IMG/VR virus record: IMGVR_UViG_3300050134_000018
Coordinates: 1-45,527 of that record
DNA from: a virus
Length of the DNA stretch: 45,527 nt
Strand: one strand, 5' to 3'
Shown here: positions 1 through 45,527 of the stretch, in pieces
Numbering within the stretch: the stretch's first letter is position 1
How the letters are laid out: each line of letters opens with the position of its first letter
The notes under the pieces: generated by a model
Told to the model about the DNA's origin: nothing
Database searches by the model: none
The model's input: only the letters and a program-made list of their open reading frames with translations
Translations under genes and position numbers: made by a program

Positions 1-127
1 TCTCTCGCGACGTCATGCTGTTTTCCTAACAGTTTGCGAATAGTACTCAAGACAGCAGCTGAATGAGTGAGTCGCCCTTGGCGTTGCCATCGTCGTAGGT
101 GATAGCCTTCGCGATGAGGTAGCCGCC
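1..127. repeat. Terminal direct repeat, copy 1 (circular-assembly overlap)
   Basis: Bases 1-127 are identical to 45401-45527. An exact 127-bp overlap at the two ends is what a de Bruijn assembler with k=127 leaves on a circular contig. The genome is therefore circular or circularly permuted/terminally redundant, with 45,400 unique bases. It should not be read as a biological terminal repeat without read-level evidence. The stop codon of the gene at 47-316 and the TTG start of the gene at 45148-45450 both lie in this repeat. Confidence 0.9.
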
Positions 128-316
128 AAAGGCAATGCCGAGCTGCACCGCCGGGTCGTTCTCGCCGCCGTTGACGCGCAGCGAGTTCATGGCGCGCTCG
201 ATGACGCCGCACGCCTCGCGGGCGCGGGCGCGAGCCTGCGGGGGCATGCCCTTCAGGATGTCCTGCAGGATGCGGAAGTTACCTTCCAGGGAGTCGGTGA
301 AGCCTTGTTCTGACAT
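47..316 (-). CDS. Small hypothetical protein, 89 aa
   Basis: I do not recognise this protein. It is a soluble 89-residue protein with a mainly helical-looking, Arg/Ala-rich middle and no membrane segment or Cys cluster. The start is well supported: a strong AAGGAG Shine-Dalgarno lies about eight bases before the ATG. It follows the single-strand DNA-binding gene after about 90 bases. Its stop TGA overlaps the TTG start of the gene that continues across the circle junction (45148-45450), so the two are probably coupled. Its place between SSB and DNA polymerase suggests a replication accessory role, which is inference only. Confidence 0.75.
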   Translation of the reverse strand: MSEQGFTDSLEGNFRILQDILKGMPPQARARAREACGVIERAMNSLRVNGGENDPAVQLGIAFGGYLIAKAITYDDGNAKGDSLIQLLS

Positions 317-406
317 GCTTGGTCTCCTTAGAGTGCGCCGTACTTGATGTTTCGCCCGGCGCGGCGAAAGCTTTACGGCCTCGCTGCAGCGGGCCGCTGA
401 TGGGCG

Positions 407-1027
407 CTAGCCCATTAGGTCCGCCACATCGGCCGGCTTCGCGATGTTCGAGGCAACAGGCGCCTCGCTGTCCGCATCGCTCGGCTCGACGCCGAACTCG
501 TCCAGGGTTGCCACGCGGCCGCCGCCGCCCAGAGGCGTACCCTTGCGAACGTACTGCACGCCCATAAGCTGAGCGTTGATGCGCTTGCCGAACTTATTGT
601 TCTGCGCCCAGATATTCACGATCAGGTTGCCGTAATCGCCGCTGCGCGGCCGCGCATCGGCTGCGGTCAGCTCGACGTTGACTCCGCCGCGGGTCTCGAC
701 GACGCGCACCGGATTCTTGCTGTTGGCCGAAATATAGATTTTGCCTTTGTAGGCTTCCTCCCCGGCCTTCGTCACGTCGCCCATGTGCAGGCAGAGCTTG
801 TCCTTACCCTTAAGCTGCTGGTACACCGCGTCCGCCTCGTCCTTCCACATCTCCTTGGCTACGGCCTTCATGGTCGCGACGATCTGCGCGACCTGCGGGT
901 CGTTCAATTCCAGGATGCCGTGTGAGGTGTAGGAACTGCCGTTGTCCCCCTTGAAGGGCTCGAAAATGTACGCGTAGCTGAAACGTACCCCTCGGATAAT
1001 CATATCGCCAATCTTAGCGCTCGCCAT
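407..1027 (-). CDS. Single-stranded DNA-binding protein, DUF2815/T7 gp2.5-like
   Basis: This 206-residue protein has the size and pattern of the DUF2815 family of phage ssDNA-binding proteins. It has an N-terminal beta-rich part with aromatic residues (around F16, Y18, Y20), a central part carrying VNIWAQNN (137-144), and an acidic, disordered-looking C-terminus. It should coat ssDNA during replication and recombination. Residues 171-184 (RVATLDEFGVEPSD) closely match residues 273-286 of the primase-helicase and the C-terminus of the DUF2800 nuclease. The last residues, DVADLMG, recur at the ends of several other proteins here. A GGAG site sits nine bases before the ATG. The preceding HNH gene ends 14 bases upstream. 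Confidence 0.8.
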   Translation of the reverse strand: MASAKIGDMIIRGVRFSYAYIFEPFKGDNGSSYTSHGILELNDPQVAQIVATMKAVAKEMWKDEADAVYQQLKGKDKLCLHMGDVTKAGEEAYKGKIYISANSKNPVRVVETRGGVNVELTAADARPRSGDYGNLIVNIWAQNNKFGKRINAQLMGVQYVRKGTPLGGGGRVATLDEFGVEPSDADSEAPVASNIAKPADVADLMG

Positions 1028-1041
1028 TTTCTAAATCTCCG

Positions 1042-1425
1042 TTAGGTGTTGGGTTTGCCGTTAGTCGGTTTGACGTTCGGCTCGATAGAGCCGTCCGGGA
1101 TACTATACGCGCGCTCTAGGTATCTCAACATGTTTCTAACACTATCCAGCGTGTCGCCTAGCTTACCGAGCCCTAGATTACAATGGCTGCAAAGCCAGCC
1201 GCGGAATATACCGGTCTTATGGCAGTGGTCTACCGATAGCGCCCTGTCTTGATCCTCCTGCTTGCGGCCGCACGCCTCGCAGTAGCCCGGATTGCCCCGC
1301 GTCGGCGTAGGCAGCTTTAGTTTTATCTGCCGGTTGCGCACTTTGCGCGCACGCTTAGCCGCCTTCTGCGCCTTTCGCTTGAGGAAGAACAGTGCGTTTT
1401 GGTCCCGCCAGCTATTGCCCAGCAC
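1042..1425 (-). CDS. HNH endonuclease, recombination endonuclease VII type (copy 1)
   Basis: The C-terminal half carries the endonuclease VII signature: CEAC, then SVDHCHKTGIFRGWLC, CSHC and a GLGKLGD stretch. Two CxxC pairs would bind zinc and the DHCH/FRGWLC core forms the beta-beta-alpha-metal site. The N-terminus is strongly basic and likely binds DNA. Such genes in phages are usually free-standing homing endonucleases or junction resolvases. I chose the GTG at 1425 because AAGGA lies nine bases upstream; a TTG at 1470, directly after an in-frame TAA, is the longest alternative. It lies between the DUF2800 nuclease and the SSB, and is one of four related copies in this genome. Confidence 0.8.
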   Translation of the reverse strand: MLGNSWRDQNALFFLKRKAQKAAKRARKVRNRQIKLKLPTPTRGNPGYCEACGRKQEDQDRALSVDHCHKTGIFRGWLCSHCNLGLGKLGDTLDSVRNMLRYLERAYSIPDGSIEPNVKPTNGKPNT

Positions 1426-1549
1426 GCGGTCTGATCCTTGCGCCCTTGCGATATACGGGCCGTTCGCCAATTACAAGCGCCTTTTGTGCTTCAGCCGTTC
1501 GCCGTTTGAAGTTGGTCGGGTGAAAAGCGGGAGCGTCGATCTTATGCAT
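1412..1549 (-). CDS. Possible small basic protein, 45 aa
   Basis: A short frame runs from an ATG that overlaps the last eight bases of the DUF2800 nuclease gene to a TAG inside the start region of the HNH gene. It encodes a 45-residue, Lys/Arg-rich peptide beginning MHKIDAPAFHP. The tight overlaps at both ends match the spacing of its neighbours. The ribosome site is weak (GGA nine bases upstream) and there is no recognisable domain. It would fill the otherwise non-coding gap between the two genes if the HNH gene starts at 1425. Confidence 0.35.
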   Translation of the reverse strand: MHKIDAPAFHPTNFKRRTAEAQKALVIGERPVYRKGARIRPRAGQ

Positions 1550-2693
1550 CTGATGGGTCCAGTCCGAATTCCGTTACAGGCAGCGGCTTGCCTTCCTCCG
1601 ACCACTTAGCGAGCGACGGCGCACCGGGCGCCTGATCTATGAACGCTGCGTAGTCGGCGTATTTCACTGCCGGGTTTTTCTTCGCGATGCGCTCAAGGTC
1701 CGTCGGGGAGATGAGCGACTTTTTGTAGGCCGCATCCCCGAGGTCAGGCCCGAGCAGGCTTTCGACGAGCGCCGCGTCCGACCACTTGCGGTTGCCGCGC
1801 TTGCCTTCGATAAGTTTGTAGCCTGGAATAGCCGTGCCGCCCATTGCCAACTGGAGGGCGTAGGCGCGGGCGTCGCGCAGCCATGACTCTATGGCGTCCG
1901 CGCGATTCAGTATGGCCGCTATAGTCTCTACCGAAGCTGCCGTGTCTATAACCTCTATAGGGAACTCAGCTAGCATAGCCGCGTTGCGTGCGGGGCACCT
2001 CGCCCGGTACGGGCACCACTGGCACTGTTTGTCGCCGGGCGTGAGCGCCGCGCCCGGCAGCATCGCAGCCTGCCCAAGCACGGCGAACTTCGCTACCTCG
2101 GCGCGGATGTACGCAGGCGTCGTCTCCCACATGCGCGGCTCGCCGCGCTTGGGCTGCATGATCCACAGGCGCACCGTGTCGTAATCCGTACCGAACTCAT
2201 CAAGCATGTGCAGGGCGCCGGCGGCGTAGAGCATCAGCTGTCGGTTGTCTTCGGGCTCGACAAGCCCGTAGCCGAACTTGGCATCACAGACGTTAAGCGT
2301 TCGCGTATCCAGGTCACCAATGAGCGCGTCCGCGGTGCCGCCGGTATCGGGTACGCCCAGCAGTGCGGACATATCAAGGCGTTGCTCAAATAGACGAACG
2401 GCACCGGGTATCGCCCGCGCGCCCTGCAGGTACGCATTGACATGCTCAATATCCTCGCTGGTGAAGTTGCCGGCGAAGCCATCAGCCGTCCACGGCCTGC
2501 CTAGCTCGCTGTCGGCTGTCTTAGCCGGGTCTGCGTGCATCAAGCACCAGTAACTTAGCTCATGCTTCGCGGACCCGAGCGCGCTCGCCTCGTTGGGCAG
2601 GTTCGGGATGTCCTTGCACAGCTGTACGCTGCCAGGGCATCTTGACCACCTTTCCGCACTAGACGGAGAGAGCAGTGAGTGACTACCGGCCAT
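1542..2693 (-). CDS. DUF2800 / RecB-Cas4-like PD-(D/E)XK exonuclease
   Basis: A protein of about 383 residues resembling the DUF2800 family of phage nucleases. The N-terminus has the SAERWSRCPGS type motif seen in RecB/AddB-like nucleases. A central GGTADALIGD and CDAKFGYG segment supplies the acidic residue and the D-x-K part of the nuclease site. A QCQWCPYRARCPA cluster, with an earlier Cys, resembles the iron-sulfur anchor of Cas4/AddB nucleases. Its C-terminus TEFGLDPSDA resembles motifs in the SSB and primase. The start at 2693 is chosen because GGAGG lies ten bases upstream; a start at 2738 lacks support. It probably processes DNA ends with the SSB in recombination-dependent replication. 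Confidence 0.75.
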   Translation of the reverse strand: MAGSHSLLSPSSAERWSRCPGSVQLCKDIPNLPNEASALGSAKHELSYWCLMHADPAKTADSELGRPWTADGFAGNFTSEDIEHVNAYLQGARAIPGAVRLFEQRLDMSALLGVPDTGGTADALIGDLDTRTLNVCDAKFGYGLVEPEDNRQLMLYAAGALHMLDEFGTDYDTVRLWIMQPKRGEPRMWETTPAYIRAEVAKFAVLGQAAMLPGAALTPGDKQCQWCPYRARCPARNAAMLAEFPIEVIDTAASVETIAAILNRADAIESWLRDARAYALQLAMGGTAIPGYKLIEGKRGNRKWSDAALVESLLGPDLGDAAYKKSLISPTDLERIAKKNPAVKYADYAAFIDQAPGAPSLAKWSEEGKPLPVTEFGLDPSDA

Positions 2694-2799
2694 TCTCGGC
2701 GTTCCTCCAGAGTAGGTACAGCAGGAATGCGCACACAAGCGGCCACACGATTATCAGCACGAGGCTGAATCGGAAGGCGAGGATTAGAGCCTGGAGCAT
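2683..2799 (-). CDS. Small single-pass membrane protein, 38 aa
   Basis: A 38-residue frame encodes a peptide with one long hydrophobic segment (LVLIIVWPLVCAFLLYLLW) and a polar, charged tail. A strong AAGGAG site lies ten bases before the ATG. It overlaps the end of the upstream HNH gene by 16 bases and the start of the nuclease gene by 11 bases, so it sits naturally in the operon. I do not recognise a family. The size and topology match small phage membrane proteins of unknown role, such as superinfection-exclusion or lysis-timing peptides. Confidence 0.6.
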   Translation of the reverse strand: MLQALILAFRFSLVLIIVWPLVCAFLLYLLWRNAENGR

Positions 2800-3242
2800 G
2801 GTAGGCGGGCTCCTTGAACGTATGCTAGGGCGCGAGCTATGGACTCCGGCGTGTCACCCATCTGCCCCAGCGCTAAGTTGCAGTGATTACACAGCCAGCC
2901 GCGAAAGGCGCCGGTTTCGTGGCAGTGATCCAGCACCAACACCGTCTTTTTACCCCGTGGCGGTCTACCGCACAGTTCGCAATTGTCCGGACAGCATCTA
3001 GTCGGCGCCGGCAGCCCGGCATACTTACGCCGCCAAGCGCGCACAGTTTCTGAGTTCCGCTCGCGCCAGCGCGCTATAGCCGCGTACATCGCGGGGCGGT
3101 TCGCGTGGCGCCATGCCCGGTGGCGCGCTAGGTCCGCGGCGTATTGCTCTGGGCGCGTCTTGCGCTTTAGCACATAGGCGGCTTTAGAGCGAGCGCGTTT
3201 GCGCTCCGCGGCTTCTTCAACGGTAAAGCGTTTAGGGCACAT
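2784..3242 (-). CDS. HNH endonuclease, recombination endonuclease VII type (copy 2)
   Basis: A 152-residue protein with a long Arg/Ala-rich N-terminal helix region and a C-terminal endonuclease VII domain: CELC, LVLDHCHETGAFRGWLC, CNHC and GQMGDTPES. The zinc-binding CxxC pairs and the DHCH metal site are complete, so it looks active. It overlaps the small membrane protein gene downstream. I see no Shine-Dalgarno before the ATG. A TATCTA hexamer about four bases before the start could be a -10 element for a leaderless message, but this is weak. The arrangement suggests a mobile homing gene inserted in the replication operon. Confidence 0.8.
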   Translation of the reverse strand: MCPKRFTVEEAAERKRARSKAAYVLKRKTRPEQYAADLARHRAWRHANRPAMYAAIARWRERNSETVRAWRRKYAGLPAPTRCCPDNCELCGRPPRGKKTVLVLDHCHETGAFRGWLCNHCNLALGQMGDTPESIARALAYVQGARLPCSRL

Positions 3243-3331
3243 GAAATAGATAGGCGCGCACTACAAATTGAGTGAATTTATCGCGTGGACTTTGTCGCTA
3301 TGGACAGCCGCACCGCGCCTACAACTCTATC

Positions 3332-3766
3332 TTAACCCATCAGGTCCGCGACTGCACTAGCGGCGGCCTTCGGGCCGGCGTCGAGATACGCCTTGAACTC
3401 GCCCCACTTGTCCTGCGGCACCTTATCGAAGGTCGCAGCGTTGTATGCCTTCATAGCGCCGACCACGAAGTCGCGGCCGTGCGCAGCTGCGGCGTCCTTG
3501 AAAGACTTAGCGACGATCGCGTGCGTCAAATTAGAGGCAGGCGTCGCAGGCGTCGCGGAAGCAGCGGCTGCCGTCGGGGCGGCCACAACCGCCGGAGTAG
3601 TCTCGGCTCCCTTCGGCGGACGGCCGCGGGGCTTCGGTGCAGAAGGGGCCGTCGCGGTGACCCCTGTAAGGCTTGAAGGGGGGTCCTGGTCGTACGGCTG
3701 CGTCAGTTGTGGGTCGATCGCATCCGCCAGCAGGCGCAGCGCCTGCCCAATCTTTGCTGTGTTCAT
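3332..3766 (-). CDS. AT-hook-containing protein with C-terminal ADLMG
   Basis: This 144-residue protein has a short helical N-terminus, a linker rich in Ala/Pro/Thr, and an AT-hook-like core KPRGRPPKG at about residues 45-53. An AT-hook binds the minor groove of AT-rich DNA, which in this genome is mainly the tract around 8.5 kb. A folded-looking C-terminal part (about 80-135) follows. The last residues, SAVADLMG, match the C-terminus of the SSB (DVADLMG). I do not recognise a named family. A role in replication or origin recognition is inference from the AT-hook and the shared tail. Confidence 0.7.
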   Translation of the reverse strand: MNTAKIGQALRLLADAIDPQLTQPYDQDPPSSLTGVTATAPSAPKPRGRPPKGAETTPAVVAAPTAAAASATPATPASNLTHAIVAKSFKDAAAAHGRDFVVGAMKAYNAATFDKVPQDKWGEFKAYLDAGPKAAASAVADLMG

Positions 3767-3791
3767 TTTCCGTCCGAGGTGAGGGTTGAAA

Positions 3792-4082
3792 TTACAGGTC
3801 AGTTACTTGCGGCAGTTTCGCGGTGCCGTCGGTCGAACCTTGCCCCGGCGCAAGCGGCTTGTCAAGGCCGGGATTCAATGGCGTCTTTAGCGGCTGATAG
3901 GGCAGGTCAACCTCGACGCACTTCGTCGTAATGACGACGCCCGCGGGCAGCTTCGAACGTCCGAGCACACCCTCAATCCCGGCGGTGCACTGAGCCAGCG
4001 AGGGTGCGCTGCCGAGGATGCTCATATCGACGATGTGGCCGCCGGTGGCAGCAATGATGACTGCGACGAATATAGGGGTCAT
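3792..4082 (-). CDS. Hypothetical protein with N-terminal hydrophobic segment, 96 aa
   Basis: The protein starts MTPIFVAVIIAATGG, which could be a signal peptide or membrane anchor, followed by a periplasm-like soluble domain with two Cys (about residues 32 and 55) that could form a disulfide. The tail is Pro/Gly-rich. The start is fixed by an ATGA overlap with the gene upstream (4079-4351). I do not recognise a family. The predicted export and the paired Cys suggest action in the host envelope, as inference. Confidence 0.6.
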   Translation of the reverse strand: MTPIFVAVIIAATGGHIVDMSILGSAPSLAQCTAGIEGVLGRSKLPAGVVITTKCVEVDLPYQPLKTPLNPGLDKPLAPGQGSTDGTAKLPQVTDL

Positions 4083-4351
4083 TGGATAGTACCTGCAGGC
4101 TGGGGGTCGGCAAGGACGCCCGTCACTTGTGCCGGGTCGCCGCCGGATGCGCGAATGAAAACGCCCGCCGTAGCGCGGCAGGCGTTCATGAGGTCGTGGT
4201 TGGACATACCGGCGGGGCCGGTTACCGACACCACGTAGATTTTGCCGTCGCTCTTGAAGCACAGCGACACATGGTCCATCTCGGCACCCTCGGGCGACTC
4301 CAGGCGTTCGCCTGTAGTTTCGAGGCATTCCCAGTGTGTGAGGTGCGGCAT
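4079..4351 (-). CDS. Hypothetical small protein, 90 aa
   Basis: A 90-residue soluble protein without a recognisable domain. The middle reads as a beta hairpin (CFKSDGKIYVVSVTG) followed by a helix. Its stop overlaps the start of the next gene by four bases (ATGA), showing coupling. It lies in a run of short leftward genes of unknown function between the AT-hook protein and the gene at 4754-5407. Confidence 0.6.
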   Translation of the reverse strand: MPHLTHWECLETTGERLESPEGAEMDHVSLCFKSDGKIYVVSVTGPAGMSNHDLMNACRATAGVFIRASGGDPAQVTGVLADPQPAGTIQ

Positions 4352-4362
4352 AGGACCGATGA

Positions 4363-4554
4363 TTACTCGGTCACAGTCACGTCGTCAAGCACATTCGCAA
4401 TCAGGTCATCTACGGAGCCGGCAATGCGGCTGACGCAGCGGTTGCACTCACAAGGGCGCGGCGGCCTCGGCACTCGCGGCTGCCGCCGCGCCCGGTACTC
4501 ATCGAGACTCGTTATTGTGTTTCCTGCGGGAACTTCGCTTGGTAGACTTTCCAT
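4363..4554 (-). CDS. Hypothetical small protein, 63 aa
   Basis: A 63-residue frame with a Pro/Arg-rich middle and a CECNRC Cys cluster that might bind a metal. It overlaps the preceding gene (4512-4757) by 43 bases. A GAGG motif lies about 13 bases upstream of the ATG, which is long for a ribosome site, so a downstream start is possible. No family is recognised. Confidence 0.5.
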   Translation of the reverse strand: MESLPSEVPAGNTITSLDEYRARRQPRVPRPPRPCECNRCVSRIAGSVDDLIANVLDDVTVTE

Positions 4555-4757
4555 AGTTCCGCTATGACCTCTTCGAGTAAGAACAGTTCGTTATCTAGCG
4601 TCCGAATAGCGTTCTGTGTCAAGCCATCCCCGATCCCGTCTGCGCGAAGTTCCAGCCGGCGACGCTCCGCCGCTATCTCGTCCCGATGCCGCCGCATGTG
4701 CCGCAGGAGCGTCTGCAACTGGATCGGGGACAGACTCAGGTCTATCGCGATGCTCAC
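4512..4757 (-). CDS. Hypothetical coiled-coil protein, 81 aa
   Basis: An 81-residue, highly charged and almost entirely helical protein. Leu residues in heptad-like spacing suggest two helices forming a hairpin or dimeric coiled coil. Its ATG overlaps the stop of the upstream gene (4754-5407) by four bases, so translation is coupled. I do not recognise the family. Confidence 0.6.
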   Translation of the reverse strand: MSIAIDLSLSPIQLQTLLRHMRRHRDEIAAERRRLELRADGIGDGLTQNAIRTLDNELFLLEEVIAELWKVYQAKFPQETQ

Positions 4758-5407
4758 GAGGAGAGCGCCCGCGCAACCTCGGCCTTGGACAGTATCTGCG
4801 TCCTGGCCGACTGGAAGCGCTTAACCGCCCGCGTCGTGGTAGCGCCGCCCGTGATGGCGCCGAGCTGATCCGTCAGCTGCGTCATCAGAAGCTCTAGCTC
4901 CTCGCCTGCGACACTCGGGGACTTATCCCCCAGTGCCAGTAGGTGCGACACCAGCGCCTTACTGGCGGCCTCTACGCGCGCCTTGAGCCGTGCCGGCGAG
5001 GGAGGTCGCGCCTTGTGCGGCACAACGAGCGATGACTTCGTAACCCGCTTGGTGACGAGCTTCGTTATGTCATTGCCCTTATGTCGCATCCACGACCGGA
5101 GCATGCTCGCCGCGGAGCGCGCGAAATTGCTTTTCTTGTTGATCTCCTTGGCTCGTCCAGGGATGCGCGGCGGAGTGGCGGCCTCTGCGGCCTTAAGCAC
5201 GGCCTCATAAAAGCCGACGTGCACCTTCTCTAGCGTGGGCAGCGGCTCGCCCTTTTCGAGCTTAAGTTGCGCCTTGGTCGTATCGACTAGCGCTCGCAGA
5301 TACGTTACGCGGCCCTCGCCCGTAACGTTGAGCGCCATGAAGTAGTCGCGTGCGAGCACTTCGATCTCAGAGGGAGTTGCAACGTAATTGAAAGTGAGAG
5401 TATCCAT
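4754..5407 (-). CDS. Hypothetical protein, 217 aa
   Basis: A 217-residue protein, mostly helical, with a basic central stretch (KEINKKSNFARSAASMLRS, then KRVTKSSLVVPHKARPPS) and a helical C-terminal third. The basic middle suggests contact with nucleic acid, but I see no named domain. The ATG at 5407 is chosen because GGAGA lies seven bases upstream; the frame is open further upstream without a better start. It is the first gene after a hairpin (5535-5557) that may separate it from the PEP-CTERM-like gene. Confidence 0.65.
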   Translation of the reverse strand: MDTLTFNYVATPSEIEVLARDYFMALNVTGEGRVTYLRALVDTTKAQLKLEKGEPLPTLEKVHVGFYEAVLKAAEAATPPRIPGRAKEINKKSNFARSAASMLRSWMRHKGNDITKLVTKRVTKSSLVVPHKARPPSPARLKARVEAASKALVSHLLALGDKSPSVAGEELELLMTQLTDQLGAITGGATTTRAVKRFQSARTQILSKAEVARALSS

Positions 5408-5534
5408 TTTCCATTCTCCATTTGCGTTTAGTGGTTCAGTGGTTCTATCGACGCTGTGTACGCTACCTAACATCAAACATGCCGTATGTGCGGTAAACCA
5501 CATAGCGTCGAATACCACTCTCCACAACGCAGAA

Positions 5535-5557
5535 GGCCGGGTCTGTAGTCCCCGGCC
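5535..5557 (-). terminator. Intergenic hairpin, possible attenuator/terminator
   Basis: A perfect seven-base-pair stem (GGCCGGG with CCCGGCC) around a nine-base loop lies in the 210-bp gap (5408-5617) between the PEP-CTERM-like gene and the next leftward gene. There is no T run after it, so it is not a classic intrinsic terminator. A TTGACA hexamer on the minus strand just before it (5566-5561) has no good -10 partner. The rest of this gap holds no convincing gene. Confidence 0.4.
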
Positions 5558-5617
5558 GAATTGTCAAGTAGGATATTGTACACGTCGCCTCATGGCGACT
5601 GGCACGGCGCTTGCATG

Positions 5618-6031
5618 TCAGCCAGCGCTGGCGCGCGCAAACCTCGTTACGATTATGACAACTACGCCCGTTAGCAGGATCAACGCGCCCCCAGGCTCCG
5701 GCACCGACTGCGGGCGCGCCGGTGCACCCTCGTGCGGCGTGCCGTAGGACTGAAGGTAAGGCACGTAGGGCGGCGCTGCGCCGTAACCCCCGCCCGGATA
5801 GAGGGCATAGCCGCCCGCGCCGCCATATCCCACGTCCGTAAGGCTCGGGGGATACAGTGCAGGCACGTCGGGCACCGCGGCGGTCACTGTGACTATCGGG
5901 ATATCGACTTCGCCGCACACGAGGCCGGGGTGCTCGAACGGGTGCACAATCCTGTGCGCCATGCGGTGAATGAGCGCGCCGAGCGTGTGATGCTTAGGCG
6001 GGGCGGGCGGGGAGCAATCGTATAGGCTCAT
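5618..6031 (-). CDS. Protein with C-terminal PEP-CTERM-like sorting signal, 137 aa
   Basis: The last 28 residues read SVPEPGG (109-115), a hydrophobic membrane segment (about 114-129) and a short Arg-containing tail (R130, R133). That is the three-part layout of PEP-CTERM signals, which exosortase enzymes recognise in the inner membrane of many Gram-negative bacteria with extracellular polysaccharide. The middle (about 65-100) is low-complexity Gly/Tyr/Pro. No N-terminal signal peptide is obvious, so export in the usual orientation is uncertain. The start overlaps the upstream small gene by four bases (ATGA), with GGGGGAG six bases upstream. Alternative: a plain tail-anchored membrane protein. 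Confidence 0.65.
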   Translation of the reverse strand: MSLYDCSPPAPPKHHTLGALIHRMAHRIVHPFEHPGLVCGEVDIPIVTVTAAVPDVPALYPPSLTDVGYGGAGGYALYPGGGYGAAPPYVPYLQSYGTPHEGAPARPQSVPEPGGALILLTGVVVIIVTRFARASAG

Positions 6032-6153
6032 CGCACTCTCCCCCGCTCACATACCGATGAGTGGCACGCGATTCGCGGCGACCCGAGCGGGATAACCGGG
6101 CTCGCGAATCCCGGCCAGTGAAGGTGCAGCAGTAAAACGGCGGTTAAGATCAT
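6028..6153 (-). CDS. Small protein with signal-like N-terminus, 41 aa
   Basis: A 41-residue frame begins MILTAVLLLHLH and continues PGFASP, which resembles a short secretion signal. A clear GGAG site lies nine bases before the ATG, and both ends overlap neighbours in ATGA fashion. The sequence at about 6070-6110 also contains an inverted repeat (GATTCGCG with CGCGAATC), so part of the region could act as RNA structure instead. No family is recognised. Confidence 0.5.
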   Translation of the reverse strand: MILTAVLLLHLHWPGFASPVIPLGSPRIACHSSVCERGRVR

Positions 6154-6269
6154 GGCAGTAAACTCCATTTCGGTGAGGTGCGCATCACCCGGATAGGGTC
6201 AGCGAGGAACGCGTGCATGTATAGGCGCAGTGCACGCGCGGCCATCGTAACATCGGCGCGAATGTTCAT
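6150..6269 (-). CDS. Small hypothetical protein, 39 aa
   Basis: A 39-residue basic, helical peptide. Its ATG overlaps the stop of the pentapeptide-repeat gene (TAATG) and is preceded by AAGGAG at five bases. Its stop overlaps the next start (ATGA). The strong ribosome site and the unbroken chain of overlaps support translation. Function unknown. Confidence 0.5.
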   Translation of the reverse strand: MNIRADVTMAARALRLYMHAFLADPIRVMRTSPKWSLLP

Positions 6270-6925
6270 TAGTACTCCTTCGCCTCCTGGCGCGTGATGA
6301 AAAAATGAATGCCGTGCGAACACTCCACACGCGGGTCGGGATCGTACATGTCCGGCGTGACAAGGCCGCTACAGGGATACCGGAATCCGCCGTAAGCCAG
6401 CCGGTTAAGCGCGCCTTCTACCTTCTGCACGTAGGCGAACTCAGCGCGGCACTTGCGTGAGCCGTAGGCGTTCACGCGCTTCGCATCCGCCGGTATAAGC
6501 AGCGTGACTATAGTGTCGCCTACCTTCTTAAACCCGATAAACGCGCCGGCCTCAGGACATACCTGGAATTGCGCTAACCCTACCGCGTCGCGCAGGTCCG
6601 CGTCGCGCAGGTCCGCGCCGCGCAGGTCCGCGCCGCGCAGGGTAGCGCAGCGCAGGTCCGCGCCGTGCAAGTTCGCGTAGTACAGGGCCGCGACGCTCAG
6701 GTCCGCGACGCGCAGGTTCGCGTCGCGCAGCTCCGCGCCGCGCAGGTTCGCGCCGCGCAGGTTCGCGCCGCTCAGGTTCGCGCCGCTCAGGTTCGTGCCG
6801 TCCAGGTTCGCGCCGTACAGGTTCGCGCCGCCCAGGTTCGCGCTCACCAGGTTCGCGCTCGCCAGGTCCGCGCCGCGCAGGTCTGCGATTTCGCGCTCGG
6901 TGCCGTCAAGGAATTTAATCAGCAC
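6269..6925 (-). CDS. Pentapeptide-repeat protein
   Basis: About twenty tandem A(D/N)LxX pentapeptides (ADLRG, ANLSG, ANLRG and variants) fill the first half and should fold as a right-handed beta helix. The C-terminal half (about 100 residues) ends in CSHGIHFFITRQEAKEY, a tail that I recall from other phage pentapeptide-repeat proteins. Members of this superfamily can mimic DNA and inhibit gyrase, but most phage versions have no known role. I place the start at the GTG at 6925, seven bases after GGGAG; a start at 6994 has only a weak site. The GTG overlaps the stop of a 37-residue frame upstream, consistent with coupling. Confidence 0.8.
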   Translation of the reverse strand: MLIKFLDGTEREIADLRGADLASANLVSANLGGANLYGANLDGTNLSGANLSGANLRGANLRGAELRDANLRVADLSVAALYYANLHGADLRCATLRGADLRGADLRDADLRDAVGLAQFQVCPEAGAFIGFKKVGDTIVTLLIPADAKRVNAYGSRKCRAEFAYVQKVEGALNRLAYGGFRYPCSGLVTPDMYDPDPRVECSHGIHFFITRQEAKEY

Positions 6926-7032
6926 GTTGGTACTCCCGTTCGCCGCGTGTTGGCGAACTGATTGTCGTGACTGCCGCGCCAGGGGCGGCGCCATAGCAGC
7001 CTATTAAGCCAGCGAGTAAGTGAGCGGTTCAT
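6919..7032 (-). CDS. Small basic protein, 37 aa
   Basis: A 37-residue Arg/Trp-rich peptide (MNRSLTRWLNRLLWRRPWRG...). AGGAG lies 11 bases before the ATG. Its TGA overlaps the GTG start of the pentapeptide-repeat gene. The amphipathic, Trp/Arg-rich sequence resembles membrane-active or nucleic-acid-binding peptides, but no family is recognised. Confidence 0.45.
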   Translation of the reverse strand: MNRSLTRWLNRLLWRRPWRGSHDNQFANTRRTGVPTC

Positions 7033-7034
7033 GG

Positions 7035-7232
7035 TCAGATTGCTCCTAGTGAGAGTGTGCCCGTGCTGAGCGCCAGTTCGAGCGCCAGGGCTTGCACGCG
7101 GGTGTGGTGTATGCGGTGCATGCGTGATGTCTGGGGAAAGCGCATCGCCTCGCGCTGTGCGTCGCGCAGCTCGCGCTCAATCTGCGCAGGCGTGCGACGC
7201 GGCAGGATGCGGCGCTCTAGTGTGTTGGTCAT
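7035..7232 (-). CDS. Hypothetical small protein, 65 aa
   Basis: A 65-residue Arg/Ala/Leu-rich helical protein of unknown function. Its start overlaps the preceding stop by four bases (ATGA). It is part of the chain of small leftward genes nearest the main promoter, where phages often place host-takeover functions. Confidence 0.6.
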   Translation of the reverse strand: MTNTLERRILPRRTPAQIERELRDAQREAMRFPQTSRMHRIHHTRVQALALELALSTGTLSLGAI

Positions 7233-7414
7233 TGCAGCACCTGTTCCTTAATGCAGTATGAAATATCGCCGGTGCGGCTAGCTACCGCCAGGGTGTTGAA
7301 GCCGTTCGCCATAGCCTCGCACTCATGCTGTGTAGTGAACACGCCGTAGTAGCCCGGCAGCTCGCCCTTGTGCGGCGCGCTTGAGAGCAGTACCCATACA
7401 GTCAAGGTGATCAT
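7229..7414 (-). CDS. Small exported or membrane protein, 61 aa
   Basis: The N-terminus MITLTVWVLLSSAPH looks like a signal peptide or membrane segment. The rest contains two Cys (about 32 and 54) that could form a disulfide. This compact fold, roughly YYGVFTTQHECEAMAN, resembles small DUF-type proteins common in phages. ATGA overlaps are present at both ends. No named family. Confidence 0.6.
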   Translation of the reverse strand: MITLTVWVLLSSAPHKGELPGYYGVFTTQHECEAMANGFNTLAVASRTGDISYCIKEQVLQ

Positions 7415-7593
7415 GAGCGCACCTCAGTGCGGCGATCGCCACCCCAAGAGGTGTTGACCACGCCCGACTTGTTGCCAAGGTAGGCGAGGTTGCCCTCAAG
7501 CGTCACGCGCTCCGCGCGGCGCTCCATGAAGGCAATGACGCGGTCGGGCTGTGTGCGGAAGTCTAAAACCATTTCTTCGGTGAGTGAGTTCAA
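7411..7593 (-). CDS. Hypothetical small protein, 60 aa
   Basis: A 60-residue soluble protein of unknown function. It starts at a TTG with AGGAG six bases upstream; an internal ATG would remove the first seven residues but has no ribosome site. The stop overlaps the next gene by four bases. The 123-bp gap upstream (7594-7716) holds no convincing gene. Confidence 0.55.
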   Translation of the reverse strand: MNSLTEEMVLDFRTQPDRVIAFMERRAERVTLEGNLAYLGNKSGVVNTSWGGDRRTEVRS

Positions 7594-7716
7594 GTGAGTC
7601 TCCTGATTCGGGGTTACCGTACTTGGAGATATGCACGGAACGTGCCAAGGCGCTTTTCAATGGGTTAGCTGCGATCACTGACGCGGAGTGTCAGTTCTAC
7701 CGACAGTTCGCGTCAC

Positions 7717-8082
7717 TTACTGCCGCGCAGGGTCGACTGCGCCCTGGCTCATGCTGCCCGTACCGTGTCCCAGATTGGTTATGTACAGGCCGTCAGGCAA
7801 TGCGATCGCCTGGTAGGCGTAGTAATTGCGGCACTGGTAGCCGGCCTGGTTAGCCAGCTGGCCGGCGCGGAACAGTGCCATGTCTTCGGGGCACTTCACG
7901 CGCTCGGTGGCGCGCAGCTGCAATACGGCGGTCACCAGTGCGGCTTCGGCTCGCACCTTCTCCCGGCTACGCGCAGCCTTGAGGGAGGCTTTCAGTTCGG
8001 ATTCAATGGTGCGGCGCTCCGCGCGGCACAAGGCTTGCTGGTCGCGCAGGGCGCGGGTTAGCTCATCGCATTTGGTGCACAT
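7717..8082 (-). CDS. Hypothetical protein, 121 aa
   Basis: The first half is a charged helix that is probably coiled-coil, opening with a CTKC pair. The second half has Tyr-rich segments (NYYAYQAIALPDGLYITN) and reads as a small beta domain. No family is recognised. It is the second gene from the leftward promoter, so it should be expressed early. Confidence 0.65.
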   Translation of the reverse strand: MCTKCDELTRALRDQQALCRAERRTIESELKASLKAARSREKVRAEAALVTAVLQLRATERVKCPEDMALFRAGQLANQAGYQCRNYYAYQAIALPDGLYITNLGHGTGSMSQGAVDPARQ

Positions 8083-8091
8083 GGTTAGCTC

Positions 8092-8358
8092 CTACTTTGT
8101 GCGCCAGAAGCGCATTAGTCCGCCCTCAGGGGCCTGCACGAATTCGTACCCCTTACTGTGGAGCGCCCCTACGGCGCGCAGTACGGGCCCGCTACCCCCC
8201 ATAACGGGGCTGCGCATTCCGTGCTGCATTGACAGCAGCACTGAGCCGCCCACCGGCAGCGCCGCCAGGATGGCGTGTGCCGTAGGCGCTCGCCTCTCGC
8301 GCCATCCGGCGGCTAGGACCGCGTTAGGCGGTATAGGGATATTTTTGTCGTACGGCAT
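8092..8358 (-). CDS. Hypothetical first gene of the leftward unit, 88 aa
   Basis: The first gene after the leftward promoter. The central GWRERRAPTAHAILAALPVGGSVLL part and a later KGYEFV-LMRFWRTK part suggest a small mixed alpha/beta fold. Phage genes with this 'proceed with caution, regulate access' type sequence are common and uncharacterised, so I give no function. The ATG at 8358 is chosen because GAGG lies eight bases upstream; a longer frame starting at 8394 would overlap the promoter -10 box. Confidence 0.65.
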   Translation of the reverse strand: MPYDKNIPIPPNAVLAAGWRERRAPTAHAILAALPVGGSVLLSMQHGMRSPVMGGSGPVLRAVGALHSKGYEFVQAPEGGLMRFWRTK

Positions 8359-8393
8359 AGTCGTAACCTCATAGCTGTGATGTTGAGTAAGCA

Positions 8394-8422
8394 AACATAC
8401 CTGAGGTAATGTGATATTGCAA
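8394..8422 (-). promoter_or_regulatory. Leftward sigma70-type promoter
   Basis: On the minus strand TTGCAA (8422-8417) and TATGTT (8399-8394) are separated by exactly 17 bases. Transcription would begin near 8387, just ahead of the first leftward gene. There is no other good promoter candidate nearby, so this one probably drives the early leftward operon. The rightward candidate at 9365-9393 has a related pattern (TTGCAT, 17 bases, TAAGTT). Confidence 0.6.
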
Positions 8423-8454
8423 ACATCACTCCGGGCCGGCCCTTAGAGCAGAAC

Positions 8455-8600
8455 TTTATTCTTTTATACCCCCTGTTCTTTTATTACTTTTACTCTTATA
8501 TAAGATAGATCAATAGTATAAATTATATAAAATATATAAAAAAGAATAGAAACAGTAGGTTGCAGTGGCGTATTTATATAGTGTGGGGTATTTGGGCCAA
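8455..8600. other. AT-rich tract in the divergent intergenic region
   Basis: About 145 bases dominated by A and T (for example runs of TATAAATTATATAAAATA) stand out sharply from the GC-rich genome. Together with the repeat array to the right, this is a candidate DNA-unwinding element of a replication origin. A 63-codon frame on the minus strand crosses it, but its codon use reflects the AT bias and I do not call it a gene. The phage's AT-hook protein could bind here. Confidence 0.55.
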
Positions 8601-8604
8601 ATGC

Positions 8605-8617
8605 ATTGTCGGACAAT
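8605..8617. promoter_or_regulatory. Short dyad, possible operator
   Basis: ATTGTC-G-GACAAT is a perfect inverted repeat with six-base arms around one base, in the non-coding region upstream of the leftward promoter. Its size suits a dimeric regulator. There is only one copy and no known binder, so this is tentative. Confidence 0.3.
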
Positions 8618-8674
8618 AGTACAATCAAGCCATAAATCCTATTCTCCGAATCCATTTAAATCCTATTTCCAGCC

Positions 8675-8740
8675 CCGCGAGCCGCCCCGTCGGCCATTGG
8701 TAATTAACCGCGAGCCGCCCCGTCGGCCATTGGTAATTAA
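8675..8740. repeat. Perfect tandem duplication of 33 bp (first)
   Basis: Two adjacent identical 33-bp units, 8675-8707 and 8708-8740. Each starts CCGCGAGCCG and ends GGTAATTAA, so each pairs a GC-rich half with an AT-rich end. A related partial sequence (CGCGGTAATTAG) follows. They lie in the non-coding region between the divergent units. Confidence 0.85.
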
Positions 8741-8867
8741 TTTCCTGGCCGCGCGGTAATTAGCTAATATCTATCCGCGACATTTCCATTTATCTGCGCA
8801 CGACATTAATATTGTTAAGTTGCGAGCTGGCCGCCTGGCCGCCTGCCGCCAAGGTGCGGGGTCCTCC

Positions 8868-8933
8868 GGCCGAGGACCTTCGGTCCCGGCCGTCTCCGCC
8901 GGCCGAGGACCTTCGGTCCCGGCCGTCTCCGCC
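8868..8933. repeat. Perfect tandem duplication of 33 bp (second, hairpin-forming)
   Basis: Two identical adjacent units, 8868-8900 and 8901-8933, unrelated in sequence to the duplication at 8675-8740 but of the same length. Each contains a strong hairpin: GGCCG, a bulged A, GGACC, loop TTC, GGTCC, CGGCC. In RNA from either strand this gives two successive stable stem-loops, which could terminate or attenuate transcription. Confidence 0.85.
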
Positions 8934-9061
8934 GCACCGCCTAGCACACTGCCCGCTGCGCGCCTGACCGCCAGGCGGCGCGTCATTGATCGCGATGCGC
9001 ATGCATCCGCTAGTAGGTAGGGAATAGGGAAAGGTCGGCCGGGGACCCCCGGCCTAGAAAG

Positions 9062-9102
9062 ACGGCGGCCTTCTACTCGCACGCGTGGACGCGAGACGCC
9101 GT
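9062..9102. repeat. Nested inverted repeat
   Basis: ACGGCG (9062-9067) pairs with CGCCGT (9097-9102), and inside it CTCGC (9076-9080) pairs with GCGAG (9091-9095). The structure sits just left of the repeat array. It may be a terminator or a protein site; there is no T run. Confidence 0.45.
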
Positions 9103-9127
9103 GACGGGCTATTTAGCTAGAATCGTA

Positions 9128-9359
9128 ACGTGACTCTCTACTAATAGTCACGTAACTCTCGATTAATAGTTAGTGACTCTCTACTAATAGTCACGTAACT
9201 CTCTACTAATAGTCACGTAACTCTCTACTAATAGTCACGTAACTCTCGATTAATAGTTAGTGACTCTCTACTAATAGTCACGTGACTATTAGTAGAGAGT
9301 CACGTAACTCTCAACTAATAGTCACGTAACTCTCAACTAATAGTCACGTGACTCTCAAC
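9128..9359. repeat. Array of ten and a half 22-bp repeats (iteron-like)
   Basis: Units follow ACGTRACTCTCNACTAATAGTC with a period of 22 bp (21 bp for two units). Units start at 9128, 9150, 9172, 9193, 9215, 9237, 9259, 9280 (inverted), 9302, 9324 and 9346 (partial). Each unit has an inner dyad, TGACT and AGTCA, about two helical turns apart from the next. Units 2 and 6 carry TAACT with AGTTA, so both arms changed together. A 22-bp period puts binding sites on one DNA face. The array lies directly upstream of the rightward operon and next to an AT-rich tract, which fits an origin or master operator. Confidence 0.85.
9260..9303. repeat. Perfect 44-bp palindrome inside the array
   Basis: Units seven and eight of the array face each other. 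Bases 9260-9281 are the exact reverse complement of 9282-9303, centred on CACGTG. The symmetry stops at both edges. Such a perfect palindrome can extrude as a cruciform or serve as a symmetric landing site. Confidence 0.9.
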
Positions 9360-9364
9360 AGGGC

Positions 9365-9393
9365 TTGCATAGCCGCCGGCTAAAGTGTAAGTT
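9365..9393 (+). promoter_or_regulatory. Candidate rightward promoter
   Basis: TTGCAT (9365-9370) and TAAGTT (9388-9393) are 17 bases apart, immediately after the last partial repeat of the array and about 30 bases before the first rightward gene. The match to the sigma70 consensus is modest. The position is right for the promoter of the packaging and structural operon, and a protein bound to the array would sit directly upstream. Confidence 0.4.
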
Positions 9394-9420
9394 ACGCTTC
9401 CCAATAAACGGAGGCGACCT

Positions 9421-9669
9421 ATGAAGAGTAACGATCAAGCGGTGCGCGATATGTACGCGCTGGCCAAAGCGCACCCGGAAAACTGGCCTACCTACTACCG
9501 GATGCAGGGCGCCGCGTGGCGCAAGGCGAACCCCGACCGCGCGCGGGAGATGGCCCGCGATAAGCAGCGCCGGTACCGTGCGCGGCAGAAGGCGCGCATG
9601 GCGGAACTCGAGGCGCGCGTCGCTGCGCTGGACGCCGGGGTCAACGACTTGCTAGGCTCGGCGCCATGA
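9421..9669 (+). CDS. Small basic protein with bZIP-like helix; first rightward gene
   Basis: An 82-residue protein. Residues 34-59 are very basic (RR-Y-R-A-R-Q-K-A-R). Directly after, M60, L63, V67, L70, V74 and L77 fall in a-d heptad order, giving a basic-region plus zipper layout like a very short bZIP. The end VNDLLGSAP resembles the DLMG tail of other proteins here. GGAGG lies six bases before the ATG. It is the first gene next to the repeat array, so it may bind that array, or be a terminase-associated DNA-binding protein. The basic helix also resembles the N-terminus of endonuclease VII-type proteins. No firm family assignment. Confidence 0.65.
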   Translation: MKSNDQAVRDMYALAKAHPENWPTYYRMQGAAWRKANPDRAREMARDKQRRYRARQKARMAELEARVAALDAGVNDLLGSAP

Positions 9670-10073
9670 ACTCACACCTTGCGGTCGCGGCTAACGGAGT
9701 CACGCTTTCTTCCGAGGAGCGGATAAGCCGCTCGCTCGACGGCACGCTGCCGGCCCACATTAAACCGCTCTCCACGGCCAAGATCGATGCTGTGTCGCGC
9801 GCCCGGTGCCGCCGCGCGTGGACGGAGCTTCAGCAGGGGAATATCGAGTACGTCGAGGCCTGGCTGCACCAGGTGGCGGAAGGCATCACCGACCCCGACA
9901 CCGGCCAGCGGATCACGAACCCGAACCCGCGCGAGGCCATTCTGCTTTTCATTGAGATGGCGAAGTTCACCACCCCGCAGGTCAAGGCCGTGGCGATTGA
10001 GGTGAACGATGGCAAGAGCATCAGGAAGATGAGCTTCGCGGAGCTGCAGGCGTCCGTCGTTGACGAGCAGTAA
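9666..10073 (+). CDS. Probable terminase small subunit
   Basis: A 135-residue protein whose end (NPNPREAILLFIEMAKFTTPQVKAV, written in part) resembles the C-terminal helix of phage small terminases, which often read 'P..A..L.L.L.EY..PK'. The middle contains a helical DNA-binding-like part. Small terminase recognises phage DNA and recruits the large subunit. The ATG overlaps the upstream stop by four bases. It lies 1.1 kb ahead of the large terminase, with three genes between. I cannot confirm the helix-turn-helix by eye. Confidence 0.5.
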   Translation: MNSHLAVAANGVTLSSEERISRSLDGTLPAHIKPLSTAKIDAVSRARCRRAWTELQQGNIEYVEAWLHQVAEGITDPDTGQRITNPNPREAILLFIEMAKFTTPQVKAVAIEVNDGKSIRKMSFAELQASVVDEQ

Positions 10074-10275
10074 CTCTCCCGCTCCTGTCTTCTCCGAGGT
10101 GGCGCAGGCCATAAAGCTCGAAGCCGACCTGCGCAAGCGCGGCGTACTGCTGTACATGGACACCGACGATAAGCTTAAGGTACGATGGTTCGGCACCCTC
10201 GATAAAACTCTAGAGGCAAAAGCCCGTGAACTATACTTCCCCCTCCGCTTCCTCCTCAAAGCGCGCACCGCTTAA
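10060..10275 (+). CDS. TubC_N-like small protein, 71 aa
   Basis: The sequence ADLRKRGVLLYMDTDDKLKV, then a turn, then LEAKARELYFPLRFLL, follows the pattern of the TubC N-terminal docking domain: helix, two-strand hairpin, two helices. In non-ribosomal peptide and polyketide enzymes this domain docks protein subunits. Similar small domains also occur in phage and plasmid proteins near DNA functions. It begins at a TTG overlapping the end of the small terminase gene, and GCAGG lies nine bases upstream. Its C-terminus overlaps the glycosyltransferase gene by 50 bases. Confidence 0.5.
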   Translation: MTSSNSPAPVFSEVAQAIKLEADLRKRGVLLYMDTDDKLKVRWFGTLDKTLEAKARELYFPLRFLLKARTA

Positions 10276-10987
10276 GGTTTTCCTGGCGTTCCCGAACTAC
10301 AAGGGCGCCGCTGGCGCCTTCGTAATGTCGGTGGTGGGCCTCGACCGGGCGCTCACCAAGGTAGCGGCCGCGCTGCATCCCTGGAGCATCGAGAACGAGA
10401 GCAATATCGACCGCGCGCGGGCGAAGGCCGTGGCCGCCTTCCTCAAGACGGACGCGTCGCACTTGCTGATGTGCGACTCGGATATAGGCTTCACCCCCTC
10501 TCACATCCTCAGGATGGTCGAAGCTGATAAGCCGGTCATCGGCGGGGTGCTGTGCGCCAAGGAGCTGGACTTCGACAACATCCTGCTCACCGCCCGGGCG
10601 AACCCTGACCTTCGCACGGAGCACTGCGTGGGCCTGGGCAAGCACTACCTGTTCTCGGGCGCGGTGGTCGAGGACATCCCTGACCTCATGCAGCCGACGC
10701 AGATCGAGCGCATAGGCACTGGGCTTATGCTGATCCGGCGCGACGTGATTGAGAGGCTGTGGGCGCTGCACGGCGCGGAATTGGGCTACACGGACGAGGT
10801 GCACGGGTACCTGGTCGATCTGTTCCAGAAGTACATCGACCGCTTGTCGGGCAAGCAGGTCGGCACGGACTACAGCTTCTGCGACCGGGTGCGCGCGGCG
10901 GGCTTTAGCGTGTGGCTCGCGCCGTGGGCGGCGACGACGCACCGCGGCGAGTACACGTTTAAGGCCGACTTTATGGACCTCGTATGA
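10226..10987 (+). CDS. Glycosyltransferase-like protein (GT-A fold)
   Basis: A 253-residue protein. A Rossmann-like start (KVFLAFPNYKG) leads to LLMCDSDIGF (about 81-90), the D-x-D type motif that binds the sugar-nucleotide metal in GT-A enzymes. FTPSHILRMVEADKPVIGGV and a later GTGLMLIRRDVIERL-type segment and GTDYSFCDRVRAAG complete the pattern of family 2-like transferases. Phages use such enzymes to modify virion proteins, host surface or DNA bases. It starts at a GTG with AGAGG nine bases upstream. Its place between terminase genes is unusual; it is probably an acquired accessory gene. Confidence 0.7.
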   Translation: MNYTSPSASSSKRAPLKVFLAFPNYKGAAGAFVMSVVGLDRALTKVAAALHPWSIENESNIDRARAKAVAAFLKTDASHLLMCDSDIGFTPSHILRMVEADKPVIGGVLCAKELDFDNILLTARANPDLRTEHCVGLGKHYLFSGAVVEDIPDLMQPTQIERIGTGLMLIRRDVIERLWALHGAELGYTDEVHGYLVDLFQKYIDRLSGKQVGTDYSFCDRVRAAGFSVWLAPWAATTHRGEYTFKADFMDLV

Positions 10988-11214
10988 AGGCGCTAGTGGT
11001 TTTCCTCGGCGCCGCGGCGCTGGATTTCGTGTGGGCCTGGTACATTCAGGCAACCGCCGGCAAGTGGCCGCTCGGGGCGGCAACACTATCCGCGGTGATA
11101 GCGTTGCTCGGCGGCGTTCTGTGCGTAGAATACGTCGGCAACCATTGGATGCTTGTGCCTATGGCCGCCGGCTGCTTCGCCGGGACGTGGCTCAAAGTAA
11201 GCCGCGGTGAGTGA
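10984..11214 (+). CDS. Small integral membrane protein, 76 aa
   Basis: Three hydrophobic segments can be seen (about 3-22, 30-48 and 53-70) with few charged residues. The ATG overlaps the stop of the glycosyltransferase gene by four bases, so the two may work together, for instance as a glycosyltransferase and its membrane partner. A holin is the alternative, but the lysis genes lie in the other transcription unit. It overlaps the large terminase start. Confidence 0.6.
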   Translation: MKALVVFLGAAALDFVWAWYIQATAGKWPLGAATLSAVIALLGGVLCVEYVGNHWMLVPMAAGCFAGTWLKVSRGE

Positions 11215-12802
11215 GGACAAAGCTAGTATCCGCCGGGAACTATTGCGCCGGATGCGCGCCCAGTCGAGCCTGCACAGCTACGCGCTGACGATTCAGGTAC
11301 CGCTCAGCCCTAACCTGCCGTTTGAGGAGCTGGACGAGGACGCTTTCGGTCCGGCGCGGCTGTTCATGCCGTACCACGTTGCCGTCATGCTCGACGTGCT
11401 GCAGCGCACCGTGACGCGCCCGATGGGCAGGGCCATGCTGCTGATGCCGCCGGGGAGCGCGAAGTCGTCGTACACTTCCGTGGTGCTGCCCACCTGGGTC
11501 ATGGGGCGGGTGCCGAAATCGCGCATCATCATGACCTCATACTCGACGCCTACGGCAGAGCGTCAGTCGCGCCGCGCGCAGAGTATATGCAAGTCGTCTG
11601 AGTTCACGAACATCTGGGACGCCCCGCTCAGCGTAACGCGCGACGCCGCCGGCGACTGGGCGCTCAGCAACGAGTCGGAGCTGATAGCCGCGGGACTTCT
11701 CGCAGGCATCACCTCGAACCGCGCGACGGGCTGGATAGTGGACGACCCGGTGAAGGGCCGCGAGGACGCGGACTCGCCGCTCATTCAGCAGAAAACGATC
11801 GAGGAGTATCAGGACTCGCTGCTCACGCGCTCGCTGCCCGGCGCCTGGGGCGTGCTGATACAGACCAGGTGGAGCGAGAACGACCTCGCAGGCTCTATCC
11901 TGCCCGAGGACTACGCCGGGCAGTCGGGCATGGTGCTGTGCCGAGACGGCCTGTACTGGGACGTCATGAACGTGCCGGCGAAGTGCGAGCACATGGACGA
12001 TCCGCTCGGCAGGCAGATAGGTGAGTACCTCTGGACGGACTACTTCCCCGTAGAGCACTGGCAAATGTTCGAGAACGGCCAGTCGCGCGCGGCGCAGCGC
12101 ACGTGGTCGTCTCTCTACCAGCAGCGCCCGACGCCGCAGGGCAATACGAGCCTAGACCGCAGCAAGATTCACTGGGACAAGTCGAAGGACTTCCCGTCGC
12201 GTAAGCTCCTGCGCGTGGCCGGGTTTTCGGACTTCGCGGTCACGGAGAAGGCGAGCGCGGACTGGACGGAGCACGCAGTTTTCGGTATTGACTCTGACGG
12301 CGAGGCGTGGCTGCTCGACTCCTGGAGTGGACAGGTTACGCCTGATAAGGGTATAGAATCACTGCTCGCCATGGCGCAGCGCAACGGCGTGCGCACGTGG
12401 TTCGACGAAAAGGGGGTGATCCACAACTCTGTGGGGCCGGCGCTGAACAAGGCCATGCGTGAGAAACGCATCTACCTCGACGTCCGGCCTCAGTCTTCGA
12501 ATGCCGACAAGGTTTCGAAGGTGCAGGGCTTTATCGCGATGGCGAATACGGGTATCGTGCACTTTCCCGCGGCGGGCAAGGATAAGGTTTGGGCGGAGCA
12601 GGCGCTCACGCAGGTCGAGTCGATGCCCGCCGGAAAGCACGACGACAAGGCGGACGTGTTAGGTTTGCTCGGCCGTGTGGTAGACCAAATTCTAGATGCG
12701 CCGCAGGCGCCGCCGGAGCGCAAGCCCGGCATCCGCCCCTACTCAGTTGAGTGGGTCGAATATGACGAGAGTAAGATCAAGCAACCCCTGAGGTACCGAT
12801 GA
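11207..12802 (+). CDS. terL: Terminase large subunit
   Basis: A 531-residue packaging motor. The ATPase part has PPGSAKSS (81-88) as Walker A, IVDDPVKG (about 177-184) as Walker B, and SYSTPTAERQSRR as the following adenine/coupling region. The C-terminal nuclease (RNase H fold) shows AGFSDFAVTEK, WFDEKGV and HDDKADVLG acidic positions. It cuts concatemers and drives DNA into the prohead at the portal. The start is a GTG inside the end of the membrane protein gene. The length fits the family. Confidence 0.9.
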   Translation: MSEDKASIRRELLRRMRAQSSLHSYALTIQVPLSPNLPFEELDEDAFGPARLFMPYHVAVMLDVLQRTVTRPMGRAMLLMPPGSAKSSYTSVVLPTWVMGRVPKSRIIMTSYSTPTAERQSRRAQSICKSSEFTNIWDAPLSVTRDAAGDWALSNESELIAAGLLAGITSNRATGWIVDDPVKGREDADSPLIQQKTIEEYQDSLLTRSLPGAWGVLIQTRWSENDLAGSILPEDYAGQSGMVLCRDGLYWDVMNVPAKCEHMDDPLGRQIGEYLWTDYFPVEHWQMFENGQSRAAQRTWSSLYQQRPTPQGNTSLDRSKIHWDKSKDFPSRKLLRVAGFSDFAVTEKASADWTEHAVFGIDSDGEAWLLDSWSGQVTPDKGIESLLAMAQRNGVRTWFDEKGVIHNSVGPALNKAMREKRIYLDVRPQSSNADKVSKVQGFIAMANTGIVHFPAAGKDKVWAEQALTQVESMPAGKHDDKADVLGLLGRVVDQILDAPQAPPERKPGIRPYSVEWVEYDESKIKQPLRYR

Positions 12803-13155
12803 CTACTGCAATTACCGCCCTGAAGGCGCAGCCCCAGAGCTTCACCATCGTCGACCCGACCGCGGGCGTCGAGAACGTCACGAAGCTGAACGTGCTCATC
12901 GGCACCGTTTCCGGCGGCCCGTACCCGGTCAGCTGCACCGTGGACGCGGCCGACGTCACTACCGAGGACTCGACTGGCACCGCGACGATTCCGGTGGCGA
13001 AGCTGAGCCCCGTTCCGACATTCCAGGACGGCGGCACGTACTACGCTGTGGCGAACGCGACGAACGCGACCGGTACCGGGCCGAATAGCCCCGAGATCGG
13101 CTTCTCAATCCCGCTGCCGCTGCCGAGCGCGCCGACGTCTTTTTCGGTCGCCTAG
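12799..13155 (+). CDS. Ig/fibronectin-III-like small protein, 118 aa
   Basis: A Thr/Val/Pro-rich beta protein. The stretch TGTATIPV followed by DGGTYYAVANATNATG resembles a fibronectin III or Ig-like sandwich, which phages commonly display on heads or tails. The ATG overlaps the terminase stop by four bases. It may be a head decoration or accessory protein; the exact role is not clear. Confidence 0.6.
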   Translation: MTTAITALKAQPQSFTIVDPTAGVENVTKLNVLIGTVSGGPYPVSCTVDAADVTTEDSTGTATIPVAKLSPVPTFQDGGTYYAVANATNATGTGPNSPEIGFSIPLPLPSAPTSFSVA

Positions 13156-13198
13156 GCGCTTGGTTAGCCGCCGTCTGGGCGTGGATCAAGGCCCTCTT

Positions 13199-13235
13199 TT
13201 GACATCCCGGGCGGGGTCGCGTAGGCTCCGCCCGG
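13199..13235 (+). promoter_or_regulatory. Hairpin overlapping a possible promoter
   Basis: The 108-bp gap 13156-13263 contains a perfect TTGACA (13199-13204) with a poor TAGGCT 17 bases on. Overlapping it is an inverted repeat, CCGGGCGG pairing with CCGCCCGG, around a 13-base loop. It could be a weak terminator after the terminase genes or a regulated promoter for the head genes that follow. Confidence 0.35.
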
Positions 13236-13263
13236 ATCGGCATACTTCTTGCAGGAGACCTCC

Positions 13264-13374
13264 ATGATTGTAACCATTCTCGCTTTCGTAGCCGGCGGCG
13301 TCGTGACCGTGGTCGTGCCGAAGGTCTACGCCTTCATCGCGAAGCAGGTCGCCTCCGTCAAAGCCAAGGTCTAA
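13264..13374 (+). CDS. Small membrane protein, 36 aa
   Basis: A 36-residue frame, MIVTILAFVAGGVVTVVVP followed by a basic tail (AFIAKQVASVKAKV). One membrane segment is clear. A strong GCAGGAGA ribosome site lies before the ATG. Small one-pass proteins of this type sit between terminase and portal in other podoviruses, with unknown function. Confidence 0.6.
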   Translation: MIVTILAFVAGGVVTVVVPKVYAFIAKQVASVKAKV

Positions 13375-13378
13375 GACC

Positions 13379-13735
13379 GTGGCTGATCCGCAGCTGTTCG
13401 ACATGGCGCGGGCTCCGCTCAAGGAGTCCGTGTCCCCGAAGACGGTCGGTAAGGAGATTCCTAGCCCCTATAGCACAGATCACAGAATAACGCTCAACAA
13501 CGAGGACGCCTCCAAGCTCGGCCTCGGTGACGTTAAAGTCGGCGACGTGTTCGACACCGCGGCCGAGGGGCACGTGGTGGGGGTCGACCAGACGGATTCC
13601 GAGAACGGGAAGTCGGAAAAGCGCGTCCACATCCAGATGCAGCGCATGGCCGCGAAGAAGCGCAAAGGGAACGGCGCACAGTCCGCGCTGGAGGAAGGCA
13701 TCGCTTCCGCGCCTGCGCAAGGCGCCGACGAGTGA
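13379..13735 (+). CDS. Capsid staple/stabilising-like protein, 118 aa
   Basis: The core HRITLNNEDASKLGLGDVKVGDVF, read in parts, plus HVVGVDQTDSENG and VHIQMQRM, matches the pattern of small phage proteins upstream of the portal that have been called capsid staple or stabilising proteins. The first 30 residues are likely flexible. It starts at a GTG just after the small membrane gene. The assignment rests on my memory of this pattern. Confidence 0.5.
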   Translation: MADPQLFDMARAPLKESVSPKTVGKEIPSPYSTDHRITLNNEDASKLGLGDVKVGDVFDTAAEGHVVGVDQTDSENGKSEKRVHIQMQRMAAKKRKGNGAQSALEEGIASAPAQGADE

Positions 13736-13983
13736 ACGAGAAGGTTTTTATCCCTGCCATTCCCGTAACGGTGCCCGTCACCCCTATCGACGTGCCGAAT
13801 CACCCGCGTCCGGGCGTACCGACCCAAGGGCCAGCAGACGCGCAGAGTCAGACGCCGGCGAGCGCGACGAAGAAAGTCTCCTCCCGCATGATGGTCGGCA
13901 CTCCGAGCAAGAGCCCACCCCCGCATATCAACCCGCCGCAGCACCAGCCTGCGACCAAGGTAGTGACGAGTAAGAAGGCGTGA
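13732..13983 (+). CDS. Pro-rich hypothetical protein, 83 aa
   Basis: An 83-residue, low-complexity, Pro/Val/Thr/Lys-rich protein, probably disordered. A GTG start overlaps the upstream stop by four bases. Its end overlaps the portal start. Function unknown; the gene order suggests a virion or head-assembly role. Confidence 0.55.
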   Translation: MNEKVFIPAIPVTVPVTPIDVPNHPRPGVPTQGPADAQSQTPASATKKVSSRMMVGTPSKSPPPHINPPQHQPATKVVTSKKA

Positions 13984-16316
13984 TGGATAACGATGTCTCC
14001 GACCTGATGGGCGACGATGCAACCCCCGAGCGCCAGGCGGCGCAGGTCGGCACGGACGCGGCGTCGAACCCGCCGACGGAGGAAGACGGCCCGTCCGATG
14101 CGGAGCTTGAACTTGTAAAGAAAACGATGCAGGAGTACACGTCGGCCCAGGCGTTTGACAAAGCCGCCCGGCTTCAGTACGCGCGTGATCGCAAGTACGC
14201 TGCGGGCCTGGCTAACCCTGACTGGGCGTCTGACGCCAACCTCATCGGGTCCTTTATTGACATCCTTGTCAGCTTCCTCTATGCGCAGAATCCTGACCCC
14301 GGGGTACGGCCAGCGGCTCAGGTAGGCGAGCAGCCGAACCAGAACTCGACGAACTTCGCGGAGACCATGGAGCTTGTGATCGACAAGCTCTGGCGCGACG
14401 GCAACCTGAAGAAGTCCGGCAAGAAGTGCGTACGCTCGGCCCTTACCGTCGGCCCCGGCTGGCTCAAGGCCACGATGCTGACGCAGAAGGTTCCGGCGCC
14501 GCAGCTCGAAGCCTCGCTCAACACCCTGCAGGATCAGGTCGCGGCCATAGAGGCGGCGAAGAAGGAACTCGCCGAGGGCGAGTCGAGCGAAGATCAGGAC
14601 GTGCTGCTCATGGAGCTGCACAACAAGATCGAAGGCGCGCAGGCGAAGCTCGTAAAGAAGCAGCGCTACGGCCTCATGGTGGACGCTTGCCGCGCCGAGG
14701 ACGTGCAGGTAGCGCTCAACATCGCGGACATGGCCGACTACAAGGAGGCCGACTGGATCGCGGTAGCGATCTACGTTCCGAAGGACACGCTGCGCACCCG
14801 CTTCCCGGACTTCACCGAGGAAGACGTCGAGGCGGCGGAGACCTACTACCAGTCGAACCCGCAGGCGCTCGGCGCCGCGGAGCAGAGCCAGCTAGGCGAT
14901 AAGACGGAGGACACCACGTTCTCTAAGAATTCGCCCGACAACCCGTCGACCAACGAGGGCGGCATCACGAAGCCGCAGGCGTTCGCTAAGATCATCGAAT
15001 TCTGGGACCGCCGCGACCTCGATATCAAGACGATGGTCGACGGCGTGAAGCACTGGGCCGTGCAGCCCTACTCGCCGCCGCAGGCGTCGACCCGGTTCTA
15101 CTCGTTCTTCTACCTCGCCTTCTACCCGGTGGACGGCAAGCGTCATCCGCAGTCGCTGCCTTGGCGCCTGCGTAAGTTGCAGGACGAATACGCCTCGTGC
15201 CGCAGCAATCAGCGCCTCACGCGCGAGCGCAGTATCACGGGCGTCATCTTCAACTCCGCCGCGGTCGACCCGGAGGACGCGAAGAAGATTCAGGACGCGA
15301 ACCAGCAGGAGCTGGTAGGCGTGCGCACCGTCGCCGATCAGCCGCTGGCCAACGTGTTCATCGCGAAGCCCGTCGGCTCCTACAACCCGCAGCTCTACGA
15401 TACGAGCGCCATACGCTCCGACATGGAGGCGCTGTCCGGCGTGCAGGAGGCCCTGCAGCAGGCGGCGTCCAGTGGCGGCGTGCAGCCTAAGACGGCCACC
15501 GAAGCGCAGATTCAGCAGCAGGGGTTCCAGTCGCGCACCGGTGCGGACCGCGACTCGCTGGAAGAGATGCTCACCGACCTGGCCCAGTACACCGCGGAAG
15601 TCGCCTCGCAGGAGTGCTCCGTGCAGTGGGTACAGCGCGTGTGCGGTCAGAACGCTTTCTGGCTCGGTCCGAACCCGCAGACCGGCTCCCCGGGTATCGA
15701 CGTTGAGGATGTCCTCACGATGACCGAGGTGCAGATCGACGCAGGCACCACCGGCAAGCCGAACTTCGCCGCCGACAAGGCCGCATGGGCGCAGATTCTG
15801 CCGCTCCTGGAGAACAGCCTCAAGCAGATTCGCGTCGAGCAGTTGCTCGACCCGGAGCTTGCCAAGGCGTATATCAACGTGCTGCGCGAGACGCTGCACC
15901 GTGTCGACGATCGCTTGGACCTCGACGACTTCATTCCGGTCGGCGCGCCGCCGCCGCCCCCGCCGCCGCCGCAGCCCCCGCCGCAGACGCGCGTACAGAT
16001 TCAGCTCATGGGCCAGTTGCCGCCGCAGGACGTGCAGTCGGTCATGATGGCCGAGAACATCGAGCATCCGCCTATGCCGCCGCCGGGCATGCATCCGCCG
16101 GGCGCTCCCGGGCTGCCCGGCGCGCCTCCGGGCGCGCCTCCGGGCGCACCGCCCGGCGCTCCCCCCGGAACCACGCTACCCCCGGCTATGCCAATGCCTC
16201 CTGGGCTAGCCGGTCACGTACCCCCTACCGTACCGGGAACGAATATCCCGATGCCTCCGCTTCACATGAAGACACCGCCGGTGCACAAACCCCCGGCGCC
16301 ACCCTCGAAAAAGTAA
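13983..16316 (+). CDS. Portal protein with long Pro-rich C-terminal extension
   Basis: A large protein (about 777 aa) of the podovirus portal type. Supporting segments include the DWASDANLIGSF clamp-like region, KKCVRSALTVGPGWLKA, LRKLQDEYASCRSNQR and a late helical DRDSLEEMLTDLAQY barrel region. Twelve copies form the DNA channel and docking site for terminase and tail. The N-terminus contains DVSDLMGDD, almost identical to the end of the primase-helicase. From about residue 655 the chain becomes an eight-Pro run and then repeated PPGAP units, unusual for a portal. Start: ATG at 13983, or the GTG three bases earlier. Confidence 0.85.
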   Translation: MDNDVSDLMGDDATPERQAAQVGTDAASNPPTEEDGPSDAELELVKKTMQEYTSAQAFDKAARLQYARDRKYAAGLANPDWASDANLIGSFIDILVSFLYAQNPDPGVRPAAQVGEQPNQNSTNFAETMELVIDKLWRDGNLKKSGKKCVRSALTVGPGWLKATMLTQKVPAPQLEASLNTLQDQVAAIEAAKKELAEGESSEDQDVLLMELHNKIEGAQAKLVKKQRYGLMVDACRAEDVQVALNIADMADYKEADWIAVAIYVPKDTLRTRFPDFTEEDVEAAETYYQSNPQALGAAEQSQLGDKTEDTTFSKNSPDNPSTNEGGITKPQAFAKIIEFWDRRDLDIKTMVDGVKHWAVQPYSPPQASTRFYSFFYLAFYPVDGKRHPQSLPWRLRKLQDEYASCRSNQRLTRERSITGVIFNSAAVDPEDAKKIQDANQQELVGVRTVADQPLANVFIAKPVGSYNPQLYDTSAIRSDMEALSGVQEALQQAASSGGVQPKTATEAQIQQQGFQSRTGADRDSLEEMLTDLAQYTAEVASQECSVQWVQRVCGQNAFWLGPNPQTGSPGIDVEDVLTMTEVQIDAGTTGKPNFAADKAAWAQILPLLENSLKQIRVEQLLDPELAKAYINVLRETLHRVDDRLDLDDFIPVGAPPPPPPPPQPPPQTRVQIQLMGQLPPQDVQSVMMAENIEHPPMPPPGMHPPGAPGLPGAPPGAPPGAPPGAPPGTTLPPAMPMPPGLAGHVPPTVPGTNIPMPPLHMKTPPVHKPPAPPSKK

Positions 16317-16325
16317 GGACCGAAA

Positions 16326-17459
16326 ATGGCCGAGAACGAAGAAGTCGTCGTTGCTGACGCAGCCGTAGATCCGCCCGTAGTCGACGCACCGGTCGCAGAC
16401 GCACCTGCGCCGGTCGTCGAAGACGGCGCGCCGAAGTCAATCGCAGAGGCGATTGAGGCCGGGCTAGACGCCGTCCCCGCGCGCACGAAAGAGGAGCAGC
16501 AGAAAGCGGCCGATAAGCTCGCCGGCAAGCCAGAGGGTACCGCAGCCAAGCCCGATGGCAAGGACGAGAAGAAAGACGGCGATAAGGATGCGGCGAAGGA
16601 GGGGGAACAGAAAGACGAAAAGAAAGATGAAAAAGTAGACCCCGACCATATCAATGACCCCATCCCCAAGGAGCTGTCCGAGCGCGCTCAGGAACGTATA
16701 CGCTCGCTCGTAGGGTACGTCAAGGAGCGCGACGAAGCGCTGGTGACGCAGGGAAATATCATCAACGCGATACAGCGCACGGGGACGAGCGCCGAGGAAT
16801 TCGCGACGACGATACAGTACCTCGAGGCGTTCCACTCGAAGGACCCTGCGCAGCTCGAGAAGTGCCTCGGCATCCTGCAGCGGAACATGGAGGACGTAGC
16901 GCTGCGTCTCGGGCGCGACGTGCCGGGCATCGACTTCCTGGCGCAGCACAAGGACCTTCAGGAGGCGGTGCGCTACGGGCAGATCACTCAGCAGCACGCT
17001 AACGAGATCGCCCGCGCGCGCACCGCGCAGGCCCGCACGCAGGCATTCGAGCAGCAGCGCTCGCAGACCGAGCAGACCGAGGTCGCCGCGAAGGCCGAGA
17101 AAGACGGCGCCATCACGGCGCTGAACGAACTTGGCAGCAAACTCAAGGCGTCGGACCCGGACTACCAGCGCAAGTTCGACGCGCTCGTCGCCCCGCTGCG
17201 TGAGGCGTTCCAGCACATGCCGCCGCGCAACTGGAAGGCGGCGTTCGAGGCGGCCTACGCTAAGATAAAGCTACCCCCGGCAGCGCCGGCGGCCGCCGCG
17301 ACGCCCCCGGACGGCATGGTGCGCGACCCGCAGACGGGGCAGTTCGTGAAAAAGAACGTACCGATTCGCCCGGTGTCGCCGGCTGCCGCGGGCAACGCTA
17401 AAGCACAGCCGAAATCGGCACTCGAAGCGATGGAGCAAGCCTGGGACAACATGGCGTGA
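16326..17459 (+). CDS. Scaffolding protein
   Basis: A 377-residue protein that is highly charged and helical: an Ala/Val/Asp-rich start, a Lys/Asp/Glu-rich linker (about 75-105), then long helices rich in Gln, Arg and Ala, and a basic end (DPQTGQFVKKN). This is the usual make-up of phage scaffold proteins, which shape the prohead and leave before maturation. It follows the portal by nine bases. The capsid gene comes later, separated by a peptidase-like gene, a sugar-related gene and an inserted HNH gene. Confidence 0.75.
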   Translation: MAENEEVVVADAAVDPPVVDAPVADAPAPVVEDGAPKSIAEAIEAGLDAVPARTKEEQQKAADKLAGKPEGTAAKPDGKDEKKDGDKDAAKEGEQKDEKKDEKVDPDHINDPIPKELSERAQERIRSLVGYVKERDEALVTQGNIINAIQRTGTSAEEFATTIQYLEAFHSKDPAQLEKCLGILQRNMEDVALRLGRDVPGIDFLAQHKDLQEAVRYGQITQQHANEIARARTAQARTQAFEQQRSQTEQTEVAAKAEKDGAITALNELGSKLKASDPDYQRKFDALVAPLREAFQHMPPRNWKAAFEAAYAKIKLPPAAPAAAATPPDGMVRDPQTGQFVKKNVPIRPVSPAAAGNAKAQPKSALEAMEQAWDNMA

Positions 17460-17472
17460 AGGGGTGTGTGCG

Positions 17473-17928
17473 GTGCCAAGAACGAAGAAGCAGAATCGTG
17501 ACCGCGATCCGCATTGCAAAGCGGTCTACGCTCTCGAAAATTCGTTCCATGATTGGAACCGCGAAACCCTCACACTCCCCGAAGTCCGAGAGTGGGTCCG
17601 CCGGGCCTGCTGGCGCTTCAAGCTAAGGCCGCCGCCAGTACGTCAGCACGATACGAGTGGGCCGACGTTCACGATGGACGACGGCTCACTTATATGCTTC
17701 AAGCATCGGCACAAGAACCCCGCCGTGGCGCTGCACGAAGCGGCGCACTATATCTGTGATCGCGTACACGGGCCGCACTTGCAGGACCATGGCCCGTCAT
17801 GGCTCGGTATTTACTGCTACCTCCTCGTGGCGTTTCGCGTGGCTCCCGCGCAGGCGCTGCTCGCCGAGCTTCGCTCACGTAAGTTGAGAGCGAGGAAAGT
17901 GTGTCCGAGCCTATTACGAAAATACTGA
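17473..17928 (+). CDS. Zinc-metallopeptidase-like protein (HEAAH)
   Basis: A 151-residue protein with ALHEAAHYICD (HExxH at 88-92) followed 14 residues later by HGP (H106), the pattern of small gluzincin or SprT-like metallopeptidases. H88, H92 and H106 would bind zinc and E89 would be the base. GTG at 17473 is chosen because AAGGGG lies eight bases upstream; an earlier GTG exists at 17464. Placed between scaffold and capsid, it could trim virion proteins, although such phages often lack a known prohead protease. Alternatively it is an accessory gene. Confidence 0.65.
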   Translation: MPRTKKQNRDRDPHCKAVYALENSFHDWNRETLTLPEVREWVRRACWRFKLRPPPVRQHDTSGPTFTMDDGSLICFKHRHKNPAVALHEAAHYICDRVHGPHLQDHGPSWLGIYCYLLVAFRVAPAQALLAELRSRKLRARKVCPSLLRKY

Positions 17929-18671
17929 GCACGTATTTCGGTAAGCCGGCGCTCGTAATCGGTGGCGGCCCGTCGGCGCGCTTCGATTTGCCCGTGCTGG
18001 ACGGTCAGGAATTCAAGCCAGCGGTCGTTATCAGCGCCAATGAGCACGGACTCTATCAAGGGCACTACAAAGTCGACTTCCTGGTGAACGTCGACAAGAT
18101 GCACTGCGCGCGACACGTGTACATGGAGGAGTATTTGCGGCAGTTCGACCGCAAAATCATCAATTCGTACTCGTGGGCCGACTACCGTCTGCCGGATTGG
18201 AAGCTCGGCATGAACTCCGGGCTCACTGCAATCGCGGTGGCGTGCCTGCTAGGCTGCTGGCCGGTCGTAGTGACCGGAGTGGACCTCTTTTTCGTCGGCC
18301 GCAACTATTATCACGATCCAGACCTCGAAAAGCGCCTTCCGCGGCCTACAACGCGCGGTCCTGACCACCTGGCGCAAGTCCGGGTCAACGAATTGCGCTC
18401 TTGGACCGGAGATTACCCCGTTCGACCGGTTTCAGGCCCCCTGACGTCGAAATTCCCGACCTACAATCCCGCCGAGACGTTCCTGGTACCGAAAATGGTC
18501 GATTACCGGCGCCGAATCGAGAAAGCCGGTACCCAGGTGTACCGGTGCGTGCGCGACTTCCCCCTGACGAGCGGAGACCGTCTCCAGATCGGCGAATTGG
18601 TGCCCCTGAGCAAGACTGAGGCCGCGCAGTACGTGGATCTTGGCTGGCTAGAGCTTGTAGGCGCGCCGTAG
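17901..18671 (+). CDS. DUF115/MptE-like or sialyltransferase-like protein
   Basis: A 256-residue protein starting with ALVIGGGPSA (17-26), a nucleotide-binding loop seen in the DUF115/MptE-like and CST-I-like groups. NSGLTAIAVACLLGCWPVVVTG and FFVGRNYYHD follow the same layout as motility-associated glycosyltransferase (Maf-like) and phage sugar-transfer proteins. It starts at a GTG within the end of the peptidase gene. It is the second sugar-related gene in the structural operon, and its last 24 bases overlap the convergent HNH gene. The activity is inferred; it may modify virion or host glycans. Confidence 0.6.
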   Translation: MSEPITKILSTYFGKPALVIGGGPSARFDLPVLDGQEFKPAVVISANEHGLYQGHYKVDFLVNVDKMHCARHVYMEEYLRQFDRKIINSYSWADYRLPDWKLGMNSGLTAIAVACLLGCWPVVVTGVDLFFVGRNYYHDPDLEKRLPRPTTRGPDHLAQVRVNELRSWTGDYPVRPVSGPLTSKFPTYNPAETFLVPKMVDYRRRIEKAGTQVYRCVRDFPLTSGDRLQIGELVPLSKTEAAQYVDLGWLELVGAP

Positions 18672-19109
18672 GTACGCGAGCGCCTTCTCGACACCCTCAA
18701 CGCTGTCGCCGAGATTCCCAAGCCCCATGTTGCAACGATTGCAGAGCCAACCGCGAAAAATGCCGGTCGTGTGGCAGTGATCAAGGTGAGTGCGTCGCCC
18801 GGGCAACATGACGCGCCCGCAGCACTCGCAGTTTGCGGGCTCCGGGCGGGAGGCCGGCGGTATGCCGAGCTTCTTGCGATAGTACTCACGCATGCGCAGC
18901 TTAGCCTTCTCGTTGTACTCATTGTTGGCCGCGGCGCGCGCGCGGCGCTCCTCTACGGTGCGCGTCTTGGCGCGCGCGTACCGTGCCGGATCTTTAAGCC
19001 GCCAGCGGCGCGCAGCTTCTGCTTGACATGCCAAGCAGGTTCCTGTAGCGGATGATCGCGGGGAGACATGCCCATTTCGGCAGGGGCGGCCAGTGTCGTA
19101 GGTTTCCAC
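18648..19109 (-). CDS. HNH endonuclease, endonuclease VII type (copy 3, antisense)
   Basis: A 153-residue protein beginning VETYDTGRPCRNGHVS with a CLAC pair (an N-terminal zinc finger), a basic helical linker and a full endonuclease VII core: CECC, THLDHCHTTGIFRGWLC, CNRC, NLGDSVEG. It is the only leftward gene inside the rightward operon, placed right before the capsid gene. I choose the GTG at 19109 because a good minus-strand promoter ends six to seven bases upstream, giving a leaderless message; the longer frame to 19358 lacks the family start. Looks like a mobile homing endonuclease inserted between head genes. Confidence 0.8.
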   Translation of the reverse strand: METYDTGRPCRNGHVSPRSSATGTCLACQAEAARRWRLKDPARYARAKTRTVEERRARAAANNEYNEKAKLRMREYYRKKLGIPPASRPEPANCECCGRVMLPGRRTHLDHCHTTGIFRGWLCNRCNMGLGNLGDSVEGVEKALAYLRRAYKL

Positions 19110-19115
19110 CCGCAA

Positions 19116-19144
19116 ACTATACGTTTGTGGCGCCAAGCGGTCAA
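19116..19144 (-). promoter_or_regulatory. Promoter of the antisense HNH gene
   Basis: On the minus strand TTGACC (19144-19139), a 17-base spacer, and TATAGT (19121-19116). Transcription should start at about 19110-19109, on the GTG start codon itself, so the message would be leaderless. No Shine-Dalgarno is present, in agreement. Confidence 0.6.
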
Positions 19145-19148
19145 GCAG

Positions 19149-19178
19149 TTGACGCTGGCACGCTTTTTGCAGTAGCTT
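19149..19178 (+). promoter_or_regulatory. Possible rightward promoter for the capsid gene
   Basis: TTGACG (19149-19154) and TAGCTT (19173-19178), 18 bases apart, back to back with the antisense HNH promoter. The -10 match is poor. If used, the capsid message would carry a structured leader of about 190 bases. Confidence 0.3.
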
Positions 19179-19319
19179 CTCGCGCAGACGCCTGCCACAA
19201 GGCGTTACCTGATCGACTAGGGTGAGACGGGGCCCAGACGAGCTTCTAGGTGTGGTAGGGCAGCGCGTTACCGCCCACGGCGCATCAACTTGCGCCGGCC
19301 TGGGGATCAGGCTTAAGGC

Positions 19320-19368
19320 TGAGGCCGCCGCCTCATGTGCAAAGTGGTTTCGAACCATTCATCACATG
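19320..19368 (+). promoter_or_regulatory. Structured leader ahead of the capsid gene
   Basis: Two hairpin elements lie in the leader. TGAGGC pairs with GCCTCA around four bases (19320-19335). Overlapping its end, CATGTG (19334-19339) pairs with CACATG (19363-19368) and encloses a TGGTT-TCG-AACCA hairpin (19345-19357). The second ends just before the GAGGAT ribosome site of the capsid gene, so it may protect the message or tune translation. The sequences share two bases, so the stems are partly exclusive. Confidence 0.45.
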
Positions 19369-19379
19369 AGGATCCTAAC

Positions 19380-20468
19380 ATGCCTTTTACCACCGAAGCC
19401 CTGACGTACGGGGCCCGTGCAGCCATTGATTTCTACTTGAAGAACGACCCGATCGACTCGTACAACGTCGCCCATCCCCTTTACTCAAAGCTCGTTGCCG
19501 GTAAGAAGTCTTACGGCGGCGCGCTGCAGTACGTAGTGGAGCAGCTCCGCTACCAGAACGACAGCAACTTCCAGTCCTACTTCGGCGACTCGCAGGTCAC
19601 TTACAACCGTAAGCGCACCCTGCAGCAGGCCAAGTACGTCTGGGGCGCCTTCCACGACGGTTTCGGCCTGAACGAGGACGAGCTGGTACAGAACGGCATC
19701 GTCATGACTGACGACCGCTCGGCCACCCCGACCGCCGCCGAGAAGATCCAGCTTACTAACCTGCTCGAAGAGAACATGAAGGCCCTGAAGCTGGGCTTCA
19801 TCGAGAACTTCGACAAGATGCTGCACCGCAACGGCTCGGCCAGCACTACCGACATCGCCGGCCTCGACGCGCTGGTGAGCACGACCCCGACCACCGGCAT
19901 CGTGGGCGGTATCGACGCCTCCCAGACGGCCAACGCCTACTGGCGCAACTACCAGCACGTCTGGACGTCTTCTGCCTCGGTGCTGATTCAGGAAATGGAA
20001 GCTGCATGGCGCGCGTGTATCCGCGTCGGTGGCTCGGCTCCTGACTTCATCCTCGTCGGTGAGACTTTCCTCGACGCGTACCGTGCCGCAGCGTCCGTTC
20101 AGGGCTCAGGCGTCACCCGTCAGGTGATCGTCGGCGGAAGCTCGGGCAACAAGAACGCGTCGACTCTCGACGCGGGCGTCGGTTCGGCCGACAGCACGGG
20201 CCTCTACTTCAAGGGTGTGCCGCTGACCTGGGACCCCTACTTCTCGACGCTCGATACTCTCGACGCGCCGACGAACAAGTGGGTCGACCGCTGCTACTTC
20301 CTGAACACGAAGTACATTCAGCTGCGCCCGATCGAAGGCCAGTGGATGGTGAGCCGCAAGCCGCCCCGTGTGTACGACCGTTACGTGCACTACTTCGGCC
20401 TGACCGCCAAGGCCGCGCTCACGACCGGCAAGCGCAATGCGCACGCCGTTCTGACGTCCACGACCTAA
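19380..20468 (+). CDS. Major capsid protein
   Basis: A 362-residue protein after the scaffold gene. The layout fits a HK97-fold capsid: helical N-arm and spine (ATPTAAEKIQLTNLLEENMKA, in parts), then a beta-rich P/A-domain (VIVGGSSG, GLYFKGVPLTWDPY, CYFLNTKYIQLRP). GVPLTWDP and the NTKYIQLRPI loop are common in this capsid group. The ATG at 19380 has AGGAT nine bases upstream; the frame is open 15 codons further but without a site. The fold assignment is from pattern and order. Confidence 0.85.
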   Translation: MPFTTEALTYGARAAIDFYLKNDPIDSYNVAHPLYSKLVAGKKSYGGALQYVVEQLRYQNDSNFQSYFGDSQVTYNRKRTLQQAKYVWGAFHDGFGLNEDELVQNGIVMTDDRSATPTAAEKIQLTNLLEENMKALKLGFIENFDKMLHRNGSASTTDIAGLDALVSTTPTTGIVGGIDASQTANAYWRNYQHVWTSSASVLIQEMEAAWRACIRVGGSAPDFILVGETFLDAYRAAASVQGSGVTRQVIVGGSSGNKNASTLDAGVGSADSTGLYFKGVPLTWDPYFSTLDTLDAPTNKWVDRCYFLNTKYIQLRPIEGQWMVSRKPPRVYDRYVHYFGLTAKAALTTGKRNAHAVLTSTT

Positions 20469-20495
20469 TCGCCAAGCCAAACAGGAGCAACTGAC

Positions 20496-20879
20496 ATGTA
20501 CGTGAAAAATATCTCGACTGGCAAGGCGATCCCGGCAACGGCGACCAGCGCTGTCAGCACCACGGTCGACCTGACCGCGGAGCCGGTAGTCGCCCCGTTC
20601 GCCCCGGGCGCCTCCGCCCTGGTGGAATTCAGCTTCAACGCGGCCGCGCACGGCGCCGGCTCGGTGTCGCTGATGACCGCGATGGACGGAACCACCTTCG
20701 CGGTGGCCACCGACATCAACGGCAACGCCATCACTGTGAATCTGCCCGACACGGCCGCTTTCGGCGGCACCGCGAAGTACTTCGTGGTGAATAACCTCGG
20801 TCAGGCCTGCAAGATCAAGGTGAAGGGGACCGCCACCGGCGGCGCCGGCACCGTGGATTGCAACCTGGTCCAGGAGTAA
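20496..20879 (+). CDS. Head decoration-like protein, 127 aa
   Basis: A small, soluble, beta-rich protein with many Ala, Thr, Gly and Val residues and few charges, directly after the capsid gene and closed by a strong terminator. This place and make-up fit a capsid decoration or cement protein. AGGAG lies about nine bases before the ATG. I do not recognise a specific family. Confidence 0.55.
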   Translation: MYVKNISTGKAIPATATSAVSTTVDLTAEPVVAPFAPGASALVEFSFNAAAHGAGSVSLMTAMDGTTFAVATDINGNAITVNLPDTAAFGGTAKYFVVNNLGQACKIKVKGTATGGAGTVDCNLVQE

Positions 20880-20896
20880 GTCGATTCGATAACAAC

Positions 20897-20926
20897 CCCG
20901 GCGGGCTACGGCCCGCCGGGTTTCCT
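20897..20926 (+). terminator. Intrinsic terminator after the capsid pair
   Basis: A perfect ten-base stem (CCCGGCGGGC with GCCCGCCGGG) around a TACG loop, followed by TTTCCTCTC. The stem is very stable, and the T run is short. It likely terminates part of the high-level capsid transcript while letting some polymerase continue to tail genes. Confidence 0.75.
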
Positions 20927-20953
20927 CTCACACAATAACCCTCGGAGAGATTT

Positions 20954-21301
20954 ATGACCCAGCTGAAGTTTGTCGACGTTCTGCTCGTGCGCGATGCCGC
21001 GCTGCATATCCCGGAGACGGTCGCCGCATGGGAGCTGCCCATCCTGGAAGCCGTGTTTGAGTCCGTGAAGGTGAACGGCGAATTCCTCGTGACGCGCGAC
21101 GCGCCGGAAGTAGAGGACGAGTTCATGCGCCTCAATAACCGCTACGGCCGTAGCGAGAACGAGGACGGCAGCAAGGGCCTGCCCTACGTCGAGGCTGTCT
21201 ACGGGCAGCACGGCATCGGCCACGCCCGCCTCGCGGAAGCCATCAAGGCCGCCACCGTGGAGGCCGACGCTACCGCCGACCTGATGGGCGACGCCGCTTA
21301 A
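20954..21301 (+). CDS. Hypothetical head-region protein with DLMG tail, 115 aa
   Basis: A 115-residue acidic, helical protein. The middle (VNGEFLVTRDAPEVEDEFMRL) reads as a small mixed domain. The end TADLMGDAA carries the DLMG motif shared with the SSB, AT-hook protein, portal N-terminus and primase. It lies between two terminator-like hairpins, with GGAGAG before the ATG. Function unknown; the gene order suggests a head or head-tail role. Confidence 0.6.
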   Translation: MTQLKFVDVLLVRDAALHIPETVAAWELPILEAVFESVKVNGEFLVTRDAPEVEDEFMRLNNRYGRSENEDGSKGLPYVEAVYGQHGIGHARLAEAIKAATVEADATADLMGDAA

Positions 21302-21324
21302 GTTTCGAGGGTGAGTGAGTAATT

Positions 21325-21352
21325 CCCCGGAGGGCAACCTCCGGGGCCTTTT
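21325..21352 (+). terminator. Intrinsic terminator
   Basis: A nine-base perfect stem (CCCCGGAGG with CCTCCGGGG) around GCAA, followed by CCTTTT. A classic terminator layout. The AGGAGG ribosome site of the next gene starts directly after the T run, so readthrough is needed for downstream expression unless another promoter exists. Confidence 0.8.
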
Positions 21353-21362
21353 AGGAGGCGCG

Positions 21363-21563
21363 ATGGCTCGTACAGACCCGGTTGGCGGCGGCCCCAAGGG
21401 CGCGCAGGGCTTCCCGATAGGGGGTCCAAAACACGCCCGCTTGGCCATTGGCGGCGCCACGCGCTCATTCAACGCCGGCAATATCTCGGCCTCGAAAGAG
21501 GCGGAAATCAAGTCGAAGGCCCGCGCCAAGCTCGGCCTCGGTGACACTCTGGCGGGCAAGTGA
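21363..21563 (+). CDS. Small Gly-rich protein, 66 aa
   Basis: A 66-residue protein with a Gly/Pro-rich first half and a basic helical end (KEAEIKSKARAKLGLGD). The ATG is chosen for its AGGAGG site; a GTG at 21315 would place the terminator hairpin inside the gene. The stop overlaps the next start. No family recognised. Confidence 0.55.
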   Translation: MARTDPVGGGPKGAQGFPIGGPKHARLAIGGATRSFNAGNISASKEAEIKSKARAKLGLGDTLAGK

Positions 21564-22762
21564 GCAACCTGGGTAACCCCGGGGTAGTCACGGTAACGTC
21601 CGCCTACCGGACCAGCAGCCCCGTCATCCCGGCCGCTGTCAGCACGAACGGCTACGCGCTCGGCTCAGGACTTACGTCGCTCGGCTCGATCGTACCCACC
21701 GCACCGAGCTTTGACGGCGCCACGATCTGCTCGCTGCTGGAGTCGCAGGACGCGAGCGGGAATTTCTGGTTCGTGCTCATGATCGCCTCGGCCCAGGCGC
21801 CGAACCAAGATTTCCTTGATAACATAACCTTCCAGATCGCTGACACCGAGTACCAGCTGTTCACCGATGACGCGACGTTCGATTCCGGCGTCACGGTAGC
21901 CAATTACTCGACTTGGCAGTGGCAGCTGCCGGCGAGCGCCTTCGGCACCACCTCGCAGGTCGTGCAGATCACGCTGGAGGACCTGACCGACGACTTCAAC
22001 TGCGATTGCGAGACGGGGCTCCTCTACACCGACTCCTCGGGCAACATTTCGCAGCTCGGCCAGCAGTTCAAGATCGACACGCTAGCGAACCTGCGCCGCC
22101 GCGTGGCGATTCGCTTAGGGTACGCCTCGCAGGCGGACAACCTGCCTACCGGCATCACGGCGCTCATCAACGAATACCTGATCGACGCGCAGCTGCAGCT
22201 AGACCTTAAGTTCCGCGCCAGCAACTGCGAACGCTTCTTCAAGTGGACGATGGTGCCCGGACAGCGCTACTACGGCCTGTCGGCGTCCGAGGGCGGCTGC
22301 GACCTGCTTCTGAACCCCATGAAGATTTCATGGGTCGGCTTCGAGGACCTGAACAAGGCGTGGTACAACCTCATAGAAGGCATCCCGCCCGAGTACTACA
22401 CGCGCGCCAACATCAACTTCGGTTGGCCGGCACGTTACGAGATTCGCTCCTGCATCGAGGTTTTCCCCGCCCCGCAGGCCGCCTACACGCTATGGGTCAA
22501 AGGCCAGTTCGGCCTGCGCCCGTTCGCGAACGACGATGACGTCACGACGTTCGACGCCGAGCTAGTGCTACTCCTGGCGACCGGCAACGCGAAGGCCGCG
22601 CGCGGCCAGCCGGACGCAAGTTCCCTTCTGAATCAGGCGACGACCTACTTCGGCGCCATCGTGGCCGGCCGGCACGGCACGGCGCGGTACATTCCGAAGT
22701 CTGACATGCGCAACCCCGCTGTACCCCCGCGCTTCCTGCCGCTCGGAATGGATCAGGCGTAA
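21560..22762 (+). CDS. Head-tail adaptor / tail accessory protein
   Basis: A 400-residue protein in two parts. The first (to about 170) is a beta-rich domain. The second begins LANLRRRVAIRLGY and continues TALINEYLIDAQLQLDL, the helical start seen in podovirus head-tail adaptor (tail accessory, gp4-like) proteins that sit under the portal. The rest (EGIPPEYYTRANINFGWPARYEIR, in parts, and YTLWVKGQFGLRPF) is typical of that family. GTG start, overlapping the upstream gene by four bases. The N-terminal extension is not usual for the adaptor. Confidence 0.6.
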   Translation: MSNLGNPGVVTVTSAYRTSSPVIPAAVSTNGYALGSGLTSLGSIVPTAPSFDGATICSLLESQDASGNFWFVLMIASAQAPNQDFLDNITFQIADTEYQLFTDDATFDSGVTVANYSTWQWQLPASAFGTTSQVVQITLEDLTDDFNCDCETGLLYTDSSGNISQLGQQFKIDTLANLRRRVAIRLGYASQADNLPTGITALINEYLIDAQLQLDLKFRASNCERFFKWTMVPGQRYYGLSASEGGCDLLLNPMKISWVGFEDLNKAWYNLIEGIPPEYYTRANINFGWPARYEIRSCIEVFPAPQAAYTLWVKGQFGLRPFANDDDVTTFDAELVLLLATGNAKAARGQPDASSLLNQATTYFGAIVAGRHGTARYIPKSDMRNPAVPPRFLPLGMDQA

Positions 22763-24036
22763 TGGCCGCCCCGCCCGTATCACTGACCGTGGCAGGGGGC
22801 GGCATGACGCGGCTGCGCGTCAAAGGCGCGGCGCTCAAGAACTCGCTCTACCAGCTCACGAACGGCTACGTCACGGCCGCGCAGACCGTCAAGGTGCGCA
22901 ACGGCACGTTCCGCACGGCTAACCTCGCCGATTACGGCATCGCCGGGGTCTCGAAGGGTCTCGTGGCGTACAAGGACTCATTCCACATTTTCAGCCACCA
23001 GGCGGGCACGATACCGCCGGGCTTCACGCTGCACGTGCTTAACCATCCGGCGGCAACGACCACCGATCCGAATTCGCAGACGCTATATTTCATGACGCCT
23101 GCGAGCTTCGCGACGTCGCATAACCAGCTTGGGCTCAACGACTTGGCCGGCCAGCTAGCCGGCTTGCCCGGCTACGCCATCAAGCAGGTACTTTCGGCGG
23201 AGCCGGCGAGCAACGTCGGCTCGATCAGCGGCACGACACTCGGCGGCGCGGCTATCCAGGCCGTAGCCTACACCAACCCGTCGTCCTCCAGCGACCCGAA
23301 CACGCTCTACCTGGTGCTGGCCAGCACCTACGACTACAGCGAGCCGCGCACCTTCACATACCCTAAGCAAGGCGGCGGCACGAACACGGTATCAATACAG
23401 GCGTCCGCTCTGCTGAATAATTTGGACCTCGGCGGCAGCTACAGTGTGTTCGGCTGGAGCGTTGGCTCCGACCTGCCCGACTTCTCAGGCAGCACTGTTA
23501 CGTTGCAGTTCGGCGGCGGCGGCGACATCGTTCCGATCCCGCTGAAGGACATCCACTTCGCGGCCCCCTTCATGGGCTTCCTGTACGTGGTGGCGGAGTT
23601 CGACGTCGACAGCGCCACCGAAGCGCTGTGGGGCTCGACTTATCACTATTGGCTGCAGACGGTGGGCACCTGGGCGCCAGACACGGTATACCAGATCGGC
23701 AACCTCGTCTCACCTACCGTGCCGAACGGCTTCACCTACCGCGCCGCGCGCATCAGCGCGCCGAACCCGGCATGGACTCCGCAGACGCTGCACGCGGTGG
23801 ACGATCAGGTTGAGCCCACGGTGGCGAACGGCTATTACTTCGTGGCGATCGAGACGGACGGGGCGAACCCGATAACCGGCACCGTCGAGCCCACGTGGCC
23901 GACGACTACCGACGCCACGGTGGCCGAGGACTCCGAGACGGCGAACAATGACGTGACCGCGGCGGCCCCCGCCTCACAGACGCAGCCCGCGCCGGCCACT
24001 GGCACTAAGTACATCAACCCCTACGCTGGGATATAG
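22762..24036 (+). CDS. Tail hub, N-terminal part (possibly split gp10-like protein)
   Basis: A 424-residue protein. The start (GAALKNSLYQLTNGYVTAAQ, then VRNGTFRTANL and SKGLVAYKDSFHIFS) resembles the opening of podovirus P22 gp10-like tail hub proteins. The last 150 residues contain two copies of a W-x-P-x-T-x-Y, G-N-x-V-x-P, N-G-x-x-Y-x-A module and a VEPTWP segment. The C-terminal hub features are absent and instead appear in the next gene, so the hub may be split here. The ATG overlaps the upstream stop (TAATG). Confidence 0.55.
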   Translation: MAAPPVSLTVAGGGMTRLRVKGAALKNSLYQLTNGYVTAAQTVKVRNGTFRTANLADYGIAGVSKGLVAYKDSFHIFSHQAGTIPPGFTLHVLNHPAATTTDPNSQTLYFMTPASFATSHNQLGLNDLAGQLAGLPGYAIKQVLSAEPASNVGSISGTTLGGAAIQAVAYTNPSSSSDPNTLYLVLASTYDYSEPRTFTYPKQGGGTNTVSIQASALLNNLDLGGSYSVFGWSVGSDLPDFSGSTVTLQFGGGGDIVPIPLKDIHFAAPFMGFLYVVAEFDVDSATEALWGSTYHYWLQTVGTWAPDTVYQIGNLVSPTVPNGFTYRAARISAPNPAWTPQTLHAVDDQVEPTVANGYYFVAIETDGANPITGTVEPTWPTTTDATVAEDSETANNDVTAAAPASQTQPAPATGTKYINPYAGI

Positions 24037-24037
24037 C

Positions 24038-25984
24038 ATGACCATCCCAAAGTGGGCGCCCAGTACGCTGTACAACCCCGGGGACTTCGTCGTCCCGCGG
24101 TCTAACAGCATCGTCACGCAGGAGCAGCCGCACAATAACTCCTTTGAGGACGGCCTCACGCACTGGACGCAGACCGAGGAGTCCGGCACGACCGGTACTA
24201 TAACGACCGCGACCGATCAGGTGTTCGACGGCTCGCAAAGCGTGGTGCTGCGCACCGCGGTCGGCACCGAGCTACGCAGCTCTGGCCTAGTTACGCTCAT
24301 GAACGATTATCAGGCTCCGGTAGAGCCCGGCAAGCGCATCAACTTCTCCTGCTACGTCTACCGCACGAACGTCGGCCTTAACGGCGTGGCGGGCGTCGCC
24401 GACGGTGGCGCGCGAATCTACTGGCTCAATGCCAGCAAGGACATCATCAGTTACACGCCGGCTACCGACTACCCCGGCGCGCTGGGCGGCGGCCCGCCCA
24501 ACGGCACTCCGCCGGGCTTCGTCGGCGGCTCAGCTCCCTTCGGCTCGTGGCTCCAGAGTTCCGGCGTCGGCATCGCCCCCTCCGGCGCCGCCTACGCTGT
24601 GGCAGGCATAGCTTTCCGCGTCAACGCTACCGGAGGCGCCTTCTGGGCGGACGACTACGTATGGGACTACACCTTCCAAGGAATTCCGACCGGCCTCGTG
24701 TTCGTCGCGACGCAGGCGGCGGCGGCGACCAGCGCGGCCACGGAGCCCGCGTGGCCGCTAGAGTCTGGCGAGACAGTGACCGACGGGGGCGTTACGTGGG
24801 ACGCGGAGTTCGCGAGCCGCATTATCTGGCAGGCGAACCCGATCCTGGAGTCAGGTGATACGGAGCCCACGTGGCCGCTGCAGATCGGCGGCTCGGTGGT
24901 CGACGCCGTAGGCACCGATCACGCTATAGTGTGGATCGCCGATGACGGCCTCATTCAGGACACGAACTGCCCGCATAACTCTCAGGTGGTGGCCATAGCG
25001 CAGAGCAAAGTCTACGCTGCGGACGATGACACCATAGCCTTCTGCGCCACCACGAACTGCCTCGACTGGACCTCGCAGTTCGACGCTGGCTACCTACCCT
25101 TCGGCTTACAGACCTACGGCTCGGAGCCCTGCGCCGCGCTCGGCCTGTACCGCTCTAACCTCGTGGCGTTCAACTCGCTCGGCTACCAGATGTGGCAGAT
25201 CGACCCGGACCCGGCGAATATGGCGCTGCTCGACGCGCAGCCGGTCGGGTGCGAATACCCGAAGTCCGTAAGCCCCGTGCAGAACGACCTCGTGTTCCTC
25301 ACCCCGCAGGGCATCCGCTCGCTCGGCATCAGCGGCGCGTCCGGTAACGTGCAGGCGGGACAGTTCGGCAAGAACCTCGACCCGCTGGTGATCGCTTCAA
25401 TTGAAGGCGCGGGCTCGCTGCCGCCGCGCGGTCTGTTCTACCCCGGCACCGGTCAGTACTGGCTTTGCTTCGGCGCCTTAGTGTACGTGCAGACCAACAA
25501 CGGCTCAGGCAACGCGAATTCGTGGAGTGTCTATGAGTTCCCGAGCGACATCGACTACTGGACCGTAGACGACGGAGTCCTCTACCTACGCTCCGGCGAC
25601 CTCGTCTGGGAGGTTAGCCCCGACGCGCTATTCGATGACATCACCGATGCGAGTAACCCCGGTGGGTCCGGTAATTCAGTCCCCTTTACTGGCGAGGTCA
25701 CGTGGCCATACCTCGACCTCGGCACCCCCGGCGTCGACAAGGACCTCGAAGGGGTGAACATCGTGTGCGACGGCACCGGCGAAATCTCTATAGGCTACGA
25801 TCAGACTAACTTCGATGCCGCCACGACGCCATTCGCGTTCGATGGTGACACGCTCCCGAGCCTCGGGATGATCCCGTTACCCATGACCGCTCCGTCCTTC
25901 CAGCTTAGGCTGACGTGGGACGCGGGACAGTCATGGGAGTGGGAAATGGCCGCACTCTACCTCGTAGGAACACCACAATCATGA
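24038..25984 (+). CDS. Tail hub, C-terminal part (gp10-like), with carbohydrate-binding-like N-domain
   Basis: A 648-residue protein beginning with WAPSTLYNPGDFVVP, the same module that ends the previous gene. A jelly-roll-like domain follows (about 33-215: NSFEDGLTHW, FDGSQSVVL, FSCYVYRTN, FWADDYVWDY), of the kind that binds carbohydrate. Two TEPxWP modules come next. From about 300 the sequence (YGSEPCAALGLYRSNLVAF, GYQMWQIDPDP, DLVFLTPQGIRSL) resembles the C-terminal half of gp10-like hub proteins. It should form the tail hub with the previous protein. It starts one base after the upstream stop. Confidence 0.6.
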   Translation: MTIPKWAPSTLYNPGDFVVPRSNSIVTQEQPHNNSFEDGLTHWTQTEESGTTGTITTATDQVFDGSQSVVLRTAVGTELRSSGLVTLMNDYQAPVEPGKRINFSCYVYRTNVGLNGVAGVADGGARIYWLNASKDIISYTPATDYPGALGGGPPNGTPPGFVGGSAPFGSWLQSSGVGIAPSGAAYAVAGIAFRVNATGGAFWADDYVWDYTFQGIPTGLVFVATQAAAATSAATEPAWPLESGETVTDGGVTWDAEFASRIIWQANPILESGDTEPTWPLQIGGSVVDAVGTDHAIVWIADDGLIQDTNCPHNSQVVAIAQSKVYAADDDTIAFCATTNCLDWTSQFDAGYLPFGLQTYGSEPCAALGLYRSNLVAFNSLGYQMWQIDPDPANMALLDAQPVGCEYPKSVSPVQNDLVFLTPQGIRSLGISGASGNVQAGQFGKNLDPLVIASIEGAGSLPPRGLFYPGTGQYWLCFGALVYVQTNNGSGNANSWSVYEFPSDIDYWTVDDGVLYLRSGDLVWEVSPDALFDDITDASNPGGSGNSVPFTGEVTWPYLDLGTPGVDKDLEGVNIVCDGTGEISIGYDQTNFDAATTPFAFDGDTLPSLGMIPLPMTAPSFQLRLTWDAGQSWEWEMAALYLVGTPQS

Positions 25985-26481
25985 ACTCACCCCTGTCTTT
26001 CGTCCGCCCCGCCAGCCTGCTCGACATTCTCGGCGTGGCCGCCGCTATGTGCGCCACCGTGCGCGGTCAGAACGAGCTTAAGCACTTCGAACTGCTCAAC
26101 GGACCCCCGGTGGATGAGCGCTTCGTATGCCAGCTGGCGCAATACAGCACGGCCAACGTCGCGCTCGTGGCCGCCAAGGACCCGGGCCGCGCGCTCGTGG
26201 TCGCAGGCTTCATCCCGCAGCGTCCGGGCGTGCTGCGCACATGGATGCTGGCCACCGACGAGGCGTGGCGCAATTACGGCTCTGAGCTGACGACCTACAC
26301 CGAGGTCGGAATAGGCGTACAGCTGCAGAAAGCGCACAGAATTGAGACGATCTGCCTTGATTCGCATGAGCAGGCGAAGGCGTGGTATCCTGCGCTCGGC
26401 CTAAAACAAGAAGCCACCCTCGCGAAGTATTGTTCGGACGGCAGCGATGCCGCCCTGTTTGTCCGTCTGCGAGGTGCTTGA
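25981..26481 (+). CDS. GNAT-like internal virion protein (T7 gp13-like)
   Basis: A 166-residue protein resembling the acetyltransferase-like fold of T7 gp13/DUF2833 internal virion proteins: SLLDILGVAAAM, LVVAGFIPQRPGVLRTWMLATDEAWRNYG and RIETICLDSHEQAKAWYPALGLKQE (quoted in parts) fit that pattern. In T7 this protein is needed for virion assembly or DNA ejection. The ATG at 25981 overlaps the upstream stop by four bases. The catalytic role is probably lost or unused. Confidence 0.6.
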   Translation: MNSPLSFVRPASLLDILGVAAAMCATVRGQNELKHFELLNGPPVDERFVCQLAQYSTANVALVAAKDPGRALVVAGFIPQRPGVLRTWMLATDEAWRNYGSELTTYTEVGIGVQLQKAHRIETICLDSHEQAKAWYPALGLKQEATLAKYCSDGSDAALFVRLRGA

Positions 26482-27074
26482 TGTGTGGTGGTAACCCCAG
26501 CGCTGCCCAAAATGCTGCCAATGCGCAGCAGGCCGCGACGCAGGCGTCGATCAGCAATAACGTATCGCAGATCAACTCCGCGTTCGGCAATCGCTCGCAG
26601 GAATACAGCAACTATCAGAACGCGCTGCAGACGCAGTATCAGACGGAGCTGAACCGACAGCAGGCTATCGCTACCCGCAACTCGAAGTTCGCCACCGCCC
26701 GCAACGGCCTAGCCGGCGGCTCCGCCTCGGTGGACGCCGGCGCGCTCCTCGGGCAGGAAGAAGCCGAGGGCACCGTCAACGCCCAGCAGCAGGTGCAGTC
26801 TAACGTCGCGAAGCTTGAGGCGAACGATCAGGCCACGAAGCAGCAGATGATCTCACTGGCGCAGTCGGGCGCCGACATTGGCAACGCGGCCCAGATGACC
26901 GCCGACTCTCTGCAGGCCAACATAGGCAACGCGCAGAGCGTGAACGCCGCGGCAGGGCTCGGGCAGGTATTCGGCGACACGACCACGGCGTACACCAATG
27001 AGCAGCAGGCCGCAGCGCTGCGTTCGGGCGTGCTCAAGGGCAGCACCTACGCTAAGTCTGGGCTCGGCGGATGA
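26481..27074 (+). CDS. Internal virion/ejection protein (T7 gp14-like)
   Basis: A 197-residue protein starting MCGGNPSAAQNAANAQQAA and continuing as an Ala/Gln/Asn-rich helix. The MC(G/W) start and the helical, Gln-rich body are typical of gp14-like inner core proteins that form the ejection channel. The ATG overlaps the upstream TGA by one base; a longer frame from 26382 lacks support. It lies at the start of the ejection cluster. Confidence 0.6.
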   Translation: MCGGNPSAAQNAANAQQAATQASISNNVSQINSAFGNRSQEYSNYQNALQTQYQTELNRQQAIATRNSKFATARNGLAGGSASVDAGALLGQEEAEGTVNAQQQVQSNVAKLEANDQATKQQMISLAQSGADIGNAAQMTADSLQANIGNAQSVNAAAGLGQVFGDTTTAYTNEQQAAALRSGVLKGSTYAKSGLGG

Positions 27075-27523
27075 ACGAAGTATTCGCACGCACCGACATG
27101 ACGTGGCGCGAGAAGCTAGCCTTCCTGGCGCACCGCTTTGCGCCGGTTACGGACATGGCTGTCGAGGACTGCCCGGTGACGGAGAGTTTCGAGAACGGGG
27201 AGTACGTGCGGGAAATCTTCATCCCCGCCGGCACGTTGTTTATTGGCCGCCCGCATCGCAGCGGGCACCGCATCGTGGGGCTCACCGGGAGCGTCGTGTT
27301 TCGCACCGAGCGCGGCCCCGAGCAGCTCGACGCGCCGTTCGAGTTTCTGACGGCTCAGGGCTCACAGGTGGCTGCGCTCGCGCTTACGGACCACACCGCG
27401 CGCAGCTATCACCCCATGATGAGCCGCGATTTCAAAGAGTGCGAGGACGCGGCTTTCGAGCCCGCGGAAGACGTTTTAGCGCTGGGCCGCTTGGTCTACC
27501 AGCGGGTTAAGGAGCTTGCATGA
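27071..27523 (+). CDS. Cupin-like virion accessory protein
   Basis: A 150-residue protein with GTLFIGRPHRSGHRIVGLTG (about 56-75, quoted as one motif of the cupin-like group), then VFRTERGPEQLDAPFEF. Short cupin-like proteins lie among ejection genes in several podoviruses, and their function is not known. H62, H66 and the following acidic residues might bind a metal. The ATG overlaps the upstream stop by four bases. Confidence 0.55.
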   Translation: MNEVFARTDMTWREKLAFLAHRFAPVTDMAVEDCPVTESFENGEYVREIFIPAGTLFIGRPHRSGHRIVGLTGSVVFRTERGPEQLDAPFEFLTAQGSQVAALALTDHTARSYHPMMSRDFKECEDAAFEPAEDVLALGRLVYQRVKELA

Positions 27524-28191
27524 CCGGTCTAGCGATTGCCATTTCAGCGGGTCTCACCGTAGCAGGCGCAGGCACCGCAGCCTACGCGAACCACCAGGCT
27601 CTGCAGAAGCAGGACCAGGCTGCGGCGCAGGGCATTCAGCGTCAGGAAGCCCTGCAGAAGCAGGGCGAGAATGACGTCCAGCAGAACATCAAGCAGGTCC
27701 AGCAAAACCAGCAGAGCGTCGACAAGAACCAGTCGTCGCTGCAGGACCAGTACGAAGCGGCGCTTCAGCGCGCAGCCCCGGTACAGGGCACGCAGGGCGC
27801 GCTGCCCGGCGCGAGCAAGAAGTACGCCGAAGGGGTGCAGTCGGCGCTGCAGGCTAACCAGCAATTCGGCACGAATCAGGCCAAGACGGCCGCGGCGGTC
27901 GGCGCCCCGGCGCTCACGAACCTGCAGACGCAGCAGGGCCTAGGCGCCACGGCTACGCAGCTCGGCCAGCTCAATGACGCCTCAAGTCAGCAGAACCAGC
28001 TCACGCAGATGCAGGTAAACTCCATCGCCGCGAATCCGTGGATGCTGGCCGCAGGTGCAGCCCTGAGCGGAGCGTCCAAGGGCTACGGCAGCTACGCGGG
28101 CTACAGTAAGGCGTCCGCCCAAGCCGCTGCCGGCGCCAACTACGCGGGCTCTGACCCGCTGGACTCCCTAGGCTCCTACACGCAGAGTTAG
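27520..28191 (+). CDS. Internal virion/ejection protein, Gln-rich
   Basis: A 223-residue protein with a hydrophobic start (LAIAISAGLTVAGAGTAAYA) that may insert in a membrane, a Gln-rich helix (about 25-85), and an Ala/Gly/Tyr-rich end. This make-up matches podovirus ejection proteins. It overlaps the cupin-like gene by four bases. Two such genes (here and 26481-27074) suggest two channel components. Confidence 0.6.
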   Translation: MTGLAIAISAGLTVAGAGTAAYANHQALQKQDQAAAQGIQRQEALQKQGENDVQQNIKQVQQNQQSVDKNQSSLQDQYEAALQRAAPVQGTQGALPGASKKYAEGVQSALQANQQFGTNQAKTAAAVGAPALTNLQTQQGLGATATQLGQLNDASSQQNQLTQMQVNSIAANPWMLAAGAALSGASKGYGSYAGYSKASAQAAAGANYAGSDPLDSLGSYTQS

Positions 28192-28193
28192 AA

Positions 28194-29687
28194 ATGCCAA
28201 TCATCAACCCAGACGTCGGCTATTCGGACCTCGGCAGCGCGCTCGCCGGCGGCGACGTCGCAAAATCGGGGCTCATGGAGGCGCAGGGCGAACAGCTCGG
28301 CGCCAATACTCAGCGCGCTATCGCTGAGGCCAACGCGCAGTTCGCGAAGAACAAGGCGCTGGCCAACCTGCCGGCGACGATGAGCAACCTGTTCGACGAC
28401 CCGAAGGTGGCCGCCGGCATGGCGGGCGCTGGGCAGGCCGGCATCCCCCTTGAGCAGCTGCAGCAGGCGCGCCTTGGCAATCAGAAGCAGGGCAACCTCT
28501 CAACGGTGGCGAACACCGGCGCTACCGACGAGCAGCGCGCCGGCGCGCTGCTAGCCGCTGACCCGGCCTCGCATGGCATCATCAGCCCGACCGCGGGCGG
28601 AGAGGCGGCTACCAACGCGCTGCATCCGGATCAGGGCGTCACGACTACCCCGCTGGGTCAGGCTCTCATCCCCGCTAAGGTGGGGCTCATACAGGCGCAG
28701 ACTAACCTCGCCAATGCTGGCGGCAACCTCAAGAACACTGAGGCCGCCAATAACCCGCACGTCGGCGCCGCGGTCGGCCCTGACGGCCTGCCTAAGGCTC
28801 CGGCCAACTTCCAGTGGGCTACGAACCCTGATGGCACACCGAAGATGGACCAGAACGGGCAGCGCGAACTCACCCCTATTACCGGCGGGGGGAAGGACCC
28901 CAACGCCCCGGCCAGCATGGGCTCTCGCGAAGCGTCGATATTCTCGCGCTTCCTTAACTCCGCCTCTCTTGGTTCCAAGGCCATAGCCAACATAGCTCGC
29001 GCCCCTGTGGGCACTAATGCAGGCGTGCTAGGCGTGGGCTCCTCGCCGGGCCATAGCATGATGCAGGCTACCACCGACTCACTGCGCAATGCGCTCAGCC
29101 CGGAGGAGGTGCAGCAGTACAACACCATGAATGCAGGCCTTGCGCGCAACCTAGCAGGCGTTGAGAGCGCCGGCATGGTGGCGCCCGGCACTTTCAGCGA
29201 CCAGATCGGGCAGGGCACGATGCTGCGTGCGGGGGACACGGAGAACACGAAGCTAATGAAGCTCGCCGAGACGCGGCAGATCCTTGAGACCGGCCTTTCT
29301 ACGGCGCTCTCAAACCCGCGCGTGCCTGAGACTCAGAAAGCCGAGATGCGCCAGCACATCGCCGCTTTGCAGCAGTCCATCCCCTACTCGGTGGAGGACG
29401 TGCAGAACCTAGCCAACAGCGCAGGCGGTCACACCTTGCAGGATCTCATTGCCGTTAAAGGGCTGCGTCCCGCCGGCGCTGCTCCGGTGCCGTCCGCCGC
29501 TGCCGCACCGCAGCCCGGCGCTGCTCCGGCGCCGCCCGCCGCGCCCACCGCGGCTGCTGCGCCGCCTTCGGGCGGTCAGCAGGTCACGATTCAGCAGGTC
29601 CACGACTACGCTATGAAGCACGGCCTTACGGATCAGCAGGCCGCGCAGCACGTGCAGGCTAACGGCTTCAAGATCACGCCGCAATGA
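28194..29687 (+). CDS. Internal virion/ejection protein, 497 aa
   Basis: A 497-residue protein, mostly helical and Ala/Gln/Asn-rich, with a Pro/Ala-rich linker (about 420-460) and a final QQVTIQQVHDYAMKHGLTDQ part that looks like a small folded domain. The long repeats of A and Q and the place after the gp14-like protein fit an ejection protein. No catalytic motif, such as a transglycosylase, is visible. Confidence 0.6.
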   Translation: MPIINPDVGYSDLGSALAGGDVAKSGLMEAQGEQLGANTQRAIAEANAQFAKNKALANLPATMSNLFDDPKVAAGMAGAGQAGIPLEQLQQARLGNQKQGNLSTVANTGATDEQRAGALLAADPASHGIISPTAGGEAATNALHPDQGVTTTPLGQALIPAKVGLIQAQTNLANAGGNLKNTEAANNPHVGAAVGPDGLPKAPANFQWATNPDGTPKMDQNGQRELTPITGGGKDPNAPASMGSREASIFSRFLNSASLGSKAIANIARAPVGTNAGVLGVGSSPGHSMMQATTDSLRNALSPEEVQQYNTMNAGLARNLAGVESAGMVAPGTFSDQIGQGTMLRAGDTENTKLMKLAETRQILETGLSTALSNPRVPETQKAEMRQHIAALQQSIPYSVEDVQNLANSAGGHTLQDLIAVKGLRPAGAAPVPSAAAAPQPGAAPAPPAAPTAAAAPPSGGQQVTIQQVHDYAMKHGLTDQQAAQHVQANGFKITPQ

Positions 29688-31408
29688 GCAGCCCGCTAGA
29701 CGACCTGCCGCCTCCGAAAGCTGCAGCGAATCCGCTGGACTCGCTGCCGCCTCCGACTACCGTAACGACGCACAACCCCGGCGGCGACGTCGTCACGCCG
29801 ACGGCCGCGCCGCAGAGCCCGCTGGCTACCACCGTTGGCGCCGCCGAGCAGATCCCGGCAGGCATCGCCGGCGGAGTAAGCTCGCTGCACGATGCGCTCA
29901 CCGGTGCCGACCCCGGCACGCACCGCGACCTGCAGTTCCTGCAGCCGCACACCGCGGCGGGCCAGGAGTTGCAGCGGCAGCTCGGGCAGGGCACGCAGGC
30001 CGCCCTCAACAAGTTGCCGTCCGGCCCGTTGGCGGATACCCTCAAGGAGCGTGTCCCGGAGGCGCTGGGAGCGGTCGGCACCGTAGCCCCCATAGTCGGC
30101 GCCGTGGGGCGCTTCGGCCGCGCGGCGCTAGCCGGCGGTGGCGGGGAGGCCGCCGTGGACGCCGCGGGAGCCGCGAATGCGCCGACCGCGGGCGTAGAGC
30201 ACCCCATCGCGCAGGTTCAGCGCAACGGCTTCGAGATTGCCCCGAATGACATCCCCCGCGCCAGCTCCACGCCGGCGAGCGAAGTCCCCGGCAGCACCCG
30301 GCAGGGCATGACCGAGACGCCGGCGGACACCGCCGCGCGGCAGCAACGCAACGTCATTAAGTCAACTAACATCGCGGCGCAGGAGATTGGCCTGCCGCCC
30401 ACAGACATCATCACGCCGCGGTACACCGCCGCGGCGCGCCTCCCGGCCGGCGCCGCTTACGACCGCGTCGGCGCGGCAGTGGGCACGATCGACAAACCTG
30501 CCACCGGAGCCGTCGACACCCTGCGCAGCATGGCGACCGACAATAGCGCGCAGGCCGCGCCCGCTCAGGTGCGCGCCCAGATGGGACGCATGGCGGACGG
30601 ACTGGAGAGTGGCACGTACTCCGGCCCGCGACTCATTCAAGACATAAGCTACCTGCGCACGAAGGGCGCCTACGACGCGGCCAACGCGCTTGAGGATGAG
30701 CTTGGCGCGCAGGTAAAGGCGAAGGCGCCCGACATGCAGGACGACTATCAGGGAGCCCGCCAGCTGTTCGCGAAGATTCGCGACGTCGAGGACTCGCTCA
30801 AAGGCAGCGTGGTTGACCCGCAAAAGCTCAAGCAGCTGCGCGACGGCCCGCAGGGGCGCCCGCTCTCCGGCGGCCTGGACGATATAGCTGAGGCCGCAGC
30901 GCAGGCCCCGAACTCGGTGCGCCTGCCTGGCACGGTTCTTGCGGGCGACGTTCCGCACACCAAGACTGGCGTAGTGACGAGCCTGGCCAAGGGCGCCATA
31001 AAGCCTTTCGTGCCGATGCCCTCGCAGGCGCAGATTGCCGCCAGCGCGCGCGGCGGCGGCCCTATACCCATGGGGCCTTACCCGCGTGGTCTGCCCACTA
31101 CAGGACAGGGTAATCTGCTCGGCGACGCGCTGGCGGGCGGGGGTAACTACGACCTCGCGCCGCCCGAGGGGCAAACCCCGGCGCGCCCGGCCGCGCGCGG
31201 CCCGCTCGGCGACCAGCTCTCGCTGCAAGGCCCTAATGGCGACCTCGTGCCGCCCGAGGGGACGGCGCCGGGCCGGCGCCCGATCGGCCCGACCGGCCCA
31301 CAGACTGAGGCGGACCTGCCGGGAGCGGCGATACTGTCACCCTCCCCGGGCCGCGTAGGCAAACTACGGCGAGGCGCCCGGCGCGCCTCAGACGACAATG
31401 GCGAGTAG
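29684..31408 (+). CDS. Internal virion/ejection protein, 574 aa
   Basis: A 574-residue protein starting [20 protein letters not shown]: two copies of a PLD(D/S)LPPP motif. It then has helical regions (about 90-420) and a Pro/Gly-rich end ([16 protein letters not shown]). It overlaps the upstream gene by four bases and the fibre gene by 11 bases. It is the last protein of the ejection cluster. The function is inferred from order; no enzyme motif is visible. Confidence 0.6.
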
Positions 31409-33179
31409 GATCCGGGTTCCCATAGTCGGGGGCCTGAACAAGTCCGTTGTCATCGAGTCCGGCGCCACTGCCGGCGCGCAGATCGGCGTCAACCTCAAGG
31501 CGCCGGACGGCTCCATACCCTCCCTTACCCAGCTGGCGACGCTCCTCGGCGTGGGCTCTGTATCCAGCCTTGCCTCGAACGTAATCTGGCAGCGCATTCT
31601 GCAGATACCGCCGAACGTGACCTCTATCGCCGCCCTGGCCACGAGCGGCATTGTGGTGCGCGACTCGGCCGGCAACTTCAAAACCGTCTCGAACTTCCCG
31701 GTGTTCCAGGGCGCTGACGGTGCCTCTGGGCAGGATGGCGACCAAGGCCCCCCTGGACCAGCCGGCGCTGCCGGCGCCGCCGGAGCGCCCGGTGCACAGG
31801 GTCCCGCCGGATTGCCGGGCGCGGACGGAGCCCCAGGAGCCGACGGCGATCCCGTCCCGGGCCCGACTGGCCCCCAGGGAGCGGCCGGCGCTACGGGCTC
31901 TACAGGAGCTACTGGGGCAACCGGCGCTCAGGGCCCTGCAGGGCCTCTTGGGCCGGCAGGGGACGAGGGCGCGCCCGGCCAGGACGGGGACCCAGTGCCC
32001 GGCCCAATGGGGCCTCAGGGCGCGACCGGTGCCACGGGGTCGGCGGGCGCCACGGGGGCTACCGGCGCGCAGGGGCAGCCCGGCGGCGCTGGGCCGCCCG
32101 GGGATGATGGCTACCAGGGCATGGACGGCGACGTGGTACCCGGCCAGAACGCCTCGGCCCTCATACAGCAGCGCGGCGCGGCATGGGTCAATAGCACAGC
32201 GGTGCTGTTCCCGGTGCAGGACGTGCCCATCGTCATTGCCGAAGACTGTACGCTACAGGACATAACTATCCTCACCGAGGGCGGCAACGGCTCCTGCTCG
32301 ATCGACATTTGGAAGGTGCCGATCGGCTCATACCCGCCTAGCGTCTCGAACTCTATCATCAGCGGCACGAGCTACCCGGCCATCTCTGGCGGCAAGACGT
32401 ACCGCGACACGAGCCTAGCAGGCTTCGCCACTACGGCATTCTCCAAGGGAGATTGCGTGGTGTTCCACCTTAACTCCGTGAGCGTCTTCTCGAACGTCAC
32501 GGTGCTGATCTCGCTCAAGCGCGTCGGGGACCTCTCCACCAGCGGCTACACGGACGCGCGCGCCATAGCAGCACTCGAGGGCAGCCCTAACGTCTTCACA
32601 CAAACGAATGAGTTCAACGGTCCGGCCAGCGCCTATGCGGTTTACGTGCTAGGCAACGCGGGCGCCGGCGTCTCGTTCGGCGAGCTAGTGCAGGCCGGTA
32701 CCAACTCAAGCGACTACGCTCTCATGGTGGAGTCACAGGCCGGTACCTCGTACTTCTCGGTGCGCGGCGACGGCAAAATACAAGGGCTAGGCCCGATAGC
32801 TGCGGCCTTCGTTGACATGACGCCAGACACCGGCTCCTTCACGGGCACCTTCACGGGCTTCACGACCGCTGTCACGGGCACCGTGCAGTGGTGGCGCATC
32901 GGCGCGCTGGTGTTCATGCTCCTGCCCACCGTGACCGGCACCAGCAACGCCGTGTCGATGAACATGACCGGCATACCGGCCGCGATCACGCCCGCCGTCG
33001 GCTGCACGTACGGCATGGCCGCCAACGTCGAAGATAACGGCGTGATCGGCAGCGGGCAGGCGATCTTCGCCGCGAGCAGCAGCACCATCCAGTTCGCCAA
33101 GGGCGCGGGCGGCACCGCGTTCACGAACGCCGGTACGAAGGGCATCGCCGGCGCTACATTAATTTGCTACCCGCTATAG
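31398..33179 (+). CDS. Collagen-like tail fibre protein
   Basis: A 593-residue protein. An N-terminal trimerisation-like domain (1-100) is followed by Gly-X-Y repeats (about 105-247), interrupted by DGDPVPG at about 149 and 197 and DGDVVPG at 243. The repeat of about 48 residues looks like a duplication. The rest is a beta-rich domain ending in a variable head (from about 465: [15 protein letters not shown]). It likely forms the receptor-contacting fibre. It overlaps the upstream gene by 11 bases. Confidence 0.75.
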
Positions 33180-33206
33180 GGTTTGGGATAATTAAAGAGA
33201 CTAACC

Positions 33207-34178
33207 ATGACCACCGCAAGCACCAATACTACCGTCTCGATGGCGTCCAACGCCGCCTTCATCGCGTGGATCCAGGAGGTGCTGACCAACCTCATCACGA
33301 ACTGCGGGCTGACGCAGACGACGGACACCGGGCAGATCACCTCCAGCATGGGGCCTCCGGTCGTCAACGCGGCTACGACCATCCCGAGCGCAGGCACCGC
33401 GGCGGGCTACGTCATCCTGCGCTTCAACGACACGCTGCAGGCTACCGCACCCATCTTCATTAAGCTCGAGTTCGGAGCTGGCGCTACTCCGTCCACCGTC
33501 ATCGGCATGTGGATTACGGTTGGTACGGCGACCAACGGCGCGGGCACTATCAGCGGCACCGGCATAGCGCGCACGGCCATTTGGAGCGCGGGCGTTATTT
33601 CCAGCACAGTGACGAACTACGTCTCGCGATACATGTACAACGCGACGCAAGGGGTCCTGTGGATGGGCTTCAAGACCGCCGGTGGCGGTACGGCGAACCA
33701 GGCGCTGGCCGGGTTTCTGCTATACCGCACGGTGGACAGCACCGGTGCGCCGACTGCCACCGGCGCAATGGTCTATACCCCCGTCCCGGCAGGCACCACA
33801 ACCGGTAGCCCCTCGCAGGGGAACGTCAACCAGATCAACTACACGCTGAGCACCAGTACGGCATTGGGCAATAACTCCACCAGTACGAGCTGGGCGTTCA
33901 TGCCCGGGAACCTCACGAGCACTTTAGAAGGCTCCTCGTGTCAGGTATTCCCGCTGTGGCAGTATGCGTCCACCTCGTCTGCGGCGCTATACGGGATCAC
34001 GAATGCGGCGGCCATGTGTATCGCGGCCGAGCTTGCCTTAGGAGCAACTATGGCGGCTACCCTGATAGGGTCCACATCGTTGACATACATCAACGCGGGC
34101 TCCCCGCTGGGAGTTAGCAGCTTCACAATTCAGACTTACTCCATCACGACTTACGGTATGGCGCTCCTCTGGCAGTAA
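33207..34178 (+). CDS. Tail fibre or virion surface protein, 323 aa
   Basis: A 323-residue, Thr/Ser/Ala-rich beta protein with few charges. Its first part (ASNAAFIAWIQEVLTNLI, then GLTQTTDTGQI) matches the start seen in other phage fibre or spike proteins. It follows the collagen-like fibre and is read from AAAGAGA seven bases before its ATG. A receptor-binding role is likely from order and make-up, but I see no named domain. Confidence 0.6.
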   Translation: MTTASTNTTVSMASNAAFIAWIQEVLTNLITNCGLTQTTDTGQITSSMGPPVVNAATTIPSAGTAAGYVILRFNDTLQATAPIFIKLEFGAGATPSTVIGMWITVGTATNGAGTISGTGIARTAIWSAGVISSTVTNYVSRYMYNATQGVLWMGFKTAGGGTANQALAGFLLYRTVDSTGAPTATGAMVYTPVPAGTTTGSPSQGNVNQINYTLSTSTALGNNSTSTSWAFMPGNLTSTLEGSSCQVFPLWQYASTSSAALYGITNAAAMCIAAELALGATMAATLIGSTSLTYINAGSPLGVSSFTIQTYSITTYGMALLWQ

Positions 34179-34181
34179 CCT

Positions 34182-34337
34182 ATGGCAAACACCTTCGCAC
34201 CCCCAAGCCCGCCGATCGTCGCCGCGCAACTTGAGTGGTCTAACCCGACTACGCCGGTAATTCCCTCGCCTTCTCAGAGCTTTGCGCCAGTGACGCCGCT
34301 CCCCGGGCAGGTCACATACGCTGCCGTGCCTTTATAG
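34182..34337 (+). CDS. Small Pro-rich protein, 51 aa
   Basis: A 51-residue frame between the fibre gene and the next gene, rich in Pro, Ser, Thr and Val and without charged clusters. No strong ribosome site is seen; it begins three bases after the upstream stop, so it may be translated by coupling. Its amino acid make-up matches the surrounding virion proteins. Confidence 0.45.
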   Translation: MANTFAPPSPPIVAAQLEWSNPTTPVIPSPSQSFAPVTPLPGQVTYAAVPL

Positions 34338-34375
34338 TCAATCCCTGATATGATTTAACCTGGAGGAACTTCACT

Positions 34376-34696
34376 ATGACCATGAAACGAGTAGTCGGCC
34401 CGACGCAGCTTGCGGGCACAGCCGGCACCCTTTACACCGCGCCGACCGGCATTCGTGCCATCATCAAGCGCATCCATATCGTCAACCCGACGACCACGGC
34501 GTACACGTTCACGCTGTCGATCGGCGCGGACGCTGCGGGCACGGAGTTGTACAAGACGCAGAGCCTCGCGGCCAACGGCGGGTACTTCGACGACTACGCG
34601 AACTACACGCTTGAGCCGGCGGATACTCTGCAGGGCTACGCGAGCACCGCCTCTAAGCTGACCATCACGGTCAACGCCGACCTGCAGTGCACCTGA
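34376..34696 (+). CDS. Small structural beta protein, 106 aa
   Basis: A 106-residue protein with alternating hydrophobic residues, fit for a beta sandwich: GTLYTAPTGIRAIIKRIHI, YTFTLSIGADAAGTELY and YTLEPADTLQGYA (each part shown once). This fold pattern is common in tail-associated proteins. GGAGG lies ahead of the ATG. A short gap of 38 bases precedes it. Confidence 0.6.
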   Translation: MTMKRVVGPTQLAGTAGTLYTAPTGIRAIIKRIHIVNPTTTAYTFTLSIGADAAGTELYKTQSLAANGGYFDDYANYTLEPADTLQGYASTASKLTITVNADLQCT

Positions 34697-34884
34697 TGGA
34701 TCCGAAGACGCTGGCCGCGTTTATCCTGGAGCAGCTGCGCGAGGTGCACTGCGACCTCGCGGACGCTCCTAAGGCTCAGGCAGCCGTCGGCATGCTGGAG
34801 TGCATCGCATCGGGCGCCTTCGTGCTCGTTACCGCGGTACCGCAGCAGGTCAACCCGCGGCCGCCTGCAGGGGCGCTCGCATGA
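34696..34884 (+). CDS. Hypothetical small protein, 62 aa
   Basis: A 62-residue protein. An amphipathic helix (LAAFILEQLREVHCDLADA) leads to a more hydrophobic stretch (IASGAFVLVTAV). The ATG overlaps the upstream TGA by one base, and its stop overlaps the next gene. It could be a small membrane-associated or structural protein; no family recognised. Confidence 0.55.
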   Translation: MDPKTLAAFILEQLREVHCDLADAPKAQAAVGMLECIASGAFVLVTAVPQQVNPRPPAGALA

Positions 34885-35135
34885 TGGAGTTCCTGCAAGC
34901 GTTAGGGCTGCACCACGGGCCGACCGCAGCGCTCGCTATGGCGGTGGCCTACTTCGGCAATCGGCACTACAAGGCCGACACCGAGCGCCATGAGGCACTA
35001 GAGCTACGCACCCGCGCGCTTGAGAACGACAGGGTAGTGCAGGCCGACATCAAGCGGCTCGAAGATCAAATGGAAGCGGGGTTCAAGGAATCTCGCGCGC
35101 AGAATCAGGAAATCCTGCGCCAGCTGATGAAGTGA
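34881..35135 (+). CDS. Membrane-anchored coiled-coil protein, 84 aa (holin-like?)
   Basis: One hydrophobic segment (about 10-26) followed by a charged helix rich in Arg/Glu (about 36-84) that looks like a coiled coil. Small holins and phage membrane proteins share this layout. It is the last rightward gene; the lysozyme and spanins lie in the other unit, so a holin role is uncertain. The ATG overlaps the upstream stop by four bases. Confidence 0.5.
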   Translation: MMEFLQALGLHHGPTAALAMAVAYFGNRHYKADTERHEALELRTRALENDRVVQADIKRLEDQMEAGFKESRAQNQEILRQLMK

Positions 35136-35286
35136 TCCACCGGCGGAACTCCGCTGGTATCCCGTAGGGTTGCTGCAAGCGCGCGCTGCGCCGCCGGGCG
35201 TTAACCCGTTTGGCGTTCCTCGCCCACCACGCCTTTATCTGCGCGCGGTGCCGCGCCTTCTTCTCCTCGGCCGTCAGTTCGCCCAC
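35083..35286 (-). CDS. Possible truncated HNH-type basic protein
   Basis: A 67-residue frame from a GTG at 35286, with a Lys/Arg-rich helix (EEKKARHRAQIKAWWARNAK, then RVNARRRSAR) like the N-terminal region of endonuclease VII-type proteins. The zinc and HNH part is missing, so it may be a remnant. Its end overlaps the last rightward gene by 53 bases in opposite sense. The GTG overlaps the end of the lipoprotein gene. Low confidence. Confidence 0.3.
   Translation of the reverse strand: MGELTAEEKKARHRAQIKAWWARNAKRVNARRRSARLQQPYGIPAEFRRWITSSAGAGFPDSAREIP
35139..35158 (+). terminator. Hairpin at the end of the rightward unit
   Basis: An eight-base stem with one G-U pair (ACCGGCGG with CCGCTGGT) around AACT directly after the last rightward stop codon. 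The wobble only pairs on plus-strand RNA, so it favours rightward termination. There is no T run. Confidence 0.4.
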
Positions 35287-35453
35287 GGCGGGCACTGCTC
35301 CAGTACGCCCGTGGCCGGGTTCACCCGGTATACCATCGTGCGGCACGTATCGTCGTGAGCTTTAAGCCGCTCCTGATCCCATGACTCCGCCGGGTTGTGC
35401 CGGTGCGCGCAGCCCGCCAGCAGGAGGGCTACGGAAAGGAGCAGCGCGCGCAT
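35274..35453 (-). CDS. Small lipoprotein, 59 aa
   Basis: A 59-residue protein starting MRALLLSVALLLAGCAHRH: basic start, hydrophobic core and a LAGC lipobox with Cys at 15. It would be lipidated and tethered to the envelope. Two further Cys (C37 and C54) could form a disulfide. The end is PPWAN. It lies at the end of the leftward unit, overlapping the DUF5664-like gene. Phage lipoproteins often block superinfection or support lysis, but the o-spanin is encoded elsewhere. Confidence 0.65.
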   Translation of the reverse strand: MRALLLSVALLLAGCAHRHNPAESWDQERLKAHDDTCRTMVYRVNPATGVLEQCPPWAN

Positions 35454-35857
35454 TTCGTGTATCCGTGAACGCAGTTCTGCGGTGGACTGGGCATAGCCCC
35501 TTCAGTAGGCGGAGATTCAGTCCGGCAGCGGGGCCGCAACCCTTTCCTCGGAGCCTCGTGAGCCTCAATGCGCAACTGCAGCATCGCGCACAGCCGCCAC
35601 ACCGCCTTAGCCAAGTGGTACGTGCCGTCAGTGTCGATGTAGGTGCCCTGCAGGTCGTCCAGCATGTGCCGGAATACCTTGTTGGCGTGGTCGGTGGACA
35701 CCTCGCGATTCCAGAACAGCTTGGCACCGATGTTGTGCTGCTTGTTGCCGATCAAGCTCACCTCGGCTACAGCCGCCGGCACGTCGGGGAAGTAGGCGAT
35801 GAAGCCGTCCCACACGGGGATGGCGTTGCGCTCGTCGTGATCGGTAGGAAGTGTCAT
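35429..35857 (-). CDS. DUF5664 dATP/dGTP diphosphohydrolase-like protein
   Basis: A 142-residue protein. GNKQHNIGAKLFWNR, STDHANKVFRHMLDD and TYHLAKAVWRLCAMLQL (three separate segments) match the core pattern of the DUF5664 group, some members of which are MazZ-like dATP/dGTP hydrolases. The His, Asp and Glu positions would bind metal and nucleotide. The tail from about residue 105 is Pro/Cys-rich and may be less ordered. The ATG at 35857 overlaps the upstream stop by four bases. In some phages this family supports altered nucleotide pools; no PurZ is seen here. Confidence 0.65.
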   Translation of the reverse strand: MTLPTDHDERNAIPVWDGFIAYFPDVPAAVAEVSLIGNKQHNIGAKLFWNREVSTDHANKVFRHMLDDLQGTYIDTDGTYHLAKAVWRLCAMLQLRIEAHEAPRKGLRPRCRTESPPTEGAMPSPPQNCVHGYTKCARCSFP

Positions 35858-36081
35858 TTTGAGTTTCCAAATTTGAGCCCATTGAACCAACGGCGGAGCA
35901 CGTAGCTGCGCGCGAGTGAGATGAGGGTGTAGAGTAATCCGATCTCGAAGTTTTTCCAAGCGGTCAGTGAGTGAAAGCCGAACAGCGGCAGGATGAGCAT
36001 ATTGGCGCCAAAATTTATTAGGAAGCCTACCGCGATGTTCGCGCCAGCCTCAGCGGCAGAGCCGAGCTTTGTCTGAGCCAT
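35854..36081 (-). CDS. Small membrane protein, 75 aa
   Basis: Two hydrophobic segments (about 10-35 and 42-58) and a basic C-terminal end (RRWFNGLKFGNSK). It resembles the DUF7220-type phage membrane proteins I have seen near lysis and nucleotide genes. The ATG at 36081 overlaps the stop of the phosphoesterase by one base. Confidence 0.55.
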   Translation of the reverse strand: MAQTKLGSAAEAGANIAVGFLINFGANMLILPLFGFHSLTAWKNFEIGLLYTLISLARSYVLRRWFNGLKFGNSK

Positions 36082-37217
36082 CAAGCCTCCGGGATAAAGA
36101 CGCCGCGCGCGATCTCGCCGCGGGTTCGTGAGTAGGTCATCGAGGTAGCCTGCCGCTTAGACAGCCAACCTCCGCGCGCGGCGTAGGCGTCAGGCGCGGC
36201 TAGCGTCGGGTGCTGCACGATTTTGCAGCCCGATCGTTCTTCTTCCTTGACGTGGTGCTTGTGGCCGGTGTGAATGTAGACATACTCGCAGCGACCCCAC
36301 TGAGGTCTGAATTGAGCCGCAAATAGTTCGCCCAGGCTAGTAAGTTTGGCGAGATGCCCGTGGTAGAACCCGAGGAGCGTTTTACCATGCTCGTACACCG
36401 TGTAGGGGTTGGGGGACTGATCCACCTCGACGCGCACGTTCTTCTCGTAGAGCTGGGCCAGCATGACTCGCAGCCATACCGAGCCTGCCGGGTCGTGGTT
36501 GCCTTCCTTCATCTGCACCACGACGCGCGAGTGCTTGGCGAGTGCGTGCTCTATGACGCGGCGCAGGATGCGCACAGCCACCTCTACCATCTTCTGAAAG
36601 CGCGAGTCCGCATCCAGCACGTGGTGATTAGTCGGCGTGAGAGGCTGCAGCGAATCGAAGTGCAGGAAGTCGCCCAGCTGATTGATGACCCCCACTGCGG
36701 ACTCAGGCGCGGCGTCGATCATGCGGCACAGCGTCTTGGTGAGGCACTCCTCCGCGATACCGAGGTCCCACGCCTCTCCGGTCTCGCGGCTCCATGCCAG
36801 CATGCCGACGTGGCAGTCGGTAAGTGTGTACAGGGTGCACAGGTCCGCGTCGCGCTGCTTCGTCAGAAGCTTCACCGGCGGGATAGGCTTCAGCTTCCCG
36901 CACAGTGCCCTGAGCGCGGCCTCCTGCTGCGCGGCCAGCGTCTCCGCGTCGATGTTCGTCTTGATCCATTGGAGCTTGGTGTTGCCCTGCTCGTCCACCA
37001 GGGTAGAGGTGCCCTTGACGTGGTAGCCCTCGGGCGCGCCCTTGAGAGGCTCTATGGGCGGCAGATCCCCGGCGTCCTTCATCTCGCGCATCATGCGTTG
37101 GAAAGGCTCACCGGTGCGAGGAGTCCTGAGGCGTCTGGCTATCTCCGCGCCCGACGCGCCCTCGGCATGCCACTTGGCAACTTGAACGCGGTCGAACTCT
37201 CTGCGCGGATAGCCCAT
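36081..37217 (-). CDS. HTH-metallophosphoesterase
   Basis: A 378-residue protein. An N-terminal helix-turn-helix-like part (VQVAKWHAEGASGAEIARRL) is followed by a calcineurin-like phosphoesterase: DCHVG (134-138), GDFLH (about 182-186), GNHDP (239-243), YHGH (285-288) and GHKHH (318-322). These Asp, Asn and His residues form the two-metal centre. Family members cleave phosphodiesters or nucleic acids. It lies between spanins and a membrane protein. The ATG at 37217 overlaps the upstream stop (TAATG); an ATG at 37226 has no workable spacing. Confidence 0.75.
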   Translation of the reverse strand: MGYPRREFDRVQVAKWHAEGASGAEIARRLRTPRTGEPFQRMMREMKDAGDLPPIEPLKGAPEGYHVKGTSTLVDEQGNTKLQWIKTNIDAETLAAQQEAALRALCGKLKPIPPVKLLTKQRDADLCTLYTLTDCHVGMLAWSRETGEAWDLGIAEECLTKTLCRMIDAAPESAVGVINQLGDFLHFDSLQPLTPTNHHVLDADSRFQKMVEVAVRILRRVIEHALAKHSRVVVQMKEGNHDPAGSVWLRVMLAQLYEKNVRVEVDQSPNPYTVYEHGKTLLGFYHGHLAKLTSLGELFAAQFRPQWGRCEYVYIHTGHKHHVKEEERSGCKIVQHPTLAAPDAYAARGGWLSKRQATSMTYSRTRGEIARGVFIPEA

Positions 37218-37681
37218 TAGCGGCATTCCTTCAGCACAAACTGCTGAAGCGCTACCAGCGTATCCGCATCGTGACTAGCGGCTTCGGCAAGGCCTTGGAC
37301 AGCGTCGCTAAAGCTGTCGGGCTTTCCGGCGGCAGCATCAGGGCCGGCGGAGGTTGCACTTTCTCCGGGCACGGCAAGGCTACGGCTACGGGCAGCTTCG
37401 TACTGGCGCACCCGCTCAGCAAGGCCAGCAGTGTTAGCGTTAGAAACGGTAAGCGATTTCGCATAGGAGGTCTCTATGGTCTGGAGGTTGTCGGCATCAG
37501 TCTTGGCCTGCGCGGCGAGCTTCGCGGCGTTGGCTGCTTCTAACTTCGCGGTAGTCTTGGTGACAGCGGCGTCCACCTTTTGCTCCCCGTCCATTATGAG
37601 CGTGTGCCGGTACCAGAAGAAGCCGGCTACGAGTGTGATACTCAGGACGCCGAGTGCGTATATCTTCACGGTGCTAAACAC
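37217..37681 (-). CDS. Rz: Inner-membrane spanin (Rz-like)
   Basis: A 154-residue protein with an N-terminal membrane segment (about 6-23) and a long charged coiled-coil domain (about 30-140), the layout of i-spanins. Together with the o-spanin encoded inside this gene in another frame it should fuse inner and outer membranes at lysis. It begins at a GTG overlapping the small membrane protein gene by eight bases. Confidence 0.75.
   Translation of the reverse strand: MFSTVKIYALGVLSITLVAGFFWYRHTLIMDGEQKVDAAVTKTTAKLEAANAAKLAAQAKTDADNLQTIETSYAKSLTVSNANTAGLAERVRQYEAARSRSLAVPGESATSAGPDAAAGKPDSFSDAVQGLAEAASHDADTLVALQQFVLKECR
37252..37464 (-). CDS. Rz1: Outer-membrane spanin (Rz1-like lipoprotein), embedded
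   Basis: A 70-residue protein read in a different frame inside the i-spanin gene. It starts MRNRLPFLTLTLLALLSGC: basic start, hydrophobic core and LSGC lipobox. The rest is Pro-rich (VQPPPALMLPP), as usual for Rz1. It would be anchored in the outer membrane and bind the i-spanin in the periplasm. Confidence 0.75.
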   Translation of the reverse strand: MRNRLPFLTLTLLALLSGCASTKLPVAVALPCPEKVQPPPALMLPPESPTALATLSKALPKPLVTMRIRW

Positions 37682-37832
37682 GGTCCGGCTCCTTACTGTC
37701 CTTGTAGTTAATAAAGTGGTAAGCCGCGGTCATAGTGGCACACAGTCCGCACCACAGGCCGAACGTGCCGGACGAGGGGTACTTGAACATGAACACGGTG
37801 CCCGCGCCCCACGAGCCGGCGAGCGTTGCCAT
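37674..37832 (-). CDS. Holin candidate, 52 aa
   Basis: A 52-residue protein with two hydrophobic stretches (about 3-15 and 22-40) and a charged end (NYKDSKEPDRV). The ATG overlaps the lysozyme stop (TAATG), and its stop overlaps the i-spanin start. Its place between lysozyme and spanins makes it the best holin candidate. No family pattern is clear. Confidence 0.55.
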   Translation of the reverse strand: MATLAGSWGAGTVFMFKYPSSGTFGLWCGLCATMTAAYHFINYKDSKEPDRV

Positions 37833-38299
37833 TATGAAGCAGTCGCGGAGGTCGCATCCGGGTACTGACCGGAGCCGATCATAGTAGCTAGCCGCGATAC
37901 CCTGCTGAAGCCTACTTGCGCTATCCATTCCGGTGAACGCAGTAGGTGGAGCTGTGCGTTCGGCCAGTCCTGGGCTTGGATTGACTGCCGTGTCAGGGGA
38001 AACTGGGTCTGCCAATTGTGTACTCCGAGGTTGAATACGCACTCTACTACCGCATCTCTGCGGGCGGGCGTGTCCAGCGAACCCCATTCGGGGAGGTGCA
38101 CGGCGTAGGCCGTGGCGCTGTCGGCGTCGTCCTCAAGCCAGGTATCGGCTTGCGCCTCGTCGATTACCTGCCCGACGTACACGTCAGGCCCTGTGTGGCC
38201 GTAGCCGTTGGTGGGAACGTCGCCCGGCCGCTGATACCCGACGAGGCTTAGGCCCTCAGCTGCCTTCAGGGCAGCACGTAACTGCGGCGATACGAGCAA
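37832..38299 (-). CDS. Endolysin, GH24 lysozyme-like
   Basis: A 155-residue protein with AAEGLSLVGYQRPGDVPTNG followed by YGHT, the P22/T4-type lysozyme signature with Glu15 as acid. The second catalytic residue, Asp at Glu+9 in T4, is Arg24 here; Thr30 is kept, and Asp27 lies nearby. It has no export signal, so it needs a holin. It starts at a TTG right after the GAGGAATAG end of the upstream gene, which is also its ribosome site. Later segments (VVECVFNLG and W..FPLTRQSI) agree with GH24. Confidence 0.75.
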   Translation of the reverse strand: MLVSPQLRAALKAAEGLSLVGYQRPGDVPTNGYGHTGPDVYVGQVIDEAQADTWLEDDADSATAYAVHLPEWGSLDTPARRDAVVECVFNLGVHNWQTQFPLTRQSIQAQDWPNAQLHLLRSPEWIAQVGFSRVSRLATMIGSGQYPDATSATAS

Positions 38300-38554
38300 C
38301 TATTCCTCGGGAGTCTTCGGCGCGCCGGCGACAGCTTCGTCCACGGCCTGCATGATCGTCTTGCCGCCCGGGCCGCGAGTCTCGCCGGCGGGGATGCCGC
38401 CCTTTGTGCCCATGATACCGCGGAGATGATCGGCCAGGCTGGCGGGCGCGTCGATGTCATGCGCGGTGGGTGCCGGGGGCGGCGGGTCGGGCTTGAAGTT
38501 GCTCGGCCGGCCCATGATCTTGTCAAGCTCGGCCTGGTTATCTTGGTCAGCCAC
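38300..38554 (-). CDS. Hypothetical acidic protein, 84 aa
   Basis: An 84-residue protein with a Pro-rich middle (PDPPPPAPTAHDIDAP) and helical ends. It starts at a GTG overlapping the primase stop by eight bases and is followed by the lysozyme. No family recognised. The region LDKIMGRPSN near its start is only vaguely like the DLMG motif of other proteins, so I do not count it. Confidence 0.5.
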   Translation of the reverse strand: MADQDNQAELDKIMGRPSNFKPDPPPPAPTAHDIDAPASLADHLRGIMGTKGGIPAGETRGPGGKTIMQAVDEAVAGAPKTPEE

Positions 38555-40856
38555 TCGGGGAATCTCCTAGCAAATCGGACACGTCATCTGGGTCGCCATC
38601 ATCCCCTGCCATCGTGCGAATTGCAAGCGGCACCTCATCGGACCCGGCGAAGGGGCGCACGCCGGTCTCTAGGTACTTGCGAGCAACGGCGTAGCCGGCG
38701 GCGCGCCACTCTGCGCCGTTGCGCCATGCCAGCAGGCGATGATCGTTAGTCTTGATCTCGGTGATGTCTAGCCCGGCGCGCTTGAGCACGCTCACTATGC
38801 GGAACAGGTTAGGGGCGCCCGCGCCTATGAGCGCCTCTCGGGCGGCCTCCGGGCGGAACACGTCCAGGTTAAACGGGGGCTCGCCGCTGAGCACTAGCTC
38901 CATTATCTTCGCCTCCCACGTACCTAGCGCAGCCTTAGCCGTTTCGCGTCGCGCCGCAGTATTAGGCGGGCGCCCCGTGGGGCTGAAGCCCGTCAGCTTG
39001 CCCTGCCTGACGCGCGCCTCCATGATGTACTTGAGCACCCCCGCAGCCCGCGGCGTATTGAGGAAGCCGTCGTAGAGATCGGCACACTCGGCGTCCGTGA
39101 ACCCAGGGCCTCGCATCTCGCAAATAGCCCACCGGCGGTCGTCGTTCTCGATGTGCACGGCGTCATCGTAGTTTGAAGTGGCCACTATCTGCAGCCGGTT
39201 AGTTATCTTGTACGGCTTGCCTCCCTTGGGGTGTATGGGCAGCGTCGCGCCCGTGATCCACGCCTTGATCTTATTGCTCGTCTCGATGCGGTCCTGCTTC
39301 CCCATCTTCAGTTCGTCCATGACGAGGAACCAGGTGTTGGCTATCACATCGTTGAAGGTGCTGCGCAGTATGTCGTTGGACATTGGCTTCACGTTGGCCG
39401 CGCCGAACAGCAGCTCGGGCACCTGATTCAGCAGCGTGGTTTTGCCTGTGCCCGGTGCGCCGTATAGCAGGGGCGCTAGTGCCACGCGCTTGCCAGGATT
39501 GCTCAGTATGTACGCGAAATAATTCATGAGCCATTCGCGGTAGTTGCGATCCTCCAGACGGCCCACAAGAAAGTCCCACGCCTCCAGCTCGTGCGGCTCC
39601 GGGGTGAGCGGCTCGACCACGTAGGGCTTGTAGGTGTTGACGTAAACCAGCCCGTCATTGGGGTCCTTGTACAGCTCCGCGCTGCCGGGGTCGAAGCCCG
39701 CAGCATAGGCCGTGCGCGCGCCATGCGTCTTACGCCACACGTCTACGGGGTCGGAGTGGTACGCGTCCCCCTTCTTCGGCTGGTGCAGGGGCATAGCGCG
39801 CGTGAAAATATTGCGCACCCCCTCGATGCTCATAGCGCCGTGGAGATTCTTGTCGAAGTCGTACTCTGGCGGCACGGGAGGGGTAGGCCAGAACTTTTCC
39901 TGCGAGGTTAGGTACACCAGTCGGGTGCGCAATATCTTCTGCGCCACTCCGGCCATTGTGCGGTCGTCCTCGCCGGTGAACTCGTCCTCCAGACCCCCGT
40001 CGCTAGTTTCCACCGGGAACTCATCGAGGCTCGCGACGCGCCCGCTCAGGAGGCTCCCTAGCCCCACTCCCCCGGCGGCGCGGAAACTGCGCCAATGCGA
40101 CATAAGATGGGCGGAGCCGGACAGCCCGGTCGTCTTGTCGGGCTCGGCGTACTTATCCCCCTTACGGCTCCAGTTGTCCCAGACGTAGAAGCCCTGCCCG
40201 TCCGTTGCGGCATGCACCGCCATGCCGACCTTGATCCAGTCGTCGTAGCTGCAGTCGGGGTCGCGGGACGCCAGTAGTTCCGCAAGCTCCGCCCCGCTGG
40301 CCTGCGCGGGCGCCTCAGGGGGTGTCGTAGTGGCGGGGGTCAGCTGCGCCCGCCACAGGGCTTCTAATGCGGCCGGGAGCGGGGGCAGCCCCATGAGCGG
40401 GTCAGCCCCTGCCCAGACATAAGGCTTACCCGTGTCGGGGTGGATAGAGGGCGGCAGGACGTCCTGCCCGCCTATACAGCGCAGCTCCAGCGCCTTGTAC
40501 TTCTTGCCGCCCTCCTCGTAGGGCGCAACCTTCTTCGTGGGCAGCGGCTCCGGCAGCGCGTAGAGGAGCTTGCCGCGACTCACTCGGCCAGACTCTATGC
40601 GCACGGCGGCAGGGTCGGCGAATAGCTCGTCGAGGTCTATCGCTGCGGCGTCTTCCAGCCACCGCTTGGCTTTCTCGTAGTTATCGACATCAATGGCGCA
40701 CGTACCGCTGTGTTCGTGGATGAGGCCCGCGCTGAGCGCGTTCTCGTTGAACGGAGCGCCTGGCTTCTGCCATGCGGGGTCGCGGGGCGCCTTGGTGCCG
40801 GGGCGAAGCTCACAGAGCTTCCAGCCGAAGCCGAGATACTCGCTCCAGACGCTCAC
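38547..40856 (-). CDS. Primase-helicase (AEP/Prim-Pol, PriCT_2, D5-like)
   Basis: A 769-residue replication protein. The N-terminus is a Prim-Pol domain: AIDVDN (54-59, D-x-D), ESGRVSRGKLLYAL (88-101) and a PPSIHP-TGKPYVW part. A PriCT_2-like helix follows (about 189-258). The helicase has GAPGTGKT (466-473) as Walker A and FLVMDEL (510-516) as Walker B, of the D5/SF3 type. Residues 273-286, RVASLDEFPVETSD, match the SSB, and the end DDVSDLLGD matches the portal N-terminus and the SSB tail. GTG start, overlapping the SNF2-like gene by four bases. Confidence 0.85.
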   Translation of the reverse strand: MSVWSEYLGFGWKLCELRPGTKAPRDPAWQKPGAPFNENALSAGLIHEHSGTCAIDVDNYEKAKRWLEDAAAIDLDELFADPAAVRIESGRVSRGKLLYALPEPLPTKKVAPYEEGGKKYKALELRCIGGQDVLPPSIHPDTGKPYVWAGADPLMGLPPLPAALEALWRAQLTPATTTPPEAPAQASGAELAELLASRDPDCSYDDWIKVGMAVHAATDGQGFYVWDNWSRKGDKYAEPDKTTGLSGSAHLMSHWRSFRAAGGVGLGSLLSGRVASLDEFPVETSDGGLEDEFTGEDDRTMAGVAQKILRTRLVYLTSQEKFWPTPPVPPEYDFDKNLHGAMSIEGVRNIFTRAMPLHQPKKGDAYHSDPVDVWRKTHGARTAYAAGFDPGSAELYKDPNDGLVYVNTYKPYVVEPLTPEPHELEAWDFLVGRLEDRNYREWLMNYFAYILSNPGKRVALAPLLYGAPGTGKTTLLNQVPELLFGAANVKPMSNDILRSTFNDVIANTWFLVMDELKMGKQDRIETSNKIKAWITGATLPIHPKGGKPYKITNRLQIVATSNYDDAVHIENDDRRWAICEMRGPGFTDAECADLYDGFLNTPRAAGVLKYIMEARVRQGKLTGFSPTGRPPNTAARRETAKAALGTWEAKIMELVLSGEPPFNLDVFRPEAAREALIGAGAPNLFRIVSVLKRAGLDITEIKTNDHRLLAWRNGAEWRAAGYAVARKYLETGVRPFAGSDEVPLAIRTMAGDDGDPDDVSDLLGDSPSG

Positions 40857-42247
40857 GTCGGCGGCCTATGCGAACGAGCGCTCATCAGCGCGTCCATGAC
40901 GCTTCGCTTGCCATCGAGGCGGTCCAATACTTCTTGGTCGAGGGTGTCTAAGGCCACTAGATCATACACGTTCACCGCCCGGTCGTAACCTGCCTGCTTC
41001 TGGCGCACCGGCCCGATGCGGTCGATGACCTGCATGCGCAGCTCCAGGTCCCAGAAGGGGCTGAATAACGCCATAGTGCGGCCGCCGTGCTGCAGGTTCG
41101 TGCCGTGGCCGCCGCGCTGAGGGTGAATCAGCATGAGCGGCATCTGCCCGGCGTTCCACTTGTCCTCCTGCTTCTTGCCCATGAACACCTCCGCGTGCGG
41201 GAAGCGCTTCTGAATCATCTTCGCCTCGTGGATGAACTGGTAGACCACGATGACGTTCTCGCCGCCCAGCTCGTTTATGAGCGACTCCAGCGCGTCGAGC
41301 TTCTCCTCGTGGATAAGCTGCGGCTGTTTGTCATCGTCGAGGACCGCGCCGGCGGCCATTTGGATGAGCTTCGAGGAGAGGGTCAGGGCGATGCGGGCGG
41401 TGACTTCAGCGTCGCGCTCGCGGCCTTCCACCTCCTGTAGTTTGATGAAAAAGTTACGCTCCATCTCACGATACAGCTCAGCTGCTGCTGGCGGCAGTCG
41501 CACGTCCCGGCGAGACACGACGGGCTTCTGAATGTCGAACCAGTCCTCCGTCCGAAACGCTTTAGTGCAGTCAGCCAGGAGCGAGTGAATTTCAGCCTCC
41601 GCGCCTGCTCGGGGGATAACCTGACGCGTGTACGCCTCGACGATGAACCAACGCTGCTGGAACTGGTTGTACGATGGCGCAAGGCGGCCACCAAAGTCGA
41701 GGAACCAGATTTGCCCCCACAAATCCTTAAGGCCGTTTGGAGCTGGTGTTCCGGTAAGCTCGATAAAACGCCCAGTGTCTCGGGCGATCCTAGCCAGAGC
41801 GCTAGCTCGCTTTCCCCCCTGCTTAGTGCGATAGCCTTTAAGTTTCGTAGCTTCGTCGACAACGACAATTCTGAAAGGCCACGCTGCACCACACACCTCC
41901 ACGAGCCATTCGACGTTTTCAAAGTTGATGAAGTAAATGTCCGCCTTCGTGTGCAGCGCACGCATGCGCTGCTCACTCGTGCCGCGGATATTGACGACGC
42001 TTAAGTCCTGGAACTGGCGCCAGCGGTCGCGCTCAGCGGGCCACGTAAGATCGCAGACCTGTTTTGGCGCGATCACAAGGGCGGGGAAGAATTTGGAGCC
42101 AGCCAGTTTCAGGATGTCGAGTAGGGCGTAGACGAGCGACGTCTTGCCGAATCCGGGCGGCATCCATACGGCCGCACGTTGCGTATCCAGGAGAAACTGC
42201 AATCCGATCTGCTGGTAGGGTTTCGGTACCCATTCTTGCGGCTTCAT
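40853..42247 (-). CDS. SNF2-like DNA helicase/translocase
   Basis: A 464-residue superfamily 2 protein. PPGFGKTS (30-37) is motif I, VVVDEATKLK (128-137) motif II and ELTGTPAPN (163-171) motif III. The C-terminal RecA domain has VIVVYQF, RGGHGTNLQHG and QVIDRIGPVRQKQ as motifs V and VI. It likely moves along DNA to remodel forks or protein-DNA complexes. It follows the VRR-NUC gene with no gap and overlaps the primase gene. Confidence 0.85.
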   Translation of the reverse strand: MKPQEWVPKPYQQIGLQFLLDTQRAAVWMPPGFGKTSLVYALLDILKLAGSKFFPALVIAPKQVCDLTWPAERDRWRQFQDLSVVNIRGTSEQRMRALHTKADIYFINFENVEWLVEVCGAAWPFRIVVVDEATKLKGYRTKQGGKRASALARIARDTGRFIELTGTPAPNGLKDLWGQIWFLDFGGRLAPSYNQFQQRWFIVEAYTRQVIPRAGAEAEIHSLLADCTKAFRTEDWFDIQKPVVSRRDVRLPPAAAELYREMERNFFIKLQEVEGRERDAEVTARIALTLSSKLIQMAAGAVLDDDKQPQLIHEEKLDALESLINELGGENVIVVYQFIHEAKMIQKRFPHAEVFMGKKQEDKWNAGQMPLMLIHPQRGGHGTNLQHGGRTMALFSPFWDLELRMQVIDRIGPVRQKQAGYDRAVNVYDLVALDTLDQEVLDRLDGKRSVMDALMSARSHRPPT

Positions 42248-42547
42248 TCACGGCGCAATCATGCGGAAGAAGCTGTCGACGCCTTCAAGTGTGGTGATGC
42301 AGTACACCGGCGTCATGCGCTTCTCGATCTCGGCGTGGTATGTCTCCTGAAGGCGCGAGTACCTGCCCCCCTTGGGGCGCTTCAGTTCCACGAAGTAAAC
42401 GCCGCCCCACGGCATGAACACGATGCGGTCGGGCGCGCCGCGGCGAGTAGGGTCTACGAACTTGGCGGCGAAGCCACGGCCAAGCGCAACCTGCTCGCAG
42501 AAGTAGTCCTCGACGACGGACTCTTTGACGCTCACCATTTTCCGCAT
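42248..42547 (-). CDS. VRR-NUC nuclease
   Basis: A 99-residue protein with the VRR-NUC pattern: E12 region, RGAPDRIVFMPWG, YFVELKRPKGG (E and K of the PD-(D/E)XK core) and a final part with YCITTLEGVDSF. Such nucleases cut branched or damaged DNA, and often sit next to SNF2-like helicases in phages. The ATG at 42547 is preceded by GAGGAA and overlaps the HNH gene stop. Confidence 0.8.
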   Translation of the reverse strand: MRKMVSVKESVVEDYFCEQVALGRGFAAKFVDPTRRGAPDRIVFMPWGGVYFVELKRPKGGRYSRLQETYHAEIEKRMTPVYCITTLEGVDSFFRMIAP

Positions 42548-43014
42548 CAGTGTTTCCTCGTTAGGTAGCGCGCCCCGGCGCGCAGTATGCTTGCGCTATC
42601 CCGAGCGTCCGCGAGCATCTTGTTGCACATATGGCAGACCCAGCCGCGGAAGGTGTTGGTTTTGTGGCAGTGCTCAAACATCAGCTTCTCGGTATTTCTC
42701 GAGCGCCCCGCCGGAGGCATCCCGCAGCAATCACACACTTTCGGTTTCGGCGGCACCGGGCCACCTTTCAGAACGTGCGCATAGCGACGCTTGAAGTGAA
42801 GCGAATTGTGCCAGCCGGCCGCCTGCATTCGTGCATAGGCTTTAGCGCGGTATTGCTTCAGCTTCTCAGGATTGCGCTTAGCCCACTCAGCACGCTTAGC
42901 ACGAAGCTCAGGACGCGCCGCCAGACGGGCGCGCTGCTGCGCGCGCACTTTGGCGCGATTCGCCTCGAGCCACTTTCGCCGATAGATTTTTCCCGCCTCG
43001 GGATCTTTAAACAT
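42547..43014 (-). CDS. HNH endonuclease, endonuclease VII type (copy 4)
   Basis: A 155-residue protein with a long Arg/Lys/Ala helix and the endonuclease VII domain CDCCG, LMFEHCHKTNTFRGWVC, CHMC. The usual DHCH is EHCH and the GLGxxGDS end is replaced by LADARDS, so it is the most diverged of the four copies. It lies between DNA polymerase and VRR-NUC, with overlaps on each side of one to three bases, so it is firmly built into the operon. Confidence 0.8.
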   Translation of the reverse strand: MFKDPEAGKIYRRKWLEANRAKVRAQQRARLAARPELRAKRAEWAKRNPEKLKQYRAKAYARMQAAGWHNSLHFKRRYAHVLKGGPVPPKPKVCDCCGMPPAGRSRNTEKLMFEHCHKTNTFRGWVCHMCNKMLADARDSASILRAGARYLTRKH

Positions 43015-45135
43015 TCAGTGCTTTCCGTAGCGGGTATTCGCCCAGCCAGCAGCCTCTATCGGCAGTCCGCGGGCCCACTCCGGCAGTATACACATCTGTT
43101 TGACTAATCTGTCAACTGAATAACTCCCGATTGGGGTATCCAACGTAAGGCTGTCATGGACGCGCAGGCAAATGGCCGTGCGCGCGTGTTCTGGTAAGCG
43201 GCTAAGGTACTCGGCTACGGCCGGCACCGTCAAGGTGTCCGCGTGCACCCGCAGCGCCGCTGCGCGCAGCAGCCGGTTGGCGGTGGCTTGGATGATGTTG
43301 TTCCAGTAGAGGCCCGCCCACGCCTTCTCGCGGTACCACTGCTTGCCACGCGCGGTCATGTACGAGGACGACACTCGAACGGATGTCTTGCCAGTGTCAG
43401 GATCAACGAAGCGCTCCTCATGTATGCGTGGCTGGAAGTAAGTAAGTCGGGACCCGTCGGGAATCTCGATGAGAAGGGCAGTTCCAGTTGCCCAAATTCG
43501 GCAGCGCGCGACCTCAAAGCCTTCACCTGGCGAGCGGATAGCGTCGATGACTGCCGAGCCCACCTCATGCCCCGTTCGGAAGATATTGGCGTTACCTTCG
43601 CGGTACGCCTGCTTGAGAATGTCGCAGGCCATGTAGACTTCACGTTCAAGCTCATAATCCTCTCCGGCTAGGAGCGCGCGGCCCCAAGCCTTGTCAGCTT
43701 TTTCAAGTTGTTTTTTAGGAGCGTTAGGAAGTACCAGAGGAGGCAGAGAGTCAAGATTGAGTTGATAAGTAGCAGCCATAGGAACGAAAGCCCCAACGCC
43801 GCCCAGGAACTGCATGGAGAGGTATACGACCTTGGCAATCTGGCGCTGCGCATCGGTTACTTCCTCGACCGGTATTTTGAATTTTTGCGAGTACCACGTT
43901 TTGTAGAGGTCGGTGCCCGCGCGGTAGGCTGCGAGCATTTCGCTTTCGGCAGAAAACCAGCCGGCGAGGCGGGACTCGATATTGGAAAAGTCTGCATCAA
44001 CCAGCTCGTTGCCCGGCGCTGCAATGATGCTGCCGCGCAGAGCATTAGCGCAAGCAGTGTTAGGGCCACCGACCAAAAGAGGATTGTCGAGAGCAGAACC
44101 GTCCAGGATTGCCGGTATAACGACGTCACTTATGTACCTCGACTTCATGGACTGGCGGGCCATGTTCCCGGGCTGGAAGCCTTTGTGTGAGTCGCGCCCC
44201 GTGCGCCCTGCGCCGAAGCACTGATGCGTGTGCCTTAGTCTATCTTGGGGTCCGACAAGGGTAAGGCCGCGCCCGTATTTCGCACCGCTGCTTTTGGCAG
44301 CTTCGAGCCGCGCTTCAAGCAGGAAGCGCAGACCGGGTTCAATATCGTCCTGTTCCAGCATATCGCGCACAGTCGCTGCACGGAGATTCGGCAGTTCGGC
44401 GGCGTATTTCGTGTTTAGAAACGTAAGTAGCTTTCCCCGTTGGGTTGCAGCACTGACTGCACCGTCGGTCGCTTCACTGATGCCTTTGCCATGTTTTTCC
44501 TTTGCTAGTTCGAGGAGACGCCGAGCCGCGATAGCCAGGGGCTTATCGAATCGGAATCCTCTCCAGTTGACTTTCTGATCGAGGTGGTACCAGTCGAGCG
44601 CCTCGCCTCGGTAGTTGTGACTCGGCAGTCGTCGGTGCACTTCGCGTAGGGCGGCGGTGTCGCGGACGGCGTAGTCGCAGAAGGCTTGCCACTCGGCGGG
44701 ATAGCTATCAGGGCTGTTAAAGGTGCCGTCGGGCAGGGGCACGCAGAACAGGGCAATGAGGTTCTTACCTCCGGCGAGCTTAGCTTCGGCCACCGAGAGG
44801 CCAAGCACTTTTCCCAGCAGATCAAGGCTCCCGGGGAGCCCGGCTGAGTAAGCATGCGCTCTAGTGCAGCGAAGGCGGTCAACTGGGATTGATGCCCCGA
44901 GAGCGTGCGCAGCGACTCCGAAATCGAAAGCCGCGTTGTGCGCGACGAAGGGCTCCGCATCGTCGATGGCGGCGTTAATGGCATGGCGCATTTCCTCTTT
45001 GTCGGTCGTTAGCTGTACCGGCTCGTCATCCCACGCATACGTCAGAATGATCGGCTCGCACGCCCTCACATAGCGGTCGATACCCTCGTGGATGCCGACG
45101 CGGGAGCGCGTCTCGAAATCAAAGTGAAACGTCAC
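43015..45135 (-). CDS. DNA polymerase, family A, with 3'-5' exonuclease
   Basis: A 706-residue polymerase. The exonuclease has FDFETRS (5-11, Exo I), VAHNAAFDF (64-72, Exo II) and YAVRDTAAL (155-163, Exo III). The polymerase has VDADFSNIESRL (379-390, motif A), RQIAK then a Phe at 443 (motif B, R431, K435) and LRVHDSL (657-663, motif C). The usual HDE of motif C is HDS. This is the phage replicase, and it likely needs the SSB and primase-helicase coded nearby. It starts at a GTG; the ribosome site is weak. Confidence 0.9.
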   Translation of the reverse strand: MTFHFDFETRSRVGIHEGIDRYVRACEPIILTYAWDDEPVQLTTDKEEMRHAINAAIDDAEPFVAHNAAFDFGVAAHALGASIPVDRLRCTRAHAYSAGLPGSLDLLGKVLGLSVAEAKLAGGKNLIALFCVPLPDGTFNSPDSYPAEWQAFCDYAVRDTAALREVHRRLPSHNYRGEALDWYHLDQKVNWRGFRFDKPLAIAARRLLELAKEKHGKGISEATDGAVSAATQRGKLLTFLNTKYAAELPNLRAATVRDMLEQDDIEPGLRFLLEARLEAAKSSGAKYGRGLTLVGPQDRLRHTHQCFGAGRTGRDSHKGFQPGNMARQSMKSRYISDVVIPAILDGSALDNPLLVGGPNTACANALRGSIIAAPGNELVDADFSNIESRLAGWFSAESEMLAAYRAGTDLYKTWYSQKFKIPVEEVTDAQRQIAKVVYLSMQFLGGVGAFVPMAATYQLNLDSLPPLVLPNAPKKQLEKADKAWGRALLAGEDYELEREVYMACDILKQAYREGNANIFRTGHEVGSAVIDAIRSPGEGFEVARCRIWATGTALLIEIPDGSRLTYFQPRIHEERFVDPDTGKTSVRVSSSYMTARGKQWYREKAWAGLYWNNIIQATANRLLRAAALRVHADTLTVPAVAEYLSRLPEHARTAICLRVHDSLTLDTPIGSYSVDRLVKQMCILPEWARGLPIEAAGWANTRYGKH

Positions 45136-45147
45136 CTGACGGGCCAG

Positions 45148-45450
45148 CTAAAGCTTTTCCTGCGGACGCGACCCTTCAGGAGCGGGTACGCCAGGTCCAG
45201 CGGACACCCCGCCATCGGGTTTGCCGGCGCGGGCCGCGGCCTGAAGTATTCGCCGGAACTGGAGTTCCTTCTCGGGGCCGTTGAGGTGCGGCGCTCGGTG
45301 GACGGCATTGAGGTTTCGGTAGAGTACGCGCGCAATGACGCCCGGGAGTCCGGGGAGCTTGCCTTGCTCTCGGTAGAACCGCAGTGCGGTCTGTCGTCTG
45401 TCTCTCGCGACGTCATGCTGTTTTCCTAACAGTTTGCGAATAGTACTCAA
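45148..45450 (-). CDS. Hypothetical protein, 100 aa, across the circle junction
   Basis: A 100-residue basic protein, helical in its first 75 residues, with a Gly/Pro-rich end. It starts at a TTG whose last bases form the TGA of the upstream gene (47-316 in the other copy of the repeat), so the two are probably coupled. It is followed 12 bases later by the polymerase gene. No family recognised. Confidence 0.55.
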   Translation of the reverse strand: MSTIRKLLGKQHDVARDRRQTALRFYREQGKLPGLPGVIARVLYRNLNAVHRAPHLNGPEKELQFRRILQAAARAGKPDGGVSAGPGVPAPEGSRPQEKL

Positions 45451-45527
45451 GACAGCAGCTGAATGAGTGAGTCGCCCTTGGCGTTGCCATCGTCGTAGGT
45501 GATAGCCTTCGCGATGAGGTAGCCGCC
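45401..45527. repeat. Terminal direct repeat, copy 2
   Basis: Second copy of the 127-bp sequence at 1-127. The gene at 45148-45450 starts inside this copy, and joining the two ends makes the leftward gene order continuous from 47-316 into 45148-45450 and on to the DNA polymerase. Confidence 0.9.

Follow-up and report, generated by a model that had tools for sequence, protein, structure and literature searches.

A divergent PEP-CTERM-like tail in a phage early gene is related to the tail of a PEP-CTERM protein of sister phages

Exosortase-dependent surface sorting is a poorly understood process of biofilm- and floc-forming bacteria, and the function of most exosortase substrates is unknown. 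In the PEP-CTERM/exosortase (EpsH) system (TIGR02595, PF07589; Haft et al., 2006, PMC1569441), the sorting tail consists of Pro-Glu-Pro, a hydrophobic helix and a basic C-terminal end, and the same order is found in the phage tails described here. Most PEP-CTERM proteins were reported to have a signal peptide (about 97% after re-analysis), and phage are not mentioned in that work (Haft et al., 2006, PMC1569441). In hot-spring virus contigs, 13 TIGR03118 proteins with a putative exosortase interaction domain have been noted as acquired cellular genes (PMC11003980). These are likewise PEP-CTERM-like proteins in viral contigs, and the passage concerned mentions them briefly and proposes no function for them. 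Because the class was glimpsed in that passage of a 2024 article (PMC11003980), its first sight is not claimed here; beyond this passing mention, no study of phage PEP-CTERM proteins was found in the open full-text literature, that is, outside subscription papers and preprints.

The window, a 45.5-kb IMG/VR virus record analysed over its whole length, contains on its minus strand an ORF of 137 amino acids (5618-6031) that starts with ATG and ends with the residues QSVPEPGGALILLTGVVVIIVTRFARASAG, its C-terminus reading ...HEGAPARPQSVPEPGGALILLTGVVVIIVTRFARASAG. The GC content by codon position (0.71/0.54/0.76) resembles that of other window genes, and a Shine-Dalgarno-like GGGGGAG can be read directly at 6038-6044(-), 5' of the ATG at 6031. 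A sequence-only reading of this DNA had proposed a sorting signal made of VPEP, a hydrophobic segment and an Arg-containing end, and all three elements are indeed present, in the order VPEP - GGALILLTGVVVIIV - TRFARASAG, with two Arg after the hydrophobic stretch. The near-invariant Pro-Glu-Pro lies in a VPEP placed 24 residues from the protein end, the helix that follows it directly reaches a 14-residue hydropathy maximum of 3.0, and the basic end has two Arg only, compared with four Arg and one Lys in the sister phage L003 introduced below. The interval first given for the tail, 5618-5697, begins within the Glu codon; the tail itself is real and extends from the V of VPEP to the stop codon, at 5618-5704(-). 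The low-complexity Gly/Tyr/Pro middle that had been described is seen in the translation, and the earlier remark that a clear N-terminal signal is missing agrees with a signal-peptide heuristic, which found no signal peptide from any in-frame start.

When the window ORF was compared with curated models, TIGR02595 gave 12.9 bits, under its cut-off of 16 (E 0.15 over 18,950 NCBIfam models), and a Pfam search gave no match, PF07589 included. Judged formally, the window copy thus falls outside PEP-CTERM, and the NCBIfam model alone would be modest evidence for the nature of the tail. In a search with TIGR02595 over the whole window at E 0.001 no match was obtained and control genomes were equally blank, so that absence is not implied. 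A tail HMM constructed from PEP-CTERM tails of other phages gave the window ORF 5.6 bits, less than the top scores obtained from shuffled windows, and the ORF was not the top-scoring one of the window; this HMM is biased against other tails because the DNA pattern used to pick its training tails requires spacing of the LxGxG type. Among the ORFs of 300 Markov-shuffled windows, the combination of VPEP, hydrophobic segment and basic C-terminus occurred once in 372,900, and as ORFs counted in this way number 1,014 in the window, about 0.003 tails would be expected by chance.

A search with the window TerL retrieved five IMG/VR contigs encoding TerL proteins 69-81% identical to it, and two of these, L003 and L005 (TerL 79-80% identical), include the early region. 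In their early gene cluster both encode an 88-aa protein, MTRLVYGAALVLALILFTVWAMPAEARECSDEPNIKLKPQDCEYVYLPPRHEGPVERPVPTQSVPEPASLLMLGSGVAAVLAARRRRK (L003, 1887-2153; L005, 1711-1977), that passes TIGR02595 (25.9 bits vs a cut-off of 16) as well as PF07589 (30.6 bits vs a cut-off of 20.7) and for whose start, MTRLVYGAALVLALILFTVWAMPAEA, a signal peptide is predicted by the heuristic. Its architecture thus comprises a predicted Sec signal peptide, a short Pro-rich body, VPEP, a transmembrane helix and an Arg cluster. A single base of 267 separates the two gene copies, and the aligned parts of the contigs share 96-99.9% identity; L003 and L005 are therefore counted as one lineage. The proposed check with PEP-CTERM models thus had a divided outcome, the window ORF lying under both cut-offs and its L003/L005 homologue over both.

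When the 88-aa protein was compared with the window in six frames, its top match was the ORF at 5618-6031, the runner-up reaching 22.7 bits. The homologous stretch, HEGAPARPQSVPEP...RFAR at 5633-5734(-), matches the last 37 residues of the 88-aa protein (tblastn, 32 bits, E 4e-5) and aligns as HEGAPARP---QSVPEPGGALILLTGVVVIIVTRFAR, with 46% identity over 37 columns; in none of 300 Markov windows did the same query reach 32 bits. Mere convergence on the motif is disfavoured because the match covers residues upstream of the sorting signal (HEG...RP...QSVPEP). The body of the window ORF has nothing in common with that of the L003 protein. Both genes are held by a leftward cluster that also encodes an exonuclease and the 144-aa and 90-aa proteins, at different places within the cluster. 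As far as sequence comparison reaches, the relatives in L003 and L005 would settle the ancestry of the window tail. The idea that a phage encodes an exosortase target is thus supported for the lineage, where the L003/L005 protein is above both cut-offs and has a predicted signal peptide, but is uncertain for the window copy.

Further relatives were sought by several routes. No homologue of the whole window ORF was obtained by tblastn in INPHARED phages and no close one in IMG/VR, scans with the genes neighbouring the ORF gave no homologues of it, and more distant relatives collected by their exonuclease or polymerase had no further gene with a PEP-CTERM tail. A tblastn search of phages and plasmids with the bare tail gave no match and is uninformative, the plasmid positive control having been blank as well, probably through masking.

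Upstream of the 137-aa ORF lies a 46-aa ORF (6028-6168, minus strand) with a hydrophobic N-terminus, MEFTAMILTAVLLLHLHWPGFASPV..., and no PHROG match. Its stop codon overlaps the start of the 137-aa ORF (ATGA), which is read in the -1 frame with respect to the 46-aa ORF; both frames are open over about 19 bases with a run of five G inside. It fails the signal-peptide heuristic, being without a basic n-region, and it may be a separate coupled gene, the remnant of a lost signal peptide, or joined to the 137-aa ORF by frameshifting; no relatives bridging the two ORFs were found. On the other side, the downstream neighbour (4754-5527, minus strand, 257 aa) belongs to no family according to its translation and a profile search. 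The same leftward early cluster contains the exonuclease at 1542-2738(-) (phrog_69, 4.4e-81), just upstream of whose homologue the L003/L005 PEP-CTERM gene is located, and, upstream of the 137-aa ORF, a 241-aa pentapeptide-repeat protein at 6269-6994(-), with repeats read in the translation and PHROG matches to unnamed families. Pentapeptide-repeat proteins can mimic DNA. An Endonuclease VII gene is found in the window between the exonuclease and the 144-aa gene (2784-3242, minus strand) and in L003 just upstream of the terminase (9634-10002, plus strand); gene swapping between slots is indicated since the early slot of the window Endonuclease VII holds the PEP-CTERM gene in L003. Two further window ORFs, 3792-4328(-) and 4079-4351(-), overlap by about 250 bases on the same strand in different frames, and the start of the first, of 178 aa, is probably wrong because the second, of 90 aa, has a homologue in L003/L005. 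No tRNA genes were found in the window.

These observations bear on whether the window copy still works. It is possible, though in our judgement doubtful, that it is the vestige of a decaying PEP-CTERM gene whose signal peptide and body were replaced by recombination, leaving the tail as a membrane segment or idle. This would agree with the lack of an in-frame signal peptide, with the loss of the Gly pattern and of part of the Arg cluster and the scores below the cut-offs, with a body unlike that of L003, and with a hydrophobic ORF that overlaps the start in a different frame, which could be expected of a broken gene. However, the codon composition is gene-like, the Shine-Dalgarno run is good, VPEP and the hydrophobic segment are intact and the frame is free of stop codons. 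Our belief about the window copy is divided: it may be a divergent member that still works, or a vestige.

The second alternative, an unrelated protein in which a C-terminal transmembrane segment happens to follow VPEP, could appeal to the sub-threshold TIGR02595 and Pfam results and to the score of the ORF with the phage tail HMM, which did not place it first in the window. It is unlikely in view of the scarcity of such tails in shuffled DNA and of the match to a bona fide PEP-CTERM protein of a sister phage, which continues upstream of the motif, is the best of the window and comes from the same gene cluster.

In order to see how far such genes extend, IMG/VR was scanned with a DNA pattern for VPEPxxLxxLGxG, with nothing required after the motif or at the N-terminus. 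At least 120 stretches were obtained, with 80 loci among the matches listed, and the contig of L003 is itself one of the matches. Also among the matches listed, 78 of 82 belonged to ORFs that stop 18-34 residues further on, after a hydrophobic stretch and basic residues, all 54 aligned members, the L003 protein included, matched PF07589 at E 0.01 or better, and a signal-peptide-like start was detected in 68 of the 69 N-terminally complete members when any start codon was allowed. For control ORFs of similar size from the same loci, the corresponding figure was 35 of 110 with a free start and 7 of 110 at the called start. Dozens of the records numbered L034 to L113 encode proteins with a signal peptide and a PEP-CTERM tail, and families of 35 and 10 members recur among the matches listed.

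Many of the contigs with PEP-CTERM genes measure about 40 kb, and Terminase_6N was over its cut-off in 12 of the 33 records tested among the matches listed, 11 of them besides that of L003. In L100 and L063 the PEP-CTERM gene has the terminase and portal genes on its two sides, in the order TerL, PEP-CTERM, portal in the former and portal, PEP-CTERM, TerL in the latter. In L092 it is flanked by genes for DNA ejection and Erf proteins, and a phage DNA polymerase is near it in L048 and L113. Since phage genes surround them, the PEP-CTERM genes of these five records and of L044 are considered phage-encoded and not part of a host flank. A NusG/RfaH-like transcription antiterminator lies about 2 kb or less from the PEP-CTERM gene in L044 (8336-8911, minus strand, phrog_6386) and in L072 (5251-5829, plus strand, read by eye), and ORFs read by eye as right-handed, pectate-lyase-like beta-helices are near it in L036 (6829-7989, minus strand) and L057 (4055-5137, minus strand). 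No PHROGs family covers these PEP-CTERM proteins, and an exosortase over the cut-off was found in 0 of 34 phage records tested.

In the largest of the phage PEP-CTERM families, the median pairwise dN/dS was 0.24 for the body and 0.19 for the tail (81 non-independent pairs), and these values argue for purifying selection on both parts. An AlphaFold model of the L100 protein is beta-rich (pLDDT 82.6), and Foldseek detected no significant match for it in PDB or BFVD. For the model of the L044 family (pLDDT 75.7), carbohydrate-binding modules with a beta-sandwich fold, together with a Bdellovibrio protein, came up repeatedly as weak matches (best E 2.5e-5, with TM-scores reaching about 0.48), which hints that the body in this family, found in phages other than that of the window, might bind polysaccharide. 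Phage-encoded exosortase substrates thus look real and widespread, and the window copy looks like a divergent, possibly impaired member. On balance we lean slightly towards the general view that phages of Gram-negative environmental bacteria commonly encode exosortase substrates, exported proteins that the host exosortase would mount on the surface or exopolysaccharide of the infected cell in the course of infection or lysogeny, some of them with a beta-sandwich resembling carbohydrate-binding modules, and that the window gene would be a rearranged member of this class.

The same class of proteins weighs on a third alternative, also raised in the sequence-only reading, that the tail occupies the host exosortase as a decoy or inhibitor and so blocks the display of host surface proteins. 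Such a tail would bind where host substrates bind, and an altered tail without a normal body would fit, but the PEP would still have to reach the periplasmic face, which is hard without a signal peptide, and the large, selected, secreted bodies of the other phage PEP-CTERM proteins fit cargo better; we regard this reading as very improbable. Least probable of all is a lysis protein, spanin or holin, with a membrane segment resembling PEP-CTERM: the protein is small with one transmembrane segment and small membrane ORFs adjoin the PEP-CTERM gene in L003, yet the window ORF lies in an early recombination and DNA-metabolism cluster, the sister protein is above the PEP-CTERM cut-offs, and the endolysin and Rz-like spanin genes recognized by profile search are located away from it at 37217-38299(-), for which reason the spanin/holin reading was rejected.

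The host was approached through TerL. Among cellular assemblies, the closest TerL has 53% identity and comes from a contig of 4.3 kb in an Acidobacteriaceae MAG, where neither exosortase nor PEP-CTERM proteins were detected and where that contig may be a binning error. As this TerL occurs in only 1 of 399 Terriglobia genomes, Acidobacteriaceae were rejected as a proven host. The exosortase picture differs among candidate host MAGs, and named phages with a related TerL (42-43%) infect cyanobacteria. A comparison of the L063-type protein body with six candidate host genomes, run as a search without a positive control, gave no match.

To return to the reading we prefer, for which we hold the chances to be about even, the window gene is one of a lineage of PEP-CTERM surface proteins encoded by phages, which would be exported, processed by the host exosortase and displayed on the infected cell. 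For the L003 type, the simplest reading is that the host takes the protein through the route usual for PEP-CTERM proteins. Expression from the leftward gene cluster would be early, export would follow, and the tail would hold the protein in the inner membrane with the Arg cluster inside. The host exosortase would then recognize the PEP, cut, and pass the protein to the cell surface or exopolysaccharide, where it may alter the surface of the infected cell, most plausibly limiting the adsorption of further phages. Such a limitation of superinfection is our conjecture as to function. The position of the L003-type gene in the early cluster points to a role while the host is being taken over, not in the virion; one role for all phage PEP-CTERM genes is not implied, because in other phages the gene is among late genes. 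The window phage would have kept the tail on a different body and let it diverge below the model cut-offs, and its copy, with no in-frame signal peptide, may be helped by the overlapping upstream ORF or be partly impaired. For a protein that lacks a signal peptide, as this copy does, the positive-inside rule gives no reason to expect the body outside.

The results add a PEP-CTERM class that is absent from PHROGs and suggest that phages often use the surface-sorting machinery of the host. If phages widely carry exosortase substrates, this pathway would be one that they use to rebuild the host surface; phage PEP-CTERM proteins would then be small natural tools for studying exosortase and would suggest surface-based phage competition in environmental bacteria.

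Compared with the PEP-CTERM/exosortase (EpsH) system, the sister phages agree also in the signal peptide and in the scores with curated models, whereas the phage system differs in that the substrate is phage-encoded, no exosortase is present in the phage records tested, and the window copy is sub-cut-off and without a signal peptide. Sortase with LPXTG and myxosortase with MYXO-CTERM follow the same logic of motif, helix and basic end, although motif and enzyme differ, and the L003 protein scored 15.1 bits with the MYXO-CTERM model, under the cut-off of 20. The known phage surface and superinfection-exclusion proteins have, to our knowledge, lipoprotein or ordinary membrane anchors and not an exosortase tail. 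They share with the proteins described here the role proposed for the latter, that of an exported phage protein that would change the surface of the infected cell.
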